Shown piece by piece: positions 1 through 64,000 of a stretch of DNA of 64,000 bases. Under the pieces are notes generated by a model. That model worked only from the letters and a program-made list of their open reading frames with translations. It did no database searches and was not told the DNA's origin. The position numbers and the translations under genes are program-made. How positions within the stretch are numbered: the first letter of the stretch is position 1; every line of letters starts with the position of its first letter. This DNA is from Caenibius sp. WL (lineage in GTDB: Bacteria > Pseudomonadota > Alphaproteobacteria > Sphingomonadales > Sphingomonadaceae): contig NZ_CP081844.1 of assembly GCF_019803445.1 (NCBI RefSeq), forward strand, positions 2,740,501-2,804,500, in the 5' to 3' direction.

Positions 1-1022
1 GCGTCAACCAGATCACCTGCGGTTATCACAGCTGGACTTTCGATCTCGACGGCACTCTCGCCAAAGTACAGGACCCGGACGATTTCGCGGGCGGCAGCCC
101 CTGCGGGCGGGTGCACCTGTCCGAACTGCGCTGCGAAACCTGGGGCCCGTTCGTGTTCTGGTGCATGGATGACGATGTGGCCCCGCTGCACGAATGGATG
201 GCGCCCTTCCCCGAACGGCTGGCGGGCTATGGCCTCGACAACTGGGTACGCGTGCTGAACGTATCGGCGGATTGCAATTTCAACTGGAAGATCCTGCGCG
301 ACAATTTCAACGAAAGCTATCACCTGCCCACGATTCATCCCGAACTGGCGATGTTCATCAACGACGGACTGCCGACCACATTGTTCGAAATGTACCCGTC
401 AGGGCACAATTCGATGTGGATGATCGGCCATCAGGCCACCACCCGCACGGATTATGAAAGCGGCGATGTGCCTGCCGGGCTCGCCGAAGCGGCTGCGGCA
501 TGGGGTATCGATCCGGCCGAATACAAAGGCCGCACCGGCGATATCCGCCAGGCAGTGATCGAAGCCAAGCGGCGGCTGGGAGCGGAGCGCGGTTACAGCA
601 ATTATGCGAATATGAGCGATCAGCAACTGGTCGACTATTTCCACTGCACGCTGTTCCCCAATCTCACGATCACCATGTCACCCGAACAGTGCCAGATCCT
701 GCGCACGGAACCGCATCCGACCGATCCGGAAAAGTGCATTTTCCAGCATTGGTGCCTCTATCCGCCGGTGCCGGGAATGACCGAGGTCTACACCCCCGTC
801 GGCATGGCCCCGCTAGAACACGATGCGATCCATCGTCATTCGGCTTACGGCGATGGCGTCTCACTGGGCTTTGTCGCCGATCAGGATCTTTCCATCGGCA
901 CTTCGCAGCAGCAGGGCCTCAATTCACGCGGTTTCAAAGGCTGCATCCTGCCCGGGCAGGAAAAGCGGGTGCAACGGTTCCATGAACTGCTGAACGATAT
1001 GGTGCTGGGGAAAGAGGGCTGA
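1..1022 (+). CDS. Rieske aromatic-ring-hydroxylating oxygenase, large subunit (5' end missing)
   Basis: The reading frame is open from base 3, so the gene begins before the window. The visible start contains CGYHSWTFDLDG, the second half of a Rieske [2Fe-2S] site (C-x2-H at visible residues 6 and 9). About 100 residues later comes DNFNESYHLPTIH, the mononuclear iron site with two histidine ligands (about 107 and 112). This is the architecture of the catalytic subunit of two-component Rieske oxygenases that hydroxylate aromatic, steroid or terpenoid rings using electrons from a separate reductase. No reductase or ferredoxin gene lies in the window. A SnoaL-fold gene follows and a hairpin terminator closes the pair. 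The family is firm; the substrate is unknown. Confidence 0.93.
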   Translation, partial: VNQITCGYHSWTFDLDGTLAKVQDPDDFAGGSPCGRVHLSELRCETWGPFVFWCMDDDVAPLHEWMAPFPERLAGYGLDNWVRVLNVSADCNFNWKILRDNFNESYHLPTIHPELAMFINDGLPTTLFEMYPSGHNSMWMIGHQATTRTDYESGDVPAGLAEAAAAWGIDPAEYKGRTGDIRQAVIEAKRRLGAERGYSNYANMSDQQLVDYFHCTLFPNLTITMSPEQCQILRTEPHPTDPEKCIFQHWCLYPPVPGMTEVYTPVGMAPLEHDAIHRHSAYGDGVSLGFVADQDLSIGTSQQQGLNSRGFKGCILPGQEKRVQRFHELLNDMVLGKEG

Positions 1023-1126
1023 TCGACGATGCGCTGATGTAGGCCCATCCTGCAAACGCATCGCAAACGTCACTTGCGGCTGGGGCGCCCCAGCCGCCCC
1101 GCATTTCCAGACCGAAAGCCATCGTC

Positions 1127-1573
1127 ATGTCCATTTGCCCGATTGAAGACCGCCTCGCACTGGAAGACCTCACCGTGGCTTATGCCCATGCTCTCGACAG
1201 CATGGGCGACGTGGCCGATATCTGCGCCTGTTTCACCGAAGATGCGGTTTACGATCTTTCAGGCATCGGCATGGCCAAAGTCACCGGCCACAGCGGCATC
1301 AGCGATCTGTTCACCGGCATTTTTGCAACGATGAGCCACCAGGCCCATTACCTCAGCAACTTCGCCGTGACCGCCTACGCCGGCGATACCGCTTCGGTCC
1401 GCACCTACGTCGCCGGAACAGGCCGGGCGAAGGATGGTAATCAGGTGACTGTCAACGGGCGCTATTATTTCGATGCCGTGCGCACAGCCGAAGGGTGGAA
1501 ATTCGCCCGGTATCACATGGATTTCCTCCTCCCGGTTCCCGGCGCTCTGGCGGAGATGCATCCCGGCGACTAA
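1127..1573 (+). CDS. SnoaL-like / NTF2-fold protein
   Basis: This 148-residue protein has the length and pattern of the SnoaL-like NTF2 superfamily: an N-terminal helix (EDRLALEDLTVAYAHALDS), an FTEDAVYDLS segment, and a C-terminal strand with GWKFARYHMDFLL. The fold serves ring-hydroxylating oxygenase small subunits, ketosteroid isomerase and dehydratases. It lies 104 bp after the Rieske gene on the same strand and before a shared terminator, so it may act on the oxygenase product or be a divergent small-subunit-like partner. The start is an ATG with only a weak ribosome site upstream. Fold assignment is good; function is open. Confidence 0.8.
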   Translation: MSICPIEDRLALEDLTVAYAHALDSMGDVADICACFTEDAVYDLSGIGMAKVTGHSGISDLFTGIFATMSHQAHYLSNFAVTAYAGDTASVRTYVAGTGRAKDGNQVTVNGRYYFDAVRTAEGWKFARYHMDFLLPVPGALAEMHPGD

Positions 1574-1620
1574 TCCCCGGCGCAGCGGATGTCCGCTGGC
1601 TGGAAAGTCACACCTCGGCA

Positions 1621-1662
1621 ACCGTTAAACGGCTCGTTTCCGCCGTTTAACGGTGCTTTTTC
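1621..1662 (+). terminator. Rho-independent terminator
   Basis: A 12-bp perfect stem (ACCGTTAAACGG at 1621-1632 pairing with CCGTTTAACGGT at 1643-1654) is followed by GCTTTTTC. It lies 47 bp after the SnoaL-fold gene and separates the Rieske pair from the flavoprotein pair. Confidence 0.8.
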
Positions 1663-1790
1663 ATGGCACATTCTCCCCCATCCTGTGTCAACCGCCCTCC
1701 CCTTTCAGCCCTGTCTTTTAGTCGAGTGGACGAACATGCCGCCGAGGCTAACAACAGCCCCAACAGCATGAGGCGAGAGGAACAAAATCA

Positions 1791-3524
1791 ATGTCGGAAT
1801 ACGCAATTGGCCGCCGCCAACTGCTTGCTGGCGCAGGGGTTACGGCGGTCGCGGCAGTTGCCGCCGGCTGCACGCAGAATATGTCCTCCGGTACAGGTGA
1901 AGGCGGTTGGGATCACGAGACGGATATCCTCTGTGTCGGTAGCGGCGCGGCCGCCGGCACTGCCGCCGTTACCGCCGCAGCCGAAGGCGCCAAGGTTCTC
2001 ATGCTCGAAAAGATGCCGATCCTTGGCGGAACCACGGCCAAATCAGGCGGTGTGGCATGGATATTCAACCACTTCATCCTGCGCGAACAGGGCATCAAGG
2101 ACGAGAAGGCCGATGCTCTGAAATATGCGGTCCGTTATGGCTATCCGCGCCAATACGATCCGTCGAGCCCAACACTCGGCCTCGATGAAAACCGCTACAA
2201 GGTGATCGAAGCATTCTATGACCATGGCGCAGCAGCAATCGACAAGCTGCGTGAACTGGGTGCGGTGCAATTCAAGCAATTCCGCCTGTTCCAGATCGAC
2301 CGCCCGGCCCCCGACTATGCCGACCATCTGCCCGAAAACAAAGTGCCCACCGGCCGTACTCTCGAACCGGCGGTAGGCTCCGGATCGACGGAGGGTGGCG
2401 GCAGCCTCGCCAAGCAAATGGCGGAATACCTGAAGAAGAAGGACGTGCCGATCATGCTCGACACGCAGGTGACCCGCGTCGTGAAAGACGGCACCGGGCG
2501 GGTGATCGGTGTCGAGGCGCAACAACAAGGCAAGACAATCCGCATCAAGGCCGAAAAGGGCGTGATTTTCGGCACCGGCGGCTATTCTCATAATGTCCAG
2601 CTGTGCGAAACGCATCAGCCCTGGGTTTATGGCACCTGCTCCCTGCCGGGCTCAACCGGGGATTTCATCCCCATCGCGGAAGCTGCCGGGGCCAAGATGG
2701 GCAATCTCGGTCTCGCCTGGCGCAGCCAGGTGGTGCTCGGCGAAGCATTGGCCAATCGCGGGGTCGGCATGGGCGCCTTCGTCCTGCCTGGGGATTCGAT
2801 GATCCTCGTCAACAAGTATGGCAAGCGCGTGGTCAACGAAAAGCGTGACTACAACGACCGGACTCAGGCACACTTCCCCTACGATCCCTCGCACGAGGAG
2901 TATCCCAATCATCTAATGCTGATGCTGTTCGATGAACGCTCCATCGATGCTTTCGGTGGTGCGTTCCCCTTCCCGGCGAACAAGGGCGAACAGCCCCACC
3001 TGATCGAAGGTGCGGACTGGGATGAAGTTTTTCGCAAGGCCGATGCCCAGCTCGCCAAATGGGCCGGCAAGACGGGCGGTGTGCGTCTCGCCCCCGATTT
3101 CGCGGCAACCGCGAAAGAGACGATCAACCGCTTCAACGGCTATGCAAAAGCGGGCGAAGACCCGGAATTCAACCGTGGCAAATATCTCTATGACCGCGAG
3201 TGGCACCTGCTGTTTTCCGCCCGCCGCCCCGGCACCACACAGCCGGAAAACCCCTACCCCAACAATGTCATGCATCCGTTTGCCGATACCGGGCCATATT
3301 ATTGCATCATCCTCGGCCCCGGCACGCTGGACACGGCAGGGGGACCACAGGTGAATGAAAACGCGCAAGTGCTGGGCTTTGATGATAAACCCATTCCTGG
3401 CCTCTATGCGGCGGGCAATTGCATCGCATCGCCCACCGGGCAGGCTTACCTCGGGGCTGGTGGCACAATCGGTCCGGCACTGACGTTCGGCTATATCGCC
3501 GCCACGCACGCGGCGGGTGCCTGA
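1791..3524 (+). CDS. Exported KstD/fumarate-reductase-type FAD-binding dehydrogenase
   Basis: A 577-residue flavoprotein of the FAD_binding_2 family. After residue 45 comes the dinucleotide fold DILCVGSGAAAG, then the LEKMPILGGTTAKSGG segment. The C-terminal block GLYAAGN ... GAGGTIGPALTFGYIAA is typical of 3-ketosteroid delta1-dehydrogenases and relatives. The N terminus has a twin-arginine motif (GRRQLL, residues 7-12) and a hydrophobic stretch ending in VAAGC, a lipobox with Cys27. This predicts Tat export of the folded flavoprotein and possible lipid anchoring. The next gene, overlapping at TGATG, encodes a c-type cytochrome lipoprotein, a plausible electron acceptor. It likely dehydrogenates a cyclic ketone or enone in the periplasm; the substrate is not shown. 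Confidence 0.88.
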   Translation: MSEYAIGRRQLLAGAGVTAVAAVAAGCTQNMSSGTGEGGWDHETDILCVGSGAAAGTAAVTAAAEGAKVLMLEKMPILGGTTAKSGGVAWIFNHFILREQGIKDEKADALKYAVRYGYPRQYDPSSPTLGLDENRYKVIEAFYDHGAAAIDKLRELGAVQFKQFRLFQIDRPAPDYADHLPENKVPTGRTLEPAVGSGSTEGGGSLAKQMAEYLKKKDVPIMLDTQVTRVVKDGTGRVIGVEAQQQGKTIRIKAEKGVIFGTGGYSHNVQLCETHQPWVYGTCSLPGSTGDFIPIAEAAGAKMGNLGLAWRSQVVLGEALANRGVGMGAFVLPGDSMILVNKYGKRVVNEKRDYNDRTQAHFPYDPSHEEYPNHLMLMLFDERSIDAFGGAFPFPANKGEQPHLIEGADWDEVFRKADAQLAKWAGKTGGVRLAPDFAATAKETINRFNGYAKAGEDPEFNRGKYLYDREWHLLFSARRPGTTQPENPYPNNVMHPFADTGPYYCIILGPGTLDTAGGPQVNENAQVLGFDDKPIPGLYAAGNCIASPTGQAYLGAGGTIGPALTFGYIAATHAAGA

Positions 3525-3955
3525 TGCGCCGGTTTCTTCCGATCGCCACGGCGCTGCTCGGCGCCTGTTCCGGCTCGCAAGGCGATACCCGCAACACCAC
3601 GGATAGCGCGCCATCCGAAACCATTGCTGCCCAATCGGCATTCGAGGCGGAAATCGTTCCGATCCTCACCTCATCCTGCGCCACCTGCCATCTCACGGGA
3701 CAGGAAGCGGGCAATATGGCACTGGTGCCGAGCAAGGCCTTGGCGACACTGGTCAATGTCCCGTCCACCGAAGCACCCGGGCTGATCCGGGTGGTGCCGG
3801 GCGATCCCGACAAGAGCTATCTGGTGATGAAACTGGAAGGCACGCAGATCACCCATGGGGGCACCGGGGCGCAGATGCCGTTCGGTGCGCCGCCGCTGTC
3901 GCCTGACAAGATCGCCAGAATCCGCCAATGGATCACCGACGGCGCCAAACCGTGA
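3524..3955 (+). CDS. Small c-type cytochrome lipoprotein
   Basis: This 143-residue protein starts at the ATG that overlaps the stop of the flavoprotein gene (TGATG), so the two are translationally coupled. A short hydrophobic leader ends in LLGAC, a lipobox with Cys15. Residues 52-56 are CATCH, a single covalent heme site, and a downstream MPFGAPPLS segment could supply the methionine ligand as in planctomycete-type cytochrome c domains. The conserved end (KIARIRQWITDGAKP) fits that domain. It probably takes electrons from the flavoprotein at the membrane surface. The heme motif is seen directly; the partnership is inferred from coupling. Confidence 0.85.
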   Translation: MRRFLPIATALLGACSGSQGDTRNTTDSAPSETIAAQSAFEAEIVPILTSSCATCHLTGQEAGNMALVPSKALATLVNVPSTEAPGLIRVVPGDPDKSYLVMKLEGTQITHGGTGAQMPFGAPPLSPDKIARIRQWITDGAKP

Positions 3956-4037
3956 AAGTGGATGCCCTGTCTGGCGCGCTAATACAAAACCGCTCCCCCT
4001 ACACCGTGCGGAGAGGCCAGTTATAGCGCGCCCGGCA

Positions 4038-4817
4038 TTAGACCTGGCTGAAGCCGCCGTCGATCACCAGTTCGCTGCACGTCACGAAGCTCGCCGCATC
4101 GGAGCAGAGATAGACCACCCCACCGCCGATTTCTTCCGGCCGTCCCATGCGGCCGATCGGATGGCGTGCTTCCATCGTGGCCTGCGCCACTTCGCGCGAC
4201 GGGGCCGCCCCGAGTTCGACATAGCGATCCATGATCGAGCCCAGCATCCCCGTATCGATTCCGCCGGGGTGCACGGAATTGACGCGGATGTTGTAGCCGA
4301 GAGCGGCGAACTCCGCTCCCAGACATTTTGACAGCATTTTGACCGCCGCCTTGCTGGTACAATAGGCCGCGTTGAACGCCGCGCCGCGCAAACCGCCGAC
4401 GCTGGAGAAGTTGACCACCGAGGCCCCACTGCTACGCGCCTTGCCGCCCTCCTTCAGGAGCGGCAAAAGGATCTGCGTGCCGATTATGATGGAATCGACA
4501 TTCACCGCGTTGACCCGGTGAAAATCGCTCAGCGGCGTATTCTCGAATTGGGTCACGATGGAAATACCGGCATTATGCACCAGCGCATCGATACGCCCGT
4601 ATTTTTCCGTGGCGAAAGCGGCCAGTGCGCGCCAATCGGCTTCGCTTGCCACATCATGACGCAGATAATGGTCCGCCCCTGCGATATCGGCGTTATCGGG
4701 CAGGTCCGTCGCGATCACGGTGGCTTTGGCGGCTTTAAGCGCCCTCACGAGTTCACGGCCGATCCCGCCCCCGGCACCCGTCACCACGGCGACAACGCCA
4801 TCCAGTGCAATCGTCAT
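4038..4817 (-). CDS. SDR family oxidoreductase
   Basis: A classical short-chain dehydrogenase of 259 residues. It has the TGAGGGIG cofactor motif near residue 13, an HNAGIS motif in place of NNAG, a catalytic Ser segment (NFSSVGG), the YCTSK active site with Tyr and Lys in place, and an end of LVIDGGFSQV. The start at 4817 was chosen because AAAGGA lies about 11 bases upstream; a longer reading would run into the preceding gene. It is the last of three minus-strand SDR genes that overlap or nearly abut. It probably interconverts an alcohol and a ketone with NAD(P). Confidence 0.9.
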   Translation of the reverse strand: MTIALDGVVAVVTGAGGGIGRELVRALKAAKATVIATDLPDNADIAGADHYLRHDVASEADWRALAAFATEKYGRIDALVHNAGISIVTQFENTPLSDFHRVNAVNVDSIIIGTQILLPLLKEGGKARSSGASVVNFSSVGGLRGAAFNAAYCTSKAAVKMLSKCLGAEFAALGYNIRVNSVHPGGIDTGMLGSIMDRYVELGAAPSREVAQATMEARHPIGRMGRPEEIGGGVVYLCSDAASFVTCSELVIDGGFSQV

Positions 4818-4830
4818 ATTGCCATGTCCT

Positions 4831-5649
4831 TTATTGTGCGGTCCAGCCGCCATCGATCACGAGTTCGGCCCCCGTCATGTACGAGCTGTCCTCACTGGCG
4901 AGGAAGAACACACCGCTCGCCAGTTCCGCCGGATCGGCAAGGCGGCCCACCGGCGTCTGCGCGGCCATCATATCGACCAGGTCCTGGGGCCTGGCGGCGA
5001 AACCCTTGTCCACCCAGCGCTGGAAACCTTCATTCAGCAGCGGCGTGGTAACGAACCCGGGATGCAGGGAATTGGCGCGGATCGGCATCTTCTTCTGCGC
5101 GAATTCGATGGCGATCCCCTTGGTGAACATGCGCACTGCGCCCTTGCTGGCGTTGTAGGGCGATACTTCGTTGAATCCGACCAGCCCCATGATCGACGAG
5201 ACATTGATGATCGATGCCCCGCCTTTCACCTCCCTGCCGCTCTCCGCCAGCAAGGGTACGAAAGTCTTCACCCCCAGAAACACGCCATCGACGTTGATCG
5301 CCATAATCCGCCGCCAGGCTTCGAGATCGATCGTCTCGACCGCGCCGGTCTGATCCGTTCCGGCATTGTTGACGAGGATGTGGAGCTTGCCATGGCGTTG
5401 GATCACCACTTCGCAAGCCCGCTGCCAGTCTTCTTCGCGGGTGACATTGGCCTGCACATATGTTGCCGCCTGTCCCAGTTGCGCCATGACCATGCGGGCA
5501 TGATCGCTGTCGGACGCATCGAGATCCGACAGGATCACTTCGGCGCCTTCGGCCAGGAAGCGTTCGACACAGGCAAGGCCGATACCGCGCAGGCCGCCCG
5601 AGACGAATGCTACTCTGCCTTGCAGTCTTTGCGAGCCCAGATCGCTCAT
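4831..5649 (-). CDS. SDR family oxidoreductase
   Basis: A classical SDR of 272 residues with SGGLRGIG cofactor motif, NNAGTDQTG, a catalytic serine segment (NVSSIMG), YNASK active site and ending in LVIDGGWTAQ. Its ATG overlaps the stop of the upstream SDR (ATGA) and its stop is 13 bases from the next SDR start, so the three are one operon. An acidic residue after the second beta strand (SDLDAS) suggests preference for NAD(H). Three SDRs in series fit sequential oxidation of several hydroxyl groups on one scaffold. Confidence 0.9.
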   Translation of the reverse strand: MSDLGSQRLQGRVAFVSGGLRGIGLACVERFLAEGAEVILSDLDASDSDHARMVMAQLGQAATYVQANVTREEDWQRACEVVIQRHGKLHILVNNAGTDQTGAVETIDLEAWRRIMAINVDGVFLGVKTFVPLLAESGREVKGGASIINVSSIMGLVGFNEVSPYNASKGAVRMFTKGIAIEFAQKKMPIRANSLHPGFVTTPLLNEGFQRWVDKGFAARPQDLVDMMAAQTPVGRLADPAELASGVFFLASEDSSYMTGAELVIDGGWTAQ

Positions 5650-6428
5650 ACTCCCATCATCCCTGCTGTGGTGGCGCCATCGATCACATATTCGCTGCCC
5701 GAAACGAATGCCGCCTCGTCCGACGCCAGCCAGGCGACCAGGCCGGCGATTTCCTCCACTCTCGCCATGCGGCGCAGGGGGGACATATTCTCATAAGCCG
5801 CACGAGCGGCGGGCGGATCACCCGATTTGTCGATCAGGTCGGTAATCAGCGCCGTTTCGACCACACCGGGCAGGATCGCATTGGTCCGGATCGCGTAGCC
5901 CTGATTGCCGCAATGCACGGCAGCCGATTTGACCAGCGCGATCACGGCCGCTTTCGATACCGAATAGGCCACGAAATTACCCATCGCCCGGTGCGCATTC
6001 ATCGATGAATTGACGATGATCGAGCCTGTGGGCCCTTCAGGATTCTGTTTCATGGCGCGGATCGCGTGCTGGACTGTCAGCATCACGCCCGTCTGATTGA
6101 CGGCGATGACATTGTTCCAGCCATCGATATCGATGCTCTCCAAACTACCATCGCCGTGTTCGGTCCCGGCGTTGGCGAAAGCGATATCGAACCGGCCATG
6201 ATCGGCCCGGATACGCTCCATGAGATCGGGCCATGCTGCGGCATCCTGGACGCGCAACGCTTCGAACCGTGCACCGGTTTCGGCGCAGAGACTCGCGGCC
6301 GCCGCTTCGTTCGATCCGGTAAACACGACCTGCGCTCCATCGGCGACCAGGCGGCGCACAGTGCCTGCGCCGATACCGGATGTGCCGCCGGTCACCAGCG
6401 CGACTTTCCCTTCAAGCCGTTTGCCCAC
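5646..6428 (-). CDS. SDR family oxidoreductase
   Basis: A 260-residue classical SDR with TGGTSGIG at residues 14-21, an ANAGTEHG variant of the NNAG motif, NSSMNAH serine segment, YSVSK active site and an end of YVIDGATTAGMMGV. It is the first gene of the minus-strand SDR trio, reads divergently from the VOC gene at 6577 and ends in an ATGA overlap with the next SDR. The second strand ends in FTGSN, which lacks the acidic residue typical of NAD-specific members, so cofactor choice may differ from the neighbouring SDR. Confidence 0.9.
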   Translation of the reverse strand: MGKRLEGKVALVTGGTSGIGAGTVRRLVADGAQVVFTGSNEAAAASLCAETGARFEALRVQDAAAWPDLMERIRADHGRFDIAFANAGTEHGDGSLESIDIDGWNNVIAVNQTGVMLTVQHAIRAMKQNPEGPTGSIIVNSSMNAHRAMGNFVAYSVSKAAVIALVKSAAVHCGNQGYAIRTNAILPGVVETALITDLIDKSGDPPAARAAYENMSPLRRMARVEEIAGLVAWLASDEAAFVSGSEYVIDGATTAGMMGV

Positions 6429-6576
6429 GGCATTCTCCCATATTGTTACGCTACATGGTTTGGCCGATATTTCATGGCTCGCAACCTATGCTTTCGGCAA
6501 GGTGACGGCACGGCTGCGCAAGGCCACAGATTAGGGACTATAGATTGAATCCAATCCGCGCGGGAGAATCGCACAC

Positions 6577-7113
6577 ATGATCCAACCTGGCCCGATCAAG
6601 GCGCTCGGCGATGTTATTCAGATCGCTTATCTGCCCGAAGATTTCGATGCAGCAGTGAAATACTGGACCGAGACGATGGGGGTTGGCCCGTTCTTCCTGA
6701 TGGAAAATATTCGTCTGGGCGAAATGCGCTATCGCGGGCAGCCCTCCGATGCGGCCTTTTCCATCGCCATCGGATATTGGGGCGATATCCAGATCGAGCT
6801 GATCCGCGCGGAAAACGATGCGCCTTCGATCTATACCGGCGAATATGCGGTTACGGACCGGATGCATCACATCTGCATTTTCGTTGACTCCATCGCCGAT
6901 GCCCGGGCGGCCTGCGCACGGATCGGGGCGGAAATCCTGGTCGAAGGCAAAGTCGGCGATACGGGCGAAGTGATTTATGTCGATGCCGGTGGCGGTCCGG
7001 GCCATGTGGTCGAACTGCTGCAACCGGCAGCCGGTTCCGATGGGCTGTTCGCCATGATGAAGGAAGCCGCCCGCGATTGGGACGGGGCCGATCCGTTGCG
7101 CGTCCTGGCCTGA
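6577..7113 (+). CDS. VOC (glyoxalase/dioxygenase-fold) family protein
   Basis: A 178-residue protein of the vicinal-oxygen-chelate fold, Glyoxalase_4-like. It has the first module (DVIQIAYLPEDFDAAVKYW, then MGVGPFF) and a second with MHHICIFVDSI, a GDTGEVIYVDAGG segment and GHVVELLQP, which supply His and Glu metal ligands typical of the fold. Ribosome site GGGAGA lies 9 bases before the ATG. It is transcribed divergently from the SDR trio. VOC proteins of this sort act as isomerases, epimerases or lyases; which applies here is not visible. Confidence 0.8.
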   Translation: MIQPGPIKALGDVIQIAYLPEDFDAAVKYWTETMGVGPFFLMENIRLGEMRYRGQPSDAAFSIAIGYWGDIQIELIRAENDAPSIYTGEYAVTDRMHHICIFVDSIADARAACARIGAEILVEGKVGDTGEVIYVDAGGGPGHVVELLQPAAGSDGLFAMMKEAARDWDGADPLRVLA

Positions 7114-7170
7114 TCCTGTGCAAGAGGCGAAAGGCCGGGATGAGCATAATGCTCCCCGGCCCCGGACAAT

Positions 7171-7584
7171 TCAGGCGGTCTGGCGCGCCTTGGCTTCGGC
7201 TGCGGCGGCAAACTTGCTCGCATCGAAATAGTACGGCTTGATTTCGCAACACTTGCCGTCGCGAAACCGAAACAGTTCAAGCAATTCGGCAGGTTCCAAT
7301 GCAGGATCGGCGAACCGCATCGACAGGATGGTGATCGCATAATCGCCACCGGTGGTGGTCAACACCCGATCGAGACCGGCGACATCGACTTTGCCCATGA
7401 CGGTCAGGAACAAATCCTTGAGTGCATTCCTGCCCCGATAGACACCGGCCATCGGCAGGTTGTCTGCCTCGGTCACGAAGAAATCGTCTGTCAACATGCC
7501 AGCAGCCTTGTCCCAATCCCCGGCCCCGGTTGCGGCATAGAGATCATCGACAAACCGGACCATTTCTTCGGGCGTCATCGCCAT
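7171..7584 (-). CDS. SnoaL-like / NTF2-fold protein
   Basis: A 137-residue protein beginning MAMTPEEMVRFVDDLYA, chosen because GAGGAG lies about 9 bases upstream. The pattern (GDWDKAAGMLTDDFFVTEADNLPMAGVYRGRNAL ... MRFADPALEPAELLELFRFRDGKCCEI) is the SnoaL-like domain with an N-terminal helix pair and a conical beta sheet. It is divergent from the CurA-type reductase gene and convergent with the VOC gene. This is the second of five SnoaL/NTF2-fold genes in the window. Fold is likely; reaction unknown. Confidence 0.8.
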   Translation of the reverse strand: MAMTPEEMVRFVDDLYAATGAGDWDKAAGMLTDDFFVTEADNLPMAGVYRGRNALKDLFLTVMGKVDVAGLDRVLTTTGGDYAITILSMRFADPALEPAELLELFRFRDGKCCEIKPYYFDASKFAAAAEAKARQTA

Positions 7585-7692
7585 TGCTGAATACTCCTCT
7601 CGTTTATGCGAAAGTGGCATCAAAACAGCGCGCGTGGAAAGCTGGCGATATGGCTAGCCCCATTTTCCTCAAACCCGGCATAAAAAGGCACC

Positions 7693-8700
7693 ATGGAAAC
7701 CATTCGCCAAATCCTGCTCGTTCGCCGCCCCCAAGGGGTGCCCGTCCCCGAAGACTTTGCCCTGGCCGAAGCACCGATGCCGGTGCCGGGCGATGGGGAA
7801 ATGCTGGTGAAGATGCGGGTCGGTTCGCTCGATGCGGCCATCCGCGGCTTTCTTGACGACCGCCCCAGCTACTTGCCGCCGGTTGCGTTGGGCGCACCGA
7901 TCAACGGCATGTCGCTGGGTGAAATCGTTGCCTCGCGCAATGCCGACTGGCCGGTTGGCACCCTGGTACGCACCATGGCCACATGGTCGGATCATTATGT
8001 CATCGATGGCAATGCGCTGGGGTTGGAAGCCGTCCACCCGCAGCCCGGCAACGATCTCCATCACTATATGGGCGCCCTTGGGCCCGTCGGGCTGACCGCA
8101 TGGGTCGGCCTGTTCGCCGTGGGTGAGGCCAAGCCCGGCGAAACCGTAGTCGTAAGCGCGGCCGCAGGCGCAACCGGTTCCACTGTCGGACAGATCGCCA
8201 AGGCGCGGGGGTGCAAAGTGATCGGCCTCGTCGGTTCCGCGCAAAAGGCGCAGACCATTCTCGATCTCGGCTTCGACGCGGCCATCGATTATCGCGCTAC
8301 GCCCGATATCGCGGCGGAGATCGCGAAGATCGTGCCCGATGGCGTGGACGTCTATTATGACAACGTTGGCGGTGAGACACTGGAGGCGATCCTGCCACTC
8401 ATGCGCTTGCACGGCCGCATCGCGGTGTGCGGAATGATCGGGCAATACAATGATGCCGATCATCCTCATGGCGTCAAAACTCTCTGGCAACTCGTGGTGA
8501 ATCGCATCCGGATGCAGGGCTTTATCACGTACGATTATCCGCAGGTGCTGGATCAGGCGCAGCGCGAACTGGATGCATGGGCCGCCGATGGCATCCTGCG
8601 TCCGCTCGCCAATGTTCGGCAGGGGTTCGAGAAACTGCCCCAGGCCTTCATCGATCTGATGTCCGGCCGGACTATCGGCAAGACGCTGGTGCTGATCTGA
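7693..8700 (+). CDS. NADP-dependent MDR oxidoreductase, CurA/prostaglandin-reductase type
   Basis: A 335-residue zinc-free medium-chain reductase. The segments MRVGSLDAAIRGFLDDRPSY and LGAPINGMSLGEIV, the cofactor motif AAAGATGSTVGQIAKARG, and YYDNVGGETLEAIL are hallmarks of the CurA/YncB/PTGR group, which reduces the C=C bond of alpha,beta-unsaturated ketones with NADPH. An AAAGG ribosome site precedes the ATG. It is transcribed divergently from the SnoaL-fold gene at 7171. In this setting it could saturate an enone intermediate of ring degradation. Confidence 0.88.
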   Translation: METIRQILLVRRPQGVPVPEDFALAEAPMPVPGDGEMLVKMRVGSLDAAIRGFLDDRPSYLPPVALGAPINGMSLGEIVASRNADWPVGTLVRTMATWSDHYVIDGNALGLEAVHPQPGNDLHHYMGALGPVGLTAWVGLFAVGEAKPGETVVVSAAAGATGSTVGQIAKARGCKVIGLVGSAQKAQTILDLGFDAAIDYRATPDIAAEIAKIVPDGVDVYYDNVGGETLEAILPLMRLHGRIAVCGMIGQYNDADHPHGVKTLWQLVVNRIRMQGFITYDYPQVLDQAQRELDAWAADGILRPLANVRQGFEKLPQAFIDLMSGRTIGKTLVLI

Positions 8701-9079
8701 CCGTGCATTTCCCGGCGCGGTAAACCGGAAACCCACCCATAAAAAATCCCGGCCGATATAAATCGGCCGGGGCAGGGAGAGAGTCACTTAACCGGTCCAG
8801 CCAAGTATTCGATCAATCTATCCTGATAACAGAATCGCAAAACTATTGTTTCTGTCAGTCTGCGATGGGTTGTGGGTCAGTTTGAAATCTGACCCCGCTT
8901 TTTATACGAGCCGCGTTTTGCGGGCTTTGCTTCGGCCTGCTCGACCAGCATCGCAATGTCAGCGATCTCCCGAAGGTGCTCGACCGCCAATCGAATCCTG
9001 CCGTTGCAAATCGACAGCCTCATTCCGGGCTCAAGTGGAACGGTTGATCCTGCGGCCTCAGTCCCTTTACAAATCCGAT
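8701..9079. other. Intergenic region with a hairpin and an inverted repeat, no convincing gene
   Basis: This 379-bp gap before the TetR gene holds the hairpin at 8748-8771 and a 7-bp inverted repeat (GGGTCAG 8874-8880, CTGACCC 8889-8895). A minus-strand reading of about 115 codons covers 8877-9224 but runs into the TetR gene and matches no family I recognise. The region could be the scar of a lost mobile element; nothing in it proves that. Confidence 0.5.
8741..8771 (-). terminator. Hairpin with T-tract on the minus strand
   Basis: A 10-bp perfect stem (8748-8757 with 8762-8771, loop ATAA) is flanked on its left by AAAAAA, giving a T-run after the hairpin when read on the minus strand. No minus-strand gene now ends here, so it is an orphan terminator, or it may weakly stop plus-strand reading from the CurA-type gene 48 bp before. 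Confidence 0.5.
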
Positions 9080-9772
9080 ATGATTGAACCCGATGCCACT
9101 CAACCTCCCGGTCCGCTCGTACGGCCATTGACCCCACGCCAGCAAGAACGCCGAACCCGCATTCTGCGAGTGACCAACGCTCTGCTGGCCCAGCACGGGT
9201 ATGACGCGGTTTCCATGCGGGCAATTGCCGCAGCGGCCGGCGTTGCCGAACGCACGCTGTTCAACATCTACATCAACAAGGACACGCTGATCGCGACCTG
9301 CGCCCGCGAACGGACCGAAGACGTGATCAACGAAGCGTGGGTGAAGGCCGCCGATCCGGGTATCGGCTTCTTCCTTTCTTTGTCCGAAACCTTGTCACGG
9401 CGCACTCTGGAACAGCCCGATGTCGCCCGTGCCCTGGCCCCGGTCCTGATCCAGCATGCGGATATCGTCGGGCTTCATCATGTCTATCGCCGCTATGTCG
9501 GCCGGGCGCTGGATGAACTGGCGCGACAAGGCCTGCTGGAGGAAGACGATATCGATACGCTGACCGGGCTGATCGGGCAGCGAATGGTCAGCGCCGTCAC
9601 CTTGTGGTCCGGACACGGCATGATTGACGATACGCTGGAAACGCAGATGCGGCTGGCGGTCTGCCAGGTGCTGCTACCGCACGCGCACGGCAATTTGCGC
9701 GACTGGTCGCATCAGGAAGCCAGACGGTGTGTTCGTCGGCTGGCACAGGCGGCAATCTCGCCCCTCGCCTAG
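9080..9772 (+). CDS. TetR/AcrR family transcriptional regulator
   Basis: A 230-residue regulator. The N-terminal HTH (RRTRILRVTNALLAQHG, then VSMRAIAAAAGVAERTLFNIYINKDTLI) is textbook TetR; the rest is a ligand-binding helical domain. The ATG at 9080 was chosen because it places the HTH near residue 25; upstream extension is possible but unlike the family. It ends 118 bp before a TonB-dependent receptor gene on the same strand, and two perfect palindromes lie in that gap. It is likely a repressor of the receptor operon, released by an aromatic or terpenoid ligand or its CoA ester (inference). Confidence 0.88.
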   Translation: MIEPDATQPPGPLVRPLTPRQQERRTRILRVTNALLAQHGYDAVSMRAIAAAAGVAERTLFNIYINKDTLIATCARERTEDVINEAWVKAADPGIGFFLSLSETLSRRTLEQPDVARALAPVLIQHADIVGLHHVYRRYVGRALDELARQGLLEEDDIDTLTGLIGQRMVSAVTLWSGHGMIDDTLETQMRLAVCQVLLPHAHGNLRDWSHQEARRCVRRLAQAAISPLA

Positions 9773-9779
9773 CACAAAT

Positions 9780-9809
9780 TGCAGTGCACTGCACTTTTAT
9801 AGCGCTATA
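9780..9809. promoter_or_regulatory. Two perfect palindromes, candidate TetR operators
   Basis: TGCAGTGCACTGCA (9780-9793) is a 14-bp perfect palindrome and TATAGCGCTATA (9798-9809) a 12-bp one, 4 bp apart, just after the TetR gene and about 80-110 bp before the receptor start. Their size and place fit binding of one or two dimers of the neighbouring TetR protein. Confidence 0.5.
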
Positions 9810-9890
9810 GCCTTTCTCCAGACCCGCGATGGGTTCCGGAGGGCAGAAACCGAGAACAGGCCCACTCCGGCATGGGGAAAGGAAGCTTGT

Positions 9891-12326
9891 ATGTCTTTGT
9901 CGGCAGGACACGCCGTGCGCGTCGCACTTCTCGCCACGGTCTTCACTTCAGGCTTTGCGATCACACCAGCCTTTGCACAAGATGCCGCAGGCAGCGAACA
10001 GGCGCAGCAGGGCGGGATCAGCGATATCGTCGTCACTGCCCGCCGACGCGAAGAAAGCGCACAAACCGTACCGGTTTCGGTGACTGCCATCAGCGCCGAA
10101 CAGATTCAGCGCTACGACATGACCAGTCTTGAAAAAATCGCGACCCAGACACCCCAGTTCACCATCGGCCGCGCATCCAACGGATCGGGCGCCCAACTCA
10201 CGCTGCGCGGCATCGGATCCTCCTCCACCTCGATCGGGATCGAACAATCCGTGGCCGTGGTGGTAGATGGCGTTTATTACGGCCAAGGCCGTGTCATCAA
10301 CGAAGGCTTCCTCGATCTCGAAGGGGTCGAAGTGCTCAAGGGGCCGCAATCGCTGTTCTTCGGCAAGAATGCGACGGCGGGCGTTATCTCATTACGCACC
10401 GCGAATCCCACCGCCACACCCGAATTCAAGGCCCAGCTCGGCTATGAATTTGCGGGCAAGGAGCTGGTTGGGGAATTTGTCGGCTCTGGCCCGCTGACCG
10501 ACACTCTTGGTCTGCGCGTGGCATTGCGCGCATCGAACATGACCGGCAGTTATTTCAAGAACCGGGGGATCGACAAAACCTATTCCACTTACGACATCGC
10601 CACCGGCGTCACGACCAATCATTTTGCCCCCGCATATGGTGGCGATAACCCAGGAACGAAGGAATTTCTTGGCCGCGTAACGCTGGCTTACGATCCCGGC
10701 GATCGCTTCAAATTCACGCTGAAAGCCAATGCTTCGGCTTCCGACGCCGATAACAACAGTTGGAACTACGGCTTGTTCAACTGCGCAGGCGACAACTACG
10801 CGCTGAATGCCGCCATCCCGTGCCAGCGCAAATTCAATATCTACCAGAATTACTTCCCCGAGGATCTGGCAGGCACCAATCCTTTCTCCAAGAAAAGCGG
10901 CGCGCTGTATAACAAGTATCGCAGTTGGGCGATCACCGGAACGGCAGAGTATGCCTTCGATGACGTCAGTCTCACCTGGGTGACGAACTACAATCGTAAC
11001 ACCAACCGCTGGGCCTGCGATTGCACGTTCGTTTCGTCCGATCTCGCCGCGGCCCCATCGACCGAAAAATCGATCTATCATGCGTTCTCGACCGAACTGC
11101 GCGCGCAGACCAGCTTCGATGGCCCGCTGAACCTGCTGGTCGGCGGCTATTATCAGAAGACCAAGCGCAATCATTTCCAGTCCGGCGCATTCGGCAATAT
11201 CGAAGATTCGACCGCACCGGCCGATTTCCGGTATCTCGGGTATTTCAAGCGGTCGGAAACCGATGGGGAAACACTCTCCGCTTATGGCCAGGTGAGCTGG
11301 ACCATTCTGCCCAAACTCGAGGCGACCGGCGGCGTCCGCTATATTCATGAAACCAAGGACAGTTATCTCGTCCAGCCCTATGTGAACGGCGCGCTTCAGG
11401 CATTGTTCGTCCAAGACAAGACGATTTATGGCGATCAGACTTTCAACGACTGGTCACCGGAATTCACGCTGACCTGGACCCCGAATGAGCAGATCACCGT
11501 CTATGGCGCCTACAAGACGGCCTACAAGTCCGGCGGTTTCTCCAACTCCGGCTTTGTCAGCATAGGAACGATCCCCAGCGATGTCGCCTTCGCCCCGGAA
11601 AAGGCGCGCGGGTTCGAAGCTGGCATCAAGACGATGCTGGCGGATCGGCAGTTGCGGCTGAATCTTGGCGTTTACAGCTACAAATACGTCAATCTCCAGG
11701 TGGACTTCTTCAATTCACAAACGTTCGCCTTTATCACCACCAACGCCGGTTCGGCCCGTACCAAAGGTGTGGAACTCGAATTCGAATTCGCCCCCCGCGC
11801 CGTTCCCGGCCTCAACCTTCACGGCACGGCCAATTACAATCGCGCACGCTATCTCAACTACATCGCCCCCTGCTATGGCGGGCAATCGATCGCACAAGGG
11901 TGCGATATCCTGTTCCAGGGCGCCCCCGGGCAGGACCTGAGCGGCGCGCCCACGGCAGTGGCTCCGAAATGGACCGCATCGCTGGGCGTTTCGTATGAAA
12001 CAGAGGTCAGCGACGGCACCGCGCTCGGCTTCTCGCTCGATAGCCGATACTCCGATTCCTACCTCGCTTCGGGCTTCGCGCATCCTCTGTCGAAACAGCC
12101 CGCCTATCTCACTCTCGACGGTTCCATCCGGGTCAAGTTCCAGGACGCGCGTTACGAACTGGCGCTGATCGGCAAGAATCTCACCAACCGTTACATAGTT
12201 GGCGGCGCAGTGGATGCCCCCAACACCGGCGCGGGCACGGGAACCAATAACGCAATCATGGCCGATCAAGTCGGTTTCGTGTCTCTCCCACGCACTGTCC
12301 AGCTTCAGGCAACAGTGCGCTTCTGA
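9891..12326 (+). CDS. TonB-dependent outer-membrane receptor
   Basis: An 811-residue receptor. The start at 9891 follows GGAAAGGA and gives a clear signal peptide ending in AFA before QDAAG. The TonB box region is SDIVVTARRREE, followed by a plug domain (VPVSVTAISAEQIQ ... LTLRGIG ... VEVLKGPQSLFFGKNATAGV) and a long beta-barrel ending in an aromatic residue (QATVRF). There is no N-terminal signalling extension, so it is not a FecA-type transducer. It probably imports the hydrophobic substrate of the surrounding catabolic cluster, and a terminator follows it. Confidence 0.95.
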   Translation: MSLSAGHAVRVALLATVFTSGFAITPAFAQDAAGSEQAQQGGISDIVVTARRREESAQTVPVSVTAISAEQIQRYDMTSLEKIATQTPQFTIGRASNGSGAQLTLRGIGSSSTSIGIEQSVAVVVDGVYYGQGRVINEGFLDLEGVEVLKGPQSLFFGKNATAGVISLRTANPTATPEFKAQLGYEFAGKELVGEFVGSGPLTDTLGLRVALRASNMTGSYFKNRGIDKTYSTYDIATGVTTNHFAPAYGGDNPGTKEFLGRVTLAYDPGDRFKFTLKANASASDADNNSWNYGLFNCAGDNYALNAAIPCQRKFNIYQNYFPEDLAGTNPFSKKSGALYNKYRSWAITGTAEYAFDDVSLTWVTNYNRNTNRWACDCTFVSSDLAAAPSTEKSIYHAFSTELRAQTSFDGPLNLLVGGYYQKTKRNHFQSGAFGNIEDSTAPADFRYLGYFKRSETDGETLSAYGQVSWTILPKLEATGGVRYIHETKDSYLVQPYVNGALQALFVQDKTIYGDQTFNDWSPEFTLTWTPNEQITVYGAYKTAYKSGGFSNSGFVSIGTIPSDVAFAPEKARGFEAGIKTMLADRQLRLNLGVYSYKYVNLQVDFFNSQTFAFITTNAGSARTKGVELEFEFAPRAVPGLNLHGTANYNRARYLNYIAPCYGGQSIAQGCDILFQGAPGQDLSGAPTAVAPKWTASLGVSYETEVSDGTALGFSLDSRYSDSYLASGFAHPLSKQPAYLTLDGSIRVKFQDARYELALIGKNLTNRYIVGGAVDAPNTGAGTGTNNAIMADQVGFVSLPRTVQLQATVRF

Positions 12327-12330
12327 AGCC

Positions 12331-12370
12331 TGCGGCCGGCGGGACAATCCTCCCGCTGGCCGCATTTTTT
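12331..12370 (+). terminator. Rho-independent terminator
   Basis: Stem TGCGGCCGGCGGGA (12331-12344) pairs with TCCCGCTGGCCGCA (12351-12364) with one G-T pair, followed by TTTTTT. It lies 5 bp after the receptor gene and so separates it, at least partly, from the SnoaL-SDR-GMC genes. Confidence 0.9.
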
Positions 12371-12395
12371 CGGATCAAGCGACAAGGAAGCAGCG

Positions 12396-12920
12396 ATGAC
12401 CGATCTCGCCACATTGATTGCCAAGGATGAAATTCGCGATCTGTGCGCACGCTACATGCGCGGGCAGGACCGGCTGGATCATGCCTTGCAGCTTGCCACG
12501 TTCTGGCCGGACGCCACCACCGATTACGGCATCTTCAAGGGCAGCGGGCCGGCCTTCGTCGATTTCGCGCAGGAACTGCTCGCCACACACAGCGCCAATC
12601 AGCATCTGATCGGCCAACACCTCATCACTTTCGACAGCGACACGCCCGATCGCGCTTATGGCGAAGTCTATTACTATGCCTTTCATCGCATCGTCGAAGA
12701 AAGCGGCCCTACCGATATGGTGATCTCAGGGCGTTACCTTGATCGATATGAGCGCCGCGGCGGGGAATGGCGCTTCGCCCACCGCACTGAGCTGGTCGAT
12801 TGGGTGCGCAAGGAAGCAGCCGCCGACAGCATTCTCGCCACCGATCTCGCGGCCTGTCTTCTTGGCCGCCACGACACGCAGGACCGGTCTTATGACCGTG
12901 CCTGGCTCGCCACCGCTTGA
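12396..12920 (+). CDS. SnoaL-like / NTF2-fold protein
   Basis: A 174-residue protein with the pattern of SnoaL-like domains related to bile-acid 7-alpha-dehydratase and dioxygenase small subunits: an N-terminal helix (KDEIRDLCARYMRGQDRLDHALQ), a WPDATTDYGIFKGSG loop, paired strands with HLIGQHLITFD and a closing GEWRFAHRTELVDW. GACAAGGAAGC provides a ribosome site. Its stop is 17 bp before the GTG of the next SDR. It probably catalyses dehydration or isomerisation in the same pathway as that SDR; the substrate is unknown. Confidence 0.8.
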   Translation: MTDLATLIAKDEIRDLCARYMRGQDRLDHALQLATFWPDATTDYGIFKGSGPAFVDFAQELLATHSANQHLIGQHLITFDSDTPDRAYGEVYYYAFHRIVEESGPTDMVISGRYLDRYERRGGEWRFAHRTELVDWVRKEAAADSILATDLAACLLGRHDTQDRSYDRAWLATA

Positions 12921-12937
12921 CCGGAGTATTGCTTGCC

Positions 12938-13699
12938 GTGACCCAATCTGTCTCCAAAACCATGATCGTCACTGGCGCGGCTTCCGCAGGGGGGCTCGGT
13001 TTCGCCACGGCCCGCCTGCTCGCACAGGAAGGGCATACGGTTTACCTTACCGATCTGGATGGCGATGCTGCCGCAGCCAGAGCAGAAGAACTGCGTGCAT
13101 CAGGCTTCACCGCCACGGGGCTGGCGCAGGATGTCACAGATGAAGCGGGGTGGCGCGCCCTCGTCGCACGTGTCACCACCGAAACCAGCCGCATTGACGG
13201 GCTCGTCAACAACGCCGGCATCGCGGTTCTCCGGTGGATGGCCGATCTCGATCCGGCGAGCTGGGACCGCCAGATCGACGTCAATCTGAAGAGCGTCTAT
13301 CTCGGCTGCCGCGCTGTTCTTCCGATCATGGAAGCGCAAGGTTCCGGTGCAATCGTCAATCTTTCATCCATTGCGGGGCTGGTTGGCATCCCGGGTGCAT
13401 CCGCCTACGCCGCGAGCAAAGGGGGCGTACGCCTCTATTCCAAATCGATTGCACTGGAAGTCGCGGCCAAGGGAATTCGCGTCAATTCCGTGCATCCGGG
13501 GGTGATCTGGACCGATATGCAAAAGGTCGCGATCGAGGATAACCCGGCACAGTATGATGCGATCAACGCCAGTATTCCGATGAAGCGGATGGGCGAGCCG
13601 GACGATATCGGCAACATGATCGCCTTCCTGCTTTCGGATCGCGCCAAGTACGTGACCGGCGGCGAGTTCGTTGTCGATGGGGGCCTTACCGCGCAGTAA
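12938..13699 (+). CDS. SDR family oxidoreductase
   Basis: A classical SDR with the cofactor motif TGAASAGGLG, NNAGIA, NLSSIAG, YAASK active site and the end FVVDGGLTAQ. The GTG start at 12938 follows GGAG by 11 bases and gives 253 residues. TTG starts at 12917 and 12929 are possible but less well placed. An aspartate after the second strand (TDLDGDAA) points to NAD(H). It follows the SnoaL-fold gene closely and precedes the GMC oxidoreductase, forming a likely operon. Confidence 0.88.
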   Translation: MTQSVSKTMIVTGAASAGGLGFATARLLAQEGHTVYLTDLDGDAAAARAEELRASGFTATGLAQDVTDEAGWRALVARVTTETSRIDGLVNNAGIAVLRWMADLDPASWDRQIDVNLKSVYLGCRAVLPIMEAQGSGAIVNLSSIAGLVGIPGASAYAASKGGVRLYSKSIALEVAAKGIRVNSVHPGVIWTDMQKVAIEDNPAQYDAINASIPMKRMGEPDDIGNMIAFLLSDRAKYVTGGEFVVDGGLTAQ

Positions 13700-13779
13700 A
13701 CCGACCTCTTCCATCCCTGTTTTTTAAGACAGGCGCGCAATCGCACCGGGCTGATACCTCTCTGCGTGGTGAGGATGAA

Positions 13780-15414
13780 ATGAAAGAGACCTGGGATTAT
13801 ATCATCGTCGGCGCAGGCTCAGCCGGCTGCGTCATGGCGGAGCGGCTCAGCGCCGATGGCAAGTCCACCGTTCTGGTGCTGGAAGCCGGAGGAGAGAACG
13901 ACAGCTTCTGGGTCACTCTCCCCAAAGGCGTCGCCAAACTGGTCCAGAAACCCGAGCATATGTGGATGTACCCGGTCGCCCAGCCGCGTGAGGAAGGCGG
14001 GCCGCAGAATGAAGTCTGGATTCGCGGCAAGGGTCTTGGCGGTTCGTCCTCCATCAACGGAATGATCTGGAGCCGGGGTGAACTGGCCGACTATGACGCC
14101 TGGGAAAGCGAAGCGGGCGCCGTGGGCTGGAACGGTAAAACGATGACGGCAGCCTTCCTTGAACTGGAAGATCATGCCGCAGGCCCCTCATCACTGCGTG
14201 GCGCTGGCGGCCGGGTCCATGTCGATCCCGCGTGTTACACCTATCCCCTTGCCGACCGCATGATCGAGGCAGGGGAAGCCATCGGCCTCAGGCATGTAGA
14301 CGATCTGAACGGCAGCACCGGCCCGCGCGTCGGCCTGTTCAGCCACAATATCCGCAAGGGGAAACGCGAATCCGCCTCGCGCACCTATCTCGCCGCCGCC
14401 CGCAAGCGTCCGAATGTGGCGGTCGTTACTCACGCCATGGCCGATCGCATCGTGTTCGACGGCACGCGTGCCGTAGCGGTCGAAGCGACAGTGAATGGCC
14501 AGCCACGCCGTTTTCCATGTTCCGGTGAAATCATTATTTCGGCAGGCGCCATGGAAAGCCCGCTGTTGCTGCAACGCTCTGGCATTGGCGATGCACAGCG
14601 CTTGCAGGCTGCCGGCATTCCGGTCGTGGTCCACTCGCCCGATGTTGGCGAACGTATGATCGAACATCTCTCGATTTCCATCCCCTATCGCCTGACAAAG
14701 GGGAGCGGCACGAACAAGAGCTTCTTTGGCATCGGCGCGGCCATGGCGATGCTGCGCTATCTCGTCCGGCACGATGGGATCATGGCCACAGGGCCATTCG
14801 AAGTCGGCGCCTTCCTGAATGTTACCCATCCCGACGGCAGAACGGACGCCCAGCTTTATCTCGGCGGCTATACGTTCAAGATCGAAGACAATAACCCGGT
14901 TCCTCTCGACAAGATCGATCCAAGGCCGGGCATTACCATCTACGGACAGCTCCTGCGCCTCACCAGCGAGAGTTCGATCCGTGCAACGGGGCCCTCGCCG
15001 GCCTCTTTACCGGACATCCGGCACAATTTTCTTTCCACCGAACATGACCGCGCATCTGCCATAGCGCTGATCCGCGCCATGCGTGCGTTCATCGCAGCCC
15101 CACCGCTGGGTGACATGGTAGGGCCCGAAGTCGTCCCCGGCACACAAGTTGAGAGCGATGAAGATATTCTCACCGCATTCCGCAAACTTTCGACGTGTGG
15201 GCTCCACGCAATCCGGTCCTGCCGCATGGGCGGCGATCCCGATGCCGTGGTCGATCCGCGCCTTCGCGTAAACGGTGTTCAGGGCTTGCGGATCGCGGAT
15301 TGTTCCGTGATCCCCTGGCATGTCACCGGCAATACCAATGCCCCTGCCATGGCCATCGGGTTGCGCGGTGCGGACCTTATCCTCCAAGACAGGAACAAGT
15401 CCGGCCAAGCTTAA
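13780..15414 (+). CDS. GMC family FAD oxidoreductase (choline-dehydrogenase type)
   Basis: A 544-residue glucose-methanol-choline oxidoreductase. The N terminus has DYIIVGAGSAGCVMAERL and VLVLEAGG for ADP binding, then GKGLGGSSSINGM (GMC signature 1), ISAGAMESPLLLQRSGIG (signature 2) and a C-terminal HAIRSCRMG ... NTNAPAMAIG block with the catalytic His-region. No signal peptide is seen, so it is cytoplasmic. It oxidises a primary or secondary alcohol and passes electrons to a quinone or oxygen. It lies 80 bp after the SDR and may act on a side-chain or ring hydroxyl in the same pathway. Confidence 0.92.
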   Translation: MKETWDYIIVGAGSAGCVMAERLSADGKSTVLVLEAGGENDSFWVTLPKGVAKLVQKPEHMWMYPVAQPREEGGPQNEVWIRGKGLGGSSSINGMIWSRGELADYDAWESEAGAVGWNGKTMTAAFLELEDHAAGPSSLRGAGGRVHVDPACYTYPLADRMIEAGEAIGLRHVDDLNGSTGPRVGLFSHNIRKGKRESASRTYLAAARKRPNVAVVTHAMADRIVFDGTRAVAVEATVNGQPRRFPCSGEIIISAGAMESPLLLQRSGIGDAQRLQAAGIPVVVHSPDVGERMIEHLSISIPYRLTKGSGTNKSFFGIGAAMAMLRYLVRHDGIMATGPFEVGAFLNVTHPDGRTDAQLYLGGYTFKIEDNNPVPLDKIDPRPGITIYGQLLRLTSESSIRATGPSPASLPDIRHNFLSTEHDRASAIALIRAMRAFIAAPPLGDMVGPEVVPGTQVESDEDILTAFRKLSTCGLHAIRSCRMGGDPDAVVDPRLRVNGVQGLRIADCSVIPWHVTGNTNAPAMAIGLRGADLILQDRNKSGQA

Positions 15415-15511
15415 GGCCTATCGGTCAGATTCTACGCTTACCTACTGATACTATTGCTAGGTTGCCATCGACAGGATGCTGGCCGACGAAGAGTATCGAA
15501 GAGGTAGCCCC

Positions 15512-15874
15512 ATGTCGAAGCAAAGCGAATTCGATCCGGTAGCCACATGGCAGAACATGATTTCCCAATGGGAACGGCAACTCAATGAATTGTCGGCCAA
15601 AATCAGTTCCAACGAAGTATTCGCCGGCTCCATGAATCAAGCCACCAAGCTGTCCATGACGACACGCAAGAGCATGGAGAACAATCTCAACCGCCTCGTG
15701 CAATCGATGCAGTTCGCGACCCAAACGCAGATGAGCGAGGCACTCGATCGGCTGGACCATATCGAACAGAAGCTCGACGCTATCGCTGCGGCACTTCCTT
15801 CGAATACCGCGTCATCCAAGCCCTCTCCAGCCCCTCCACGGCGCACACGCAAGCCTGCCGGGCCTGCCGCTTGA
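15512..15874 (+). CDS. phaR: PhaR/PhaE-like PHA synthase accessory subunit
   Basis: A 120-residue protein beginning at ATG 15512 after GAAGAGGT. The N-terminal half (FDPVATWQNMISQWERQL ... EVFAGSMNQATKL) resembles, from memory, the PhaR subunit of Bacillus class IV PHA synthases (FDPMKAWQDM ... QWEGQL). The middle is amphipathic helix and likely coiled coil (DRLDHIEQKLDAIAAAL), and the tail is rich in Ala, Pro, Lys and Arg. It overlaps the start of the PhaC-like gene, the arrangement expected for a synthase heterodimer. PhaE of class III systems is the alternative name. The symbol is given on resemblance, not proof. Confidence 0.65.
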   Translation: MSKQSEFDPVATWQNMISQWERQLNELSAKISSNEVFAGSMNQATKLSMTTRKSMENNLNRLVQSMQFATQTQMSEALDRLDHIEQKLDAIAAALPSNTASSKPSPAPPRRTRKPAGPAA

Positions 15875-16956
15875 CAGGCCAGCCGGATACGGGCGCAACC
15901 GCCTCCATCGGCGATCGGGTACGCCGCGAAGCAGAGCGCGCAATCCAGCGCAATCTCAAGGGTCTGGAGTTTCTCACCGCACCGCGCCAATCGGTCGGCG
16001 CAATGGCAAGCGATCTGCTGATCCGTCGCGGCACGATGGCTTTCTACCGCTATCGCCCCGTTGCCGAAGAAGTTTACCGCGTGCCTCTGCTGATGGTCAC
16101 GCCCCCCAGTAACAAAGGTTACATCTTTGATCTGGCGAACGGGCAGAGCTTCTTCGAATTCATGCTTCATCGCGGCTACGACATTTATCTGCTGGACTGG
16201 ATGCCGCCACGGGCCGACGAGGCCGAACTGGGTATCGAACACTATGTGCTCGATTTCATTGCCCAATGCGCAGAGCATATCGCGGACGAAACGGGTGAAC
16301 GCGAACTGACGATCAGCGGTTATTGCATGGGGGGCACTCTTGCCGTGCTCTATGCCGCGCTGGCCGGGGCAGGCCGTATCGCCAACCTACTTTGCTTCAC
16401 CACACCGATCGATTTTCACCACATGCACCTGTTTCGCGCCTGGGCTGACAAAGCGCATTTCGATGTCGATCAACTCGTTGACGCACTGGGCATCATTCCC
16501 CCTGAACTGATGCTGGGGGCATTCGATCTGATGCGTCCGGCTAATCGAACCGCAGGGATGATGCATCTCTGGGCGAACATGTGGAACGATGACTTCGTCA
16601 AATCCTATCGAATGTTCGACCGCTGGGGCGCCGAAACGCTGCCTATGCCCGGACGGTATTTCCGCCAGATCATCAAACAGTTGCTTTGGGACAATGCCCT
16701 GCTGGAAGGGCGAATGCAGGTCGGTGGGCGGCATGTGGATCTTAGTGCCATCACGGCCCCCATCCTCAGCATCGTTGCCGAACATGATCACGTGGTCGCA
16801 CGCGAAGCGGCCGCGCCCCTTCTGAACATGACTGGATCCCAGGATTGCGAGGAAATTCTGAGCAAAGGCGGCCATGTGAGCGTGGTCGCCGGCGCCAGTG
16901 CGGTGCGGCGCCTGTGGCCTTCGATCGACGAATGGCTCGGCAAAAGGTCGGTATAG
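15871..16956 (+). CDS. phaC: PHA synthase catalytic subunit, class III/IV size
   Basis: A 361-residue alpha/beta hydrolase-fold protein matching class III/IV PHA synthases in length (class I enzymes are near 590). The lipase-like box is GYCMGG with cysteine in the nucleophile place (Cys152); Asp306 in AEHDHV and His335 in GGHVSVV complete the triad. PLLMVTPPSNKGYIFDL and LLDWMPP are further PhaC hallmarks. It starts at a TTG overlapping the stop of the PhaR-like gene (TTGA). It polymerises 3-hydroxyacyl-CoA at the granule surface, and could store acyl-CoA derived from the adjacent catabolic genes. Confidence 0.85.
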   Translation: MTGQPDTGATASIGDRVRREAERAIQRNLKGLEFLTAPRQSVGAMASDLLIRRGTMAFYRYRPVAEEVYRVPLLMVTPPSNKGYIFDLANGQSFFEFMLHRGYDIYLLDWMPPRADEAELGIEHYVLDFIAQCAEHIADETGERELTISGYCMGGTLAVLYAALAGAGRIANLLCFTTPIDFHHMHLFRAWADKAHFDVDQLVDALGIIPPELMLGAFDLMRPANRTAGMMHLWANMWNDDFVKSYRMFDRWGAETLPMPGRYFRQIIKQLLWDNALLEGRMQVGGRHVDLSAITAPILSIVAEHDHVVAREAAAPLLNMTGSQDCEEILSKGGHVSVVAGASAVRRLWPSIDEWLGKRSV

Positions 16957-16958
16957 GG

Positions 16959-17516
16959 ATGACTATGGTGACGACGAACGATCAGGCTTTCGAAGCGCGG
17001 GCCATGACTGCGGACGATGTCCCCGCGATCCTCGCTTTCGCTGCCCGGCTGCCTGTAACCGACTTGCTGTTCCTGCAACGTGATATCCGTGTCGAAAAAG
17101 TTGTGACAGCTTGGGCCAAACAGAACGAGCGCGGACTGATACGCAGCCTGCTGGCGTTTTCCGATGGCCAGCTCATCGGATGTGCCGCCGTCGTTCGCGA
17201 TGCCTTGAGCTGGTCTCCACATGTCGCGGAAATTCGCATTCTGGTGGCGCCTGAAAGCCGCCGTGGCGGCATAGGCAGGCGGCTTGCGCAGGAAGCTTTC
17301 GCACTGGCGCTAACCGACAACACCGAAAAGCTGATCGTGAGCATTGTACCCGAACAAAGGGGGGCCATCGCATTGTTCGAGGAGATGGGCTTCTCTGCGG
17401 AAGCATTGCTGCGCGATCATGTCCGCGATGCGGATGGTGTGAAACACGATATTGCGATTCTGAGCATCGACCTTCTACGCCAAGGCAGCCAGCGCTTGGC
17501 ATACGGGTTGGGCTAA
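16959..17516 (+). CDS. GNAT family N-acetyltransferase
   Basis: A 185-residue GNAT protein with the acetyl-CoA pyrophosphate-binding loop RRGGIGRRL preceded by the strand AEIRILVAPES, and a late segment EQRGAIALFEEMGFSAEALLRDHVRD typical of the fold. The ATG lies 2 bases after the PhaC-like stop, so it belongs to the same operon. The acceptor (small amine, peptide or protein lysine) cannot be told. A role in controlling acyl-CoA flux or the synthase is only a guess from position. Confidence 0.85.
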   Translation: MTMVTTNDQAFEARAMTADDVPAILAFAARLPVTDLLFLQRDIRVEKVVTAWAKQNERGLIRSLLAFSDGQLIGCAAVVRDALSWSPHVAEIRILVAPESRRGGIGRRLAQEAFALALTDNTEKLIVSIVPEQRGAIALFEEMGFSAEALLRDHVRDADGVKHDIAILSIDLLRQGSQRLAYGLG

Positions 17517-17539
17517 GGTCACGTCAGCAAGGTATCTCG

Positions 17540-18331
17540 CTATCCCTCTGAGTGCCTTTCGGGATAAAGGAACGCAAGGGCCCGAGGACGAACGAAACGA
17601 CGCCATGCGTTTTCGGGCTGAGCCAGACGGTCGGCCACGAGGTGCAAAACCGCAGGATTCACGACAAGCCCAAAATGGCTGGAGACCACTTCAATATTCT
17701 CGCTGATTGCGTTTTCCTCGCCGATGCAGTTCTGCCAGGCGGCAATCCCATCAGTGCGGCTGAAAACGGCGGTGGACGGCATGGGAAGCGTTTGACGGCC
17801 ATTCGCGAAACGCTCTCTGGTAGCGGGTGAATCGATGATATTCCCGCTGAGATACTCATAGAGGCCGCGAATGGCATTGGCGCTGGGATCGCCTGCGAAA
17901 GGACTGCCCAGCGTAATGACATTACGCACTTTCCCCGGCATGCGGCGCGCGGCCTCACGCGCAATCACCCCGCCAAGACTCCACCCTACGAGACTCACTT
18001 TACGGCCGCTTTCCTTCCATAGCGCTGCGATACGCCGAACGATTATCTCGCCTTGCTCGCCAACGGTCTTGTGATCGAGATTCCAGCCGAGATCCCAACT
18101 GCGTGCATCGTACCCTCGCTGCGCGAGAAACATGCGCAGCAACCCGGTGGAGTGATCGTTGGTCGCAAATCCGGGCAGGACAAGCACGCTGTGTCCATCA
18201 CCACGAGGTGCTAATGCCAGAACCGGCGCGAGCGTAAACAGCGCCAACGCCTCGAACCCGGCCCGGCACGGCTCAGCCGCCGTTAGCAACCGATGAGGCG
18301 GTTGGGTTGGCTGCATGGTCCCGGAAGGCAT
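17540..18331 (-). CDS. Alpha/beta hydrolase (lipase/esterase-like)
   Basis: A 263-residue hydrolase starting at ATG 18331, chosen for the GGGGGAG ribosome site 8 bases upstream. HSVLVLPGFATNDHST forms the oxyanion-hole region, GWSLGG carries the nucleophile serine, and a late Asp (SRTDGI) and His (SSHFGL) complete a plausible triad. A lid-like insertion follows TLGSPFAGDPSANA, as in bacterial lipases. It is convergent with the PHA operon and lies downstream of a TonB receptor gene on the minus strand. A role in ester cleavage or PHA turnover is possible but unproven. Confidence 0.8.
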   Translation of the reverse strand: MPSGTMQPTQPPHRLLTAAEPCRAGFEALALFTLAPVLALAPRGDGHSVLVLPGFATNDHSTGLLRMFLAQRGYDARSWDLGWNLDHKTVGEQGEIIVRRIAALWKESGRKVSLVGWSLGGVIAREAARRMPGKVRNVITLGSPFAGDPSANAIRGLYEYLSGNIIDSPATRERFANGRQTLPMPSTAVFSRTDGIAAWQNCIGEENAISENIEVVSSHFGLVVNPAVLHLVADRLAQPENAWRRFVRPRALAFLYPERHSEG

Positions 18332-18555
18332 TTCGCAGTCTCCCCCACCCACCGAAAAATCACTGCTCATAGGCAGGAAATACGTGAGAATGAGGAGTGG
18401 CACACTCCAAAATACCGCGACCTATTATAAACATCAGGCCCGGAAACCGGGTTATCGGGCATTTTCCGCTCCTCGCTCGATAGATTTTCTCCATTCTGCA
18501 GCGGTGGAAGAAGCCAGCCCGACACTCCGGCATCACGCCTCGCAGACCAGCGAGT

Positions 18556-18586
18556 GAAAACGCCAGCAGGTAATGCTAGCGTTTTC
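18556..18586 (-). terminator. Hairpin after receptor gene
   Basis: Arms GAAAACGC (18556-18563) and GCGTTTTC (18579-18586), with an inner AGCA/TGCT pair, form a hairpin 10 bp past the receptor stop. The T-run is inside the stem, so termination strength is uncertain. Confidence 0.55.
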
Positions 18587-18595
18587 AAGCCGACC

Positions 18596-20833
18596 TCAAA
18601 AGCTGATCTTCGCCTCAAGCCCGTAAGTACGCGGCTCGTTCATGTATGCTGTCACCACATTCGCGAGTCCCGTTCCGCCGAGAGCCAACTGGAAGACTTC
18701 CCATTCCCTATTGGTCAGGTTCTTCCCCCACAACGAAAATGCCAGCTTGGCGCCACCATTGCCGATATCGATATCCCCCAGTGTCACCCGCCCGTTGAGT
18801 GTGAAATAAGACCCGGTTTTCGGCGATGACAGGCCCCCGGTATAGTAGCTACCGGAATAGATCGCATTCAGATGAGTGGCCAGCGTCGCCCCGTCGAACG
18901 GCGAAAACTCGTAATCGATCGCGGCAGAAGCCGAATGCTTGGGGGTATTACCGACCCCGGACAATTCCAGTTTTTGGCTGAACGGATTCAGGATTTCCAC
19001 CGGCTTCCAATCAGTGAACGAATAGCTTCCTGTCAGTGTCAGACCGGGGGCGACACGCGCGGTAAGGTCCACTTCGAGACCCTTGATCGTGCTCGATCCC
19101 GGGGTGTTCATCGTGTCGATATTCGATGGATTCTCGGGGTTGAGGAAATCCTCCTGCCTGTCGCTGTAACGAATATGGTAAGCTGCCACGTTGAACCGTA
19201 CGCGCCGGTCGAACAGTTCCGTCTTGGCGCCGATTTCCCAGGTTGATACTTCTTCTTCAGCAAAGGAACGGAACGTCGCTGAGCGGGCATTCGCACCGCC
19301 GGCACGATAGGCTGTGCCCCAACGTACGTAGGTGTTGACCGTATCAGTCCAGTCAAAAGCCACGGTAAAGGCCGGGTCCAGCCGCTTCGACTCAAACTTG
19401 AAAGGCACATCGATGACCGCGCCGCGGCGCCGGGTCAGCGCGCCCCATTTGCGGTCGTGCGTCCAGCGCAGGCCAGCCGTAAGATGGAGCCGTTCGTCGA
19501 GAACGGGCGGGGTGTAGGTCGCCTGCCCGAAAATGGCTTTCGATCGGGTATGTATCTCGCTCGCCCGCTCGGGATAGGTCGGGCCACCCAGTTCCACCGG
19601 CAGCAGGGTATACCCCGTGCCATCGCCGTTGAAGCGAGCGGTATAGGGCGAGAAGGAAACGTCATCCCCGTCCTCTTCGAAATAGAAACCGCCGAGAACG
19701 AATTTCAGGTGATCGAAGGTCCCCAGAACCTGCAATTCCTGGCTGAACTGATCCTGATGCACATCAGAATAGCTCATTCGCGCAAAGACTTCGTTAGGAC
19801 GATAGCGCTGCAGCAGCCCGCCGCTGTTGTCGAACATTTCCTGCGACAGCTTGCGGTAGGCCGAAATCGAACGCAGCGTCAGATTGTCGGAGACATCCCA
19901 GCTTGCCTGCAGGCTGTGGCCGGACACTTTGCCAAGGCTAGGCTCCATCGGCACACCCGCCCGCCCTTTACGCACGCGCTTGTCTTCGACCGAAAAGATC
20001 GGCGGCAGCGCCGGTGCGTTTGGCAGGAGCTGGCTAATTTGCGCATAGCCCGTAGTCGATGCATCGCGTGACGTATCGTAGGAATAGAGAAATTCCAGAT
20101 TGGGGGCGGGTTGCCACAACACGCTGACGCGGGCGCCCCGACGGTCAATGGCCGACCAGTCGGAAGCGCCTTCCAGCGAGTTCTTCACCCAACCGTCACG
20201 CTTGTTCCACACACCGTCCACTTTGATGCTGAAACCGGCGAATTCGGGCAGATTGAGATGTGCCTTGACGTTTCGCCCGTTAAAATTGCGAATACCCGCT
20301 GTCAGATCGAGACCGAGCTTGCCGGTTGGCCGCTTGGATACCATGCTGACCGCGCCGCCCACGGCGTTGCGCCCGAACAAGGTGCCTTGTGGCCCACGCA
20401 GAATCTCCATCCGTTCGAGATCGAGCATTTCCGCGCCGAGACCCTGCGCACGCCCGATGTAGACACCATCCAGATAGACGCCAACGGTAGGATCGCGGCT
20501 GATCTGGGTGACATCCCCGGGGCTGATGCCTCGCATCGTGACAATCAAAGACGATGGGCGTCCGCTTGTTCCGGCGGTGCGAACCGAAGGAACGGCCCCG
20601 CTGCCCAGATCGGTCAGACTGCTGATCCCCCGCTTTTCCATATCTTCCGTGCCGAGCACGGCAATGGAAATCGGCGTGCCCTGCAAGGATTCCTCGCGCT
20701 TCTGGGCCGTCACCACGATTTCATCAAGCCGTGTCGATGATGCGCCACTCGCTTCCTGAGCCAATGCCACAGCGGGTAGCGTCAGGCTGCTCCCGGCAAG
20801 CAAACCCAATCCCCATGATACACGACCACGCAT
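18596..20833 (-). CDS. TonB-dependent outer-membrane receptor
   Basis: A 745-residue receptor starting at ATG 20833 with GGGGAG 7 bases upstream. It has a signal peptide (MRGRVSWGLGLLAGSSLTLPAVALA), a TonB box (LDEIVVTAQKREES), a plug with LIVTMRGISPGD and ERMEILRGPQGTLFGRNAVGGAV, and a beta-barrel ending YGLEAKISF. It has no signalling domain. It is divergent from a tandem-TetR regulator gene, 165 bp away, which is its probable regulator. The ligand is not evident; sphingomonad receptors of this type often serve catabolic substrates rather than siderophores. Confidence 0.95.
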   Translation of the reverse strand: MRGRVSWGLGLLAGSSLTLPAVALAQEASGASSTRLDEIVVTAQKREESLQGTPISIAVLGTEDMEKRGISSLTDLGSGAVPSVRTAGTSGRPSSLIVTMRGISPGDVTQISRDPTVGVYLDGVYIGRAQGLGAEMLDLERMEILRGPQGTLFGRNAVGGAVSMVSKRPTGKLGLDLTAGIRNFNGRNVKAHLNLPEFAGFSIKVDGVWNKRDGWVKNSLEGASDWSAIDRRGARVSVLWQPAPNLEFLYSYDTSRDASTTGYAQISQLLPNAPALPPIFSVEDKRVRKGRAGVPMEPSLGKVSGHSLQASWDVSDNLTLRSISAYRKLSQEMFDNSGGLLQRYRPNEVFARMSYSDVHQDQFSQELQVLGTFDHLKFVLGGFYFEEDGDDVSFSPYTARFNGDGTGYTLLPVELGGPTYPERASEIHTRSKAIFGQATYTPPVLDERLHLTAGLRWTHDRKWGALTRRRGAVIDVPFKFESKRLDPAFTVAFDWTDTVNTYVRWGTAYRAGGANARSATFRSFAEEEVSTWEIGAKTELFDRRVRFNVAAYHIRYSDRQEDFLNPENPSNIDTMNTPGSSTIKGLEVDLTARVAPGLTLTGSYSFTDWKPVEILNPFSQKLELSGVGNTPKHSASAAIDYEFSPFDGATLATHLNAIYSGSYYTGGLSSPKTGSYFTLNGRVTLGDIDIGNGGAKLAFSLWGKNLTNREWEVFQLALGGTGLANVVTAYMNEPRTYGLEAKISF

Positions 20834-20998
20834 CCCCTGCTCTCCCCATTTTATCGACCATGGATTGCCCGTTGGCCATAATTGCACAACCGATCAAATC
20901 GATATTCTTATAAATATTTGATAATGTTCTATTCACCGATTCACCGCATAGTTATCTTGTACAATCGTTCAATCTTGCGTCAAGCAGGGCTTTTGGGC
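20834..20998. promoter_or_regulatory. Divergent promoter region, receptor / tandem-TetR gene
   Basis: The AT-rich gap contains an inverted repeat ATCAAAT (20893-20899) / ATTTGAT (20916-20922) with a 16-bp spacer and a short palindrome TTGTACAA near 20957-20964. Either could be bound by the regulator reading rightward from here; no single site stands out. Confidence 0.4.
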
Positions 20999-22180
20999 AT
21001 GGATGCGCGCATGGTGGCCGCTCGGAAAACTTCGGCGCAAAGGATGCTCGAAATCGCTCGCGATATCGGTCTGCGCGATGGAATCGATGCGATCGGCGTG
21101 CGCTCGGTGGCGAGAGAAGCCGATATCGGTCCTTCTCTGGTCAGCTACCATTACAAGGGTCAGGACAAGCTGCTTGCCGCGCTGCATGAACAGATGATGC
21201 AGGACCATTATACGGACCTGTCCCGCCACCTAGCCAAAGCCGCGGCCCTGCCCCGCCATATACGCACGCCTGGAAGCTTCCTGACCGCTATGGTCAACCA
21301 TCTCGCCCACAAGATGCGGCCACAGACACTGCTTCTCCTCGAACTGCGCATGCATGCGGCACTGACCGAAGAGCAGGTCGATACGGCTGCAGCACAACAA
21401 TTCTGGCAGGATTTCGGCGCGGCTTTCGACTTGCCGGATACGTTGGTCTGGCCATGGGCGATGATGGCCGATGCTATCCTGTGGTACGCGATACTCGATG
21501 ACGATCCGTTGATCAGTCAGACATGGGTCGTGCGGGTGTTTCAGCGCTTTACAGCCAAGCTTGCGGGACTTCCCGATCAGACGACCGAGGATGCCCTCTT
21601 CGATGAGGATCGGGACGAGGCAGAAGAGAAGGAAGCCGCATCCCAAAAGCGCCGACCACGCTCTCAGGAAGTCACAGAAGCAGCCATTCGCCTGGTTTCG
21701 CGAGGAGAAAAGATATCCCATCGCACGCTTGCGAAAGAGGCCGGAATTCCACTTGCTTCAATTGCCTACTCCCTGGGCAGCAAGAGGGATATCCTCGCCG
21801 ATACGTACAAGACGATTTACGATCTGATGATCGGTGATATTACCGCTAAAGGCAGCTGGCCGGTATTTTCGATAAGCGCCGATGGGAAAGTCGCCCCGAT
21901 CCCCGCCTTGTTCGGCAAACTAATCCTCCACACTGCGCGGGAGGACAGCAACGACTTTCTTTCGAGCCGCCTCAGGGACACAAGAGGCCTTTCTTCTCTC
22001 AAGGCCCTGCATAGGCGAGGTGTTCAAGCCGATCGATTGGACGCGCTGATCTGGTCCCTTTGCCACAACCCCTATTCACCGACGATATTCGGTCTGCCCG
22101 TTACCGAACGGGCAGACCATTTCAATGTCCGCCTAGCGGATTTGTTTCAAAGGTTATTCAACCGGCATGAGGGGGTTTAA
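20999..22180 (+). CDS. Tandem TetR-family regulator (two HTH units in one chain)
   Basis: A 393-residue protein, about twice the TetR norm. The first HTH is at residues 12-58 (LEIARDIGLRDGIDAIGVRSVAREADIG ... VSYHYKGQDKLL), followed by a helical domain. After a charged linker (DEDRDEAEEKE) a second HTH starts near residue 217 (EVTEAAIRLVSRGEKISHRTLAKEAGI ... YSLGSKRDILADTY), followed by another helical domain. One chain could therefore act as an intramolecular pseudo-dimer. It is divergent from the receptor gene at 18596. The start at 20999 is preferred; ATG 21011 is an alternative. A similar architecture occurs at 50712-51980. Confidence 0.85.
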   Translation: MDARMVAARKTSAQRMLEIARDIGLRDGIDAIGVRSVAREADIGPSLVSYHYKGQDKLLAALHEQMMQDHYTDLSRHLAKAAALPRHIRTPGSFLTAMVNHLAHKMRPQTLLLLELRMHAALTEEQVDTAAAQQFWQDFGAAFDLPDTLVWPWAMMADAILWYAILDDDPLISQTWVVRVFQRFTAKLAGLPDQTTEDALFDEDRDEAEEKEAASQKRRPRSQEVTEAAIRLVSRGEKISHRTLAKEAGIPLASIAYSLGSKRDILADTYKTIYDLMIGDITAKGSWPVFSISADGKVAPIPALFGKLILHTAREDSNDFLSSRLRDTRGLSSLKALHRRGVQADRLDALIWSLCHNPYSPTIFGLPVTERADHFNVRLADLFQRLFNRHEGV

Positions 22181-22361
22181 TGGAATGTCCGCAAATCCTG
22201 CTTTCCGGAAGATCGATATTGCAAACCGTCACCACGCTGAACACCTTCAACCACGCAGCCTGTGATACTGTTTACCCGCTGTTCTATATCGAATTACGGG
22301 CACCACTCCATTGCCTGATTAGTCTCTTGCATTCATCGTTAAACGCAGCAGCCCCAATCGT

Positions 22362-22718
22362 TCATATGAAACCGGAAGCGGGAAAGCGGTAGCCCGACGT
22401 TATCGCCACGAATATCCAGACAAGCCCCCCGCCTAGCCACAGGATCGCGAGATAAGAGATGGCTCGCAGGACACGTCCCTGCCGTGCCCGCATCAGCCTG
22501 CCATCCAGATAACCCGCAACCGGAAAGCAGACTGCCCAAAGCATGCCCGCCCAGATGATCGAAGGCCAAAACAGGTCCGTCCCTTCCCAATCGTTGATGT
22601 CGCCAAACAACGGATAATGGATTGGATAAGTGAGGTAATAGAGCACAAAGCCCAGGACCCCCATGCTGAGCAAACCAAGGGCCGCAACAACCGCACCGGC
22701 GATGATGGAACCTTTCAT
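22362..22718 (-). CDS. Small integral membrane protein, unknown function
   Basis: A 118-residue protein starting at ATG 22718 with GGAGG 4-5 bases upstream. Three hydrophobic segments are visible: the N-terminal IIAGAVVAALGLLSMGVLGFVL, a middle SIIWAGMLWAVCFPVAGYL and a C-terminal AISYLAILWLGGGLVWIFVA. A short loop (HYPLFGDINDWEGTD) would lie outside. I do not recognise the family. It is convergent with the tandem-TetR gene and stands alone. Confidence 0.65.
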   Translation of the reverse strand: MKGSIIAGAVVAALGLLSMGVLGFVLYYLTYPIHYPLFGDINDWEGTDLFWPSIIWAGMLWAVCFPVAGYLDGRLMRARQGRVLRAISYLAILWLGGGLVWIFVAITSGYRFPASGFI

Positions 22719-23639
22719 ACGACCTCCGTTGGCTTCGCCCTGTCGAAGCACAAAATCCAGTTCAGCATGCTTGCAGGGGATCGCGCTCTGCGGAAAACTT
22801 GATCGAGACCGTCGGTACAAGCGCGTTTCACACCCGCTCCCCAACGGCCTCAGGGGTAACAGCCTAATCCAGATGCACTGGGCCGGTGTAATCTAGCGTA
22901 TTTCCTTCTTCCTCCGCCATGTCGTTCTCCCTTCGCATGCATAGAGCAATGACAGGCAGGTCCGTCGCATGTGTTACCACCCTTCCAAGCGCAGGACACC
23001 GCCCATAGCGGTAAGCTTCCCGCTCCGCACCAACCGGCGCGCTTCTCTCTGGCGATTGGTTGCAGTTCAGAACATGATCTCGTTTCCTGTTCAAGATCTG
23101 GACCGTAGGTATCGATCGATCCGGAGCGGAACGCTCTCTCCCCGGGGGTGCAGCACTACGACCTGACGGCTGACGGATCGCATGCCGCACCCTGGTCCGT
23201 TCGTATCGAAGGGGGCAGCACCAACAACCGGACACAGGATCATTGCATGAAGCCCGGTAAATGCGAATGTTCCAGATGGGGTGAGCAGTAGACTTCCAAT
23301 CCGTTGGCAGACTCAGGCCTACCCTTTTTTAAAAGGACTGGCTGCCAATCGAGATATGCCTCCAAATTCTATTGCGGCAATTTCACCACCACATCGGTTC
23401 GCCGCACGCTGCACTCGAATTATCTGCACAACGAAGGGGGGCGTTGGGGCTGTTCATCTGCGCGAAAGGTTGGTCTGAACACGGCAGGAAACCGATGTTC
23501 AGGCACTGCACAATGCCGCACATCATGAAACGAGGTGGAGGGGGTTCTGACAGCCAGATACGCCATCACGGAAGCAGCGGTCGGACGAGAATCTGCGATG
23601 CACGCAGGCCCGACCGGTCGAGTTTGAAGGAGTAGCGCA
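22719..23639. other. Long region without a convincing gene
   Basis: About 920 bp separate the small membrane protein from the OmpA-family gene. Short readings exist on both strands but none shows domain features. The only item worth naming is an 18-codon minus-strand frame at 22864-22920 with a strong ribosome site. The last 200 bp presumably hold the OmpA-family promoter; no clear -35/-10 pair was identified. Confidence 0.5.
22864..22920 (-). CDS. Possible 18-residue microprotein
   Basis: An ATG at 22920 preceded by AAGGGAG, 8 bases upstream, opens an 18-codon frame (MAEEEGNTLDYTGPVHLD) ending in TAG. The ribosome site is better than chance would usually give, but nothing else supports expression and no homologue is recognised. 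Confidence 0.2.
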   Translation of the reverse strand: MAEEEGNTLDYTGPVHLD

Positions 23640-24518
23640 ATGAGTATCATTTCCAAAAGCCCAAAAGTGTTCTTACTGCTTGCCATGCTTTCCGGGACAG
23701 CATCAGTCGGGCTGGCTCAGCAGCCACAGGACCCGGCCGAGACCGAGCTCACGGGAAGTGTGACCGACACGTCGCCGGCAATGTCCGAAATGGCTGAAGG
23801 GCCGGAGATCGAAGGTCTTATCACCGCCCGCAGCGGCGACAGGATGCAAGTCACGAGCGCTGACGGCACCAGCACGGTTATCGCCATCAATGATGCCACC
23901 AAGATCAAGTCCAGTGGCGGATTTTTGGGTCTCAGCCGCAACAAGCTGGCTATGGATTCACTGCTCAACGGCCTGCCGGTTACCGTCAAGACATTGCAAT
24001 CGGGCAATGGCCTGATAGCGAGCCAGGTCGATCTCAAGAACAAGGATCTCAAGACCGCGTCGATGATCCGTAGCGGCACTGCGCAGGGCTTTGCTGAACA
24101 GACCGCAGCAACAGAAGCATTGCGCGGTCGCATGCGCGATATCGATCAGTACAACGTCAAAAGCACGACGAACGTGAATTTCGATACTGGCAAGGCAGCG
24201 CTGTCTGCTCAGGCGAAAAGCGATCTCTGCGCCACGGCAGCCGCAGCCGAGCAAATGGATAATGCCCTGTTGCTCGTGGTCGGATACACCGACTCTACAG
24301 GAAGCCCCGAGTTCAATCAGGTGCTCAGCGAAAAGCGGGCCGGTAACGTCGTCAATCATCTTCAGCAGGCTTGCGGGTGGAAACCTTATCGCATGCTTAC
24401 CCCCACCGGAATGTCGGAAGCCGACCCGTTGGCGGACAACGAAACCGCCCAGGGTAAGGCACAGAACCGCCGTGTTGCGGTGAATGTCCTGGTCAGCAAG
24501 GGGCTCGACGGTCTGTGA
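23640..24518 (+). CDS. OmpA-family protein with C-terminal peptidoglycan-binding domain
   Basis: A 292-residue protein with a GAAGGAG ribosome site and a signal peptide ending GLAQQ. The middle carries a beta-rich domain (EGLITARSGDRMQV ... TVIAINDATKI) unlike the OmpA barrel. The C-terminal part is an OmpA-like domain: NVNFDTGKAALS, VVGYTDSTGSPEFNQVLSEKRA and a closing AQNRRVAVNV with the conserved Asp and Arg that hold diaminopimelate. It probably sits in the periplasm or outer membrane bound to the wall. A terminator hairpin follows it. Confidence 0.88.
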   Translation: MSIISKSPKVFLLLAMLSGTASVGLAQQPQDPAETELTGSVTDTSPAMSEMAEGPEIEGLITARSGDRMQVTSADGTSTVIAINDATKIKSSGGFLGLSRNKLAMDSLLNGLPVTVKTLQSGNGLIASQVDLKNKDLKTASMIRSGTAQGFAEQTAATEALRGRMRDIDQYNVKSTTNVNFDTGKAALSAQAKSDLCATAAAAEQMDNALLLVVGYTDSTGSPEFNQVLSEKRAGNVVNHLQQACGWKPYRMLTPTGMSEADPLADNETAQGKAQNRRVAVNVLVSKGLDGL

Positions 24519-24525
24519 GACGCGC

Positions 24526-24552
24526 GGGGTGGGCTTTGCCCACCCCGATTTC
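24526..24552 (+). terminator. Hairpin terminator
   Basis: GGGGTGGGC (24526-24534) pairs perfectly with GCCCACCCC (24538-24546), loop TTT, followed by GATTTCTT. It lies 8 bp after the OmpA-family gene. The T-tract is short. Confidence 0.7.
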
Positions 24553-24780
24553 TTGGCCGGAACCGCCAGTTCGGCCGTGAGCAAAATCAAAATTGGCGGC
24601 ATCGACGCAAGTATGAGATTGGCGGACCAATCCGGCTGCGCGCCGCTTATCTCCTTCTGCCCCTTTCCATATCGTGACCGACGAACACCGGATCGCCATT
24701 CCATTTCGAGCGGCGTGGAACACTTGTTGCCACCACAATAGCCCAAGGCAGCAAGCCAGGGTTCATTCTTTGGTCGGCAA

Positions 24781-25632
24781 GTGCCTGTTGATAGCCCCTT
24801 TGCACTCCGCCAGATTGCGCGAAGCAAATCGCGATTGACAGAAACGATACCATTGCCCCTATCGCCGCGCTCATTCACCAAACACTTGCGCGCACGCTTC
24901 CACAGGAAATGGGGACGCGAAGCTTTCGGCATCGTTTTTGCCCTCCTGCTGGAAGGCCTGCTTCTGCTGGCTCTACTCAGTCTGGGATGGCAGGTACCAA
25001 GCTTGGAAAAGCCTGTGGTCGCCCTATCAACTTTCACCGTAGATGCCGATCGGGCAGAGGATACATCGAACGCACCGGATACTTCTCCATCCTCCCGGGA
25101 AAAACCAACGCAGTCGAAACCTCAGCAAAGCCCACCTCACAATACGGTCCCCGCATCGCAAACCGCGCTCAGCACTCCTCCATCGCCTACCCCGGCATTG
25201 ATTCCGCTCACTCGCGATCAAATGGTGGCCGCAGATATTTCCCGGCTGCCTGCAAAACCGGATATACCGACAAACGATGTTGCGATCGGCCCAGCAGACA
25301 TTGGTCGGCCAAAAGACACTCCCCTGATGGGCGTACGCGGACCGCGTGGTGAAAAGCTCTATGCCGCCTCATGGTATCGCGAACCTTATGACGATGAACT
25401 GCGTGGGTATCTTTCCACCGCCCAAGGGCCCGGCTGGGGATTGATAGCTTGCAAGACAGTGGCCGATTTTCGGGTCGACGATTGCGCGATCATTGATGAG
25501 TATCCCAAGGGATCGAACATCGCCCGTTCGGTACTGGCCGCCTCATGGCAGTTTCGTGTACGTCCGCCGCGGCTCGGAGGGCGAGCGATGATCGGTGAAT
25601 GGGTTGGCATTCGGATTGATTACAACAGATAA
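24781..25632 (+). CDS. Single-span membrane protein with proline-rich region, TonB-like layout
   Basis: A 283-residue reading from GTG 24781; TTG starts at 24835 and later are also possible and no ATG precedes the membrane span. A basic N terminus leads into one membrane segment near residues 48-70 (GIVFALLLEGLLLLALLSLG), then a Pro/Ser/Thr-rich stretch of about 80 residues and a C-terminal domain (MGVRGPRGEKLYAASWYREPYDDEL ... ASWQFRVRPPRLGGRAMIGEWVGIRIDY). This layout recalls TonB-type energy transducers or periplasm-spanning anchors, but I see no clear TonB C-terminal signature. Function unknown. Confidence 0.6.
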   Translation: MPVDSPFALRQIARSKSRLTETIPLPLSPRSFTKHLRARFHRKWGREAFGIVFALLLEGLLLLALLSLGWQVPSLEKPVVALSTFTVDADRAEDTSNAPDTSPSSREKPTQSKPQQSPPHNTVPASQTALSTPPSPTPALIPLTRDQMVAADISRLPAKPDIPTNDVAIGPADIGRPKDTPLMGVRGPRGEKLYAASWYREPYDDELRGYLSTAQGPGWGLIACKTVADFRVDDCAIIDEYPKGSNIARSVLAASWQFRVRPPRLGGRAMIGEWVGIRIDYNR

Positions 25633-25703
25633 CAGGCCAAGGTGCTGTCCGACGGCAATCTCTCGAAAGTGCATCCGATATTCGATACCAACCGGCAGAC
25701 GCT

Positions 25704-27131
25704 TCAAACCAGGTAGCTGCGCGCGCGAGCAAGATCGGTGACGAATGCCTCGCGCTCCTCCGCCACACGTTTGCGATCGGGAAGCCGTAGCAGGTAAGAG
25801 GGATGGATCGTCGCGATCAGCTTCGTCCCCCCTTCCAGTTCATGCACGCCTCCGCGCATCGATTTGATGCTCGCACCCGTCCCTGTCACCGCGCGTAAAG
25901 CGCTTGCCCCGAGCGTCACGATGATGCGGGGTTTTATCAGAGCACGCTCTTTATCGAGCCACCAGCGACAGATATCGATTTCAGTCGCTGTCGGATTCTG
26001 GTGCAATCGCTTTTTCCCGCGCGGCTCAAACTTGAAATGCTTGACCGCATTGGTGAGGAACAGCCGCCGCCGTTCAAGCCCCGCTTCCTCAAGCGCCTCG
26101 CTCAGCACCTGCCCAGCCGGGCCGACAAATGGCCGGCCTTGTAAATCCTCCTGATCGCCGGGTTGCTCACCAACGAGCATGATCTGTGCACCCTCCGGGC
26201 CTTCGCCTGGTACGCTTTGGGTCGCATTGCAGTAAAGCGGGCAGCGCACGCAGCGGCGGATCTCGCGGGCGATCTCATCGAGCGTTCTGACATCGTGATC
26301 GAGGATCGGGTCTGCGGGCATACGCGTCCGCCATTTTTCGCTTCGTGGATTTGCCGAGGAAACAGCCGCCTCCCGCATACGCTCCACCCGCGCCCCGGCG
26401 CCTGCCAGCAATGGTGCGATATTCTGTGCTTCTGGCAGATTGCGCCAATATTTCTTCGGCATCTCGGCACGCATCGCGCTGATCTTCACCCGTGCTGGAT
26501 TGAAAATCGCGCCATAATAGGTCCGCCACTGATCCTCGACGGCATCGTTTGTCGGGACCTCGTCCCTGGTACCACCGGGACCATAAGCAAGCTGCTCTTC
26601 GTGCCAGATCGCGCGCGCGTCGGGCGTGATGATCGCCCAATCCATCCCATAGAAGCGCCTGCGAAAGAAAGGTGCGGCCAGCTGTAATATGCGGTGCGAT
26701 GGCTCGAACCACGCGGCGAACGCTTCCCGCCCTGCCTCTTCGCCAAGCCGGCGAAAGCGGACGAAGGCGTGCATCTTGTGCACATCGCGACGGGTCGCTT
26801 TGTCCGCCTTTCGCAGCCAGTCGACCTCAGGATCGGTAGTGCGGGTCAGCAATTGCCGGTCGTGCAGCGCACGCCAGACAAGCCGGTAGAGCCGCGCTGG
26901 CACTTCTGCATCCCTGTAGCAGATTACCCGCCCGGCCATTGCAATCAGGTCGCGCGGCAAGGATATGGTAGCCGTCGATTCGATCGCTGCACTGCTGCCG
27001 AACAGCGATGCGCCTTCCAGTCCGCTTCGCCAGCTTACATCTTCGGGCGCTACGCCTTCCACAAGCAGCCCGCGCGCAGCATGTCGCCACTCGGCGAAAT
27101 CACCGGGCATCTGAAGCACGACTTCTCTCAC
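25704..27131 (-). CDS. DUF4130-UdgX fusion, putative uracil-DNA repair protein
   Basis: A 475-residue two-domain protein. Residues 1 to about 240 match the TIGR03915/DUF4130 putative DNA repair family (PGDFAEWRHAARGLL ... KMHAFVRFRR ... WAIITPDARAIWHE). The C-terminal part is a UdgX-type uracil-DNA glycosylase: GEQPGDQED as motif A, GRPFVGPAGQVL, the KKRLHQN loop with His377 in the place of the residue that forms the covalent DNA adduct, and the late HPSYLLRLPD motif. GTG 27131 overlaps the stop of the upstream radical SAM gene (GTGA), so the two are coupled. The pair lies behind a LexA box. Confidence 0.9.
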   Translation of the reverse strand: MREVVLQMPGDFAEWRHAARGLLVEGVAPEDVSWRSGLEGASLFGSSAAIESTATISLPRDLIAMAGRVICYRDAEVPARLYRLVWRALHDRQLLTRTTDPEVDWLRKADKATRRDVHKMHAFVRFRRLGEEAGREAFAAWFEPSHRILQLAAPFFRRRFYGMDWAIITPDARAIWHEEQLAYGPGGTRDEVPTNDAVEDQWRTYYGAIFNPARVKISAMRAEMPKKYWRNLPEAQNIAPLLAGAGARVERMREAAVSSANPRSEKWRTRMPADPILDHDVRTLDEIAREIRRCVRCPLYCNATQSVPGEGPEGAQIMLVGEQPGDQEDLQGRPFVGPAGQVLSEALEEAGLERRRLFLTNAVKHFKFEPRGKKRLHQNPTATEIDICRWWLDKERALIKPRIIVTLGASALRAVTGTGASIKSMRGGVHELEGGTKLIATIHPSYLLRLPDRKRVAEEREAFVTDLARARSYLV

Positions 27132-28378
27132 AGCAAGAGCGCCAGTTGTTCCGGTCGCGGTGCGAAGCACGCACGCAAGTCCGCACTATCGGTCAGCTTG
27201 CCCGGCTGCCAGTCAAGCGTAACGATGAAGGGCAATAATTTTCTGACCGACGTGGTGAACTTCGCCAGATCGCCTAGTCTTAGCTTCCCCAGTCGCCGCA
27301 CCGAGACAATCCGCTCGACTGCGCGCGTTCCCAGACCCGGCACGCGCAGCAGCAGTTCTCGCGGAGCGCGATTGATGTCGACCGGAAAAATCTCTCGCCG
27401 TTGCAAGGCCCAGGCAAGCTTGGGATCGATCACAAGGTCGAGCATTCCATCACTCCCCCCCTCCATGATCTCGGCGCGCTCGAAGCCATAAAAGCGTAAC
27501 AGCCAGTCAGCCTGATAAAGCCGATGCTCACGCATCAGAGGCGGGCGCATCGGCGGCAGATCGCTACTCGCATCGGGAATCGGGCTGTAGGCGGAATAAT
27601 AGATGCGGCGGAGCCGGTATCCCGAATAAAGGTTTGTCGCCGCTTCCAGTATGTCGTCGTCACGCGCGGCATCTGCCCCGACGATCATCTGCGTGGATTG
27701 CCCTGCTGGTGCGAAGCGCGGCGGCTTCGCCCTGCCGATCAGTCGATTCTTCGCAGAAGCGACCGCGTCTGCTTCACCCACGCGCACCAAGGCCATCGTC
27801 TTACGGATCGTTTCAGGCTTTTTCTCAGGGGCGAAGTTTTGCAGTCCCGCCACGGTCGGCAGTTCGACATTGGTGGAGAGGCGATCGGCATAAAGCCCCG
27901 CGAGCGCGATCAGTCCGGGGTCCGCTCCCGCGATTGTCTTCAGATGGATGTAACCTTGAAAGCGATGTTCCTCACGCAGGCTGCGTGCGATCTCAACCAG
28001 TTGCTCCATCGTGTAATCTTCGGAACGAATGATGCCTGATGAGAGGAACAGCCCTTCGATATAATTGCGCTTATAGAAATCAAGCGTGAGGCGAATGACC
28101 TCTTCTGGGCTGAAGCGTGCGCGCTCGACATTGCTCGACGCGCGATTGATGCAGAAACGGCAATCGTAGATACAAAAGTTGGTAAGCAATATTTTCAGCA
28201 GCGATATGCACCGCCCATCGGGCGCATAGCTGTGACAGATGCCCATGCCCTCAGTCGATCCGATGCCCTTCGTGCTCACCGAATTACGCTTGACCGTACC
28301 CGACGATGCGCAGGAGGCATCATATTTCGCGGCATCTGCAAGAATCGCAAGCTTTTGAAGAATCGTCTTTCCTGTCAT
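27128..28378 (-). CDS. Putative DNA modification/repair radical SAM protein
   Basis: A 416-residue radical SAM enzyme of the TIGR03916 family, regularly found next to UdgX. The cluster motif is CIYDCRFC (Cys69, Cys73, Cys76), preceded by CISLLKILLTNF. The C-terminal part has a helix-hairpin-helix DNA-binding segment (DINRAPRELLLRVPGLGTRAVERIV), fitting work on DNA. The ATG at 28378 follows AGGGGAA, and a perfect LexA box sits 20-34 bp upstream. Its chemistry is not established in the literature known to me; with UdgX it forms an SOS-type repair operon. Confidence 0.9.
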   Translation of the reverse strand: MTGKTILQKLAILADAAKYDASCASSGTVKRNSVSTKGIGSTEGMGICHSYAPDGRCISLLKILLTNFCIYDCRFCINRASSNVERARFSPEEVIRLTLDFYKRNYIEGLFLSSGIIRSEDYTMEQLVEIARSLREEHRFQGYIHLKTIAGADPGLIALAGLYADRLSTNVELPTVAGLQNFAPEKKPETIRKTMALVRVGEADAVASAKNRLIGRAKPPRFAPAGQSTQMIVGADAARDDDILEAATNLYSGYRLRRIYYSAYSPIPDASSDLPPMRPPLMREHRLYQADWLLRFYGFERAEIMEGGSDGMLDLVIDPKLAWALQRREIFPVDINRAPRELLLRVPGLGTRAVERIVSVRRLGKLRLGDLAKFTTSVRKLLPFIVTLDWQPGKLTDSADLRACFAPRPEQLALLL

Positions 28379-28397
28379 TTCCCCTGCATAGCAGAAA

Positions 28398-28412
28398 GAA
28401 CAAAAAAGGAAC
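28398..28412 (-). promoter_or_regulatory. LexA (SOS) box
   Basis: On the minus strand the sequence is GTTC-CTTTTTT-GTTC, an exact match to the alphaproteobacterial LexA consensus GTTC-N7-GTTC. It ends 20 bp before the start of the radical SAM gene and would lie over or just after the promoter. Confidence 0.85.
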
Positions 28413-28546
28413 AAACTCAAATGATCCTTCAGCGCTCCTTGCAGAATTTATGCGGAAAACCGGGGCAATTGCCGTCCGTGGAAAATACTCTGCGTGCGAT
28501 AAAAACGCTCTGCCCGCGCCGTGCCTTTGCTATCGGATCCTCCCAC

Positions 28547-28596
28547 TCAGCCAGTACCGCCCTTTCCATCGACACGAAAAGGACGGTACTGGCTGA
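28547..28596. repeat. Long imperfect inverted repeat
   Basis: TCAGCCAGTACCG (28547-28559) pairs with CGGTACTGGCTGA (28584-28596); inside, CCTTTC can pair with GAAAAGG. It lacks a T-run, lies upstream of the repair operon promoter and does not adjoin a gene end on either strand. It could be a REP-like element or a protein site. Confidence 0.6.
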
Positions 28597-28720
28597 AGCG
28601 ATCACGTGAAGCACACAATCCCACGACGGCTTCCGACAAAGAGTGAAAATGCCGGAACGGATGAGCAGCTTGCAGGGCTTGGGCATGACACCCTCGCCCC
28701 ACGCCTCTCATCCCTTCCGA

Positions 28721-30838
28721 TTAAGTTCTCCCCGCCTCATCCTTCACCGCTGCACGGAACCGATGCAGCAGCGGTTCGGTATAGCCGTTGGGCTGTTCGA
28801 GCCCTTCGAAAATCAACGCCCGCGCGGCCTGGAACGCCATACTGTCATTCGGAGCGAGCGCCATCGGGCGATAGAGCGGATCGCCAGCATTCTGCTGATC
28901 CACTTTCTCCGCCATCTTGAGCAAGGCCGCTTCCACCGCAGGGGCATCCACCACCCCGTGCAGCAGCCAGTTGGCGATATGCTGCGAGGAAATGCGCAGC
29001 GTGGCACGATCTTCCATCAGGCCGATATCGTGAATGTCGGGCACTTTGGAACATCCCACGCCTTGATCGACCCAGCGCACGACGTAGCCCAGAATGCCTT
29101 GTGCGTTGTTTTCCAGTTCGTCACGGATTTCCTCGGCCGACCAGTTGACGCCATTGGCGACCGGAACGGTCAGGAGCTTGTCCAGCGGTGCCACCGGTTC
29201 CGCGCTGCGTTCCGCCTGCCGGGCGAAGACATCGACCAGATGATAATGAGTGGCATGCAGCGTGGCCGCCGTTGGGCTGGGCACCCACGCGGTGTTGGCC
29301 CCGCTCTGCGGATGGCCAATCTTCTGATCCAGCATATCGGCCATCCGATCCGGAGCGGCCCACATGCCCTTGCCGATCTGCGCCTTGCCCGAAAGGCCGC
29401 AGGCCAGCCCGATCTGGACGTTGCGATCTTCATAGGCCGCGATCCAGTCGCTGCTTTTCATCGCACCCTTGCGCAGCATCGGCCCGGCACGCATCGAGGT
29501 GTGCATCTCATCCCCCGTGCGGTCGAGGAAGCCTGTGTTGATGAACACGATGCGATCCTTCACTTGCGCGATGCAAGCTGCCAGATTGGCCGATGTACGC
29601 CGTTCTTCATCCATCACACCGACCTTGATCGTGTGCCGGGAGAGACCCAGCAGGTCTTCGATGGCATCGAACAGACGGTTGGTGAAGCCGGCTTCGTCCG
29701 GCCCGTGCATCTTGGGTTTGACGATGTAGATCGAACCGGCGCGGCTGTTGATCAGGCCCCCCTGCCGCTGAAGATCGTGCAGACCGATCAGACTGGTCAC
29801 GATCCCATCAAGAATGCCTTCGGGCGCTTCGCCGCCATCGGGCAACAGCACGGCGGGCGTGGTCATCAGATGGCCGACATTGCGGACGAACATCAGGCTG
29901 CGGCCGGGCAGGACCAGTTCCGACCCATCAAGCGCGATGTAGCGGCGATCCTGTTCCAGCCTGCGCGTCATGACGCGGCCATTCTTTTCGAACGAGGCTT
30001 CCAATTCGCCGCGCATGATGCCCAGCCAGTTGGCGTAGGCTTCCACCTTGTCCTGCGCATCCACGGCGGCGACGGAATCTTCCAGATCGGCAATCGTGGT
30101 CAGCGCTGATTCCAGCACGATATCCGCGATCCCCGCCGGATCGTCCTTGCCGATGGGATGGCTGCGGTCGATCACCAGTTCGATATGGAGACCATTGTGG
30201 CGCAGCAGCAGATTGTCACCTGCGCGCGCGATCAGGCATGCCGGATCAGCCAGTTGCGGCAATCCGTCATTCGTCCAGTCGGTCCAGCTTCCCGCGGCGA
30301 GAGGCACGGCCCGGTCGAGGAAATGCTTTGCCCAGGCGATCACCTGCGCGCCGCGCTGCGGATCGTAGCCCTTGCCCGCTGGCGCGCCAGGCACGGCGTC
30401 CGTGCCATAGAGTGCGTCATAGAGGCTACCCCAGCGCGCATTGGCGGCATTGAGCAGGAAGCGGGCATTGAGGATCGGCACGACAAGCTGCGGCCCGGCG
30501 CTGGTGGCGATTTCGGCATCGACCTTGTCCGGGGCAATGGCGAAGGGCGCAGGCTCATCTACCAGATAGCCGATCTCTTTCAGGAACGCCTGATAAACAT
30601 CCTGCGCAATCGGCTTGCCCGCGTGGGAGAGATGCCAGGCATCGATCTGGGCCTGAATATCGTCACGCTTTTTCAGCAGTGCGGCATTTTCAGGCCCGAA
30701 GCGCCGATATATGTCCGCCACGCCCTGCCAGAAGGCATCCGGATCGATACCGGTGCCGGGAATGGCCCGATCTTCCAGAAAGCTGGCGAGCGAAGCGGCG
30801 ACTTTCAGCCCCGCGCGATCGAGGTAGGTTTCCGTCAT
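28721..30838 (-). CDS. glcB: Malate synthase G
   Basis: A 705-residue protein of the single-chain malate synthase G type, slightly shorter than the usual 723. It condenses glyoxylate and acetyl-CoA to malate. Matching segments include [41 protein letters not shown] with the catalytic acidic residues, [21 protein letters not shown], and [16 protein letters not shown] 30838 was preferred because AGGA lies 9 bases before it; ATG 30844, overlapping the previous stop, is an alternative. It ends the glycolate operon, so glyoxylate made by GlcDEF passes straight to malate. Confidence 0.96.
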
Positions 30839-30843
30839 CGTCA

Positions 30844-31272
30844 TCAATCCTGCGCCTTGAGGCCCGCTGCCGCGATCCCAGCCAGCGCGCATGCTTCGTC
30901 ATTGTCGGACGTATCGCCGGTGATCCCCACCGCGCCCATGGGCATGCCGCCAGCGTCGACGACAATCACCCCGCCCGCCGCCGGGACCACGCCATGCGGT
31001 GCAATCGGTCCCAGCGATGCCACGAACGAGGGCCGTTCTGCCGCCATTTCGCCGATCTTGCGGCTGGATACGCCGAGGCCCAGCGCACCTCCCGCCTTTG
31101 CGCAGGCGATCTGCGGGCGCAGGGTCGATCCGCCATCCTGCCGCTGGAACGCGATCAGGTGGCCGCCCGCGTCCATCACCGCCACGGTCAGTGGCTTGAG
31201 ACCGAGTTCCTTCCCTTTCGCGAAGGCCGCGCCTATCAGCGTGTTGGCTTGCTCAAGCGAAATAGAGGTCAA
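30844..31272 (-). CDS. glcG: GlcG/HbpS-like heme-degrading-domain protein
   Basis: A 142-residue GlcG/DUF336 family protein: [19 protein letters not shown] near the middle, [39 protein letters not shown] at the end. It starts at TTG 31272, which overlaps the glcF stop (TTGA) and follows AAAGGAAA. GlcG sits in glycolate operons of many bacteria and HbpS relatives bind heme; its job in glycolate use is not established. Its place between glcF and glcB supports the name. Confidence 0.88.
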
Positions 31273-32579
31273 TGGGATTTCCTTTCGTTATGCTGTTCGA
31301 GCATGCGTGGCATCGGGCCGCCCGTGGCCCAGTCCAGCAATTCGATGGTATGGACAACCGGCGTTCCCGCCCGTTGCCCGATCTGTGTAGCGCAGCCGAT
31401 GTTGCCGGTGGCGATCACGTCCGCGTCCAGCTTTTCCAGATTGGCGATCTTGCGCGCGCCCAATTGCCCGGCCAGTTCAGGTTGGAGGATATTGTACGTT
31501 CCCGCCGAACCGCAGCACAAATGCGCTTCGGCGGGAGTGCGCACGTCATATCCGGCATTGGCCAGCAAACGCTTTGGCAGGTCGACGACTTTCTGCCCGT
31601 GCTGCAGCGAACAGGCCGCGTGATAGGCGACCCGCACATTCCGCCCATCGCCTGCGGGTATCTCCGCTTCGGCCAGAAATTCCGAAATATCCCTGGCCAG
31701 TGCGGCAACGCGCTGCGCCTTCTCCGCATAGGCGGGATCGTTGCGCAGCATGAACCCATAGTCCTTGATCGTCGTGCCACAGCCGGACGCGGTGATTACA
31801 ATAGCGTCCAACCCGCCGTCAGCGATCTCGCCCATCCAGGCATCAATATTGCGCCTTGCGGCGGCCAGACCCGCTTCTTCCTTGCCCAGATGGTGAACCA
31901 GCGCGCCGCAGCAGCCCTCCCCTTTGGCGAACACGACATCGTATCCGGCCCGGTTGATAATCCGTACGCTCGCATCGCGGATTTCGGGGCGCAGGACGGG
32001 CTCGGCGCATCCCTGAAGCAGCGCTACGCGCCCTTTTGCCGCCGAAACCGCTGATGGCGTTGCCGATGGCTTGGGCGGAAGTTGCGCCGGCGCAAGCGCC
32101 AGCATGGCGGAAATCGGCGGCATGCCCGTAATCCGTTCAGCCAGCGATGCGCCCGGACGGGCCAGCCGCGCCAGCATCAACGCCAGCCGGAACCGGCGCG
32201 AATAAGGCAGAACCTTTGCCAGCACCGAGCGAATAAACCTGTCGCGCCAAGGGCGGCGATAGCGCGCCTCGATATAGGCCCGCGCGTGGTCCACCAGATG
32301 CATGTAATTGACGCCGGAAGGGCACGTGGTCATGCAGGAAAGGCAGGAAAGGCAGCGATCGATATGCTTGACCGTATCGGCGGTAGGATCGCGCTGGTTT
32401 TCCAGCATGTCCTTGATCAGATAAATACGGCCGCGCGGCGAATCCAGTTCATCGCCCAGCAGGACATACGTCGGGCAGGTCGCCGTGCAGAAACCGCAGT
32501 GCACGCATTTGCGGATCACGGCTTCGGATGCCGCCATGGCCGGATCGGCCAACAGTTCGGGTGGAAAACCAGTCTGCAT
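31269..32579 (-). CDS. glcF: Glycolate oxidase iron-sulfur subunit
   Basis: A 436-residue protein with two N-terminal 4Fe-4S sites (CVHCGFCTATCP and CLSCLSCMTTCP) and two CCG-type cysteine-rich domains (GEGCCGALVHHLG and AHLCCGSAGTYN), the standard GlcF plan. It takes electrons from GlcD/GlcE flavins and hands them to the respiratory chain at the inner membrane. The start overlaps the glcE stop as TGATG. Confidence 0.96.
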   Translation of the reverse strand: MQTGFPPELLADPAMAASEAVIRKCVHCGFCTATCPTYVLLGDELDSPRGRIYLIKDMLENQRDPTADTVKHIDRCLSCLSCMTTCPSGVNYMHLVDHARAYIEARYRRPWRDRFIRSVLAKVLPYSRRFRLALMLARLARPGASLAERITGMPPISAMLALAPAQLPPKPSATPSAVSAAKGRVALLQGCAEPVLRPEIRDASVRIINRAGYDVVFAKGEGCCGALVHHLGKEEAGLAAARRNIDAWMGEIADGGLDAIVITASGCGTTIKDYGFMLRNDPAYAEKAQRVAALARDISEFLAEAEIPAGDGRNVRVAYHAACSLQHGQKVVDLPKRLLANAGYDVRTPAEAHLCCGSAGTYNILQPELAGQLGARKIANLEKLDADVIATGNIGCATQIGQRAGTPVVHTIELLDWATGGPMPRMLEQHNERKSH

Positions 32580-33736
32580 CAGAAGCGCCCCGTTTCAAAC
32601 AGGCCCACCGGATCGAAGGCCCGGCGAACCCGCTCCTCCAACGCAGCCACGCCGGGGGCAGGAGGATGAAAGGCAGGAACGATTGCCCGGTGCTCTTCGC
32701 TACCGCGTACGAGTACCGCATGGCCGCCCGCCTCCGCCACAGCCGTACGAAGGGCCGCAGGCTCTTCATCCGATACCAGCCAGATCAACCCTCCAGCCCA
32801 ATCGAGCAGGAATCGGCTCTGCTCCCGGCGCGGCGGCGTCAACACTTCGCACGCGCGGCTGGGTGGAACATGGATGCGCCAGAGCATTCCTTCTGTCCCC
32901 AAGGAGGCCAGCGTATGCAGATCGGTCCAGCGGGCGTCCGCTGCGCCTGCATCAGGAATTCGCACTGTTCCGAAATCGGCCAGCAACGGCCCCAACATCG
33001 CGCAGCGTGCGGCGACGGACGGGCCGAACCCCTGTATCCGCAACAGTGTCGCACTTTCACCGTTGTGCAGGGAAGCCGGAATATAGGCGGCAGCGGCCAC
33101 TTCGGCCTGTGATCCCATGGCCCGCGCCATGGCGGCAACTGCACGCTCCTCGTCCAGTCCGATCAGCATCCGTGTCGCGCTTTCGCGTGGGCGCGGCAGG
33201 ACTTTGATCGTCAGTTCAGTCATCGCGAACAGACGGCCCCAGCTTCCCACGGCGAGCTTGGGCAGATCGTAGCCCGTCACATTCTTCACGACTTTCGCTC
33301 CGGCCGCGAAAATCTCGCCCCGCCCGGACACGGCTCGAAAGCCCAGCAGATGATCGCGCGCCGCCGATGCGGAAATGCGCTGCGAACCTGAAACGCCCGC
33401 CGCCATCACTCCGCCGATTGTCGCCTGCCCCGACGATGCACCGTAGATGGGTCCGTGATCGAACGGCTCGAACGCCAGCATTTGTCCCGATGCTGCGACC
33501 AGTGCCTCAACCTCAGCCAGCAGCGTTCCGGGTTTTACCGTCAGAACCAGTTCCGCCGGATCGTAATCGACGATCCCGGCCAATCCCGCCATGGGCAATG
33601 CGCGGGCATCCACCGTGCGGCCGAATCCGGCCTTGCTGCCACCGCCCGTAATGGCCAGTTTCACGCTGCCGCGCAGAGCATCGGCAACCGCATCGGCGAC
33701 ATCGCTTTCACATGTGGGGACTACGCTGGCTGCCAT
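32579..33736 (-). CDS. glcE: Glycolate oxidase FAD-binding subunit
   Basis: A 385-residue FAD_binding_4 protein of the GlcE type: ELVLTVKPGTLLAEVEALVAASGQMLAFEPFDHGP, then GGVMAAGVSGSQRISASAARDHLLGFRAVSGRGEIFAAGAKVVKNVTGYDLPKLAVGSWG, which is the FAD-cradling region. GlcE lacks the full C-terminal domain of GlcD and pairs with it. It starts 2 bp after the glcD stop and overlaps glcF. Confidence 0.95.
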   Translation of the reverse strand: MAASVVPTCESDVADAVADALRGSVKLAITGGGSKAGFGRTVDARALPMAGLAGIVDYDPAELVLTVKPGTLLAEVEALVAASGQMLAFEPFDHGPIYGASSGQATIGGVMAAGVSGSQRISASAARDHLLGFRAVSGRGEIFAAGAKVVKNVTGYDLPKLAVGSWGRLFAMTELTIKVLPRPRESATRMLIGLDEERAVAAMARAMGSQAEVAAAAYIPASLHNGESATLLRIQGFGPSVAARCAMLGPLLADFGTVRIPDAGAADARWTDLHTLASLGTEGMLWRIHVPPSRACEVLTPPRREQSRFLLDWAGGLIWLVSDEEPAALRTAVAEAGGHAVLVRGSEEHRAIVPAFHPPAPGVAALEERVRRAFDPVGLFETGRF

Positions 33737-33738
33737 CG

Positions 33739-35232
33739 TCAGAACCGTGGGAGATCGGGAAACGGTACTTGTCCATGATGGACATGCATGCGGCCCAGTT
33801 CGGCGCAGCGATGGAGCTGCGGGAAGACCTTACCGGGGTTGAGCAGCAATTCGGGATCGAACGCGCATTTGACGCGCTGCTGCTGTTTGAGATCGGTATC
33901 GCTGAACATCACCGGCATCAGGTCCCGCTTTTCGACCCCCACACCGTGTTCGCCCGTCAATACGCCACCCACTGCCACGCACAGGCGCAGGATATCGTTG
34001 CCGAATTCTTCGGCCCGATGCAGTTCGCCCGGTTTGTTGGCATCGTAGAGGATCAAGGGGTGGAGATTGCCGTCGCCCGCGTGAAAGACGTTGGCGACTC
34101 CCAGGCCATACTTTTCGGACAGGGCCGCCATCTGTTCCAACACTTCGGGCAGACGGCGGCGCGGAATCGTGCCATCCATGCAGTAATAATCGGGCGCCAG
34201 CCGCCCAACTGCCGGGAACGCGGCCTTGCGGCCCGCCCAGAACGCCAGCCGTTCCTCCTCGCTGCGCGAGGTCCGGATGCTGACCGCTCCGTTGCGGCGG
34301 GCAACTGCTTCCACTTCGCCGAGAAGATGGCTGCATTCCGCTTCCGGTCCATCGAGTTCGACGATCAGCAAGGCCTCCACGTCCAGAGGATAGCCGACAT
34401 TCACGAAAGCTTCAGCGGCATGGATGGCAGGGCGATCCATCATCTCCATGCCGGCCGGGATAATCCCTTCGGCAATCGTGTCAGCCACGCATTGTCCCGC
34501 GCTTTCGACATCGGGAAAGCCAATCAGCAGGGCCCGCGCGGTCTGCGGCTTGGGCAATATCCGGACCGTCACTTCCGTCACCACCCCGAGCAACCCTTCG
34601 GATCCCACGATGACGCCGAGCAGATCGAGCCCGCCCGGATCGAGGTGCCGCCCGCCAATGCGGAGCACTTCCCCGTCCATCATCACGATTTCGCAACCAA
34701 GGACATTGTTGGTGGTCAGGCCATATTTCAGACAATGCACGCCGCCCGAATTTTCCGCGACGTTGCCGCCGATCGAACAGGCGATCTGGCTGGAAGGGTC
34801 AGGCGCATAGTAGAAACCGCGCTCTTCAACCGCGCGGGTAATCGCCAGATTGGTCACGCCCGGTTGAACGATGGCCAGCCGGTCATGGTAATCGATTTCC
34901 AGCACGCGCTTGAATTTCCCGAGACCGAGGAGCACCGCATCGGCCAGCGGCAGCGCCCCGCCCGACAGAGATGTGCCCGCGCCGCGTGGAACGACTTTCA
35001 CCTTGTTGGCATGACACCACGCCAGAATACGCGACACCTGCTCCGTCGTTTCCGGCAACACCACGACCATCGGCGGCTGGCGATAGGCAGTCAGCCCATC
35101 GGATTCATACGGGCGCAGGCTTTCCTCATCCGCGATCACGCCTTCGCCGGGAACAATGGCGCGCAAGGCCGCCACGATTTCAGCACGGCGGGACAGCGTT
35201 GCCTGATCGGGTTCCGGCATGGTTAGCGACAT
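33739..35232 (-). CDS. glcD: Glycolate oxidase subunit GlcD
   Basis: A 497-residue FAD-linked oxidase. The FAD_binding_4 domain holds VVPRGAGTSLSGGALP, SIGGNVAENSGGVHCLKYG and VGSEGLLGVVTEVTV; the FAD-oxidase_C domain ends with GVLTGEHGVGVEKRDLM and the DPELLLNPGKVFP block. It oxidises glycolate (or D-lactate-like 2-hydroxyacids) to the 2-oxo acid. ATG 35232 follows AGAGG by 5 bases; GTG 35238 is an alternative. First gene of the glcDEFGB operon, divergent from a LysR gene. Confidence 0.96.
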   Translation of the reverse strand: MSLTMPEPDQATLSRRAEIVAALRAIVPGEGVIADEESLRPYESDGLTAYRQPPMVVVLPETTEQVSRILAWCHANKVKVVPRGAGTSLSGGALPLADAVLLGLGKFKRVLEIDYHDRLAIVQPGVTNLAITRAVEERGFYYAPDPSSQIACSIGGNVAENSGGVHCLKYGLTTNNVLGCEIVMMDGEVLRIGGRHLDPGGLDLLGVIVGSEGLLGVVTEVTVRILPKPQTARALLIGFPDVESAGQCVADTIAEGIIPAGMEMMDRPAIHAAEAFVNVGYPLDVEALLIVELDGPEAECSHLLGEVEAVARRNGAVSIRTSRSEEERLAFWAGRKAAFPAVGRLAPDYYCMDGTIPRRRLPEVLEQMAALSEKYGLGVANVFHAGDGNLHPLILYDANKPGELHRAEEFGNDILRLCVAVGGVLTGEHGVGVEKRDLMPVMFSDTDLKQQQRVKCAFDPELLLNPGKVFPQLHRCAELGRMHVHHGQVPFPDLPRF

Positions 35233-35321
35233 GATCACCTCTCGGCAGCCAATCTATCTGCTTGGCTATTCCTCCGGAAGACGATAAAAATTCCAAATAC
35301 TTTTTCTTAAAAGGAAACAAT

Positions 35322-36218
35322 TTGAAAGATTCCGATTACGGCTTGTTTGCGCGCATTGTCGAAGCAGGTAGCCTGTCCGCTGCCGCCCGGGCGCTACAGA
35401 CCTCGCCCGCGATGGCATCCAAGCGGCTATCGCGGCTGGAACAGCGGCTAGGGGTCCGGCTTATTCATCGGACCACCCGCAAGCTCGTGCTGACTGCCCC
35501 GGGGGAGCGCTTCTATGAAGATGTGAAGCGAGTTCTCGGAGCCATCGATGAAGCCGAAGGCAGGCTCATCGGCATCCGCAGCGAACCCAGCGGCCCCTTG
35601 CGCGTATCGGCCCCCACCTCCTTCGGACGCTTGCATATCGCGCCTTCACTCAACCTGTTTCTTGAACGGTTTCCGTTGGTGGAACTGGAACTCGATCTGA
35701 CCGATGAAAACGTCGATCTCTATATGGACCGGGTCGATCTCGCGGTTCGCATCACTTCCGACATTCCCGGAAACGCCAGTGCCTGGCGCCTCGCGGCCAA
35801 CCATCGCATCCTGTGCGCCAGCCCCGATTATATCGCCCGCAATGGCGCACCTGCCGATTTCACCGAACTCCAGCGGCATCGCCTGATCGCGGCTGATGGG
35901 CAATGGCCTTGGCGGCTGGAAAATGGCCCCTTGCGGCGCGTTGTCGATGGGAAAAGCCACGTTCGCACGAACTCCAGCGAGATCGTCCGCGAACTGGCGA
36001 TTTGCGGTGTGGGTATCGCTTTGCGATCACTATGGGATATCGATTCCGCCTTGAAATCCGGTGCGCTGGTTCCTGTCCTTTCCGAATGGCAGGCACCTCC
36101 TGATCTCGCCATTTATGCGCTGCATCAGAAGACGCCCATACCTTCGGCTGCGGTCATGGCGTTCATCGATTTTCTGAAAGATATTCTCGACCCACCCCCA
36201 TGGGATCTGACTATCTGA
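35322..36218 (+). CDS. LysR-family regulator, likely of the glycolate operon
   Basis: A 298-residue LysR protein. The HTH is GLFARIVEAGSLSAAARALQTSPAMASKRLSRLEQRLGVRLIHRTTRKL, followed by a substrate-binding domain. TTG 35322 was chosen because AAGGA lies 6 bases before it and the length then fits the family; TTG 35262 would add 20 unlike residues. It is divergent from glcD across an 89-bp gap. LysR genes usually control the divergent neighbour, so glycolate or glyoxylate may be the effector. Enterobacterial glc operons use a GntR-type GlcC instead. Confidence 0.9.
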   Translation: MKDSDYGLFARIVEAGSLSAAARALQTSPAMASKRLSRLEQRLGVRLIHRTTRKLVLTAPGERFYEDVKRVLGAIDEAEGRLIGIRSEPSGPLRVSAPTSFGRLHIAPSLNLFLERFPLVELELDLTDENVDLYMDRVDLAVRITSDIPGNASAWRLAANHRILCASPDYIARNGAPADFTELQRHRLIAADGQWPWRLENGPLRRVVDGKSHVRTNSSEIVRELAICGVGIALRSLWDIDSALKSGALVPVLSEWQAPPDLAIYALHQKTPIPSAAVMAFIDFLKDILDPPPWDLTI

Positions 36219-36276
36219 CAATGTCGGAACGCGGGCCGGAAGATCATCATCCCTACGCACCATTCGGTGCGCGAAA

Positions 36277-37164
36277 TCAGAGCTTCAGGTCGGCAAGGAT
36301 TCGCACCAGCTTTTCGATCTCATCATAGTGGGCGGTCGCCGGGACGAGAATGCATTCATCCGCCCCCGACGCCCGGACATTCTCGATCGCTTCGATAATA
36401 GCCTGAGGAGTATGCCGGGTCATTGCGGAAGCCATGCCATGCGCCAGATCCTCTCCGGCATAACGCATGTAGTTGTAGGCATAATCATGCAGTTCACGCT
36501 TTGCATCAGGGGCAAGTGAATACCAGAACCCGCCAATCAAATAAGGCCGATCCGAACGTCCCGCTTCCATCCAGGCGCTCCGCGCCAGATCGAAGACGCG
36601 TTGATGCCCTTCACGGTCTCCCGGCATTGAAGGGGCGTAGATTCCATGGGCCCAACGCGCCGCGCGTGTGATCGCTTTTGGCCCCATGGCGCCTGCGAAG
36701 ATCGGCAAATCACCGCCTTGTGGCGGGCGCGGGCCAATATCACCCGATCCTTCGAAGAGAGGCTCGCCGCGCCAGACCTGCTTCATCACGGCAACCTGTT
36801 CATCGAGCGTCTGATGCCGCCGTTCGAACGGCGCGCCCAAGGCCCGATAGTCAAGCGGGCGGCCGCCCACCCCCACCGTAACGGACACGCGTCCACCGGC
36901 AACGACGTCCAGCGTCGCGATTTCCTTCGCCGTCAGCACAGCGGAACGCATCGGCAGGACGTAGAGGGCTGGATTGAGCCGCACGCGTTCAGTCACGGCC
37001 GCGGCGGCGGCCATCAATGTGTGCATTTCATACGTATAATCGGTGATCCGTTCACCGCATGACATTGTGTCGAACGGTCCGGCATCGATTTCCCGCGCCC
37101 AGGTCAGAATGCGCGTCCGATCATAATCCCGCGCCATGTAAGGCAGGCACAAACCGATTTTCAT
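36277..37164 (-). CDS. LLM-class flavin-dependent oxidoreductase
   Basis: A 295-residue luciferase-like monooxygenase: VTERVRLNPALYVLPMRSAVLTAKEIATLDVVAGGRVSVTVGVGGRPLDYRALGAPFERR is the typical barrel core, and GDLPIFAGAMGPKAITRAARWAHGIY the later phosphate-binding region. Such enzymes use FMN or F420; which one is not clear from sequence. It lies 123 bp downstream of a quinone-reductase-like gene on the same strand. The substrate is unknown. Confidence 0.88.
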   Translation of the reverse strand: MKIGLCLPYMARDYDRTRILTWAREIDAGPFDTMSCGERITDYTYEMHTLMAAAAAVTERVRLNPALYVLPMRSAVLTAKEIATLDVVAGGRVSVTVGVGGRPLDYRALGAPFERRHQTLDEQVAVMKQVWRGEPLFEGSGDIGPRPPQGGDLPIFAGAMGPKAITRAARWAHGIYAPSMPGDREGHQRVFDLARSAWMEAGRSDRPYLIGGFWYSLAPDAKRELHDYAYNYMRYAGEDLAHGMASAMTRHTPQAIIEAIENVRASGADECILVPATAHYDEIEKLVRILADLKL

Positions 37165-37287
37165 ATGCGCGCTTCCCTCTCGACGCCGATTATCAGGAAA
37201 GCCTTAACACCGACCTCGTGCGCAACCAAACCGAGAAGGTCTTGCCGGGTGAATTTCCAACGGCGTGCCAAGGCAATCCCAATTGCG

Positions 37288-38322
37288 TCAAACCGTCGAT
37301 ATGGCGCCTGACATACGATCATCCATGCGCACCACCGCTTTGCCCTTGGCGCGGCCCGCTTCAAGGTAAGCAAATGCCTGCCGGATTTCAGCAAAAGGGA
37401 ACACGCGGTCTATTACTGGCTCAAGCTTTCCATCTTCGACCAATTGACCAAGTTCCCCCAGTTCCGTGCCGCTCGGATGCATGAACAGATAGCGGTAGGT
37501 TACATCGTGCTTTCGCGCTTCCGCACGTGATCCAAAGCTTGCGGCCCAGAACAGAGCGGCAAGCATCGCGCCCCGGCCCAGATCTTTGCGCGCGGTCTGA
37601 GGTTCAGGCATACCTGCGATCGACACCACTTTGCCGCGGCGCTTTACCACATCGAACGATTTCTTGAGCGTTTCCCCGCCCAGCAGGTCGAAAACGCCGT
37701 CCATATCGCGGACATGATCTTCGAAATGCTGCGTGGTGTAGTCAATCACCACGTCGGCCCCCAGCCGCTCGACAAGCGCCTTGCCGCGCGGCGATGCCGT
37801 GGTCGTGACCTCCGCCCCCAGCCATTTGGCGAGCTGGATGGCAAACGTCCCGACGCCGCCCGCGCCGCCGGGGATGAACACCCGGCTCCCCGCTTTCAAA
37901 TGCAGTTCATCACGCAGCGCCTGCAGTGCCGTAAGCCCCGCGAGCGGAATGCCCGCCGCCGTCTCGAAATCGATGGACGGCGGCATCTTTGCCGGAAGAC
38001 TGTCCGGAACGGCCGCATATTCGGCGAAAGCTCCCATCGAATCTTTCGTCATACGGGCGAATACGCGATCTCCCGGCGCAAAGCGGGTCACGCCTTCACC
38101 ACACGCTTCAACGACACCTGCCAGCTCATTGCCCATGACAATCGGCAAGGGATACCGCTGTACGGCCTTCAACATACCCTGACGGGTTTTGAAGTCCACG
38201 GGATTGAGGCCCGCCGCATGAACACGTACCAAGACCTCTCCCGGTCCGGGATGCGGTTGCGGCATCTCGCGCAGTTCGGCCGCTTCCGGCCCGCCGTATT
38301 TCGTCAGGACAAATGCTTTCAT
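37288..38322 (-). CDS. NADP-dependent MDR oxidoreductase (quinone-reductase type)
   Basis: A 344-residue zinc-free medium-chain reductase. It starts MKAFVLTKYGGPEAAELREMPQP, with VRVHAAGLNPVDFKTRQG in the catalytic domain, PGGAGGVGTFAIQLAKWLGAEV for NADP and VFDLLGGETLKKSFDVVKRRGKVVSIAG after it. The structural zinc cysteines are absent. It reduces quinones or enones. It may be cotranscribed with the LLM gene. Confidence 0.9.
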   Translation of the reverse strand: MKAFVLTKYGGPEAAELREMPQPHPGPGEVLVRVHAAGLNPVDFKTRQGMLKAVQRYPLPIVMGNELAGVVEACGEGVTRFAPGDRVFARMTKDSMGAFAEYAAVPDSLPAKMPPSIDFETAAGIPLAGLTALQALRDELHLKAGSRVFIPGGAGGVGTFAIQLAKWLGAEVTTTASPRGKALVERLGADVVIDYTTQHFEDHVRDMDGVFDLLGGETLKKSFDVVKRRGKVVSIAGMPEPQTARKDLGRGAMLAALFWAASFGSRAEARKHDVTYRYLFMHPSGTELGELGQLVEDGKLEPVIDRVFPFAEIRQAFAYLEAGRAKGKAVVRMDDRMSGAISTV

Positions 38323-38864
38323 AGAGCGATTATGCCTGAAAAATTATGTCTTCGATATTCGTATGGTGACCTAGGGCATAGGCAAAGCGCTTATTATAAA
38401 TGTAAGCACAACACAGCGGGAATGAAAGCCGCTCCGCACCATTAGAGACTAAAGCGTATCCGTCCTAATTTACCAAGCGACATGGCCCCACCCAGCTCTG
38501 ACAGTCCTATTTTGCAGGAATCGCAGACTATCAACGAACGGGCTGAAGTGCATTGAGCGCAAGCCAAGGGCCTGCCGTCGCCTGCTGGTTGTTTGCGCGC
38601 CAAGGCGATGTCTACAATCGCTGTATTCATGAACGGCGCGTTCGTGCGCATGGCCGGCAAGCTGCAAACGCCTGGCTTCGCCAGGAAGGCGAGGCACTCG
38701 GCCGCCGGGCAGGTGCCAGAGCGAAAGCAGGAGCGCAGTGCTGAACTGTCGCGCCCGCTGATCGCCGCGGCAGCATTTTGTGACCTGTCAGGCTGGGAAG
38801 CCGCGCTTCCAACAAATGCCTTCTCTGTGGACCGAGCGCCATACTTGGAGCACGCATTGGATAT
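38323..38864. other. Region without a recognised gene
   Basis: About 540 bp between the quinone-reductase-like gene and the small glycine-zipper gene. Several short overlapping readings occur on both strands, the longest about 90 codons, and none carries domain features or a good ribosome site. It probably contains the divergent promoter of the reductase gene; nothing else is evident. Confidence 0.5.
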
Positions 38865-39023
38865 ATGATGGGCAGCAAAGAATTCGCCAGTCTTACTTTG
38901 GGCATCGTGCTCGGCGTGGCCATCGGGATGGCGCTGGGCAATGTCGGCATAGGGATTGGTATTGGCATAGCACTCGGCATTGCGTTTGGCCTTGCCTCAC
39001 GCGGATCCGGCCCCAAGGACTGA
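38865..39023 (+). CDS. Small glycine-zipper membrane protein
   Basis: A 52-residue frame (ATG 38865, or 38868) encodes a strongly hydrophobic peptide with a run of small residues: LGIVLGVAIGMALGN, then VGIGIGIGIALGIAFGLA and a polar tail (SRGSGPKD). The repeated Gly/Ala spacing is that of glycine-zipper membrane helices that pack tightly or oligomerise. Two short helices, or one long one, would span the membrane. The ribosome site is weak. The periodic small-residue pattern on this strand and a tidy polar end argue for a real gene; function unknown. Confidence 0.55.
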   Translation: MMGSKEFASLTLGIVLGVAIGMALGNVGIGIGIGIALGIAFGLASRGSGPKD

Positions 39024-39276
39024 CCGCCTACCAGCAGTTGGCGATGGCAATCGGGCGCCCAGACAAAAGCAATGTGGCATAGTGCCAATCGCTTTCCTCA
39101 AGGCGTGCAAACAATGGCTCTCGCTTAAATCTCCTTCCTAAGCCCATTATTTATAAGCTTTATTTTATCCGTTGCACAGCAATCGCCCTCCACAGATGAT
39201 AGCCCCTGCTCATCGTCGGCCTGTCAGGCACACATCTGCCTGCGACGCGAGAGAAAATACAGGGAGGTGCCGGGAA

Positions 39277-40032
39277 GTGCGCGAACTCGATGCATTTGAA
39301 AAGATGGAAGATGTCGAACGGTTGCTGAGGGCGTTGAAGCGTATCCTCCGGCAGAAAGGCATCCGGCAAGCACAGATTGCCGCGGAACTGGAAGTCAGCG
39401 AGGCCACCGTTCGCCGCTATCTTTCGGGCAAGGGCATGTCGTTGCAGGTCCTGGGACGACTATGCCAGATCGCGGACATCCGCATCATCGACCTCGCAGA
39501 GATGGCGCACAATGGCGAGGATGGCCTGATCCACCGATTGAGCAGTGCGCAGGAGCATGGTCTTGCGGAAAGCGTGATGTGCGCTTTCGTGTTCTATCTG
39601 CTGCGATACGGCTGGACGCCGGACGAGGCAGCGGTGGAATGCGGCCTGACCGAAGCCCAGCTTATTGCACATCTGGTCAAGCTCGATCGTCTGGGTCTCA
39701 TCCGTCTCATGCCCAACAACAATGTCCGCATCCTGACAGTGAAATACCCCGACTGGCATCAGGGAGGACCGGTGCGCCGGACCTTCGACCGTTCGGCGCG
39801 CAAAATCTTCCAGACCATCGATTACAACGGACCGAGAGCGATCTGGGAAATGGAAACGCTCAAGCTGTCGCCCGCTTCCATCGTCCAACTAGACCTACTG
39901 ATGAAGGATTTTGTCGGGGCCGTCCGTGCGCTGGCGCTCGACGACAGGAGGCAACAGCGTGCGCAGACCGAATGGCATTGTATCATCACGGCGGCCCACC
40001 CGGTGAATTTGCAGCAGATGCTAGACGAATAG
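39277..40032 (+). CDS. XRE-type HTH regulator with long C-terminal domain
   Basis: A 251-residue protein starting at GTG 39277, with GGGAGG 9 bases upstream. Residues 20-55 form a helix-turn-helix (KRILRQKGIRQAQIAAELEV, then SEATVRRYLSGKG) of the XRE/Cro type. The rest is a helical domain (AESVMCAFVFYLLRYGWTPDEAAVECGLTEAQLIAHLVKL) that looks like a second winged-helix-type segment, ending with a region I do not recognise. It precedes the SDR-receptor-isomerase-sulfotransferase cluster on the same strand and is its probable regulator. Confidence 0.82.
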   Translation: MRELDAFEKMEDVERLLRALKRILRQKGIRQAQIAAELEVSEATVRRYLSGKGMSLQVLGRLCQIADIRIIDLAEMAHNGEDGLIHRLSSAQEHGLAESVMCAFVFYLLRYGWTPDEAAVECGLTEAQLIAHLVKLDRLGLIRLMPNNNVRILTVKYPDWHQGGPVRRTFDRSARKIFQTIDYNGPRAIWEMETLKLSPASIVQLDLLMKDFVGAVRALALDDRRQQRAQTEWHCIITAAHPVNLQQMLDE

Positions 40033-40244
40033 CGATACTACCGGGGAGATTTCCAAAACCGCGCAAATAGTGTGCGGTTTTTCCTGCATCAGTTGACCGT
40101 TGCACGAAACTGCATTGCCTTGGCCAGTGGGGCATGCACTCATGCCAGCAGGCTGAAGCCACCCAGAAAAATCGGATCGATAACAGTGCCCTGACCAGAA
40201 TGCTGGACAGGCAGAAGACGGTCGCGATCTGTAGGAGAGGATGC

Positions 40245-41015
40245 ATGGGCAATGAGTTTCCCGACGGCGCCGCAATGGTGTTCGGCGGTAGCGGCGGCAT
40301 TGGCCGGACGGTGGCCACCGCATTGGCACGAGCGGGCACGCCGGTCGCCCTTACGTATCGCAGCAATGAAAAGGCCGCGAATGCGGCACTCGAAGCCATT
40401 GAGGCGGCGGGTGTCGCAGGCAGCAAGCATGCCGTTGACGTCACCGACCCTGCAGAGATCGCGCGGGCATTCGGGGAAGCGGTCGATCGGCACGGGCGTA
40501 TCCACACGGTGGTGTGGGCCGCCGGACCGCTGGTGACCCAGGTCCATCTGGCAGATACCGATCTTGCCGAATGGCGCCGCGCCCTGGATGTGGAAGTGAG
40601 CGGATTCTTCGCCACCAGTCAGATCGCCATTCCCCATTTCAGGACCCATGGCGGTGGCTCGTTTGTCACACTGGGATCGGCAGGGCACAGCCGCTGGCCC
40701 CACAAGGACGGGCTTTCGGTTGCCCCCAAGGCAGCCATAGAATCCCTCGTGCGGGGCATCGCCGTGGAGGAAGGGTCTCACAACATTCGCGCAAACTCCG
40801 TGCTCGTCGGTGTGATCGAAGCGGGAATGTTCAAGGAACTGCTGGAACAGGGCGTCTTCGACGAGGAATGGATTGCCGAGACGCGCAAGATGCTACCGCT
40901 AGTCCGCTGGGGACAGCCGGAGGAAATCGCCGAGGCAGTGACCTTTTTCGCATCGCGCCGGGCTTCCTATGTGACCGGGCAATCGATCAGTGTTTCGGGC
41001 GGCTTCGGCCTTTGA
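40245..41015 (+). CDS. SDR-fold protein with serine in place of the catalytic tyrosine
   Basis: A 256-residue SDR starting at ATG 40245 with GGAGAGG 5 bases before it. The cofactor motif is FGGSGGIG, followed by AAGPLV in place of NNAG, a TLGSAGH serine segment and GQSISVSGGFGL at the end. At the YxxxK site the sequence is SVAPK, so the tyrosine is replaced by Ser158 while Lys162 remains, and no tyrosine occurs within the 11 residues before Lys162. It may have altered chemistry or a binding role. It lies 44 bp before the receptor gene of the same cluster. Confidence 0.88.
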   Translation: MGNEFPDGAAMVFGGSGGIGRTVATALARAGTPVALTYRSNEKAANAALEAIEAAGVAGSKHAVDVTDPAEIARAFGEAVDRHGRIHTVVWAAGPLVTQVHLADTDLAEWRRALDVEVSGFFATSQIAIPHFRTHGGGSFVTLGSAGHSRWPHKDGLSVAPKAAIESLVRGIAVEEGSHNIRANSVLVGVIEAGMFKELLEQGVFDEEWIAETRKMLPLVRWGQPEEIAEAVTFFASRRASYVTGQSISVSGGFGL

Positions 41016-41059
41016 CCGTGCAAATTCAAATATAAAACAAACAAATCGGGAGATGAAAC

Positions 41060-43369
41060 ATGTCTGCAAAGGGAGAACTTGCCTGTACGGCGATAACCGC
41101 CCTGGCGTTGGTGCTGGGATTGCCCGCCTCAGTGCGCGCGCAGGAGGTGCCAAAGCGAAGCGATGAGGGTTATTCAAACGCGGATGCTTTCGGAACGATC
41201 GTCGTCACCGCCCGGCGGCGCGAGGAGAATATCCAGGATGCGCCGCTGGCGATTACCGCGCTGAACGCGCAGGCGCTACGGAACATGAACGTGCAGTCGA
41301 GCACCGATCTCGACGCGCGCATTCCCAATCTCAGCCTTTCGCCCAGCCCGGGCAATGCCTCGTCGACGCTGGTCGCCTACATTCGCGGGATCGGCGAATA
41401 TGCCCCCAATTTCACCAACGATGCCACCGTCGGCGTTTATGTCGACGGGGTCTATCGCGCACGGATGTCGGGCAACCTGTCGGACCTGATCGACATCGAA
41501 CGGGTGGAGGTCCTGCGTGGGCCGCAAGGAACTCTGTTCGGCCGGAACACGACTGGCGGGGCACTGAATATCGTGACCAGACAGCCCGCGAGCGAGGCGG
41601 GTGCTGACTTGCGCTTTGGCTATGGCAGCGATGACGAGATCACCGCCAGCGGATCGTTCGACACGGGCGCGCTGGGCGACAGCGGTATAAAGGCGCGTGT
41701 CGGGCTCTACCGGCACCAACGCGACGGCTATGTCGACAACACGCTGACCAAGGCGAAGGACGATCCCGGCGCAGTCCGCACAACGGCCGTCAATGGCGCG
41801 ATTACGGCGGAACTGGGCGATTTCACGCTGGATTATCGCGGAGACTATTCCCGCACCCGCGCGATCAGCAACGCCTCGCAGATCCTTGTCGCCTCGCAAG
41901 CCGTACAGGACTATTTCTCCAAATCGCCCGGCTATGGCGGCGCGCCCTTCATTGTCTCGGATCGCTACCTGTCGAAGCTGGCACAGGCGGGAACGTTGCC
42001 GGCCTCACGGATCGTGTCTTACGGGAATGCGCTGACGGCGGAATACCGCGTCAGCGACGCTTTCAGCGTGAAGTCGATCACCGCCTGGCGTTCCCTCTCG
42101 ATCCGGGAGAACACCCAGCTTGACGGCAACGGGGCCCTGTTGGGTGAAGTGCTTGGCGCGGTCGGGCCGGTGCCGGTGAGCCCCTACGCCGCCGTTCCTT
42201 CCTCACGCCGCAAGCAGGATCAGTTCTCCCAGGAATTGCAGATTCTCGGCAAAGCAGGGGATTTCGACTATGTCGCCGGGCTGTTCTATTTCAATGAGAA
42301 CGTCAGCGAATTCGCGCCCTATTTCCTGACGTTCGTGATCGACGCGAATACCGCGATGAACATGCAACCAACCACCGCCTACAACGCGGGCGCGAAATCC
42401 TATGCGGCCTTCGGGCAGGTCAGTTGGCGCCCCTCCTCGCTCGACGAGCGGCTCGAATTGACGGTGGGTGGACGATACACTCGCGACAAACGGACCATGG
42501 ACCAGCAGAACAGCTTCGATGGCTTCCCCCTGCCCGACCGTTCTCTGAGCCGATCGTTTCGCAACTTCAGCTGGACGGCTTCGCTCAGCTACAAGTGGTC
42601 GCCGGATGTCATGACATTTGCCCGCGTCGCGACCGGATACAAGGCGGGCGGCTTCAACCCGCAGAGCGCCAATGACGGCTATGGCCCGATGAAGGCGGTG
42701 TCGGGCGAAATCGGCATCAAGGCCGATCTGGCCGACCGCCGCGTGCGGATCAACGCAACGGCATTCTACACCGATTACGATGATTTGCAGGTGACCCAAT
42801 TCGTCGCCGGATCGAACGGCACCACGAACGAGACCGTGAATGCCGGCCGCGCCGTCTACAAGGGCGTGGAGCTGGAAGTGGCGGTAATCCCGGTGTCGGG
42901 ACTGCGGCTGGAGGGGTCACTGGGGTACGTCGATCCAAAGTACAAGACATTCCTCTACCGCGATCCCGTGCAGGACAAGATCATCGATGTCGCCGATCAG
43001 GCCCGCTTTGCCTACGTCTCCAAGACAACCGCCCACCTCGCCGCGCAATATCAGACGCAGCTCGATATCGGGGAACTCACCCTGCGGATCGATTACAGCT
43101 ATAAGAGCGGGCGCTACTGGAACGTGCTGGACCGCGACAGCCCATATAATGCGGCCATCAGAGGCGGTGCGGACAACAATCTCGGGGCACGCATCGCGCT
43201 GGGCAAAATTCCGCTGGCCGGGGGCGAATGGGAAGTGGCAGCATGGGGTGATAACCTGCTCAACAAACACGTGATCGTAGGCGGTATCGACTACGGCTCG
43301 CTCGGCTTCGGCGGGGTGACATACAATCGCCCGCGCAACGGCGGTATCGAAGTCCGGGCAAGCTTCTGA
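41060..43369 (+). CDS. TonB-dependent outer-membrane receptor
   Basis: A 769-residue receptor with ribosome site GGGAGA, a signal peptide ending SVRAQE, a TonB box (GTIVVTARRREEN), plug domain (DAPLAITALNAQAL ... VAYIRGIGEY ... VEVLRGPQGTLFGRNTTGGAL) and a beta-barrel ending GGIEVRASF. There is no signalling domain. The next gene (isomerase-like) begins 10 bp after the stop, so import and metabolism are encoded together. The ligand is probably the substrate of this cluster. Confidence 0.95.
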   Translation: MSAKGELACTAITALALVLGLPASVRAQEVPKRSDEGYSNADAFGTIVVTARRREENIQDAPLAITALNAQALRNMNVQSSTDLDARIPNLSLSPSPGNASSTLVAYIRGIGEYAPNFTNDATVGVYVDGVYRARMSGNLSDLIDIERVEVLRGPQGTLFGRNTTGGALNIVTRQPASEAGADLRFGYGSDDEITASGSFDTGALGDSGIKARVGLYRHQRDGYVDNTLTKAKDDPGAVRTTAVNGAITAELGDFTLDYRGDYSRTRAISNASQILVASQAVQDYFSKSPGYGGAPFIVSDRYLSKLAQAGTLPASRIVSYGNALTAEYRVSDAFSVKSITAWRSLSIRENTQLDGNGALLGEVLGAVGPVPVSPYAAVPSSRRKQDQFSQELQILGKAGDFDYVAGLFYFNENVSEFAPYFLTFVIDANTAMNMQPTTAYNAGAKSYAAFGQVSWRPSSLDERLELTVGGRYTRDKRTMDQQNSFDGFPLPDRSLSRSFRNFSWTASLSYKWSPDVMTFARVATGYKAGGFNPQSANDGYGPMKAVSGEIGIKADLADRRVRINATAFYTDYDDLQVTQFVAGSNGTTNETVNAGRAVYKGVELEVAVIPVSGLRLEGSLGYVDPKYKTFLYRDPVQDKIIDVADQARFAYVSKTTAHLAAQYQTQLDIGELTLRIDYSYKSGRYWNVLDRDSPYNAAIRGGADNNLGARIALGKIPLAGGEWEVAAWGDNLLNKHVIVGGIDYGSLGFGGVTYNRPRNGGIEVRASF

Positions 43370-43379
43370 GGAGAGGATC

Positions 43380-43799
43380 ATGCTGAAAGACGTGTTCCTG
43401 GAAACCTATGCCACGATCCCCGCAAGTGTGGACCGCACGCGGATCAAGCAGACGGTGGCCGCCTATCTCGCGTCGTATGCCGACAACGACATCACCGGGC
43501 GAGCGGCGCTGTTCGCAGACGAAGTCGTGGCGGAGGAGCCTGTCGGCACACCGCCGATCGAAGGCCTCGCGGCGCTCAAGGCCTTTTGGCAGGGTAGTCG
43601 CGACGCCGGGTGGAGCGTCGCCAATCGCCTTAAGCGGATCATCGTCAATGGTAACGAGGCCTGCATCGTGTTCGAATCGGACCTTGCGGTTCCCGGCCAG
43701 GGCGCAGTCTCGCTGGAAGTGTTCGAAACGCTGGCTTTCGATCAGGAGGGCCGCATTCTGCGCCTGCGCGCTTATAACGACGAGAGTTGCCTGCGCTGA
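43380..43799 (+). CDS. Ketosteroid-isomerase-like NTF2-fold protein
   Basis: A 139-residue protein whose pattern follows delta5-3-ketosteroid isomerase: AYLASYADNDITGRAALFADE, then VAEEPVGTPPIEG, where KSI has VEDPVGSEP. By alignment from memory Tyr29 matches KSI Tyr14, while the two key aspartates (Asp38 and Asp99) are replaced by Glu53 and Glu116. It could be an isomerase with glutamate as base, or a relative with another reaction. GAGAGG precedes the ATG and it lies 10 bp after the receptor gene. Confidence 0.8.
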   Translation: MLKDVFLETYATIPASVDRTRIKQTVAAYLASYADNDITGRAALFADEVVAEEPVGTPPIEGLAALKAFWQGSRDAGWSVANRLKRIIVNGNEACIVFESDLAVPGQGAVSLEVFETLAFDQEGRILRLRAYNDESCLR

Positions 43800-43820
43800 A
43801 ACCAGAACAAAACGGAGAGG

Positions 43821-44354
43821 ATGATGAGCTATTCGCACGAGGAAGTCGTCGACACGGTCGAACGGCTGATAGAAGGGTTCAAGCAAGCCGAGGCCACCAA
43901 CAGCTGGAGTTGGCTCGCCGACGCATTCTACCATCCCGATTGCATTTATGATTGCCAGTATGGCGGTGTCATGCCGGTGGTCGCCAGCGGTGTGGACGCA
44001 ATCCGGGCAACCCATTATGGGCGGGACATGAGCACGGGTTGGGAAGGCTGGACCTTCCCCTATCTCGGCTATGCGGTGAACGGCGCCGACATCATCACCC
44101 ACTGGCTCAACCGTGGGCCGGGCTCACGCCCTGACGGTAGCCATTACGAAACCCATGGCGTGTCCTTCATCACTTATGGCGGCAACGGGAAATTCATCCG
44201 CCAGACCGATATGTTCGACATCGGCCACCAGATGGTACTGTGCGATGAACTGGATGGGGCCGGGCTTCTGTCCGCCCAACTCAAGCGCGAATGGGTCGAA
44301 CCGATGAAAGCCCGGATCGCCGCCGCCATGGCCCCGAAGGAAGCAGCGGCATGA
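43821..44354 (+). CDS. SnoaL-like / NTF2-fold protein
   Basis: A 177-residue protein with the SnoaL-type pattern: HEEVVDTVERLIEGFKQAEATNSWSWLADAFYHPDCIYDCQYGG, then TGWEGWTFPYLGYAVNGADIITHWLNRGPG and a long C-terminal strand and helix. GGAGAGG lies just before ATG 43821; ATG 43824 is equally possible. It is between the isomerase-like gene and the sulfotransferase, whose ATG overlaps its stop (ATGA). Two NTF2-fold proteins in a row suggest two steps or a hetero-oligomer. Confidence 0.82.
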   Translation: MMSYSHEEVVDTVERLIEGFKQAEATNSWSWLADAFYHPDCIYDCQYGGVMPVVASGVDAIRATHYGRDMSTGWEGWTFPYLGYAVNGADIITHWLNRGPGSRPDGSHYETHGVSFITYGGNGKFIRQTDMFDIGHQMVLCDELDGAGLLSAQLKREWVEPMKARIAAAMAPKEAAA

Positions 44355-45622
44355 ACGACCAATCCCATTTCTGGCAAGCGCCCGACCGGCCCGATTGGCT
44401 CGCCAAGATCATCGACGAATGCCGTTTCATGGACCCGGCGGCGATCGTTCCGCTGGATGCGGACAACCTGATCCAGACGGCAATCGCGCGCACCGGCCTT
44501 TCCGACTTCGGCACCGATGATTGGCGCGAACCGTTCGATATCCTGACCCGGTCGCTCGACAAGGAAGCCGAACTGCACATCTTCGGCCGGATCATGACCC
44601 GCAACGAGCTGATCAATCTGCTTGAAGCCCGTCTGCGCGTCGAGGAGACCTATCGCCTCCACCCTGAGATCGAGGAGGAAGTGATCGAAGCGCCTGTCTT
44701 CATCACCGGACTGGGCCGCTCCGGCACATCGATCCTGTTCGAACTGTTATCGCAGGATGAGCAATTCGGCGTGCCAAGCAGCTGGGAAGCGATGTTCCCC
44801 TGCCCCCCGCCGGAGGCCGCGACTTACCGCACCGATCCGCGGGCGGAGGCTGCGCACCATCTGTTGACCCAATGGGGCCGCGCCGCACCACCCTGGCAGG
44901 CGATGCACGAAAGCGGCGGCTGGATTCCCGCCGAATGCGCGGCGGTTTACGAAGCATCCTTCCGCAGCGACAACATGCCGTCCAAGGCACCTGCTGGGGA
45001 ATATAGCATGTGGCTGGCCACCGCCGACATGACTCCGGCGATGGAATACCACGCCCGCGTGCTCAAACTGCTCCAATGGCGCAATCCCCGGCGGCACTGG
45101 TTGCTCAAGGCGCCGTCGCATCTCGGCTACCTCCCAACCTTGTTCAAGGTGTTCCCTGATGCCCGGCTGATCGTGACTCACCGCGATCCCATCAAGGCGA
45201 ACGCCTCGATCACCAATATGCTTGCCACGCTCTACTGGATGCGCAGCAACAAGCCGTTCAACGTGAGGGAATTCGAAGCCCTGATGACGCCCGATGCAGT
45301 CGCGGCGCGGCTGGAACGGCTGATCGACTGGATGGATGCAGGCGACATTCCCGCCGCCCAGGTTTTCGCCTCGCGTTACGCCGATCTGGTGGACGATCCG
45401 GAACAGGCGATCACGGCGCTTTACAGACGCGTGGGGCTGTCGCTGGAGGATCGGGCGCTGGCCAATATCCGCGCCTATATCGCACACAAGCCGCGCCATA
45501 AGTTCGGCGTTCATCGTTACGATGTGGGCACCGAGGCGGAGATAATCCGCCAACGCGGTCTGTTTCGCCGCTACCAGGAAACATTCGATGTTCCCGACGA
45601 GGTCGTGATCGATGCCGTCTGA
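44351..45622 (+). CDS. Sulfotransferase family protein
   Basis: A 423-residue protein. FITGLGRSGTS near residues 117-127 is the 5'-phosphosulfate loop for PAPS, and VTHRDPIKANASI near residue 274 the 3'-phosphate site. KAPSHLGYLP and a C-terminal HRYDVGTEAE segment also fit the bacterial Sulfotransf_3 group. The ATG overlaps the stop of the SnoaL-fold gene. It would transfer sulfate to a hydroxyl of a small molecule or lipid, unusual in a cluster whose other genes suggest import and ring chemistry. Acceptor unknown. Confidence 0.87.
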   Translation: MNDQSHFWQAPDRPDWLAKIIDECRFMDPAAIVPLDADNLIQTAIARTGLSDFGTDDWREPFDILTRSLDKEAELHIFGRIMTRNELINLLEARLRVEETYRLHPEIEEEVIEAPVFITGLGRSGTSILFELLSQDEQFGVPSSWEAMFPCPPPEAATYRTDPRAEAAHHLLTQWGRAAPPWQAMHESGGWIPAECAAVYEASFRSDNMPSKAPAGEYSMWLATADMTPAMEYHARVLKLLQWRNPRRHWLLKAPSHLGYLPTLFKVFPDARLIVTHRDPIKANASITNMLATLYWMRSNKPFNVREFEALMTPDAVAARLERLIDWMDAGDIPAAQVFASRYADLVDDPEQAITALYRRVGLSLEDRALANIRAYIAHKPRHKFGVHRYDVGTEAEIIRQRGLFRRYQETFDVPDEVVIDAV

Positions 45623-46784
45623 CGAAGAACTGCTGCGCACAGCTTGGGCGGACTTCTGCGACAACCTCAAGCAAGCGGGCGAGATCGCGTTCGATCCGGC
45701 GATGCCCGCTGCATCGCTCGACCGCACCGCCGGGCTTCGGCAAATTGCTCGCAACATCGCTCTCGCACTGCAATTCGAATTCGAGAACTGCGATCCGCTG
45801 CATCCGCAGTTGCTGCATTACTTCGACCCGATCCGGAAGCAGGGCGGAGACAATCCCGATGCGCTATATCTCGGCGCGCCAATCAACGGGCAGGATCATT
45901 ATCGCATTTTCGGCCAACGCGGCAGCGCCGACTATGTGGCGATCACAGCAGTCGAAAGCGGCGGTACGCCGTTCGGCGGCAGCCCGGCGAGCATGTTGCG
46001 AGGTGACGATCTGGAACTGGGGCCGGACGGCTCTTTCGAGGTCAATATCGGCCCTGAATCTTGCGGGCCCAACTGGCTGCGCACCAGCACGCAGACTTAC
46101 CGGGTGACGATCCGGCAGTTCTTCGGTGACTGGGTGAAAGAACGCCCCATGCGTGCCGCGATAGAGCATGTGGGCCCGCTTTCCGTGCGTCCGGTGCCTG
46201 GCCCTGAAACCCTTGCCGAGGGTCTGGCACGATCCTCGGAATGGCTTGCCACTTCCGTCCGGTACTGGGCGGAAATGCTCGCTCGCTGGAAGGATCAACC
46301 CGGCAGTTTCCGCACTTATGGCGAAGTCGTTACCAGCAAGGTCGATGCCACACCCGGCGGAGAGCCCGTCACCGCTTACTGGATGCTACCTCGCGATGAA
46401 GCGCTTATCGTACGGGTCACTCCGCCCAAGGTCCGCTACTGGTCGGTCGAACTAGGCAATGCCTGGTGGGAAAGCATGGATTATCGTGACCGGCTTTCCA
46501 GTACCAATCACCACTATGCCCGGCTGGAAAAGAATGGCGAACTGGTGATTGTCATTTCCCACAGCGATCCTGGCGTTCCCAACTGGCTGGATGCCTCGGG
46601 CCACTCGGAAGGCTTCATTACCTTTCGCTGGATCGGCGCGGAGCTTTCCGCAAGACCCACAATGGAACGCGTCTCGCTCGACCACCTCGGTGCCGCGCTC
46701 CGCGATTGCCAGAAAATCGAGCCCGCCGAGCGGACCGCCCAGATCGCGGAGCGCAAACTAGGGCTGCTGCAGCGCTTCGGATGA
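45612..46784 (+). CDS. DUF1214-domain protein
   Basis: A 390-residue protein that starts within the last 11 bases of the sulfotransferase gene. The C-terminal half (RVTPPKVRYWSVELGNAWWESMDYRDRLSSTNHHYARLEKNGELVIVISHSDPGVPNWLDASGHSEGFITFRWIGA) is the DUF1214 domain, often seen beside oxygenases and sulfotransferases in actinobacteria and sphingomonads. No signal peptide is seen. No reaction is known to me for this family. It closes the cluster that begins with the XRE regulator. Confidence 0.85.
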   Translation: MPSDEELLRTAWADFCDNLKQAGEIAFDPAMPAASLDRTAGLRQIARNIALALQFEFENCDPLHPQLLHYFDPIRKQGGDNPDALYLGAPINGQDHYRIFGQRGSADYVAITAVESGGTPFGGSPASMLRGDDLELGPDGSFEVNIGPESCGPNWLRTSTQTYRVTIRQFFGDWVKERPMRAAIEHVGPLSVRPVPGPETLAEGLARSSEWLATSVRYWAEMLARWKDQPGSFRTYGEVVTSKVDATPGGEPVTAYWMLPRDEALIVRVTPPKVRYWSVELGNAWWESMDYRDRLSSTNHHYARLEKNGELVIVISHSDPGVPNWLDASGHSEGFITFRWIGAELSARPTMERVSLDHLGAALRDCQKIEPAERTAQIAERKLGLLQRFG

Positions 46785-46919
46785 GGGAAAGGCTTCACTG
46801 GAATTGCACCTCGAACGCAGTTTGGGGCCGAGGCCACCCGTACCAATCGCGAAGGCATTCTCACCCGGCTGAACAAACCGTGCTATCGATAGGGAAGCAT
46901 CCTACAATCCAGCGCTAAC

Positions 46920-46945
46920 GTGGCCGAGAGCAGTGTCCCGGCCAC
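46920..46945. terminator. Hairpin between convergent genes
   Basis: GTGGCCG (46920-46926) pairs with CGGCCAC (46939-46945). It lies between the DUF1214 gene and the end of the next receptor gene on the other strand. There is no T-run, so it is a weak candidate. Confidence 0.4.
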
Positions 46946-46958
46946 GCCCCCATTGAGC

Positions 46959-49274
46959 TCAAAATTCAAAGCTGAGATCGAGACCGTAGGTCCGTGGCTG
47001 ACGGTATGTGGCGACGATGACGGACCCCAGGTCAGTGGCGAATTCCATGTTCTTCTTGTTCATGAGATTCTGAACGAAGACGGACAGGCGTGCTTTCGAA
47101 CCGCCAAGATCCAGATCGCTCAGCGACGCCCTCGCATTGACCAACCAGAACGGATCAAGCGTTACCAGCTCGTTGAGCTTTGAACTGGCGTAGGGCGACT
47201 GTGCGGTCAGACGCGTTCTACTCTGGTATGTCGCATCAAGCCGGACCGAGAAAGTTCCAACGCCAGCAATCGGCTTGCTGAACTGGCCGAAGAGCTGGCC
47301 GGTCCAGCGCGGGCGGAGCGTCGGCAGTATCTTGTCGGCGACATCCGTCCGAACGCCATTTACGACTTGGATATATTCCTTGTATTTGAAATCCGTATGG
47401 CCCAGATTCCCACCGATGGTGACCCCTTCGAACGGCACCGCCGTAACTTCGAGTTCCAATCCATTGATCTTGGCGCGACCGGCATTATCGATGATCGTCA
47501 CATTGTTCTGTAGCAGAGTCACCTGAAGATTCTTGTAATCGGAGGTATAAGCGGCCGCGTTGATACGTAGCCGCCTGTCAAACAAATCTGCCTTGACCCC
47601 CACCTCATAGGAAATCAGTTCTTCCGGTTCGAAGGAAATGGCGCTCCGGATACCGCCGGCGATATACCCGGTGGCAACCTTGGCATAAGCCATAATATCG
47701 CTAGTCGGCCGATAGGTGATCGTCGCCAGCCAATCGGTGTGCTTGAACTTGCGCGTCACGGCCATTCCCGTGGGAGCCGATGAGGTCACATCTTCATAGT
47801 AGCGCTTATCCTTTGTCACGCGCGCGCCAGCGGTGAAATCGAGCTTGTCCGTGATGTGCAGCGTGCCTTGAGCGAAAGCCGCAATTGAGGCGTTCCGTGC
47901 GGCCAATGGTCTATAAGCGATGGCAATTGGCGCCGGATTGCGATCTGGCACCGTCGTGAAATTCAACCTGCTGAACAACGAAGGCATGCCATCCGAATTC
48001 TCAACAAAATAAAACGCGCCCGCCACGACATCGAGCAACGTGCTTTTGGCGGTAATCTGGAATTCGTTGGTGAATTGGCGTTGCTTCTGCGGCGTTCCTC
48101 CGATCGTCGCAAAAATCTTATACGGCCTGCCACTGCCTGCCGGGTCGAGGAGCGCATTGCCACCGCCGACATCATTGCCGCCGACATTCTCGTTAAACCC
48201 GCGCCATGCTGCGATGTTCTTGATCTCGATGTTATCGGTGACGGCATAACTCGCCGTGACACTATGTCCAAAGACGCGCAGGACATTGAGAGTCATGAGA
48301 TCATTCGCAACCGCGCCGAGGCGTTTGGTGCTGACGATGTTCAAGCCCCCTAATGCAGGCTGGGCCGCATAGATAGCACGCGCGCTGTCCCCGCCGGCCC
48401 CTTCGCTGAAGCCGATCACCTGCACCGCTGCCTGGGTCGCATCGCGATCGGTGTAATCAAAACGATAATCGAGCTTGAATGGTCCGCCATTATCGAAGCG
48501 CACCGCCGCTTCCACGGCATCGACATTGCGCATTCCCAAGGTTTTTGCGGATTCGATTTTTCCGACGATACCGTTCGACCGACGAGTGAAGTCCCATTTG
48601 ACGCCGGGTGTCAGGTTGCGGACCGAACCGCGTTCCTCGTCATGAAGGTAGGTGACCGCCGCTGAGAAGCCGTTCCATTCGGGCGTATCAAGCCGCGCGC
48701 GCAAGCGGCGGCCATGATAGTTGCTGATGGACATATCGAGTTTCGCGGCAAGTTCACCCCGCGGCCCCTTGGTCAGGATATTAATCGCCCCACCCGTGGA
48801 ATTGCGACCGAACAACGTCCCCTGCGGGCCACGCAAAACTTCGATCCGCTCGATTTCGGCAAGGTCGAACAGCGAGCCATTCGCTCGGCCGAGATAGACA
48901 TTGTTGATATAAAGCGTGATGCCTGAATCGACGGTAATACCCGTCGATCCGCTGGTGACCCCGCGCATGGAAACGGTGGGGAGATTTGCGCTGCCGGGCT
49001 GTCGCGTAACAATCAATCCAGGTGCAAGTGCCGAAATATCGCGAATATCCGAGACTCGGGCGTCCTCCAGAGCCTGGCTTGAAAGCGCCGTCACCGCCAC
49101 CGGCACAACCTGCAGATTTTCCGCCTGCTTTTGCGCGGTGACGATGATTTCCTCAAGATGCGTACCCCGCGCTGGTTCAGCGCCGCTGTTGACTTGCGCA
49201 TGCGCGGTCAGCGGTAGAAATACGCCTCCTAGCAACAGCGCGGCACGAGCACGAACTACGGTATCCTTTCTCAT
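46959..49274 (-). CDS. TonB-dependent outer-membrane receptor
   Basis: A 771-residue receptor with signal peptide (ALLLGGVFLPLTAHAQVN), TonB box (LEEIIVTAQKQAEN), plug (VPVAVTALSSQAL ... VSMRGVTSGST ... IEVLRGPQGTLFGRNSTGGAI) and beta-barrel ending YGLDLSFEF. No signalling domain. It lies 69 bp downstream of a secreted phosphatase gene on the same strand, and both lie downstream of a tandem-TetR gene. The ligand may be a phosphate or phosphoester-bearing compound processed by the phosphatase, but this is only inferred. Confidence 0.95.
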   Translation of the reverse strand: MRKDTVVRARAALLLGGVFLPLTAHAQVNSGAEPARGTHLEEIIVTAQKQAENLQVVPVAVTALSSQALEDARVSDIRDISALAPGLIVTRQPGSANLPTVSMRGVTSGSTGITVDSGITLYINNVYLGRANGSLFDLAEIERIEVLRGPQGTLFGRNSTGGAINILTKGPRGELAAKLDMSISNYHGRRLRARLDTPEWNGFSAAVTYLHDEERGSVRNLTPGVKWDFTRRSNGIVGKIESAKTLGMRNVDAVEAAVRFDNGGPFKLDYRFDYTDRDATQAAVQVIGFSEGAGGDSARAIYAAQPALGGLNIVSTKRLGAVANDLMTLNVLRVFGHSVTASYAVTDNIEIKNIAAWRGFNENVGGNDVGGGNALLDPAGSGRPYKIFATIGGTPQKQRQFTNEFQITAKSTLLDVVAGAFYFVENSDGMPSLFSRLNFTTVPDRNPAPIAIAYRPLAARNASIAAFAQGTLHITDKLDFTAGARVTKDKRYYEDVTSSAPTGMAVTRKFKHTDWLATITYRPTSDIMAYAKVATGYIAGGIRSAISFEPEELISYEVGVKADLFDRRLRINAAAYTSDYKNLQVTLLQNNVTIIDNAGRAKINGLELEVTAVPFEGVTIGGNLGHTDFKYKEYIQVVNGVRTDVADKILPTLRPRWTGQLFGQFSKPIAGVGTFSVRLDATYQSRTRLTAQSPYASSKLNELVTLDPFWLVNARASLSDLDLGGSKARLSVFVQNLMNKKNMEFATDLGSVIVATYRQPRTYGLDLSFEF

Positions 49275-49343
49275 AGCACTCCCCCTCCATATGCTTGATT
49301 GAATCGTCCTTGATCTCCTGCCGGGACAATTGTCGGCTGCGTC

Positions 49344-50465
49344 TTATTCTTCCCGATTCACGAGAAAGCGGCGTTTGAGCTTCGCAATCTCTTCGTCGTT
49401 CAGCCCGAGACCGGAGCGCAGATAATTGGCGAATGTGCCATATCGCTGCTCGACCTCGTCGAAGGCGGCGGCAAGATATTGCGGTTCGGCCCGCTGCAGC
49501 GGGACATATGCCGTGCCAAGTTTCTCGACATTGGCCGCGATATCGGCCGCCCGGTACTCGTTGCTGAGAAGGTAATCCCGGTAGATCGTTTCGCGAGGAA
49601 CCCCAAGCAACGTCAGCAAGGCCGCTGCGGCCCAGCCCGCCCGATCTTTTCCAGCGGTACAATGAAACAGGACGGGGCCGGCGGTGTCGTCTGCAAGTAT
49701 TCGAAACATATCGCCGTAGGCCCGCCGCGCGGAGGGCGATGACACCATCATCCGGTTGAGCCGTATCAGAACTTCATTCGCGCGGCCCGTCTCGATCAAC
49801 GACTGCACGTCACCCATCTCATCGGAGGTATTGGCGAACACGTCGGCAACGACATAGCGTACCCGGTCAGGCAAATCGTCCGGCTCGGTCTTGCGCTCAT
49901 CGACATGCCGCAGATCGACGACAGTCGTGACGTTCAACTTCTCAAGGGCTAATCGATCGGCGGTCTCGAGATGCGACAATTCGCTTGACCGCAGAGCGAC
50001 ACCCATCCGAACCCAGTTTCCATCCTCCGTTCGGTATCCGCCAACATCCCGAAGGTTTGCCAGATTAGGACGGGAGAGATTGCGGTCTGCGATAACGATC
50101 GCGGGCCCACAATCCGGAGTAAGGCGAAAGAAGGTGCGCTTGCCTTCTGCCGAAAGAGGGGCCAGAAACTCTCCAGCGGGGCCACCCACGCCAAGCAACC
50201 CGCCACCCCTTCCATCGGGGTTCTCCCCGGCTTCGATCGCGACGCGGGTAACGCCCGTCGTGGCCCACCGAACGAGATATCCTTGATCGTTACGAACAAC
50301 TTCGGCTGATGAGAAGCGTGAGCCAAGTTCGTGTTTCGCCTCGACTGCCGGACATGGTTCACTAGCGACCGCGGGCGTTGCGGCAACCACGCCGCTCAAT
50401 GGCAGCGTCCAAAACACAACCAACCGGCAAACACATTTATTCGGCTTCAGCCCCCTTACAATCAT
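49344..50465 (-). CDS. Exported tyrosine-phosphatase-family protein
   Basis: A 373-residue protein with GGGAGG ribosome site and a signal peptide (VVFWTLPLSGVVAATPAVAS). An N-terminal beta domain (residues 40-135) leads into a Y_phosphatase3 domain: NLRDVGGYRTEDG, then HCTAGKDRAGWAAAALLTLLG with catalytic Cys269 and Arg275 (C-x5-R), and RDYLLSNEYR. Members hydrolyse phosphotyrosine or phosphoinositide-like esters; here it would be periplasmic. It is the first gene before the receptor at 46959. Confidence 0.9.
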   Translation of the reverse strand: MIVRGLKPNKCVCRLVVFWTLPLSGVVAATPAVASEPCPAVEAKHELGSRFSSAEVVRNDQGYLVRWATTGVTRVAIEAGENPDGRGGGLLGVGGPAGEFLAPLSAEGKRTFFRLTPDCGPAIVIADRNLSRPNLANLRDVGGYRTEDGNWVRMGVALRSSELSHLETADRLALEKLNVTTVVDLRHVDERKTEPDDLPDRVRYVVADVFANTSDEMGDVQSLIETGRANEVLIRLNRMMVSSPSARRAYGDMFRILADDTAGPVLFHCTAGKDRAGWAAAALLTLLGVPRETIYRDYLLSNEYRAADIAANVEKLGTAYVPLQRAEPQYLAAAFDEVEQRYGTFANYLRSGLGLNDEEIAKLKRRFLVNREE

Positions 50466-50526
50466 GCATCGTCCTCCCGGCCTTGCACATCCAGCAAGGG
50501 CGTCACCAAATTATAGATATGAATGA

Positions 50527-50553
50527 CCTATAATAGGTATATGTGACATATAC
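50527..50553. promoter_or_regulatory. Overlapping palindromes, candidate tandem-TetR operator
   Basis: GTATATGT-G-ACATATAC (50537-50553) is a perfect 17-bp palindrome with one central base, and CCTATAATAGG (50527-50537) a second one sharing its last base. They lie 62-88 bp upstream of the phosphatase start, in an AT-rich stretch likely to hold the promoter, and about 160 bp from the tandem-TetR gene end. Confidence 0.6.
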
Positions 50554-50711
50554 ATGAGTCAAGACAGCCACACGCAGGTCTTGAAACGGATATATTTCGT
50601 TTAATTATAGAATTTTATATCATTAAATCGTACACTCTTTGCCGTCATAGTTGCCCAAGGCAACATCGGACAAGCACATAGAATCAGCACCCTCGCGCTG
50701 TGCGGATGGGC

Positions 50712-51980
50712 TCAATATTCCGGCGTAGCAGACAAGCCCAGTCGAGCACGCACATCCGCCGCACGTCGACGCAGAAGGTGCGCGCTTTCAGCACCTGAAA
50801 GACAAGCTTCAGCGAGCAGACCGGCCCCGGCGAGCCAAACCGAGAATATATGGCGATCAAAATCTTCGGGCTGCAGGCGCAAGTTATGAGGATCGTGCCG
50901 CCAGAAATGCCCGCCGCGCATTAAGCGAATGCGCCACGAGTGGGATTGAAATCCAGGCTCTACTGCGGCTGCGGCTAGGGCCTGAAATGACAGCAAATGC
51001 GCCCTGACTCCGGCGATCTCGGCCATCACCAGGGATAGGGCTGGATCCGGTTCGTCAGCCAGACGCCGCCCATCCCACGCGGCGCGCCGATGAATGAGCC
51101 GGTAAACACCATAGAATATATGGGCGCTCGTCGGGTGATGGTGGGAAACCACCGAAATCGATGTGCCGACTTTGGCGGCCAAGGCACGGTATGTCATTGC
51201 AGACAATCCGCCCTCCGCAAACAGTTCAACGGCTGCTTCGAGCAATCGGATTTGCATATCCGAGGGCCTGCCTGCGCGGTTCGGACGTGGAGCCGTCTCG
51301 CCCGCGATGACGGGCGCCAAGCGGTGATTTTCTTCCTCGAACCACACCGGCACCTCTGTCGGTGACGCCTGCGCCAAAGCCCTTTGCAGCACTTCCTTGT
51401 TGATCAGAGATACACTCGGGATGCCCGCGCAGCCGATCGAAAGTAATTCAAGCCCGACACAGAGTTCGGTAACAAACCGTCGGTCTTGCGAAGACGAAAC
51501 CAGGGCGCCCATCTCCTTCAGCCTTGCCGCAGTCCAGAGACGCGCTGCGGATCGGTCACCTCCCTGCCGGGCAATGTGGGCTAGGGCCGTAAGTTCGCCA
51601 ATGGTTTTCCCAATATGCAAGCCAAGTCTGAGATTCAGACGCGCGCCCACCTGCTCTGCCACCATCGCCGGCCTGCGCTTCGCTACCGTCGACAGTGGTG
51701 AGCCGATTTCAGCATCTTCATCACAAGGTGATCGCCGAAGTGTCTGTTCGCATGCTTCCCGAAGCAGGGCGGAGAGAGCGCTGAAGTGATACTGCACCGT
51801 AGGCAGCTTGATCCCTGCCTCTTTCGCCACCGCTCTCATCGAGAGACCGCGAACGCCATCTCTCTCAAGAAGCTTGACCGCGGCAAGCAACACTCGTTCT
51901 CGACCGCTTAAGGCCGCACCCTCACGCAGGCCACCTTGTGATTTCGGACCTATTTTCTTCGTAGACACTCGAATGGGCAT
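50712..51980 (-). CDS. Tandem TetR-family regulator (two HTH units in one chain)
   Basis: A 422-residue regulator with two TetR units. The first HTH lies at about residues 27-73 (LLAAVKLLERDGVRGLSMRAVAKEAGI ... VQYHFSALSALL), the second at about 235-285 (IRLLEAAVELFAEGGLSAMTYRALAAKVGTSISVVSHHHPTSAHIFYGVY), each followed by a helical domain. The plan is that of the regulator at 20999, but the sequences differ much, so they are distant paralogues. It reads toward the phosphatase-receptor pair on the same strand and probably controls it through the palindrome at 50537. Confidence 0.87.
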   Translation of the reverse strand: MPIRVSTKKIGPKSQGGLREGAALSGRERVLLAAVKLLERDGVRGLSMRAVAKEAGIKLPTVQYHFSALSALLREACEQTLRRSPCDEDAEIGSPLSTVAKRRPAMVAEQVGARLNLRLGLHIGKTIGELTALAHIARQGGDRSAARLWTAARLKEMGALVSSSQDRRFVTELCVGLELLSIGCAGIPSVSLINKEVLQRALAQASPTEVPVWFEEENHRLAPVIAGETAPRPNRAGRPSDMQIRLLEAAVELFAEGGLSAMTYRALAAKVGTSISVVSHHHPTSAHIFYGVYRLIHRRAAWDGRRLADEPDPALSLVMAEIAGVRAHLLSFQALAAAAVEPGFQSHSWRIRLMRGGHFWRHDPHNLRLQPEDFDRHIFSVWLAGAGLLAEACLSGAESAHLLRRRAADVRARLGLSATPEY

Positions 51981-52071
51981 GCGACGACTTACAGCCTACA
52001 TGACGAAGGATGCAATCACCGTGAATGATCAAGGCTTGAATAAGCCCGACTTACGGCAGGGTCAGAAAATC

Positions 52072-52797
52072 TTACTGTTCGACCAAGCGTTGCTCGACAA
52101 TTTGATCGAGGGTCCAGCGGATCGATGAGGCATCAGCAGGGGGATTCTCAACCTTTTCCTCGATGATCCGCAGCCGGTACGCGACCCCGGGCTGCGGGTC
52201 GAAATCGACGATCCCGCCATAGTGGAGCTGCCAGGCATCGCTTTCCTTCTCGCGAACCTGCAAGCAGGTCATCGGTGCCACGCCGGTGCAAGGCCGGGTT
52301 TCGGACGAGACATAGATGAATTTCCGCGGCGCATCGGCGGCGGGTTTGTGCGCAGCGCGATAGGTGAGCGTCGTCCCCTTCGCGGTACGCAGGACAAGCC
52401 GATCGCCGCTGATCCTGTAGCGCGTGACCTGCGCAAGGCTATCGACATAGGCGTGTTCAACAGACATCGCGGGCTCGGGGCATGCCATCTGGGTGCGAAC
52501 GAGCCCGCCTTTCCCATCACCGAAGCGGAGCTTGCTGCCCGTAACCTTGAATGCGCCGCCAACCCTGTTGCATCCGGTGCTACTCGAAAAGCGACCGCTT
52601 TTATCAAAGTCGAGACGCAGCGGCTGGCCCTGCGGCACGTCGCCACCGCTCCATTCCACGAGGTCCCAGTGCTGTGCCGCAAGCGACGACACAGCCTTTA
52701 CCGGCCCGGCGGACGGTATGGCCGCGTGAGCACCGGTGGCGGCAAACATGGCGGCAAATGCAATCGTAACAGCACCGGCACGGCGATAGACAGACAT
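52072..52797 (-). CDS. META and DUF4377 domain protein, exported
   Basis: A 241-residue protein with AAGGAG ribosome site and a signal peptide (VTIAFAAMFAATGAHA). Residues 38-145 form a META domain (LAAQHWDLVEWSGGDVP ... GRFSSSTGCNRVGGAFKVTGSKLRFG ... TQMACPEPAM), and the C-terminal part a DUF4377 domain (IYVSSETRPCTGVAPMTCLQVREKESDAWQLHYGGIVDFDPQPGVAYRLRI). META proteins (HslJ type) are linked to heat and novobiocin tolerance in Escherichia coli. The gene stands alone. Confidence 0.9.
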   Translation of the reverse strand: MSVYRRAGAVTIAFAAMFAATGAHAAIPSAGPVKAVSSLAAQHWDLVEWSGGDVPQGQPLRLDFDKSGRFSSSTGCNRVGGAFKVTGSKLRFGDGKGGLVRTQMACPEPAMSVEHAYVDSLAQVTRYRISGDRLVLRTAKGTTLTYRAAHKPAADAPRKFIYVSSETRPCTGVAPMTCLQVREKESDAWQLHYGGIVDFDPQPGVAYRLRIIEEKVENPPADASSIRWTLDQIVEQRLVEQ

Positions 52798-53098
52798 TGC
52801 AAGCTCCTTTGTTCAGATTGAGCGCGCATCTGAACCCACGATGTTGAATTATGCCTGTGCTCTCCGTTGTCTGGACGAAAGGAAACTTGGCGCGACCGAG
52901 AATCCTGCCCACCCCGCCATCTCACACATGCATCACGTTCCCCAACCCGGATTGACGAGCGAAGAAAAGTGACACCGCTATGCAGAAAGGAGGTGGAGAC
53001 CTCGCCCGATATTGTGCGCGTTCCGATGTATTCTCCTGAAACCTGTTGCCATTTTTTTGCTATCTGCTTTCATCTGGAGTGGTTGCAAAGGCGGCGCG
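52798..53098. other. Divergent intergenic region, nothing specific seen
   Basis: About 300 bp between the META gene and the TolC-family gene. It must hold both promoters. A short plus-strand frame upstream of the TolC start could extend that protein, but the chosen ATG has a better ribosome site and a cleaner signal peptide. Confidence 0.5.
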
Positions 53099-54463
53099 AT
53101 GTCGGTTCGAGCTATATTGATCGCTGGTGGCATGCTCGCTTCGGTATCCGCGTGGGCACAGGAAACCGGGTCAATTGCCCTCGACTATAGAGCAGCAGAG
53201 CATCGCCTTCTCGAGCGATCCGACGCGCTTGCCGCCTCGGATGCGAATGTCCAGAGCAAAGAGGCTCAGGCCGGCGCCACCCGCTCTCTAGGGCGACCTG
53301 AGGTCGACTTCGAAGCCCAATTGCTCGATTACCAAAAAACCCTCTATTTGCCGCTGGGATCACTGGCACCCGTGGCGGAGGCCTTCGGCATTCGCGATCC
53401 TCTGCGCTTTCGCAGACGTGAAACCGCCGTCAGGCCCATCGTCACCGCCACGCTGCCTCTCTACACCGGTGGCCTGATTGCCGGCACCAAGGCGGGCGCC
53501 CGCGCTCAGCTCGATCAGGCCCGCGCCGAACAAAGAGGCGCAGCAGACAAGGCGCGGCTGCAGCTCGTCCAAGCCTATTACGGCCAGCAGCTCGCCGAAC
53601 AGGCGCTCGGCGTACGGCGCGACGTGCTTGCGGGCCTCGATCGCCATCTTGCCGACGCTCTAAAACTTGAGCGCGAACAGTTCATCAGCAAAGCACAGCG
53701 GCTGCAGGCCCAAGTTGCCCGCGATGACGCCGCTCGCGAGTTCGAAAGGGCGGTGGCTGATCTTGCCACCGCCAACGCGGTCCTCGCCGGCCTGCTGCGC
53801 GCGCCTGAAGGCGTACGTCCCATTACCCCACTCTTTGTCCTCCCGCAGCGGCTGGAATCGCTCGAAAATTACAAGGCGGCCGCGCTTAGTGCCCACCCCG
53901 AACTCGAACGGCTTCGCGCGCTCGAAGCGCAAGCTCAAGCCGGAGTGACGATCGAAAGATCGAAACAGCGGCCGACCGTCGCCGGCTTCGGCCAGTACAA
54001 TTTCGATCGGCGGGATTCCTTGCTGACCGATCCCGATTGGACCGTCGGCATCAGCCTGCGCTACAAGATCGCGTCCGGAATGGGGCGAAATCAGGCGGTC
54101 GAGGCAGCCCGCCAGACCGTGCGCCAGGCCGATGCCGGGCTGCGCGAGGCGGGCGTCCAGATCGAGATCGGCGTCGCAAAGGCCTGGAACGACGCCGAAG
54201 CGGCCCGCTCACGCTTTCTCCTGCTCGATAGCGCAATCGAATCCGCGAGGGAGAATCTGCGACTTCAGCGCCTTTCCTATCGCGAACAGCAGGCGACATC
54301 GCTCGACGTCATCGACGCGGAGCTGGGCATGGGCCGGGTTCGCGTACAACGGGCACAGGCGGCCTACGACTATGTGCTGGCCCTCGCCCAACTCCTCGAA
54401 CTCAGCGGGCAAATTGAACAGATGGCCGACTATGCCGCACGCGCCGACAGGGTAATGCCATGA
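53099..54463 (+). CDS. TolC-family outer-membrane efflux protein
   Basis: A 454-residue protein beginning at ATG 53099 after AAGG, with signal peptide ending SVSAWAQE. The rest is the repeated helical pattern of the OEP family (DYRAAEHRLLERSDALAASDANVQSKEAQAGATRSLGRPEV; GADKARLQLVQAYYGQQLAEQAL; LSYREQQATSLDVIDAELGMGRVRVQRAQAAYDYVLALAQLLELSG). It forms the outer-membrane channel for the export system encoded by the next three genes, which overlap one another in ATGA fashion. Confidence 0.92.
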   Translation: MSVRAILIAGGMLASVSAWAQETGSIALDYRAAEHRLLERSDALAASDANVQSKEAQAGATRSLGRPEVDFEAQLLDYQKTLYLPLGSLAPVAEAFGIRDPLRFRRRETAVRPIVTATLPLYTGGLIAGTKAGARAQLDQARAEQRGAADKARLQLVQAYYGQQLAEQALGVRRDVLAGLDRHLADALKLEREQFISKAQRLQAQVARDDAAREFERAVADLATANAVLAGLLRAPEGVRPITPLFVLPQRLESLENYKAAALSAHPELERLRALEAQAQAGVTIERSKQRPTVAGFGQYNFDRRDSLLTDPDWTVGISLRYKIASGMGRNQAVEAARQTVRQADAGLREAGVQIEIGVAKAWNDAEAARSRFLLLDSAIESARENLRLQRLSYREQQATSLDVIDAELGMGRVRVQRAQAAYDYVLALAQLLELSGQIEQMADYAARADRVMP

Positions 54464-55500
54464 CCGAAGCAATCGACACGGCCAGCGATCTCACCCCCGA
54501 TCAGGCTCCGACGCCCCCCAGCGCCGGACGTCGCAAACAGCTCTTGGCCATCGGCGCGGCAATCATCCTGTTTCTGGGGCTCGGTCTCTGGCTCGCTTAT
54601 CGCCCGGTCCCCGATCAAATTCAGGGCATGGTGAGCGCCCATGAGGTGCGGGTCACGAGCAAAGTGACGGGGCGGATCGCGGCTTTCCATGTCGAGGAAG
54701 GGCAACCGGTGACGGCAGGCCAGCTTCTCTATACTATCGAAAGCCCCGAGGTATCGGCCAAAACCGAACAGGCCGGAGGTGCCCTCGCTTCCGCCGAAGC
54801 GATGTCCGACAAGGCCCGAAACGGCGCACGCATCGAAGATATTCGCGCAGCCGAAGCGCAGTGGCGGCGAGCGGACGCAGCCGCCGCACTCGCGGAAACG
54901 ACTTATCAGCGTACGCAGCGCCTTGCCAAGGAAGGCGTTCTTGCAGGGCAGAAGCGGGACGAAGCCCGTACCAATGCAATCGCATCGCGCGAGGCGGCGA
55001 AGGCAGCGCGCGCGCAATATGACCAGGCGCTCGCCGGTGCTCGCGCCGAAGACCAGGCCGCGGCGGGCGGGCAGCTACAACAGGCGCGTGGCATCGCAGC
55101 CGAAGTCGCCGCGGCCGCCGCCGAAACCCGAATATCCGCCCCCATGGCCGGTGAGATCGGCCGCCGCCTTGCCCAGCCCGGCGAGCTGGTTCCACAGGGC
55201 TTTCCCGTTTTCATGCTCACCGATGTGGCGCATCCCTGGGTCACGCTCAATCTGCGCGAAGATCAGCTGCAAGGCTTGGCCAGAGGCAAGAAGCTGAATG
55301 GAACCGTGCCCGCGCTCCGTGATCAGCGGGCCGAGTTTCGAGTAACTTTTCTAGCTCCGGCCGGCGATTTCGCAACCTGGCGGGCGACGCGCCAATCCAG
55401 CGGGTTCGATATCAAGAGCTTCGAGGTCCGCGTCGTTCCGGTCGTGCCCATCAAAGGGCTGAAGCCCGGCATGACCGTGCTGTTCGACTGGCCGCAATGA
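54460..55500 (+). CDS. HlyD-family membrane fusion protein
   Basis: A 346-residue periplasmic adaptor. One membrane span near residues 28-46 (LLAIGAAIILFLGLGLWLAY), then a biotinyl-lipoyl-like strand set (GMVSAHEVRVTSKVTGRIAAFHVEEGQPVTAGQLLYTIESPEV), a long coiled-coil hairpin and a closing barrel domain (ISAPMAGEIGRRLAQPGELV). It resembles EmrA/YhiI-type adaptors. ATG overlaps the TolC stop and its stop overlaps the next permease, so the genes are coupled. Confidence 0.93.
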   Translation: MTEAIDTASDLTPDQAPTPPSAGRRKQLLAIGAAIILFLGLGLWLAYRPVPDQIQGMVSAHEVRVTSKVTGRIAAFHVEEGQPVTAGQLLYTIESPEVSAKTEQAGGALASAEAMSDKARNGARIEDIRAAEAQWRRADAAAALAETTYQRTQRLAKEGVLAGQKRDEARTNAIASREAAKAARAQYDQALAGARAEDQAAAGGQLQQARGIAAEVAAAAAETRISAPMAGEIGRRLAQPGELVPQGFPVFMLTDVAHPWVTLNLREDQLQGLARGKKLNGTVPALRDQRAEFRVTFLAPAGDFATWRATRQSSGFDIKSFEVRVVPVVPIKGLKPGMTVLFDWPQ

Positions 55501-56678
55501 AGCCGCAGCAAAGACCGGTGTCGGGATTTTGGCAAGGCTGGCGCCGGGAAATCGGCTTTCTCCGATCCAGCTTTCCTGACCTGTCGCTGATTAGCTGGAT
55601 TCCGCTTCTGCTGATGGCTGTCGTGGCAATCCAGATGTCCGCCGGAGTCATGCGCCAGTTACCGATCGCGGTGATAGACGAGGACGGCACCGCCATTGCG
55701 CGCGAATTGATCCGACGCCTCGACGCTGCGCCCGGGCTTCGCGTCGCCGCACGGTCCGCCGATATGCAGGATGCCGAGCAGGCGGTCCGGAGCAGGACTG
55801 TCTATGCCATTCTCCTCATTCCGCGCGATACCGAACGGGCCATCCTGCGCGGCGAAACGGGAAACCTCACCGTCTTCTACAATGCCAGCTATTCGACGCC
55901 TTCGGGCGCCGCATTGCGCGAGGTCGGCAATGTTGTCCAGGCCTATGCCGGCCGTCTCGCCGCCGAGCAGTCCGCGATACTTCAGCCCGGCAAGGTTCGC
56001 CCGCCGCCGGTCGCCGCGCAATCGACCATCCTTTTCAATCCGCAGGGCAGCTACGAGCTGCAGCTCGTTGCGCTGATCCATCCCGCCTTGCTCCACCTGA
56101 TTTTCATGGTAGCGGTCGCGAGCGCACTCGGCCGCGAACTGCGTGACGGCACGATCGGACCTTGGCTGGCCGATTCATCGCGTGCCATTGCAGCGTCGGC
56201 GATCGCCGGAAAACTGGCGGTCTATTTTACCGTCTTCATGGCCTGGGGTCTTCTTGCCACTACCTACCTCGCCGGGCTGCGCGGATGGACGATCCAGGGC
56301 AGCTTCCTCCTGCTGATGGCCGGGTATGCGGCAATGTTCCTCGCCTATATCGGTGTCACCTTGCTTGTCACGGGACTGACTCTTTCAATGAGCAAGGCCC
56401 TGTCGATTTCAGGCCTCTATGCGGGTGCTTCTTTCGCTTTTGCAGGAGCGATTTTCCCGATTGAGTCCGCTTCGCGGTTTGCGCAACTGTGGAGCGCCCT
56501 CTTGCCCTATTCCAGCTTCACCGCGCTGTTCAGCGAACAATGGGTGATGGGGGCGCCAGCTTCTGTATCGATCCCGCATATAATGCCCCTCCTCGCTTTC
56601 CTGCTCGTCGGAGCGGCCATCGGCCTGCCGCGCTATATCGCCGCCGCACGCATGCCCGCCACCTGGGGGCGGCGATGA
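55497..56678 (+). CDS. ABC-2 type membrane permease
   Basis: A 393-residue permease of the ABC2_membrane_3 / YhhJ type. One N-terminal span (LISWIPLLLMAVVAIQM), a large periplasmic domain (IAVIDEDGTAIARELIRRLDAAPGL) and five C-terminal spans follow. It overlaps the adaptor and the second permease. Such half-transporters normally work with a cytoplasmic ATPase, which is not present in this operon. Confidence 0.88.
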   Translation: MKPQQRPVSGFWQGWRREIGFLRSSFPDLSLISWIPLLLMAVVAIQMSAGVMRQLPIAVIDEDGTAIARELIRRLDAAPGLRVAARSADMQDAEQAVRSRTVYAILLIPRDTERAILRGETGNLTVFYNASYSTPSGAALREVGNVVQAYAGRLAAEQSAILQPGKVRPPPVAAQSTILFNPQGSYELQLVALIHPALLHLIFMVAVASALGRELRDGTIGPWLADSSRAIAASAIAGKLAVYFTVFMAWGLLATTYLAGLRGWTIQGSFLLLMAGYAAMFLAYIGVTLLVTGLTLSMSKALSISGLYAGASFAFAGAIFPIESASRFAQLWSALLPYSSFTALFSEQWVMGAPASVSIPHIMPLLAFLLVGAAIGLPRYIAAARMPATWGRR

Positions 56679-57784
56679 TCGGTCAGGCTTATCTTGCAAC
56701 CTTCCGTACAATCCTTGCGGACAAGACCGCATTGCTTCTCCTGATCGGATCGGCAATCCTCTATTCCTTCTTCTATCCCAGCGCCTATTCGGGCGAGGTT
56801 CCGAGCCGGATCGCCATTGCCGTGGTCGACATGGACCGTTCGGGCAGCAGCCGATCGCTCATCCACAAATTGTCGGCGCTGCAACAAGCCGAAGTCGTGG
56901 CCCGGCCTGGATCGCCCCAGAAGGCGCTGGAACAGCTCGAGCGCCGCAAAATCAGCGCCATCGTGCTCATTCCGGAAGGCTTCGAACAGCATATAGTGCG
57001 CGGCGAACAAGGCACCGTCGCGCTCTATGGCAACGGCGCCTATCTACTCCGCAGTAGCACGGCCCTTGCCGGCATTGGCGCAGCTATCGGCAGCCTTGGG
57101 CGCGAGGCTGCCACGAGCCAGGCGATGGCGATCGGCGCACCGGCCCAGCCCGCCCTCTCCCTGATCCAGCGTCCGCTCTTCAACACACGCGAGGGGTATG
57201 GCAGCGCAGTGTTCCCCGGGGTCACTTTTCTCATCATCCACCAGACCCTGCTCATGGGCCTTGCGTTGCTTGCCGCTACGATGCGTGAGCGGCAAGGACC
57301 CCTCGCCTACAGCCTGAAAGGACTGCTTGGTATTGCCCTCGCGTTCTTCACGGTCGGATGTGTCAACGTCGCCTATTATACCGGCTTCGTCTTCTGGTTT
57401 CAGGACATGCCGCGAGCCGCAGGCCATATCGGGTCGCTCGCGATTGCAACGGCCCTGTTCGTTGCAGCCACGGTCACCGCAGCTCTGGCGTTGGCAAGTA
57501 TATTCACGGTCCGCGAACGTCCGATCCAACTCTGGATCATCACCTCGCTGCCGATTTTCTTTCTCGCCGGCCTTTCATGGCCCGTCGAAGCCACACCGGG
57601 CTGGCTTGCGGCGTTCGCCCGCCTGCTTCCCACCACGCCAGGCATTCATCTGATGGTGGGCATCAACCAGATGGGCGCATCGCTCACGGAACAGAAAGGC
57701 GAACTGCTCAATCTCGCAGCGTTGACGCTGCTTTATGGCATTATCGCAGTCATGCGCTACCACCCCAAAAGGACAGCGATTTGA
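56675..57784 (+). CDS. ABC-2 type membrane permease
   Basis: A 369-residue permease with the same plan as its upstream neighbour (N-terminal span LLLLIGSAILYSFFYP, periplasmic domain starting IAIAVVDMDRSGSSRSLIHKL, C-terminal spans). The ATG overlaps the stop of the first permease. The pair probably forms the heterodimeric membrane part of a tripartite exporter. No ATP-binding gene follows; downstream is a truncated oxygenase on the other strand. Confidence 0.88.
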   Translation: MIGQAYLATFRTILADKTALLLLIGSAILYSFFYPSAYSGEVPSRIAIAVVDMDRSGSSRSLIHKLSALQQAEVVARPGSPQKALEQLERRKISAIVLIPEGFEQHIVRGEQGTVALYGNGAYLLRSSTALAGIGAAIGSLGREAATSQAMAIGAPAQPALSLIQRPLFNTREGYGSAVFPGVTFLIIHQTLLMGLALLAATMRERQGPLAYSLKGLLGIALAFFTVGCVNVAYYTGFVFWFQDMPRAAGHIGSLAIATALFVAATVTAALALASIFTVRERPIQLWIITSLPIFFLAGLSWPVEATPGWLAAFARLLPTTPGIHLMVGINQMGASLTEQKGELLNLAALTLLYGIIAVMRYHPKRTAI

Positions 57785-57960
57785 CGGCGAAACCTTCAGT
57801 CTAACCCAACCGCTCTTCAAATCGCGGATTTCTGTGGGGCATCACCCCGCCCTACACATCCCCGTCATTCGATCAATCGGTACAACCTTCCGACAGCATC
57901 GTCAGTTGCTATAACGCAGTTGCACATGGCGCTTGCGTTGCTTCCCACCATATGAGGTCA

Positions 57961-58620
57961 TCAGCCTGGGCACTTTGCCGGTGAGATCGCCTGCGGGGAC
58001 AGATAGCCCAGCATATGGGAACCTTGCGTGTCGTAGAAGGCAAAACGGTCGAAGAGCTGCGCGGCCGCCTCATCGGGAATGGTCAGTTCGGGCACAAGCC
58101 CGCGCCATGTGGCGTAGCCGACATAGGCGGGGTGAGAATTTTCCCCCGCCACAGCACTGCGCACGATCGAGCCGATGCCGTCGGCGCCGATCACAAGGTC
58201 GGCATGCTCTTCGCCGCCATCTGCAAAATGCACCGTGGCGCCAGTCGCATCCTGCGTCACCGCAACGATCTTCCGTCCGCCGATATATCGCTCATCCGGC
58301 AGTAGGTTCCGGAAGCTGCGGAACAGCATGTCCCAGGAAAGCTGCATCTGGGGCGTTTGCTGGCGGCGGACGATCTGGCCCGCGCGATCAAAAAAGACGC
58401 GCGCCTGCGCGGTGGCGCGGATATGAGCAAGACGGGCAAACCCGGCTACATGCAACATCCTGAAAACTTCGCGCTGGGCGACGAGCCCGGCGCCACGTCC
58501 TTCGAGACCGTGGACGGACCGCTCATAGACAGTCGCGTCAAATCCGGCGCGGTGGAGCAAGGTTGCGGCAAACAACCCGCCGAGCGAACCACCGACGATA
58601 ATGATACGGAAACCTTTCAT
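57961..58620 (-). pseudogene. FAD-dependent monooxygenase, 3'-truncated
   Basis: The 219-residue product is about 60 percent of the family norm (roughly 380). ATG 58620 follows GGAG. It has the ADP-binding start FRIIIVGGSLGGLFAATLLHRAG, YERSVHGLEGRGAGLV, and the second FAD motif DLVIGADGIGSIVR, like 2,6-dihydroxypyridine or salicylate-type hydroxylases. The sequence stops after GSHMLGYLSPQ with a short unlike tail. The C-terminal substrate and FAD-closing part is missing, and the 176 bp beyond show no continuation. It is probably broken by a rearrangement. Confidence 0.8.
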
Positions 58621-58663
58621 GTCGATTTTCTCCAGGGATTCTTCGTGAGAGATCGAGCGGTGG

Positions 58664-59857
58664 TCAATTCGCGTGCCGGCGCCCGGCCTTGAACTGAAGG
58701 ATCGTCGCGATGGCGGAAAAGCCGATGCCAAGGGTGCTGACTGCCAGCCATCCGCCGCCGTTCCAGACCAGCATGGATGCGGCAGACCCCAGCGCGCCGC
58801 CGAGAAACATCGATCCCATCAGCACCGTGTTAAGGCGCGCCCGCGCATCCGGGTGCAGCGCGAAGACGATATGCTGGTTCGAGACAAGAGCGCCCTGCAC
58901 CCCGAAATCAAGCAGGATGACCCCGACGACAAGACCGATCAGGGAACCCCAGGCACCGAGTATGATCCAGGACACGAGGGTCACGGCCGCGCTAAGCATC
59001 ACGGCGCCTGTCGCGCCATGCTTGTCGGCGAAGCGACCGGCGAGCGGAGCCGCCAGAATGCCGACCGTGCCGAGCAGACCGAACAGCCCGACAATATCCG
59101 CCCCCATGCCGAAAGCCGGCTGATCGAGACGAAAGGCCAGGACAGTCCAGAAGACGGAGAAGGCAGCGAACAGTGCCGCCTGCGTCAGCGCGGCCAGGCG
59201 CAGGGCCGGAAACTCGCTCCAAAGATGGCCGATGGAGCGTAGGAGGTGACGATAGGGCAATTTCGAATCCGGCGCGCTGTGCGGCAGAAGCACCGCCATC
59301 AGTCCGGCTGCGGCCAGAGCAATCGGCGCGGCCAGCCAGAACATGTCACGCCATCCCCCATTCGCCGCGACGAAGCCGGCCACCGTACGGCTGAGCAGAA
59401 TGCCGGCGAGCAGGCCCGCCATGACCGTGCCGACGACCGCACCGCGCCGCTCCGGCGTCGCCAGATGGGCAGCGAAGGGCACGATCTGCTGAGCGACCGT
59501 CGACAGCAGCCCGATCGCCAGCGAAGCGAGAAGGAGGGACAGCGCATTTGGCGCCACGGCCGCAAGCCCGAGCGCGACCGCCAGCAGGACGAACTGCGCC
59601 ACGATCAACCGGCGTCGTTCGATGACATCGCCAAGGGGGACCAAAAGAAACAGGCCGAGCGCGTAACCAAGCTGGGTCGCCGTCGGGATCGCCGAGGTAA
59701 AAGGGCCGGGCAGATCCTGTTCGATAATCGCGAGCATGGGCTGGTTGTAATAAATGTTGGCCACCGCGATCCCGGCCGCCCCCGCCATGGCGAAAGTCGA
59801 TGCGAAACCGAAGGCTGCACCGGAACCGGTATTTCCATCTGCGATATGTGCCGCCAT
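58664..59857 (-). CDS. MFS transporter
   Basis: A 397-residue permease of the major facilitator superfamily with about 12 membrane spans. The first span contains ANIYYNQPMLAIIEQDLPG and the loop between spans 2 and 3 is GDVIERRRLIVAQ, both typical of the drug/aromatic-compound exporter group. It lies just upstream of the truncated monooxygenase on the same strand and is divergent from a LysR gene. Direction of transport and substrate are unknown. Confidence 0.93.
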   Translation of the reverse strand: MAAHIADGNTGSGAAFGFASTFAMAGAAGIAVANIYYNQPMLAIIEQDLPGPFTSAIPTATQLGYALGLFLLVPLGDVIERRRLIVAQFVLLAVALGLAAVAPNALSLLLASLAIGLLSTVAQQIVPFAAHLATPERRGAVVGTVMAGLLAGILLSRTVAGFVAANGGWRDMFWLAAPIALAAAGLMAVLLPHSAPDSKLPYRHLLRSIGHLWSEFPALRLAALTQAALFAAFSVFWTVLAFRLDQPAFGMGADIVGLFGLLGTVGILAAPLAGRFADKHGATGAVMLSAAVTLVSWIILGAWGSLIGLVVGVILLDFGVQGALVSNQHIVFALHPDARARLNTVLMGSMFLGGALGSAASMLVWNGGGWLAVSTLGIGFSAIATILQFKAGRRHAN

Positions 59858-59985
59858 GTGCCGTCTCCCTACCCCTCCGGTTAGCGCCGGGAGGGCAAAA
59901 TGCGTCCGATGCAGGGAAGATAAACTGACGGCGTATTTGTTATAGTGGTGTAGATTGATAGGTTCGTATATCGATATTCGTTACA

Positions 59986-60882
59986 ATGAACTTTGATGCG
60001 CTGAACTTGCTAATCGAGACCACAACCGCCGGGAGTCTGGCGGAAGCGGCACGCCGATTGCGGCTTTCGCCGATGAAGGCCACGCGCCTGATCTCCGCAC
60101 TGGAAGAGGAACTAGGCACGCGCCTGCTTCATCGCACCACACGAGCGTTGTCGCTAACCGACGATGGACGCGCCTTCCTGCCGCACGCCAGAGCGCTTAT
60201 CGAAGAGCGATCGGCGGCGTTGGCGAGCGTGCGAGGTGCGGGTGCCGGCCCCACAGGTCTGCTGCGGATCAGCGCGTCCCTGGCGTTCGGTCGACAGGTG
60301 ATTGCGCCGCTCGCCGTGGAGTTCATGCAAAACTGGCCCGACGCGCAGATCGATCTGAGGCTGTCGGACACGGTCGTCGATATCGTGGCGGAGGGTATCG
60401 ACCTGGCGATCCGCATCGCGGAACTGCGCGACAGCGAATTGATCGCACGCCGGATAGCCGACAATCCACGTCTTCTCGTGGCGGCCCCATCCTATATCGA
60501 ACGCTTTGGGACGCCTGCATCGCTACAGGATCTGGAACGGCACGAGTGCCTGACCAACAACGCCACGACGCACTGGCCCTTCCGGTTGAAATCGGAAAGC
60601 CGCGCGATCAGAATCAAAGGCCGGTTCACGGCCAATTCCATAGATGCGATCCATGAGGCCTGTCGCGGCGGGCTTGGGATCGCCTGTCTCTCCGACTGGG
60701 ACGTGGCGGCCGATCTCAGGAGCGGGGCGCTCCGCGTAATTGCGATCGAGGATGCAACAATCGAGCCTCTCGCGATCTGGGCGGTCTATGCGAGCCGCCA
60801 TATGGTTCCGGCAAAGGTCCGCTTCTTTATCGATGCTCTGGCCCGGAAACTGAATCGGCAAGATCAGCACGCTCCATCCTGA
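59986..60882 (+). CDS. LysR-family regulator
   Basis: A 298-residue LysR protein: HTH in MNFDALNLLIETTTAGSLAEAARRLRLSPMKATRLISALEEELGTRLLHRTTRALSLTDDG, followed by a substrate domain. It is divergent from the MFS gene across 128 bp and likely controls it. It resembles the glycolate LysR (35322) in the RLLHRTTR region and in overall size, as expected for the same CrgA-like subgroup. Confidence 0.93.
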   Translation: MNFDALNLLIETTTAGSLAEAARRLRLSPMKATRLISALEEELGTRLLHRTTRALSLTDDGRAFLPHARALIEERSAALASVRGAGAGPTGLLRISASLAFGRQVIAPLAVEFMQNWPDAQIDLRLSDTVVDIVAEGIDLAIRIAELRDSELIARRIADNPRLLVAAPSYIERFGTPASLQDLERHECLTNNATTHWPFRLKSESRAIRIKGRFTANSIDAIHEACRGGLGIACLSDWDVAADLRSGALRVIAIEDATIEPLAIWAVYASRHMVPAKVRFFIDALARKLNRQDQHAPS

Positions 60883-60918
60883 GCAGGCATTGCAATTCTT
60901 AATGCCAACAAGTTGAGC

Positions 60919-60957
60919 CCCCCACCATCCGCATCCTCGCGGCCCGGATGGTGGGGG
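60919..60957. terminator. Strong hairpin between convergent units
   Basis: CCCCCACCATCCG (60919-60931) pairs perfectly with CGGATGGTGGGGG (60945-60957). It lies between the LysR gene and the decayed pirin gene. There is no T-run, so it may be a bidirectional pause or terminator. Confidence 0.55.
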
Positions 60958-60966
60958 TCAGTCGTC

Positions 60967-61428
60967 TTATGCAGCATCGACAAGCACGATTTCGCTATCC
61001 TCGGTTGCAGCGATCAAGATCGCTGATCGCCGCGCCATCGCGCGCGTTAACGCGCACGCCCTCTATCTCCACCGCGCCGGTGGCGGGCACGAGATAGCCC
61101 TTGCGATCCTCCAGATGTATTTCGAATGGCGGATGCCGGTGCCCGCGCTCATCACCTGCACATCGCCCGCTTCGGTGCGGCCTTTTTTGCCCAGACTGTC
61201 CTGGTGCGTGATCGCGCCTTCGCGGACATAGGTGATGATTTCCATGTCCCGGTGGGGATGCGGGGGAAAGCCGGTCTGCGGCGCGATGGCATCGTCGTTC
61301 CACATCCGCAGGTTACCCCAGTGGATGCGGTCCGGATCGTGATAGCCGGCGAACGAGAAATGATGATGGGCATCGAGCCAGCCATGATTGGCCGCGCCAA
61401 GGCTGGCGAAAGGACGAAGTTCGATCAT
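60967..61428 (-). pseudogene. Decayed pirin-family gene
   Basis: ATG 61428 opens a pirin N-terminal domain (ELRPFASLGAANHGWLDAHHHFSF ... FPPHPHRDMEIITYV ... MSAGTGIRHS), with the metal-binding histidines intact. The frame then shifts: the C-terminal piece LEDRKGYLVPATGAVEIEGVRVNARDGAAI continues in another frame, with about 70 residues of the normal protein missing between them. A second shift precedes the last piece, IAATEDSEIVLVDAA, ending at 60967. So two frame breaks and an internal deletion disable it. It is divergent from a LysR gene. Confidence 0.85.
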
Positions 61429-61541
61429 TGTCGGTCTCCAGTCGCGCACCGGAAGCGGTCGCTGATGGAGCCAATTTAGGAGTTGCAGACCCTCTTTACG
61501 AATGGGATAAAATCCATCCAATCATTCGAGGAAGTGGAATA

Positions 61542-62471
61542 GTGGGCAATCCAGGCACCCCGACCTTCGACCAGTTGCACATATTCCTCGCTATCGTCGA
61601 TACAGGCAGTTTCACGGCTGCGGGACGCCGATTGAATCGCGCGGTTTCCGTAATCAGCTACGGCATCGCAAATCTTGAAGCGCAGCTCGGACTCGCGCTG
61701 TTCGAGCGTGAGGGAACACGTAAGCCGCAACTCACCGTTGCGGGCCGCGCGCTGCTCGCCGAAGCGCGGGCGATTTCGATGGGGATCGACGGCCTGCGCG
61801 CTAAGGTGAAGGGACTGCTCGACGGGCTTGAAGCGGAAGTCGATCTGGCGGTTGATGTGATGCTGCCCGCCGACCGGCTGGGAAAAGTCTTGCGCGCCTT
61901 CGCCGTCGAATTCCCGACGGTTCAGCTCCGCCTACATGTCGAAGCGCTCGGAGCGATCACAGCGATGATCCTCGACCGCAAAGCGATCATCGGTATCTCG
62001 GGCCCGCTCGCGGCGGGCGTGGACGGGGTGGAATGCGTCGCGGCAGGCTCAATCCCGATGGTCCCAGTCGCGGCGCCCGACCATCCGCTCGGACTAATGG
62101 AGCGCATCGCACCGGGAGCGGGACGCGACTATACCCAGCTTGTTCTCACCGACCGCTCACGCTTCACCGAAGGTCGCGACTATTCGGTGATGAGCCCCAA
62201 GACGTGGCGCCTTGCCGACCTGGGCGCCAAGCATGCGCTGCTGCGTGAAGGGATCGGCTGGGGGAATATGCCGCTGCCGATGGTCGAGCCTGATCTCAGC
62301 GCAGGCACGCTTGTCCAGCTTGCAATGCCCGATCATCCGGGCGGCACCTACCGCTTCGCGGGCGTATGGCGCCGCGATGCGCCGCCCGGACCGGCAGCAT
62401 CGTGGTTGCTCAAACAGTTCGTTGAACTCGGCAGCCAGGACGCCGAGATCGCCGGAATGATCGACCTTTAG
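61542..62471 (+). CDS. LysR-family regulator
   Basis: A 309-residue LysR protein starting at GTG 61542 (AGGA 9 bases before; longer starts run back into the pirin remnant). HTH: FDQLHIFLAIVDTGSFTAAGRRLNRAVSVISYGIANLEAQLGLALFEREGTRKPQLT. LysR-pirin divergent pairs are common in sphingomonads, where the regulator controls the pirin gene and a flavoprotein. Here its target is broken, so its role may be lost or altered. Confidence 0.9.
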   Translation: MGNPGTPTFDQLHIFLAIVDTGSFTAAGRRLNRAVSVISYGIANLEAQLGLALFEREGTRKPQLTVAGRALLAEARAISMGIDGLRAKVKGLLDGLEAEVDLAVDVMLPADRLGKVLRAFAVEFPTVQLRLHVEALGAITAMILDRKAIIGISGPLAAGVDGVECVAAGSIPMVPVAAPDHPLGLMERIAPGAGRDYTQLVLTDRSRFTEGRDYSVMSPKTWRLADLGAKHALLREGIGWGNMPLPMVEPDLSAGTLVQLAMPDHPGGTYRFAGVWRRDAPPGPAASWLLKQFVELGSQDAEIAGMIDL

Positions 62472-63826
62472 AATTTCGCCATCGCTTCGAGGCCAAGCAT
62501 CCGAATGGTGTGGGCCGAGCCAGTTTCGCGAATGAAGGCGCCGGGCCGAAAGGCGGAGAGCGAAGCGGTGAAGGACAGTATCTCACTGGCCTGCCAACCC
62601 GCGGAAATCTCGATCTGATCGCCGATGTGGCGCGCCCGGCTCTCGCCTGCAGGACGGATCAGCCCGCCGGGGACATCGTAAATGCCGTCACCACGATTTT
62701 GCCGCCAGAAACGCGCAGCGACTAGCTCGACGGTTACTCCAGGCCCAAGATCGAAATCAACGCTCGGGTGGAGGTTCATGATGTTGCGTGGACCGATCGG
62801 CGACAGTTCGCCGAAATATTTGCCTTTGGGAAAGAGCGCATTGAAGGTGCCGAGCTTTCCATCGGTAGAGTCGCGGTCGCCGCTCGCGATATTGGCGCGA
62901 AGGCGAAGCCGGGGTTGGAACCGCGCATCTGGAAAGCGCCATGCGGTTTCGGTCGCGATGGACCAGGCGTGGATCGGGTTCCCATCGTAACGGCCGCGCT
63001 GAAGCATCGCTTCCCAGTTCCAGCCCAGATTGTCACGCTTGCCGAAGAAGCGGAGACCGAACGTGTCGCGCTTCTCGCGCCCCACGCGTCCGACAAAGCG
63101 CGCTTCCTCATTCTCATAACCGAGCCAGTAGGCGTCCAGACCCAGGCTGTCCCCCGGCGTGACCGTGGCATAGATTCCATCGAGATTGCGGGTTCTGGAT
63201 GTCCGATCATCGAAATCGCCGCCGCCAATCGCCACCGGGCGAAGATGAAATGCGTCGATCCGCAGCGGACCATGTTCGGCAATCACGCGGAAACCGTCAA
63301 AGGCTTGCGGAATATTGGGCCCATAGCGGATGCCAACGAGGCGTTCAGAACCGAGCGCCATCAATTCGCGCCCGCCGCGCAGCGTCAAACTAGTGTCGCC
63401 ACCAAGCCCGATGCGAATGTCTGCGAAGCCTTGCAACAGATCAATTCCGGTCTCATCGGCGGGTCCCTTCCCGGCACCAACACCACGAGCATAGCCGGCA
63501 ATGCCCTGAACGAAGGCGCGCACCGGGCCGGCGTGAAGATCGGCATGCGGCATGACACGCAGCCAGAGATAACCATCGTCAGGCGCAGGCGGATCACCCC
63601 AGAGATTGTTATCGAACCCCTCGTACCGTGCCCGCGCTTCGCCGCCAAGCGTCAGATAGACATCGTCTTGCGCCCCGATCGGGACGTATTTGGCCTGCCG
63701 CCAACCGCTCTGGCCGGTGCCATGCAGCACTGACCAATCCTCATCATAACGCAGATTGGTCTGCTCGACCTCCTGCGCTTGCGCGCAGAAAGGAATGAGC
63801 GCTGCCAGGAGGAACGGCAGACGCAT
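62468..63826 (-). CDS. Alginate-export-type outer-membrane porin
   Basis: A 452-residue protein with signal peptide (MRLPFLLAALIPFCAQAQ) and the AlgE/alginate_exp pattern: EDWSVLHGTG ... YVPIGAQDDVYLTLGGEARARYEGFDNNLWG, LRGGRELMALGSERLVGIRYGPNIPQAFDGFRVIAEHG, and a barrel ending MLGLEAMAKF. These proteins form beta-barrel pores; outside Pseudomonas the substrate is rarely alginate. ATG 63826 overlaps the stop of the upstream MFS gene, so they form an operon. Confidence 0.9.
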   Translation of the reverse strand: MRLPFLLAALIPFCAQAQEVEQTNLRYDEDWSVLHGTGQSGWRQAKYVPIGAQDDVYLTLGGEARARYEGFDNNLWGDPPAPDDGYLWLRVMPHADLHAGPVRAFVQGIAGYARGVGAGKGPADETGIDLLQGFADIRIGLGGDTSLTLRGGRELMALGSERLVGIRYGPNIPQAFDGFRVIAEHGPLRIDAFHLRPVAIGGGDFDDRTSRTRNLDGIYATVTPGDSLGLDAYWLGYENEEARFVGRVGREKRDTFGLRFFGKRDNLGWNWEAMLQRGRYDGNPIHAWSIATETAWRFPDARFQPRLRLRANIASGDRDSTDGKLGTFNALFPKGKYFGELSPIGPRNIMNLHPSVDFDLGPGVTVELVAARFWRQNRGDGIYDVPGGLIRPAGESRARHIGDQIEISAGWQASEILSFTASLSAFRPGAFIRETGSAHTIRMLGLEAMAKF

Positions 63827-64000
63827 CAGCGGCGGGTGACGAAATGGCGAACGACCGGCGGCGTCTCACCTGTATGAAAGGCCACGAGCGCATCCTGCTG
63901 CACACGGTCAGCGTTGGTAACGCGATCATGCTGGCGCAGATGCTCGAGCCAGCTTTCGACGGTGAAAGTCTCGACGACCGTTCCCGGCTGGGCAGTGTCC
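63826..64000 (-). CDS. C-terminal end of an MFS_3-type transporter (partial)
   Basis: The visible 57 residues (TVVETFTVESWLEHLRQHDRVTNADRVQQDAL ... PPVVRHFVTRR) match the soluble C-terminal tail of MFS_3 / transmembrane secretion effector proteins. The gene enters from beyond the right edge on the minus strand. Its TGA overlaps the porin start (TGATG), so an inner-membrane exporter and an outer-membrane pore are translated together. Confidence 0.65.
   Translation of the reverse strand, partial: DTAQPGTVVETFTVESWLEHLRQHDRVTNADRVQQDALVAFHTGETPPVVRHFVTRR

Follow-up and report, generated by a model that had tools for sequence, protein, structure and literature searches.

The window, that is, the whole 64,000-nt stretch of Caenibius sp. 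WL DNA that was analysed, carries a small PhaR-like gene followed by a PhaC-like gene, a GNAT acetyltransferase gene and a gene for a lipase-like hydrolase (Table 1). The two ORFs of the PhaR-PhaC pair, proposed in an earlier reading made without database searches (hereafter, the sequence-only reading), were both confirmed at their positions and lengths. They overlap by 4 bases, a possible start of the GNAT ORF lies 2 bases downstream of the PhaC stop, and the hydrolase gene, whose conserved part covers approximately 17540-18325, is convergent and located beyond GNAT. Neither the GNAT ORF nor the hydrolase gene had been named in the sequence-only reading. In comparison with the nearest orthologue, the PhaC ORF showed 38, 22 and 151 differences at codon positions 1, 2 and 3, respectively (361 codons), and the small ORF showed 24, 13 and 60 (116 codons), with third codon positions holding most of the differences in both ORFs. 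The triad residues named in the same reading, Cys152, Asp306 and His335, were exact and aligned with C152, D307 and H336 of Priestia megaterium PhaC.

Table 1 Features of the PhaR-PhaC-GNAT locus in the window
Feature	Position	Strand	Remarks
GMC-family FAD alcohol oxidoreductase, upstream of the module	13780..15414	+	
Small subunit, PhaR-like, 120 aa, ATG start	15512..15874	+	DPxxxW motif at the start, a coiled region and a basic tail (RTRKP)
PhaC-like catalytic subunit, 361 aa, TTG start	15871..16956	+	Triad C152/D306/H335
GNAT acetyltransferase, 185 aa if read from the ATG 2 bases past the PhaC stop	16959..17516	+	Pfam PF00583, 4.1e-14
Alpha/beta serine hydrolase, lipase-like	17540..18403	-	GWSLGG motif, conserved Asp and His; start uncertain

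Close orthologues (47-86% identity) were found in 8 further genomes, which places the family in 9 of the 98 relatives searched, own genome included; across the class, it was found in 5 of 385 genomes, again including the own one (E 1e-70). A scan of genome contigs, from which the best 80 of 556 relatives were taken, yielded by title 44 Bradyrhizobium, 8 Sphingomonadaceae, 3 Erythrobacteraceae, 7 Comamonadaceae, 3 Afipia, 3 Eremiobacterota/WPS-2 and 12 others, and Variovorax was among the relatives. The 80 contigs, the 8 relatives and Novosphingobium aromaticivorans together make up 89 family loci (88 distinct, because L036 and L052 are one place), and counts over these loci are therefore weighted to Bradyrhizobium. 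The module is indeed present in a sphingomonad, as had been stressed from the sequence, but it is no oddity there: with 44 of the best 80 of 556 relatives titled Bradyrhizobium, and with Afipia, Variovorax and Eremiobacterota MAG relatives, a sphingomonad-specific curiosity was ruled out, and the family is widespread though patchy. One contig titled Frankia sp. RB7 (L113) holds a Bradyrhizobium-like copy of the module, with a GNAT 92% identical to that of Bradyrhizobium, and this assembly is probably mislabelled or contaminated.

Genes for the GMC oxidoreductase, an SDR, a SnoaL-like protein and a TonB receptor lie upstream of the module, and the wider surroundings look catabolic (GMC oxidoreductase, SDRs, SnoaL, TonB receptors and FAD oxidoreductase). 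In the 25 NCBIfam families shown, the upstream SDR did not pass the cut-off of any PHB-specific one, and the SDR, GMC and SnoaL neighbours are too generic for the substrate to be read from them. Nothing observed spoke for or against the unusual acyl-CoA substrates suggested in the sequence-only reading. A GMC homologue occurs near the module in 4 of the 89 family loci (L035, L043, L044 and L122; 67-76% identity), and another, at 38%, in L036/L052. The Croceicoccus bisphenolivorans locus (L049) has the PhaC module and genes for SnoaL (74%) and SDR (82%) in common with the window, which suggests a common catabolic cluster. Farther along the window, a malate synthase G-type protein (PF01274 and PF20658) is encoded at 28721-30892 on the minus strand.

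The first NCBIfam match to PhaC was the class III synthase model TIGR01836 (277.8 bits, 1.2e-82), followed by class I (140.6) and class II (79); the score stays below the curated class III cut-off of 365.3 bits. Among sequences of the Protein Data Bank, PHA synthases were the best 5 of the 10 matched by PhaC. An AlphaFold2 model computed with nine sequences had a mean pLDDT of 72.2, with four stretches under 50, and was compared with known folds. Ranks 1-7 were all PHA synthases (Z 30.0-35.1, rmsd 2.2-3.4, 288-296 residues aligned), and gastric and lysosomal lipases came after them with Z at most 26.9, so that PhaC has a predicted PHA synthase fold. The Cys-Asp-His triad was kept in 33 of 33 family PhaC rows. 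Of 17 columns that are invariant in 23 class I, III and IV reference rows, the window PhaC keeps 14 and differs in 3. It was 33.6% identical to P. megaterium PhaC; mean identities were 29.3-32.1% for three groups of class III, and class I gave 23.0%.

The small subunit was harder to place from the window copy alone, which matched the PhaR model TIGR02132 weakly (16 bits, E 0.0085, residues 1-94 to 1-94; cut-off 148.4), as one among other weak coiled-coil matches. When nine family partners were scanned at E up to 1, TIGR02132 matched all nine (best 3.7e-9), the granule protein model TIGR01837 seven (best 2.9e-6) and the PhaE model TIGR01834 of NCBIfam five (best 6.3e-5); over the same nine, the Pfam models Phasin PF05597 and PHA_synth_III_E PF09712 matched seven (1.1e-4) and five (9.5e-7), respectively. 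We then built a family profile. Of the 94 sequences collected, two from reference loci fell outside the range of 95-180 aa and were dropped, which left 92. This profile matched P. megaterium PhaR at 66.7 bits (E 2.7e-19), collinearly from profile positions 1-99 to residues 1-100, whereas the two best of nine PhaE proteins reached 36.6 and 35.4 bits, both in C-terminal stretches; no shuffled control exceeded 12.5 bits. In profile-profile comparison, the probability was 98% for PhaR and 92, 89 and 50% for gammaproteobacterial, Haloferax and Rhizobium PhaE, respectively. The PhaR-like protein of Priestia filamentosa was absent among the 40 matches listed for the family profile, which weighs against a uniform match to class IV.

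In the opposite direction, P. megaterium PhaR was run by tblastn against 72,556 plasmid records and matched five of them at E up to 10. Two came from Priestia and one from N. aromaticivorans (8e-4), and the other two had E values of 4 and 7. Besides the two Priestia records, the N. aromaticivorans partner was thus the only match below 1e-2. Judged from these comparisons, the small protein is homologous to PhaR and is, by profile, nearer to PhaR than to PhaE. The profile similarity to PhaR on which the sequence-only reading depended was therefore found, and its view that the small subunit resembles Bacillus PhaR more than class III PhaE was borne out (66.7 versus at most 36.6 bits).

BLAST found the partner in 87 of the 89 family loci, and the profile added the copy of L101 (88 of 89); in the sole remaining locus, L111, the PhaC ORF starts 105 bases from the contig end. 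Each of the 8 further genomes with orthologues (of 98 searched) encodes a partner of approximately 120 aa directly upstream of PhaC. In N. aromaticivorans pNL2 (L122, 9631-11080), the deposited annotation reads PhaE for the partner and alpha/beta fold hydrolase for PhaC, so a PhaR-PhaC pair is easily overlooked. In P. filamentosa pBEH2 (L123, 3397-4918), PhaC seems split, the PhaC match begins upstream of the annotated start, and the PhaR-like stretch lies within the ORF preceding PhaC. The PhaR regulator and the synthase subunit PhaR are not known to have anything but the name in common. In an Acidisoma genome, a class IV operon was inferred from a PhaR repressor gene, according to a passage of PMC8537097. 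According to PMC9705695, the subunit PhaR is confined to class IV synthases and serves to mark bacteria that include some Bacillus. The occurrence of a PhaR homologue in both Alpha- and Betaproteobacteria would weaken its use as a class IV marker and enlarge the pool of two-part synthases.

The class of the synthase was addressed with trees in which class IV was represented by two rows only, both from Priestia and one partial; likewise, the plasmid tblastn rows listed gave class IV from two Priestia records only. In a quick tree of 76 rows, the family (38 rows, support 100) joined the two Priestia rows (SH-aLRT 98), apart from classes III and I. The support of 98 was not leaned on, because the set included the partial Priestia row, itself on a long branch, along with further long branches that the tool flagged. 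In a careful tree of 57 rows, the order of the family, class IV and class III was not settled; the family formed a clade (94/90), class III formed a clade without the family (99/99), and class I stood apart (100/100). After removal of the partial Priestia row (56 rows), the best grouping was family with class IV, weakly supported at 63/25. Specifically, 627 of 1000 bootstraps joined family and IV, 357 family and III, and 16 III and IV, and the AU test rejected neither family with III (p 0.44) nor III with IV (p 0.27). In this tree, the family was again its own clade (100/100), located outside the class III clade (93/62). From its sequence, PhaC is clearly placed outside class I, and the family is not nested inside class IV. 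Because the partner profile favours PhaR and the PhaC trees reject no alternative, the partner speaks for PhaR, whereas PhaC alone does not decide the class. The designation "class IV-like" thus holds for the small subunit with its PhaR match, but the PhaC trees leave it as one of several groupings. As for a grouping with a known alphaproteobacterial class, the outcome was divided: the family joins Bradyrhizobium sequences, which by gene order would include PhaC4, but its PhaC groups with neither class I nor rhizobial class III.

In our view, the pair is likely a two-subunit PHA synthase with a short PhaC, as in classes III and IV, and belongs to a distinct, mainly proteobacterial clade. It shares with class IV PhaRC of Priestia (Bacillus) megaterium a short PhaC of approximately 360 aa (about 40 kDa), nearly identical triad positions and a PhaR-type partner starting at the DPxxxW motif. 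The triad positions, the PhaR profile match, the tblastn match of P. megaterium PhaR to the N. aromaticivorans partner and the quick tree would also fit a true Bacillus-type class IV PhaRC acquired by proteobacteria, with the same enzyme and role in a different host. We regard such a transfer as improbable, given that the family stood as its own clade in both later trees, with class IV joined to it only at 63/25 once the partial row was removed and neither alternative rejected by the AU test. In addition, P. megaterium PhaC is as near to class III of Haloferax (36.2%) as to the PhaR-PhaC-GNAT family (36.8% on average). Its PhaR has 199 aa rather than 120, the window partner being without the long C-terminal half, and its operon runs phaP-phaQ-phaR-phbB-phaC with no GNAT match, whereas PhaC in the window is followed by GNAT.

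With class III PhaEC of gammaproteobacteria, Rhizobium plasmids and Haloferax, the pair has in common a short PhaC, two subunits and an NLPSR-type segment in the partner. A class III PhaE-PhaC with a shortened PhaE, as the NCBI annotation of the N. aromaticivorans partner implies, would agree with the PhaE models matching five of nine partners, with TIGR01836 as the best family model and with the AU result for a family and class III clade. However, PhaE is longer, carries the NLPSR-type segment towards its C-terminal end and, at full length, aligned with the family profile only over a C-terminal stretch and at well below the PhaR score. Moreover, PhaC fell below the TIGR01836 cut-off, the class III rows formed a separate clade without the family in the trees made, and the class III loci looked at gave no GNAT match. 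We therefore consider a shortened PhaE very improbable. The distinct short-PhaC synthase that we prefer is a known type of enzyme in a little-noticed variant, and its unexpected part is the GNAT linkage.

GNAT was located directly downstream of PhaC on the same strand in all 89 family loci, and the weakest match among them had an E of 9.7e-32. At 1e-15, GNAT matches and the PhaC family were confined to an identical set of 9 among the 98 genomes, with the match adjoining PhaC in every case. No GNAT was found downstream of other PhaC or PhaC-like genes in 70 control loci, many of which had flanks of only 1.5 kb and among which the own class I locus was counted twice (L001 and L033). In a sphingomonad class I locus (L021, 1255-3677, minus strand), the gene immediately preceding PhaC, in the same orientation, encodes a distant GNAT (187 aa, 26-29% identity, E 2e-6). 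This one locus of the 70 controls rules out that GNAT is never near other PhaC genes and hints that the GNAT-PhaC pairing may be wider than the family. Among the papers listed by the literature searches, which only in part targeted GNAT itself, none described a GNAT-linked PhaR-PhaC module.

The presence of GNAT in every family locus examined leads to a specific claim, namely, that a PHA synthase has an acetyltransferase dedicated to it. Given the strict linkage, the first candidate is that GNAT acts directly on the synthase or on what the synthase produces. At a guess, GNAT might acetylate a subunit, so that synthase activity is tuned to the acetyl-CoA supply, or might modify the chain end or the substrate. 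A bolder version, which we hold to be rather unlikely, is that PhaR, PhaC and GNAT constitute a fixed three-part system and a fifth kind of PHA synthase. In it, GNAT would be obligate and would acetylate the synthase or the chain end, setting where or how much polyester is laid down, possibly from catabolic acyl-CoAs and not as bulk PHB storage.

PHA synthases polymerise (R)-3-hydroxyacyl-CoA on a Cys residue. In the window, the PhaR-like protein and PhaC might form a complex in which Cys152 would carry the growing chain and take (R)-3-hydroxyacyl-CoA from the neighbouring catabolic enzymes, while the lipase-like hydrolase may degrade or trim the polyester or its oligomers. A Bradyrhizobium-type phasin was found by BLAST near the module in 50 of the 89 loci; in Bradyrhizobium and its relatives, phasin genes are immediate neighbours of the module, and PF09361 was confirmed on one Bradyrhizobium copy. 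Additionally, a PF09361 phasin adjoins the module hydrolase in two sphingomonads (G006 and G015). This proximity of phasins suggests granules. The own genome also holds a class I PhaC, a phasin next to it and a PhaZ-type depolymerase, and PHA metabolism is therefore likely present. For Caenibius tardaugens, class I-like PhaCs have been reported.

Alternatively, PhaC could be a PhaC-like acyl-CoA enzyme that makes no polymer, for example, a Cys-dependent thioesterase or acyltransferase working in a catabolic cluster with GNAT and the hydrolase. The catabolic-looking neighbourhood and the class I PhaC already present in the genome are consistent with this, as is the description of Bradyrhizobium PhaC4 as seemingly inactive in PHB metabolism (PMC5996035, in part). 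Nevertheless, we consider it unlikely, because the Cys nucleophile and its triad are retained in every family row aligned, a PhaR-type partner accompanies PhaC in all loci but the one at a contig end, and phasin genes stand beside the module in many loci.

The PhaR-PhaC-GNAT family probably includes PhaC4 itself (Blr2885; phbC1 in other papers), to judge from gene order only. The order PhaC-GNAT-phasin in Bradyrhizobium loci fits Blr2885 to Blr2887 of B. diazoefficiens, in which Blr2887 is PhaP5. The Bradyrhizobium loci differ from the window in having no matches to its GMC, SDR and TonB surroundings. According to the portions of the literature consulted, B. diazoefficiens has five PhaC paralogues, of which only PhaC1 is needed for PHB (PMC10888616), and they fall into four classes (PMC6403647, a review). 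PhaC4 is described as truncated and was detected as a protein in the membrane-enriched fraction (PMC5996035, which cites Quelas 2013 for its seeming inactivity), and phaP5 (blr2887) was up-regulated 129-fold in a phaR regulator mutant (PMC6201568). Considering the seeming inactivity of PhaC4 and the need for PhaC1 only, the product of the family may be a different polymer, a small amount of polymer or no polymer at all. The GNAT-linked module is a reason for a second look at Bradyrhizobium PhaC4.

The hydrolase is less closely tied to the module. It was found in 69 of the 89 family loci (58 on the same strand; within 1.5 kb in 20) and not found in 20, 14 of which had at least 5.9 kb of downstream room. 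Hydrolase matches at E 1e-15 also occurred in 50 of the 98 relatives, and an obligate partnership was ruled out on both counts. Seven stretches around such matches were fetched, extending 7-8 kb where no PhaC matched. In three of them (G079, G083 and G096, all sphingomonad-order genomes), a class I PhaC lay approximately 2.4-2.7 kb from the hydrolase relative; in G023, the distance was 6.8 kb and the relative stood beside a WS/DGAT gene; no PhaC matched within 7-8 kb in G000, G002 and G036. Ser116 (in GWSLGG), Asp192 and His217 were invariant in 14 hydrolase sequences. The best fold matches of the hydrolase model (pLDDT 88.0) were general lipases and esterases (Z up to 19.4), and PHB depolymerase was not among the 50 fold matches listed. 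In L197 (8149-10567), a hydrolase relative adjoins the gene of a WS/DGAT neutral-lipid synthase, and in the own genome (L199) another relative is located between FGE-sulfatase and radical SAM genes.
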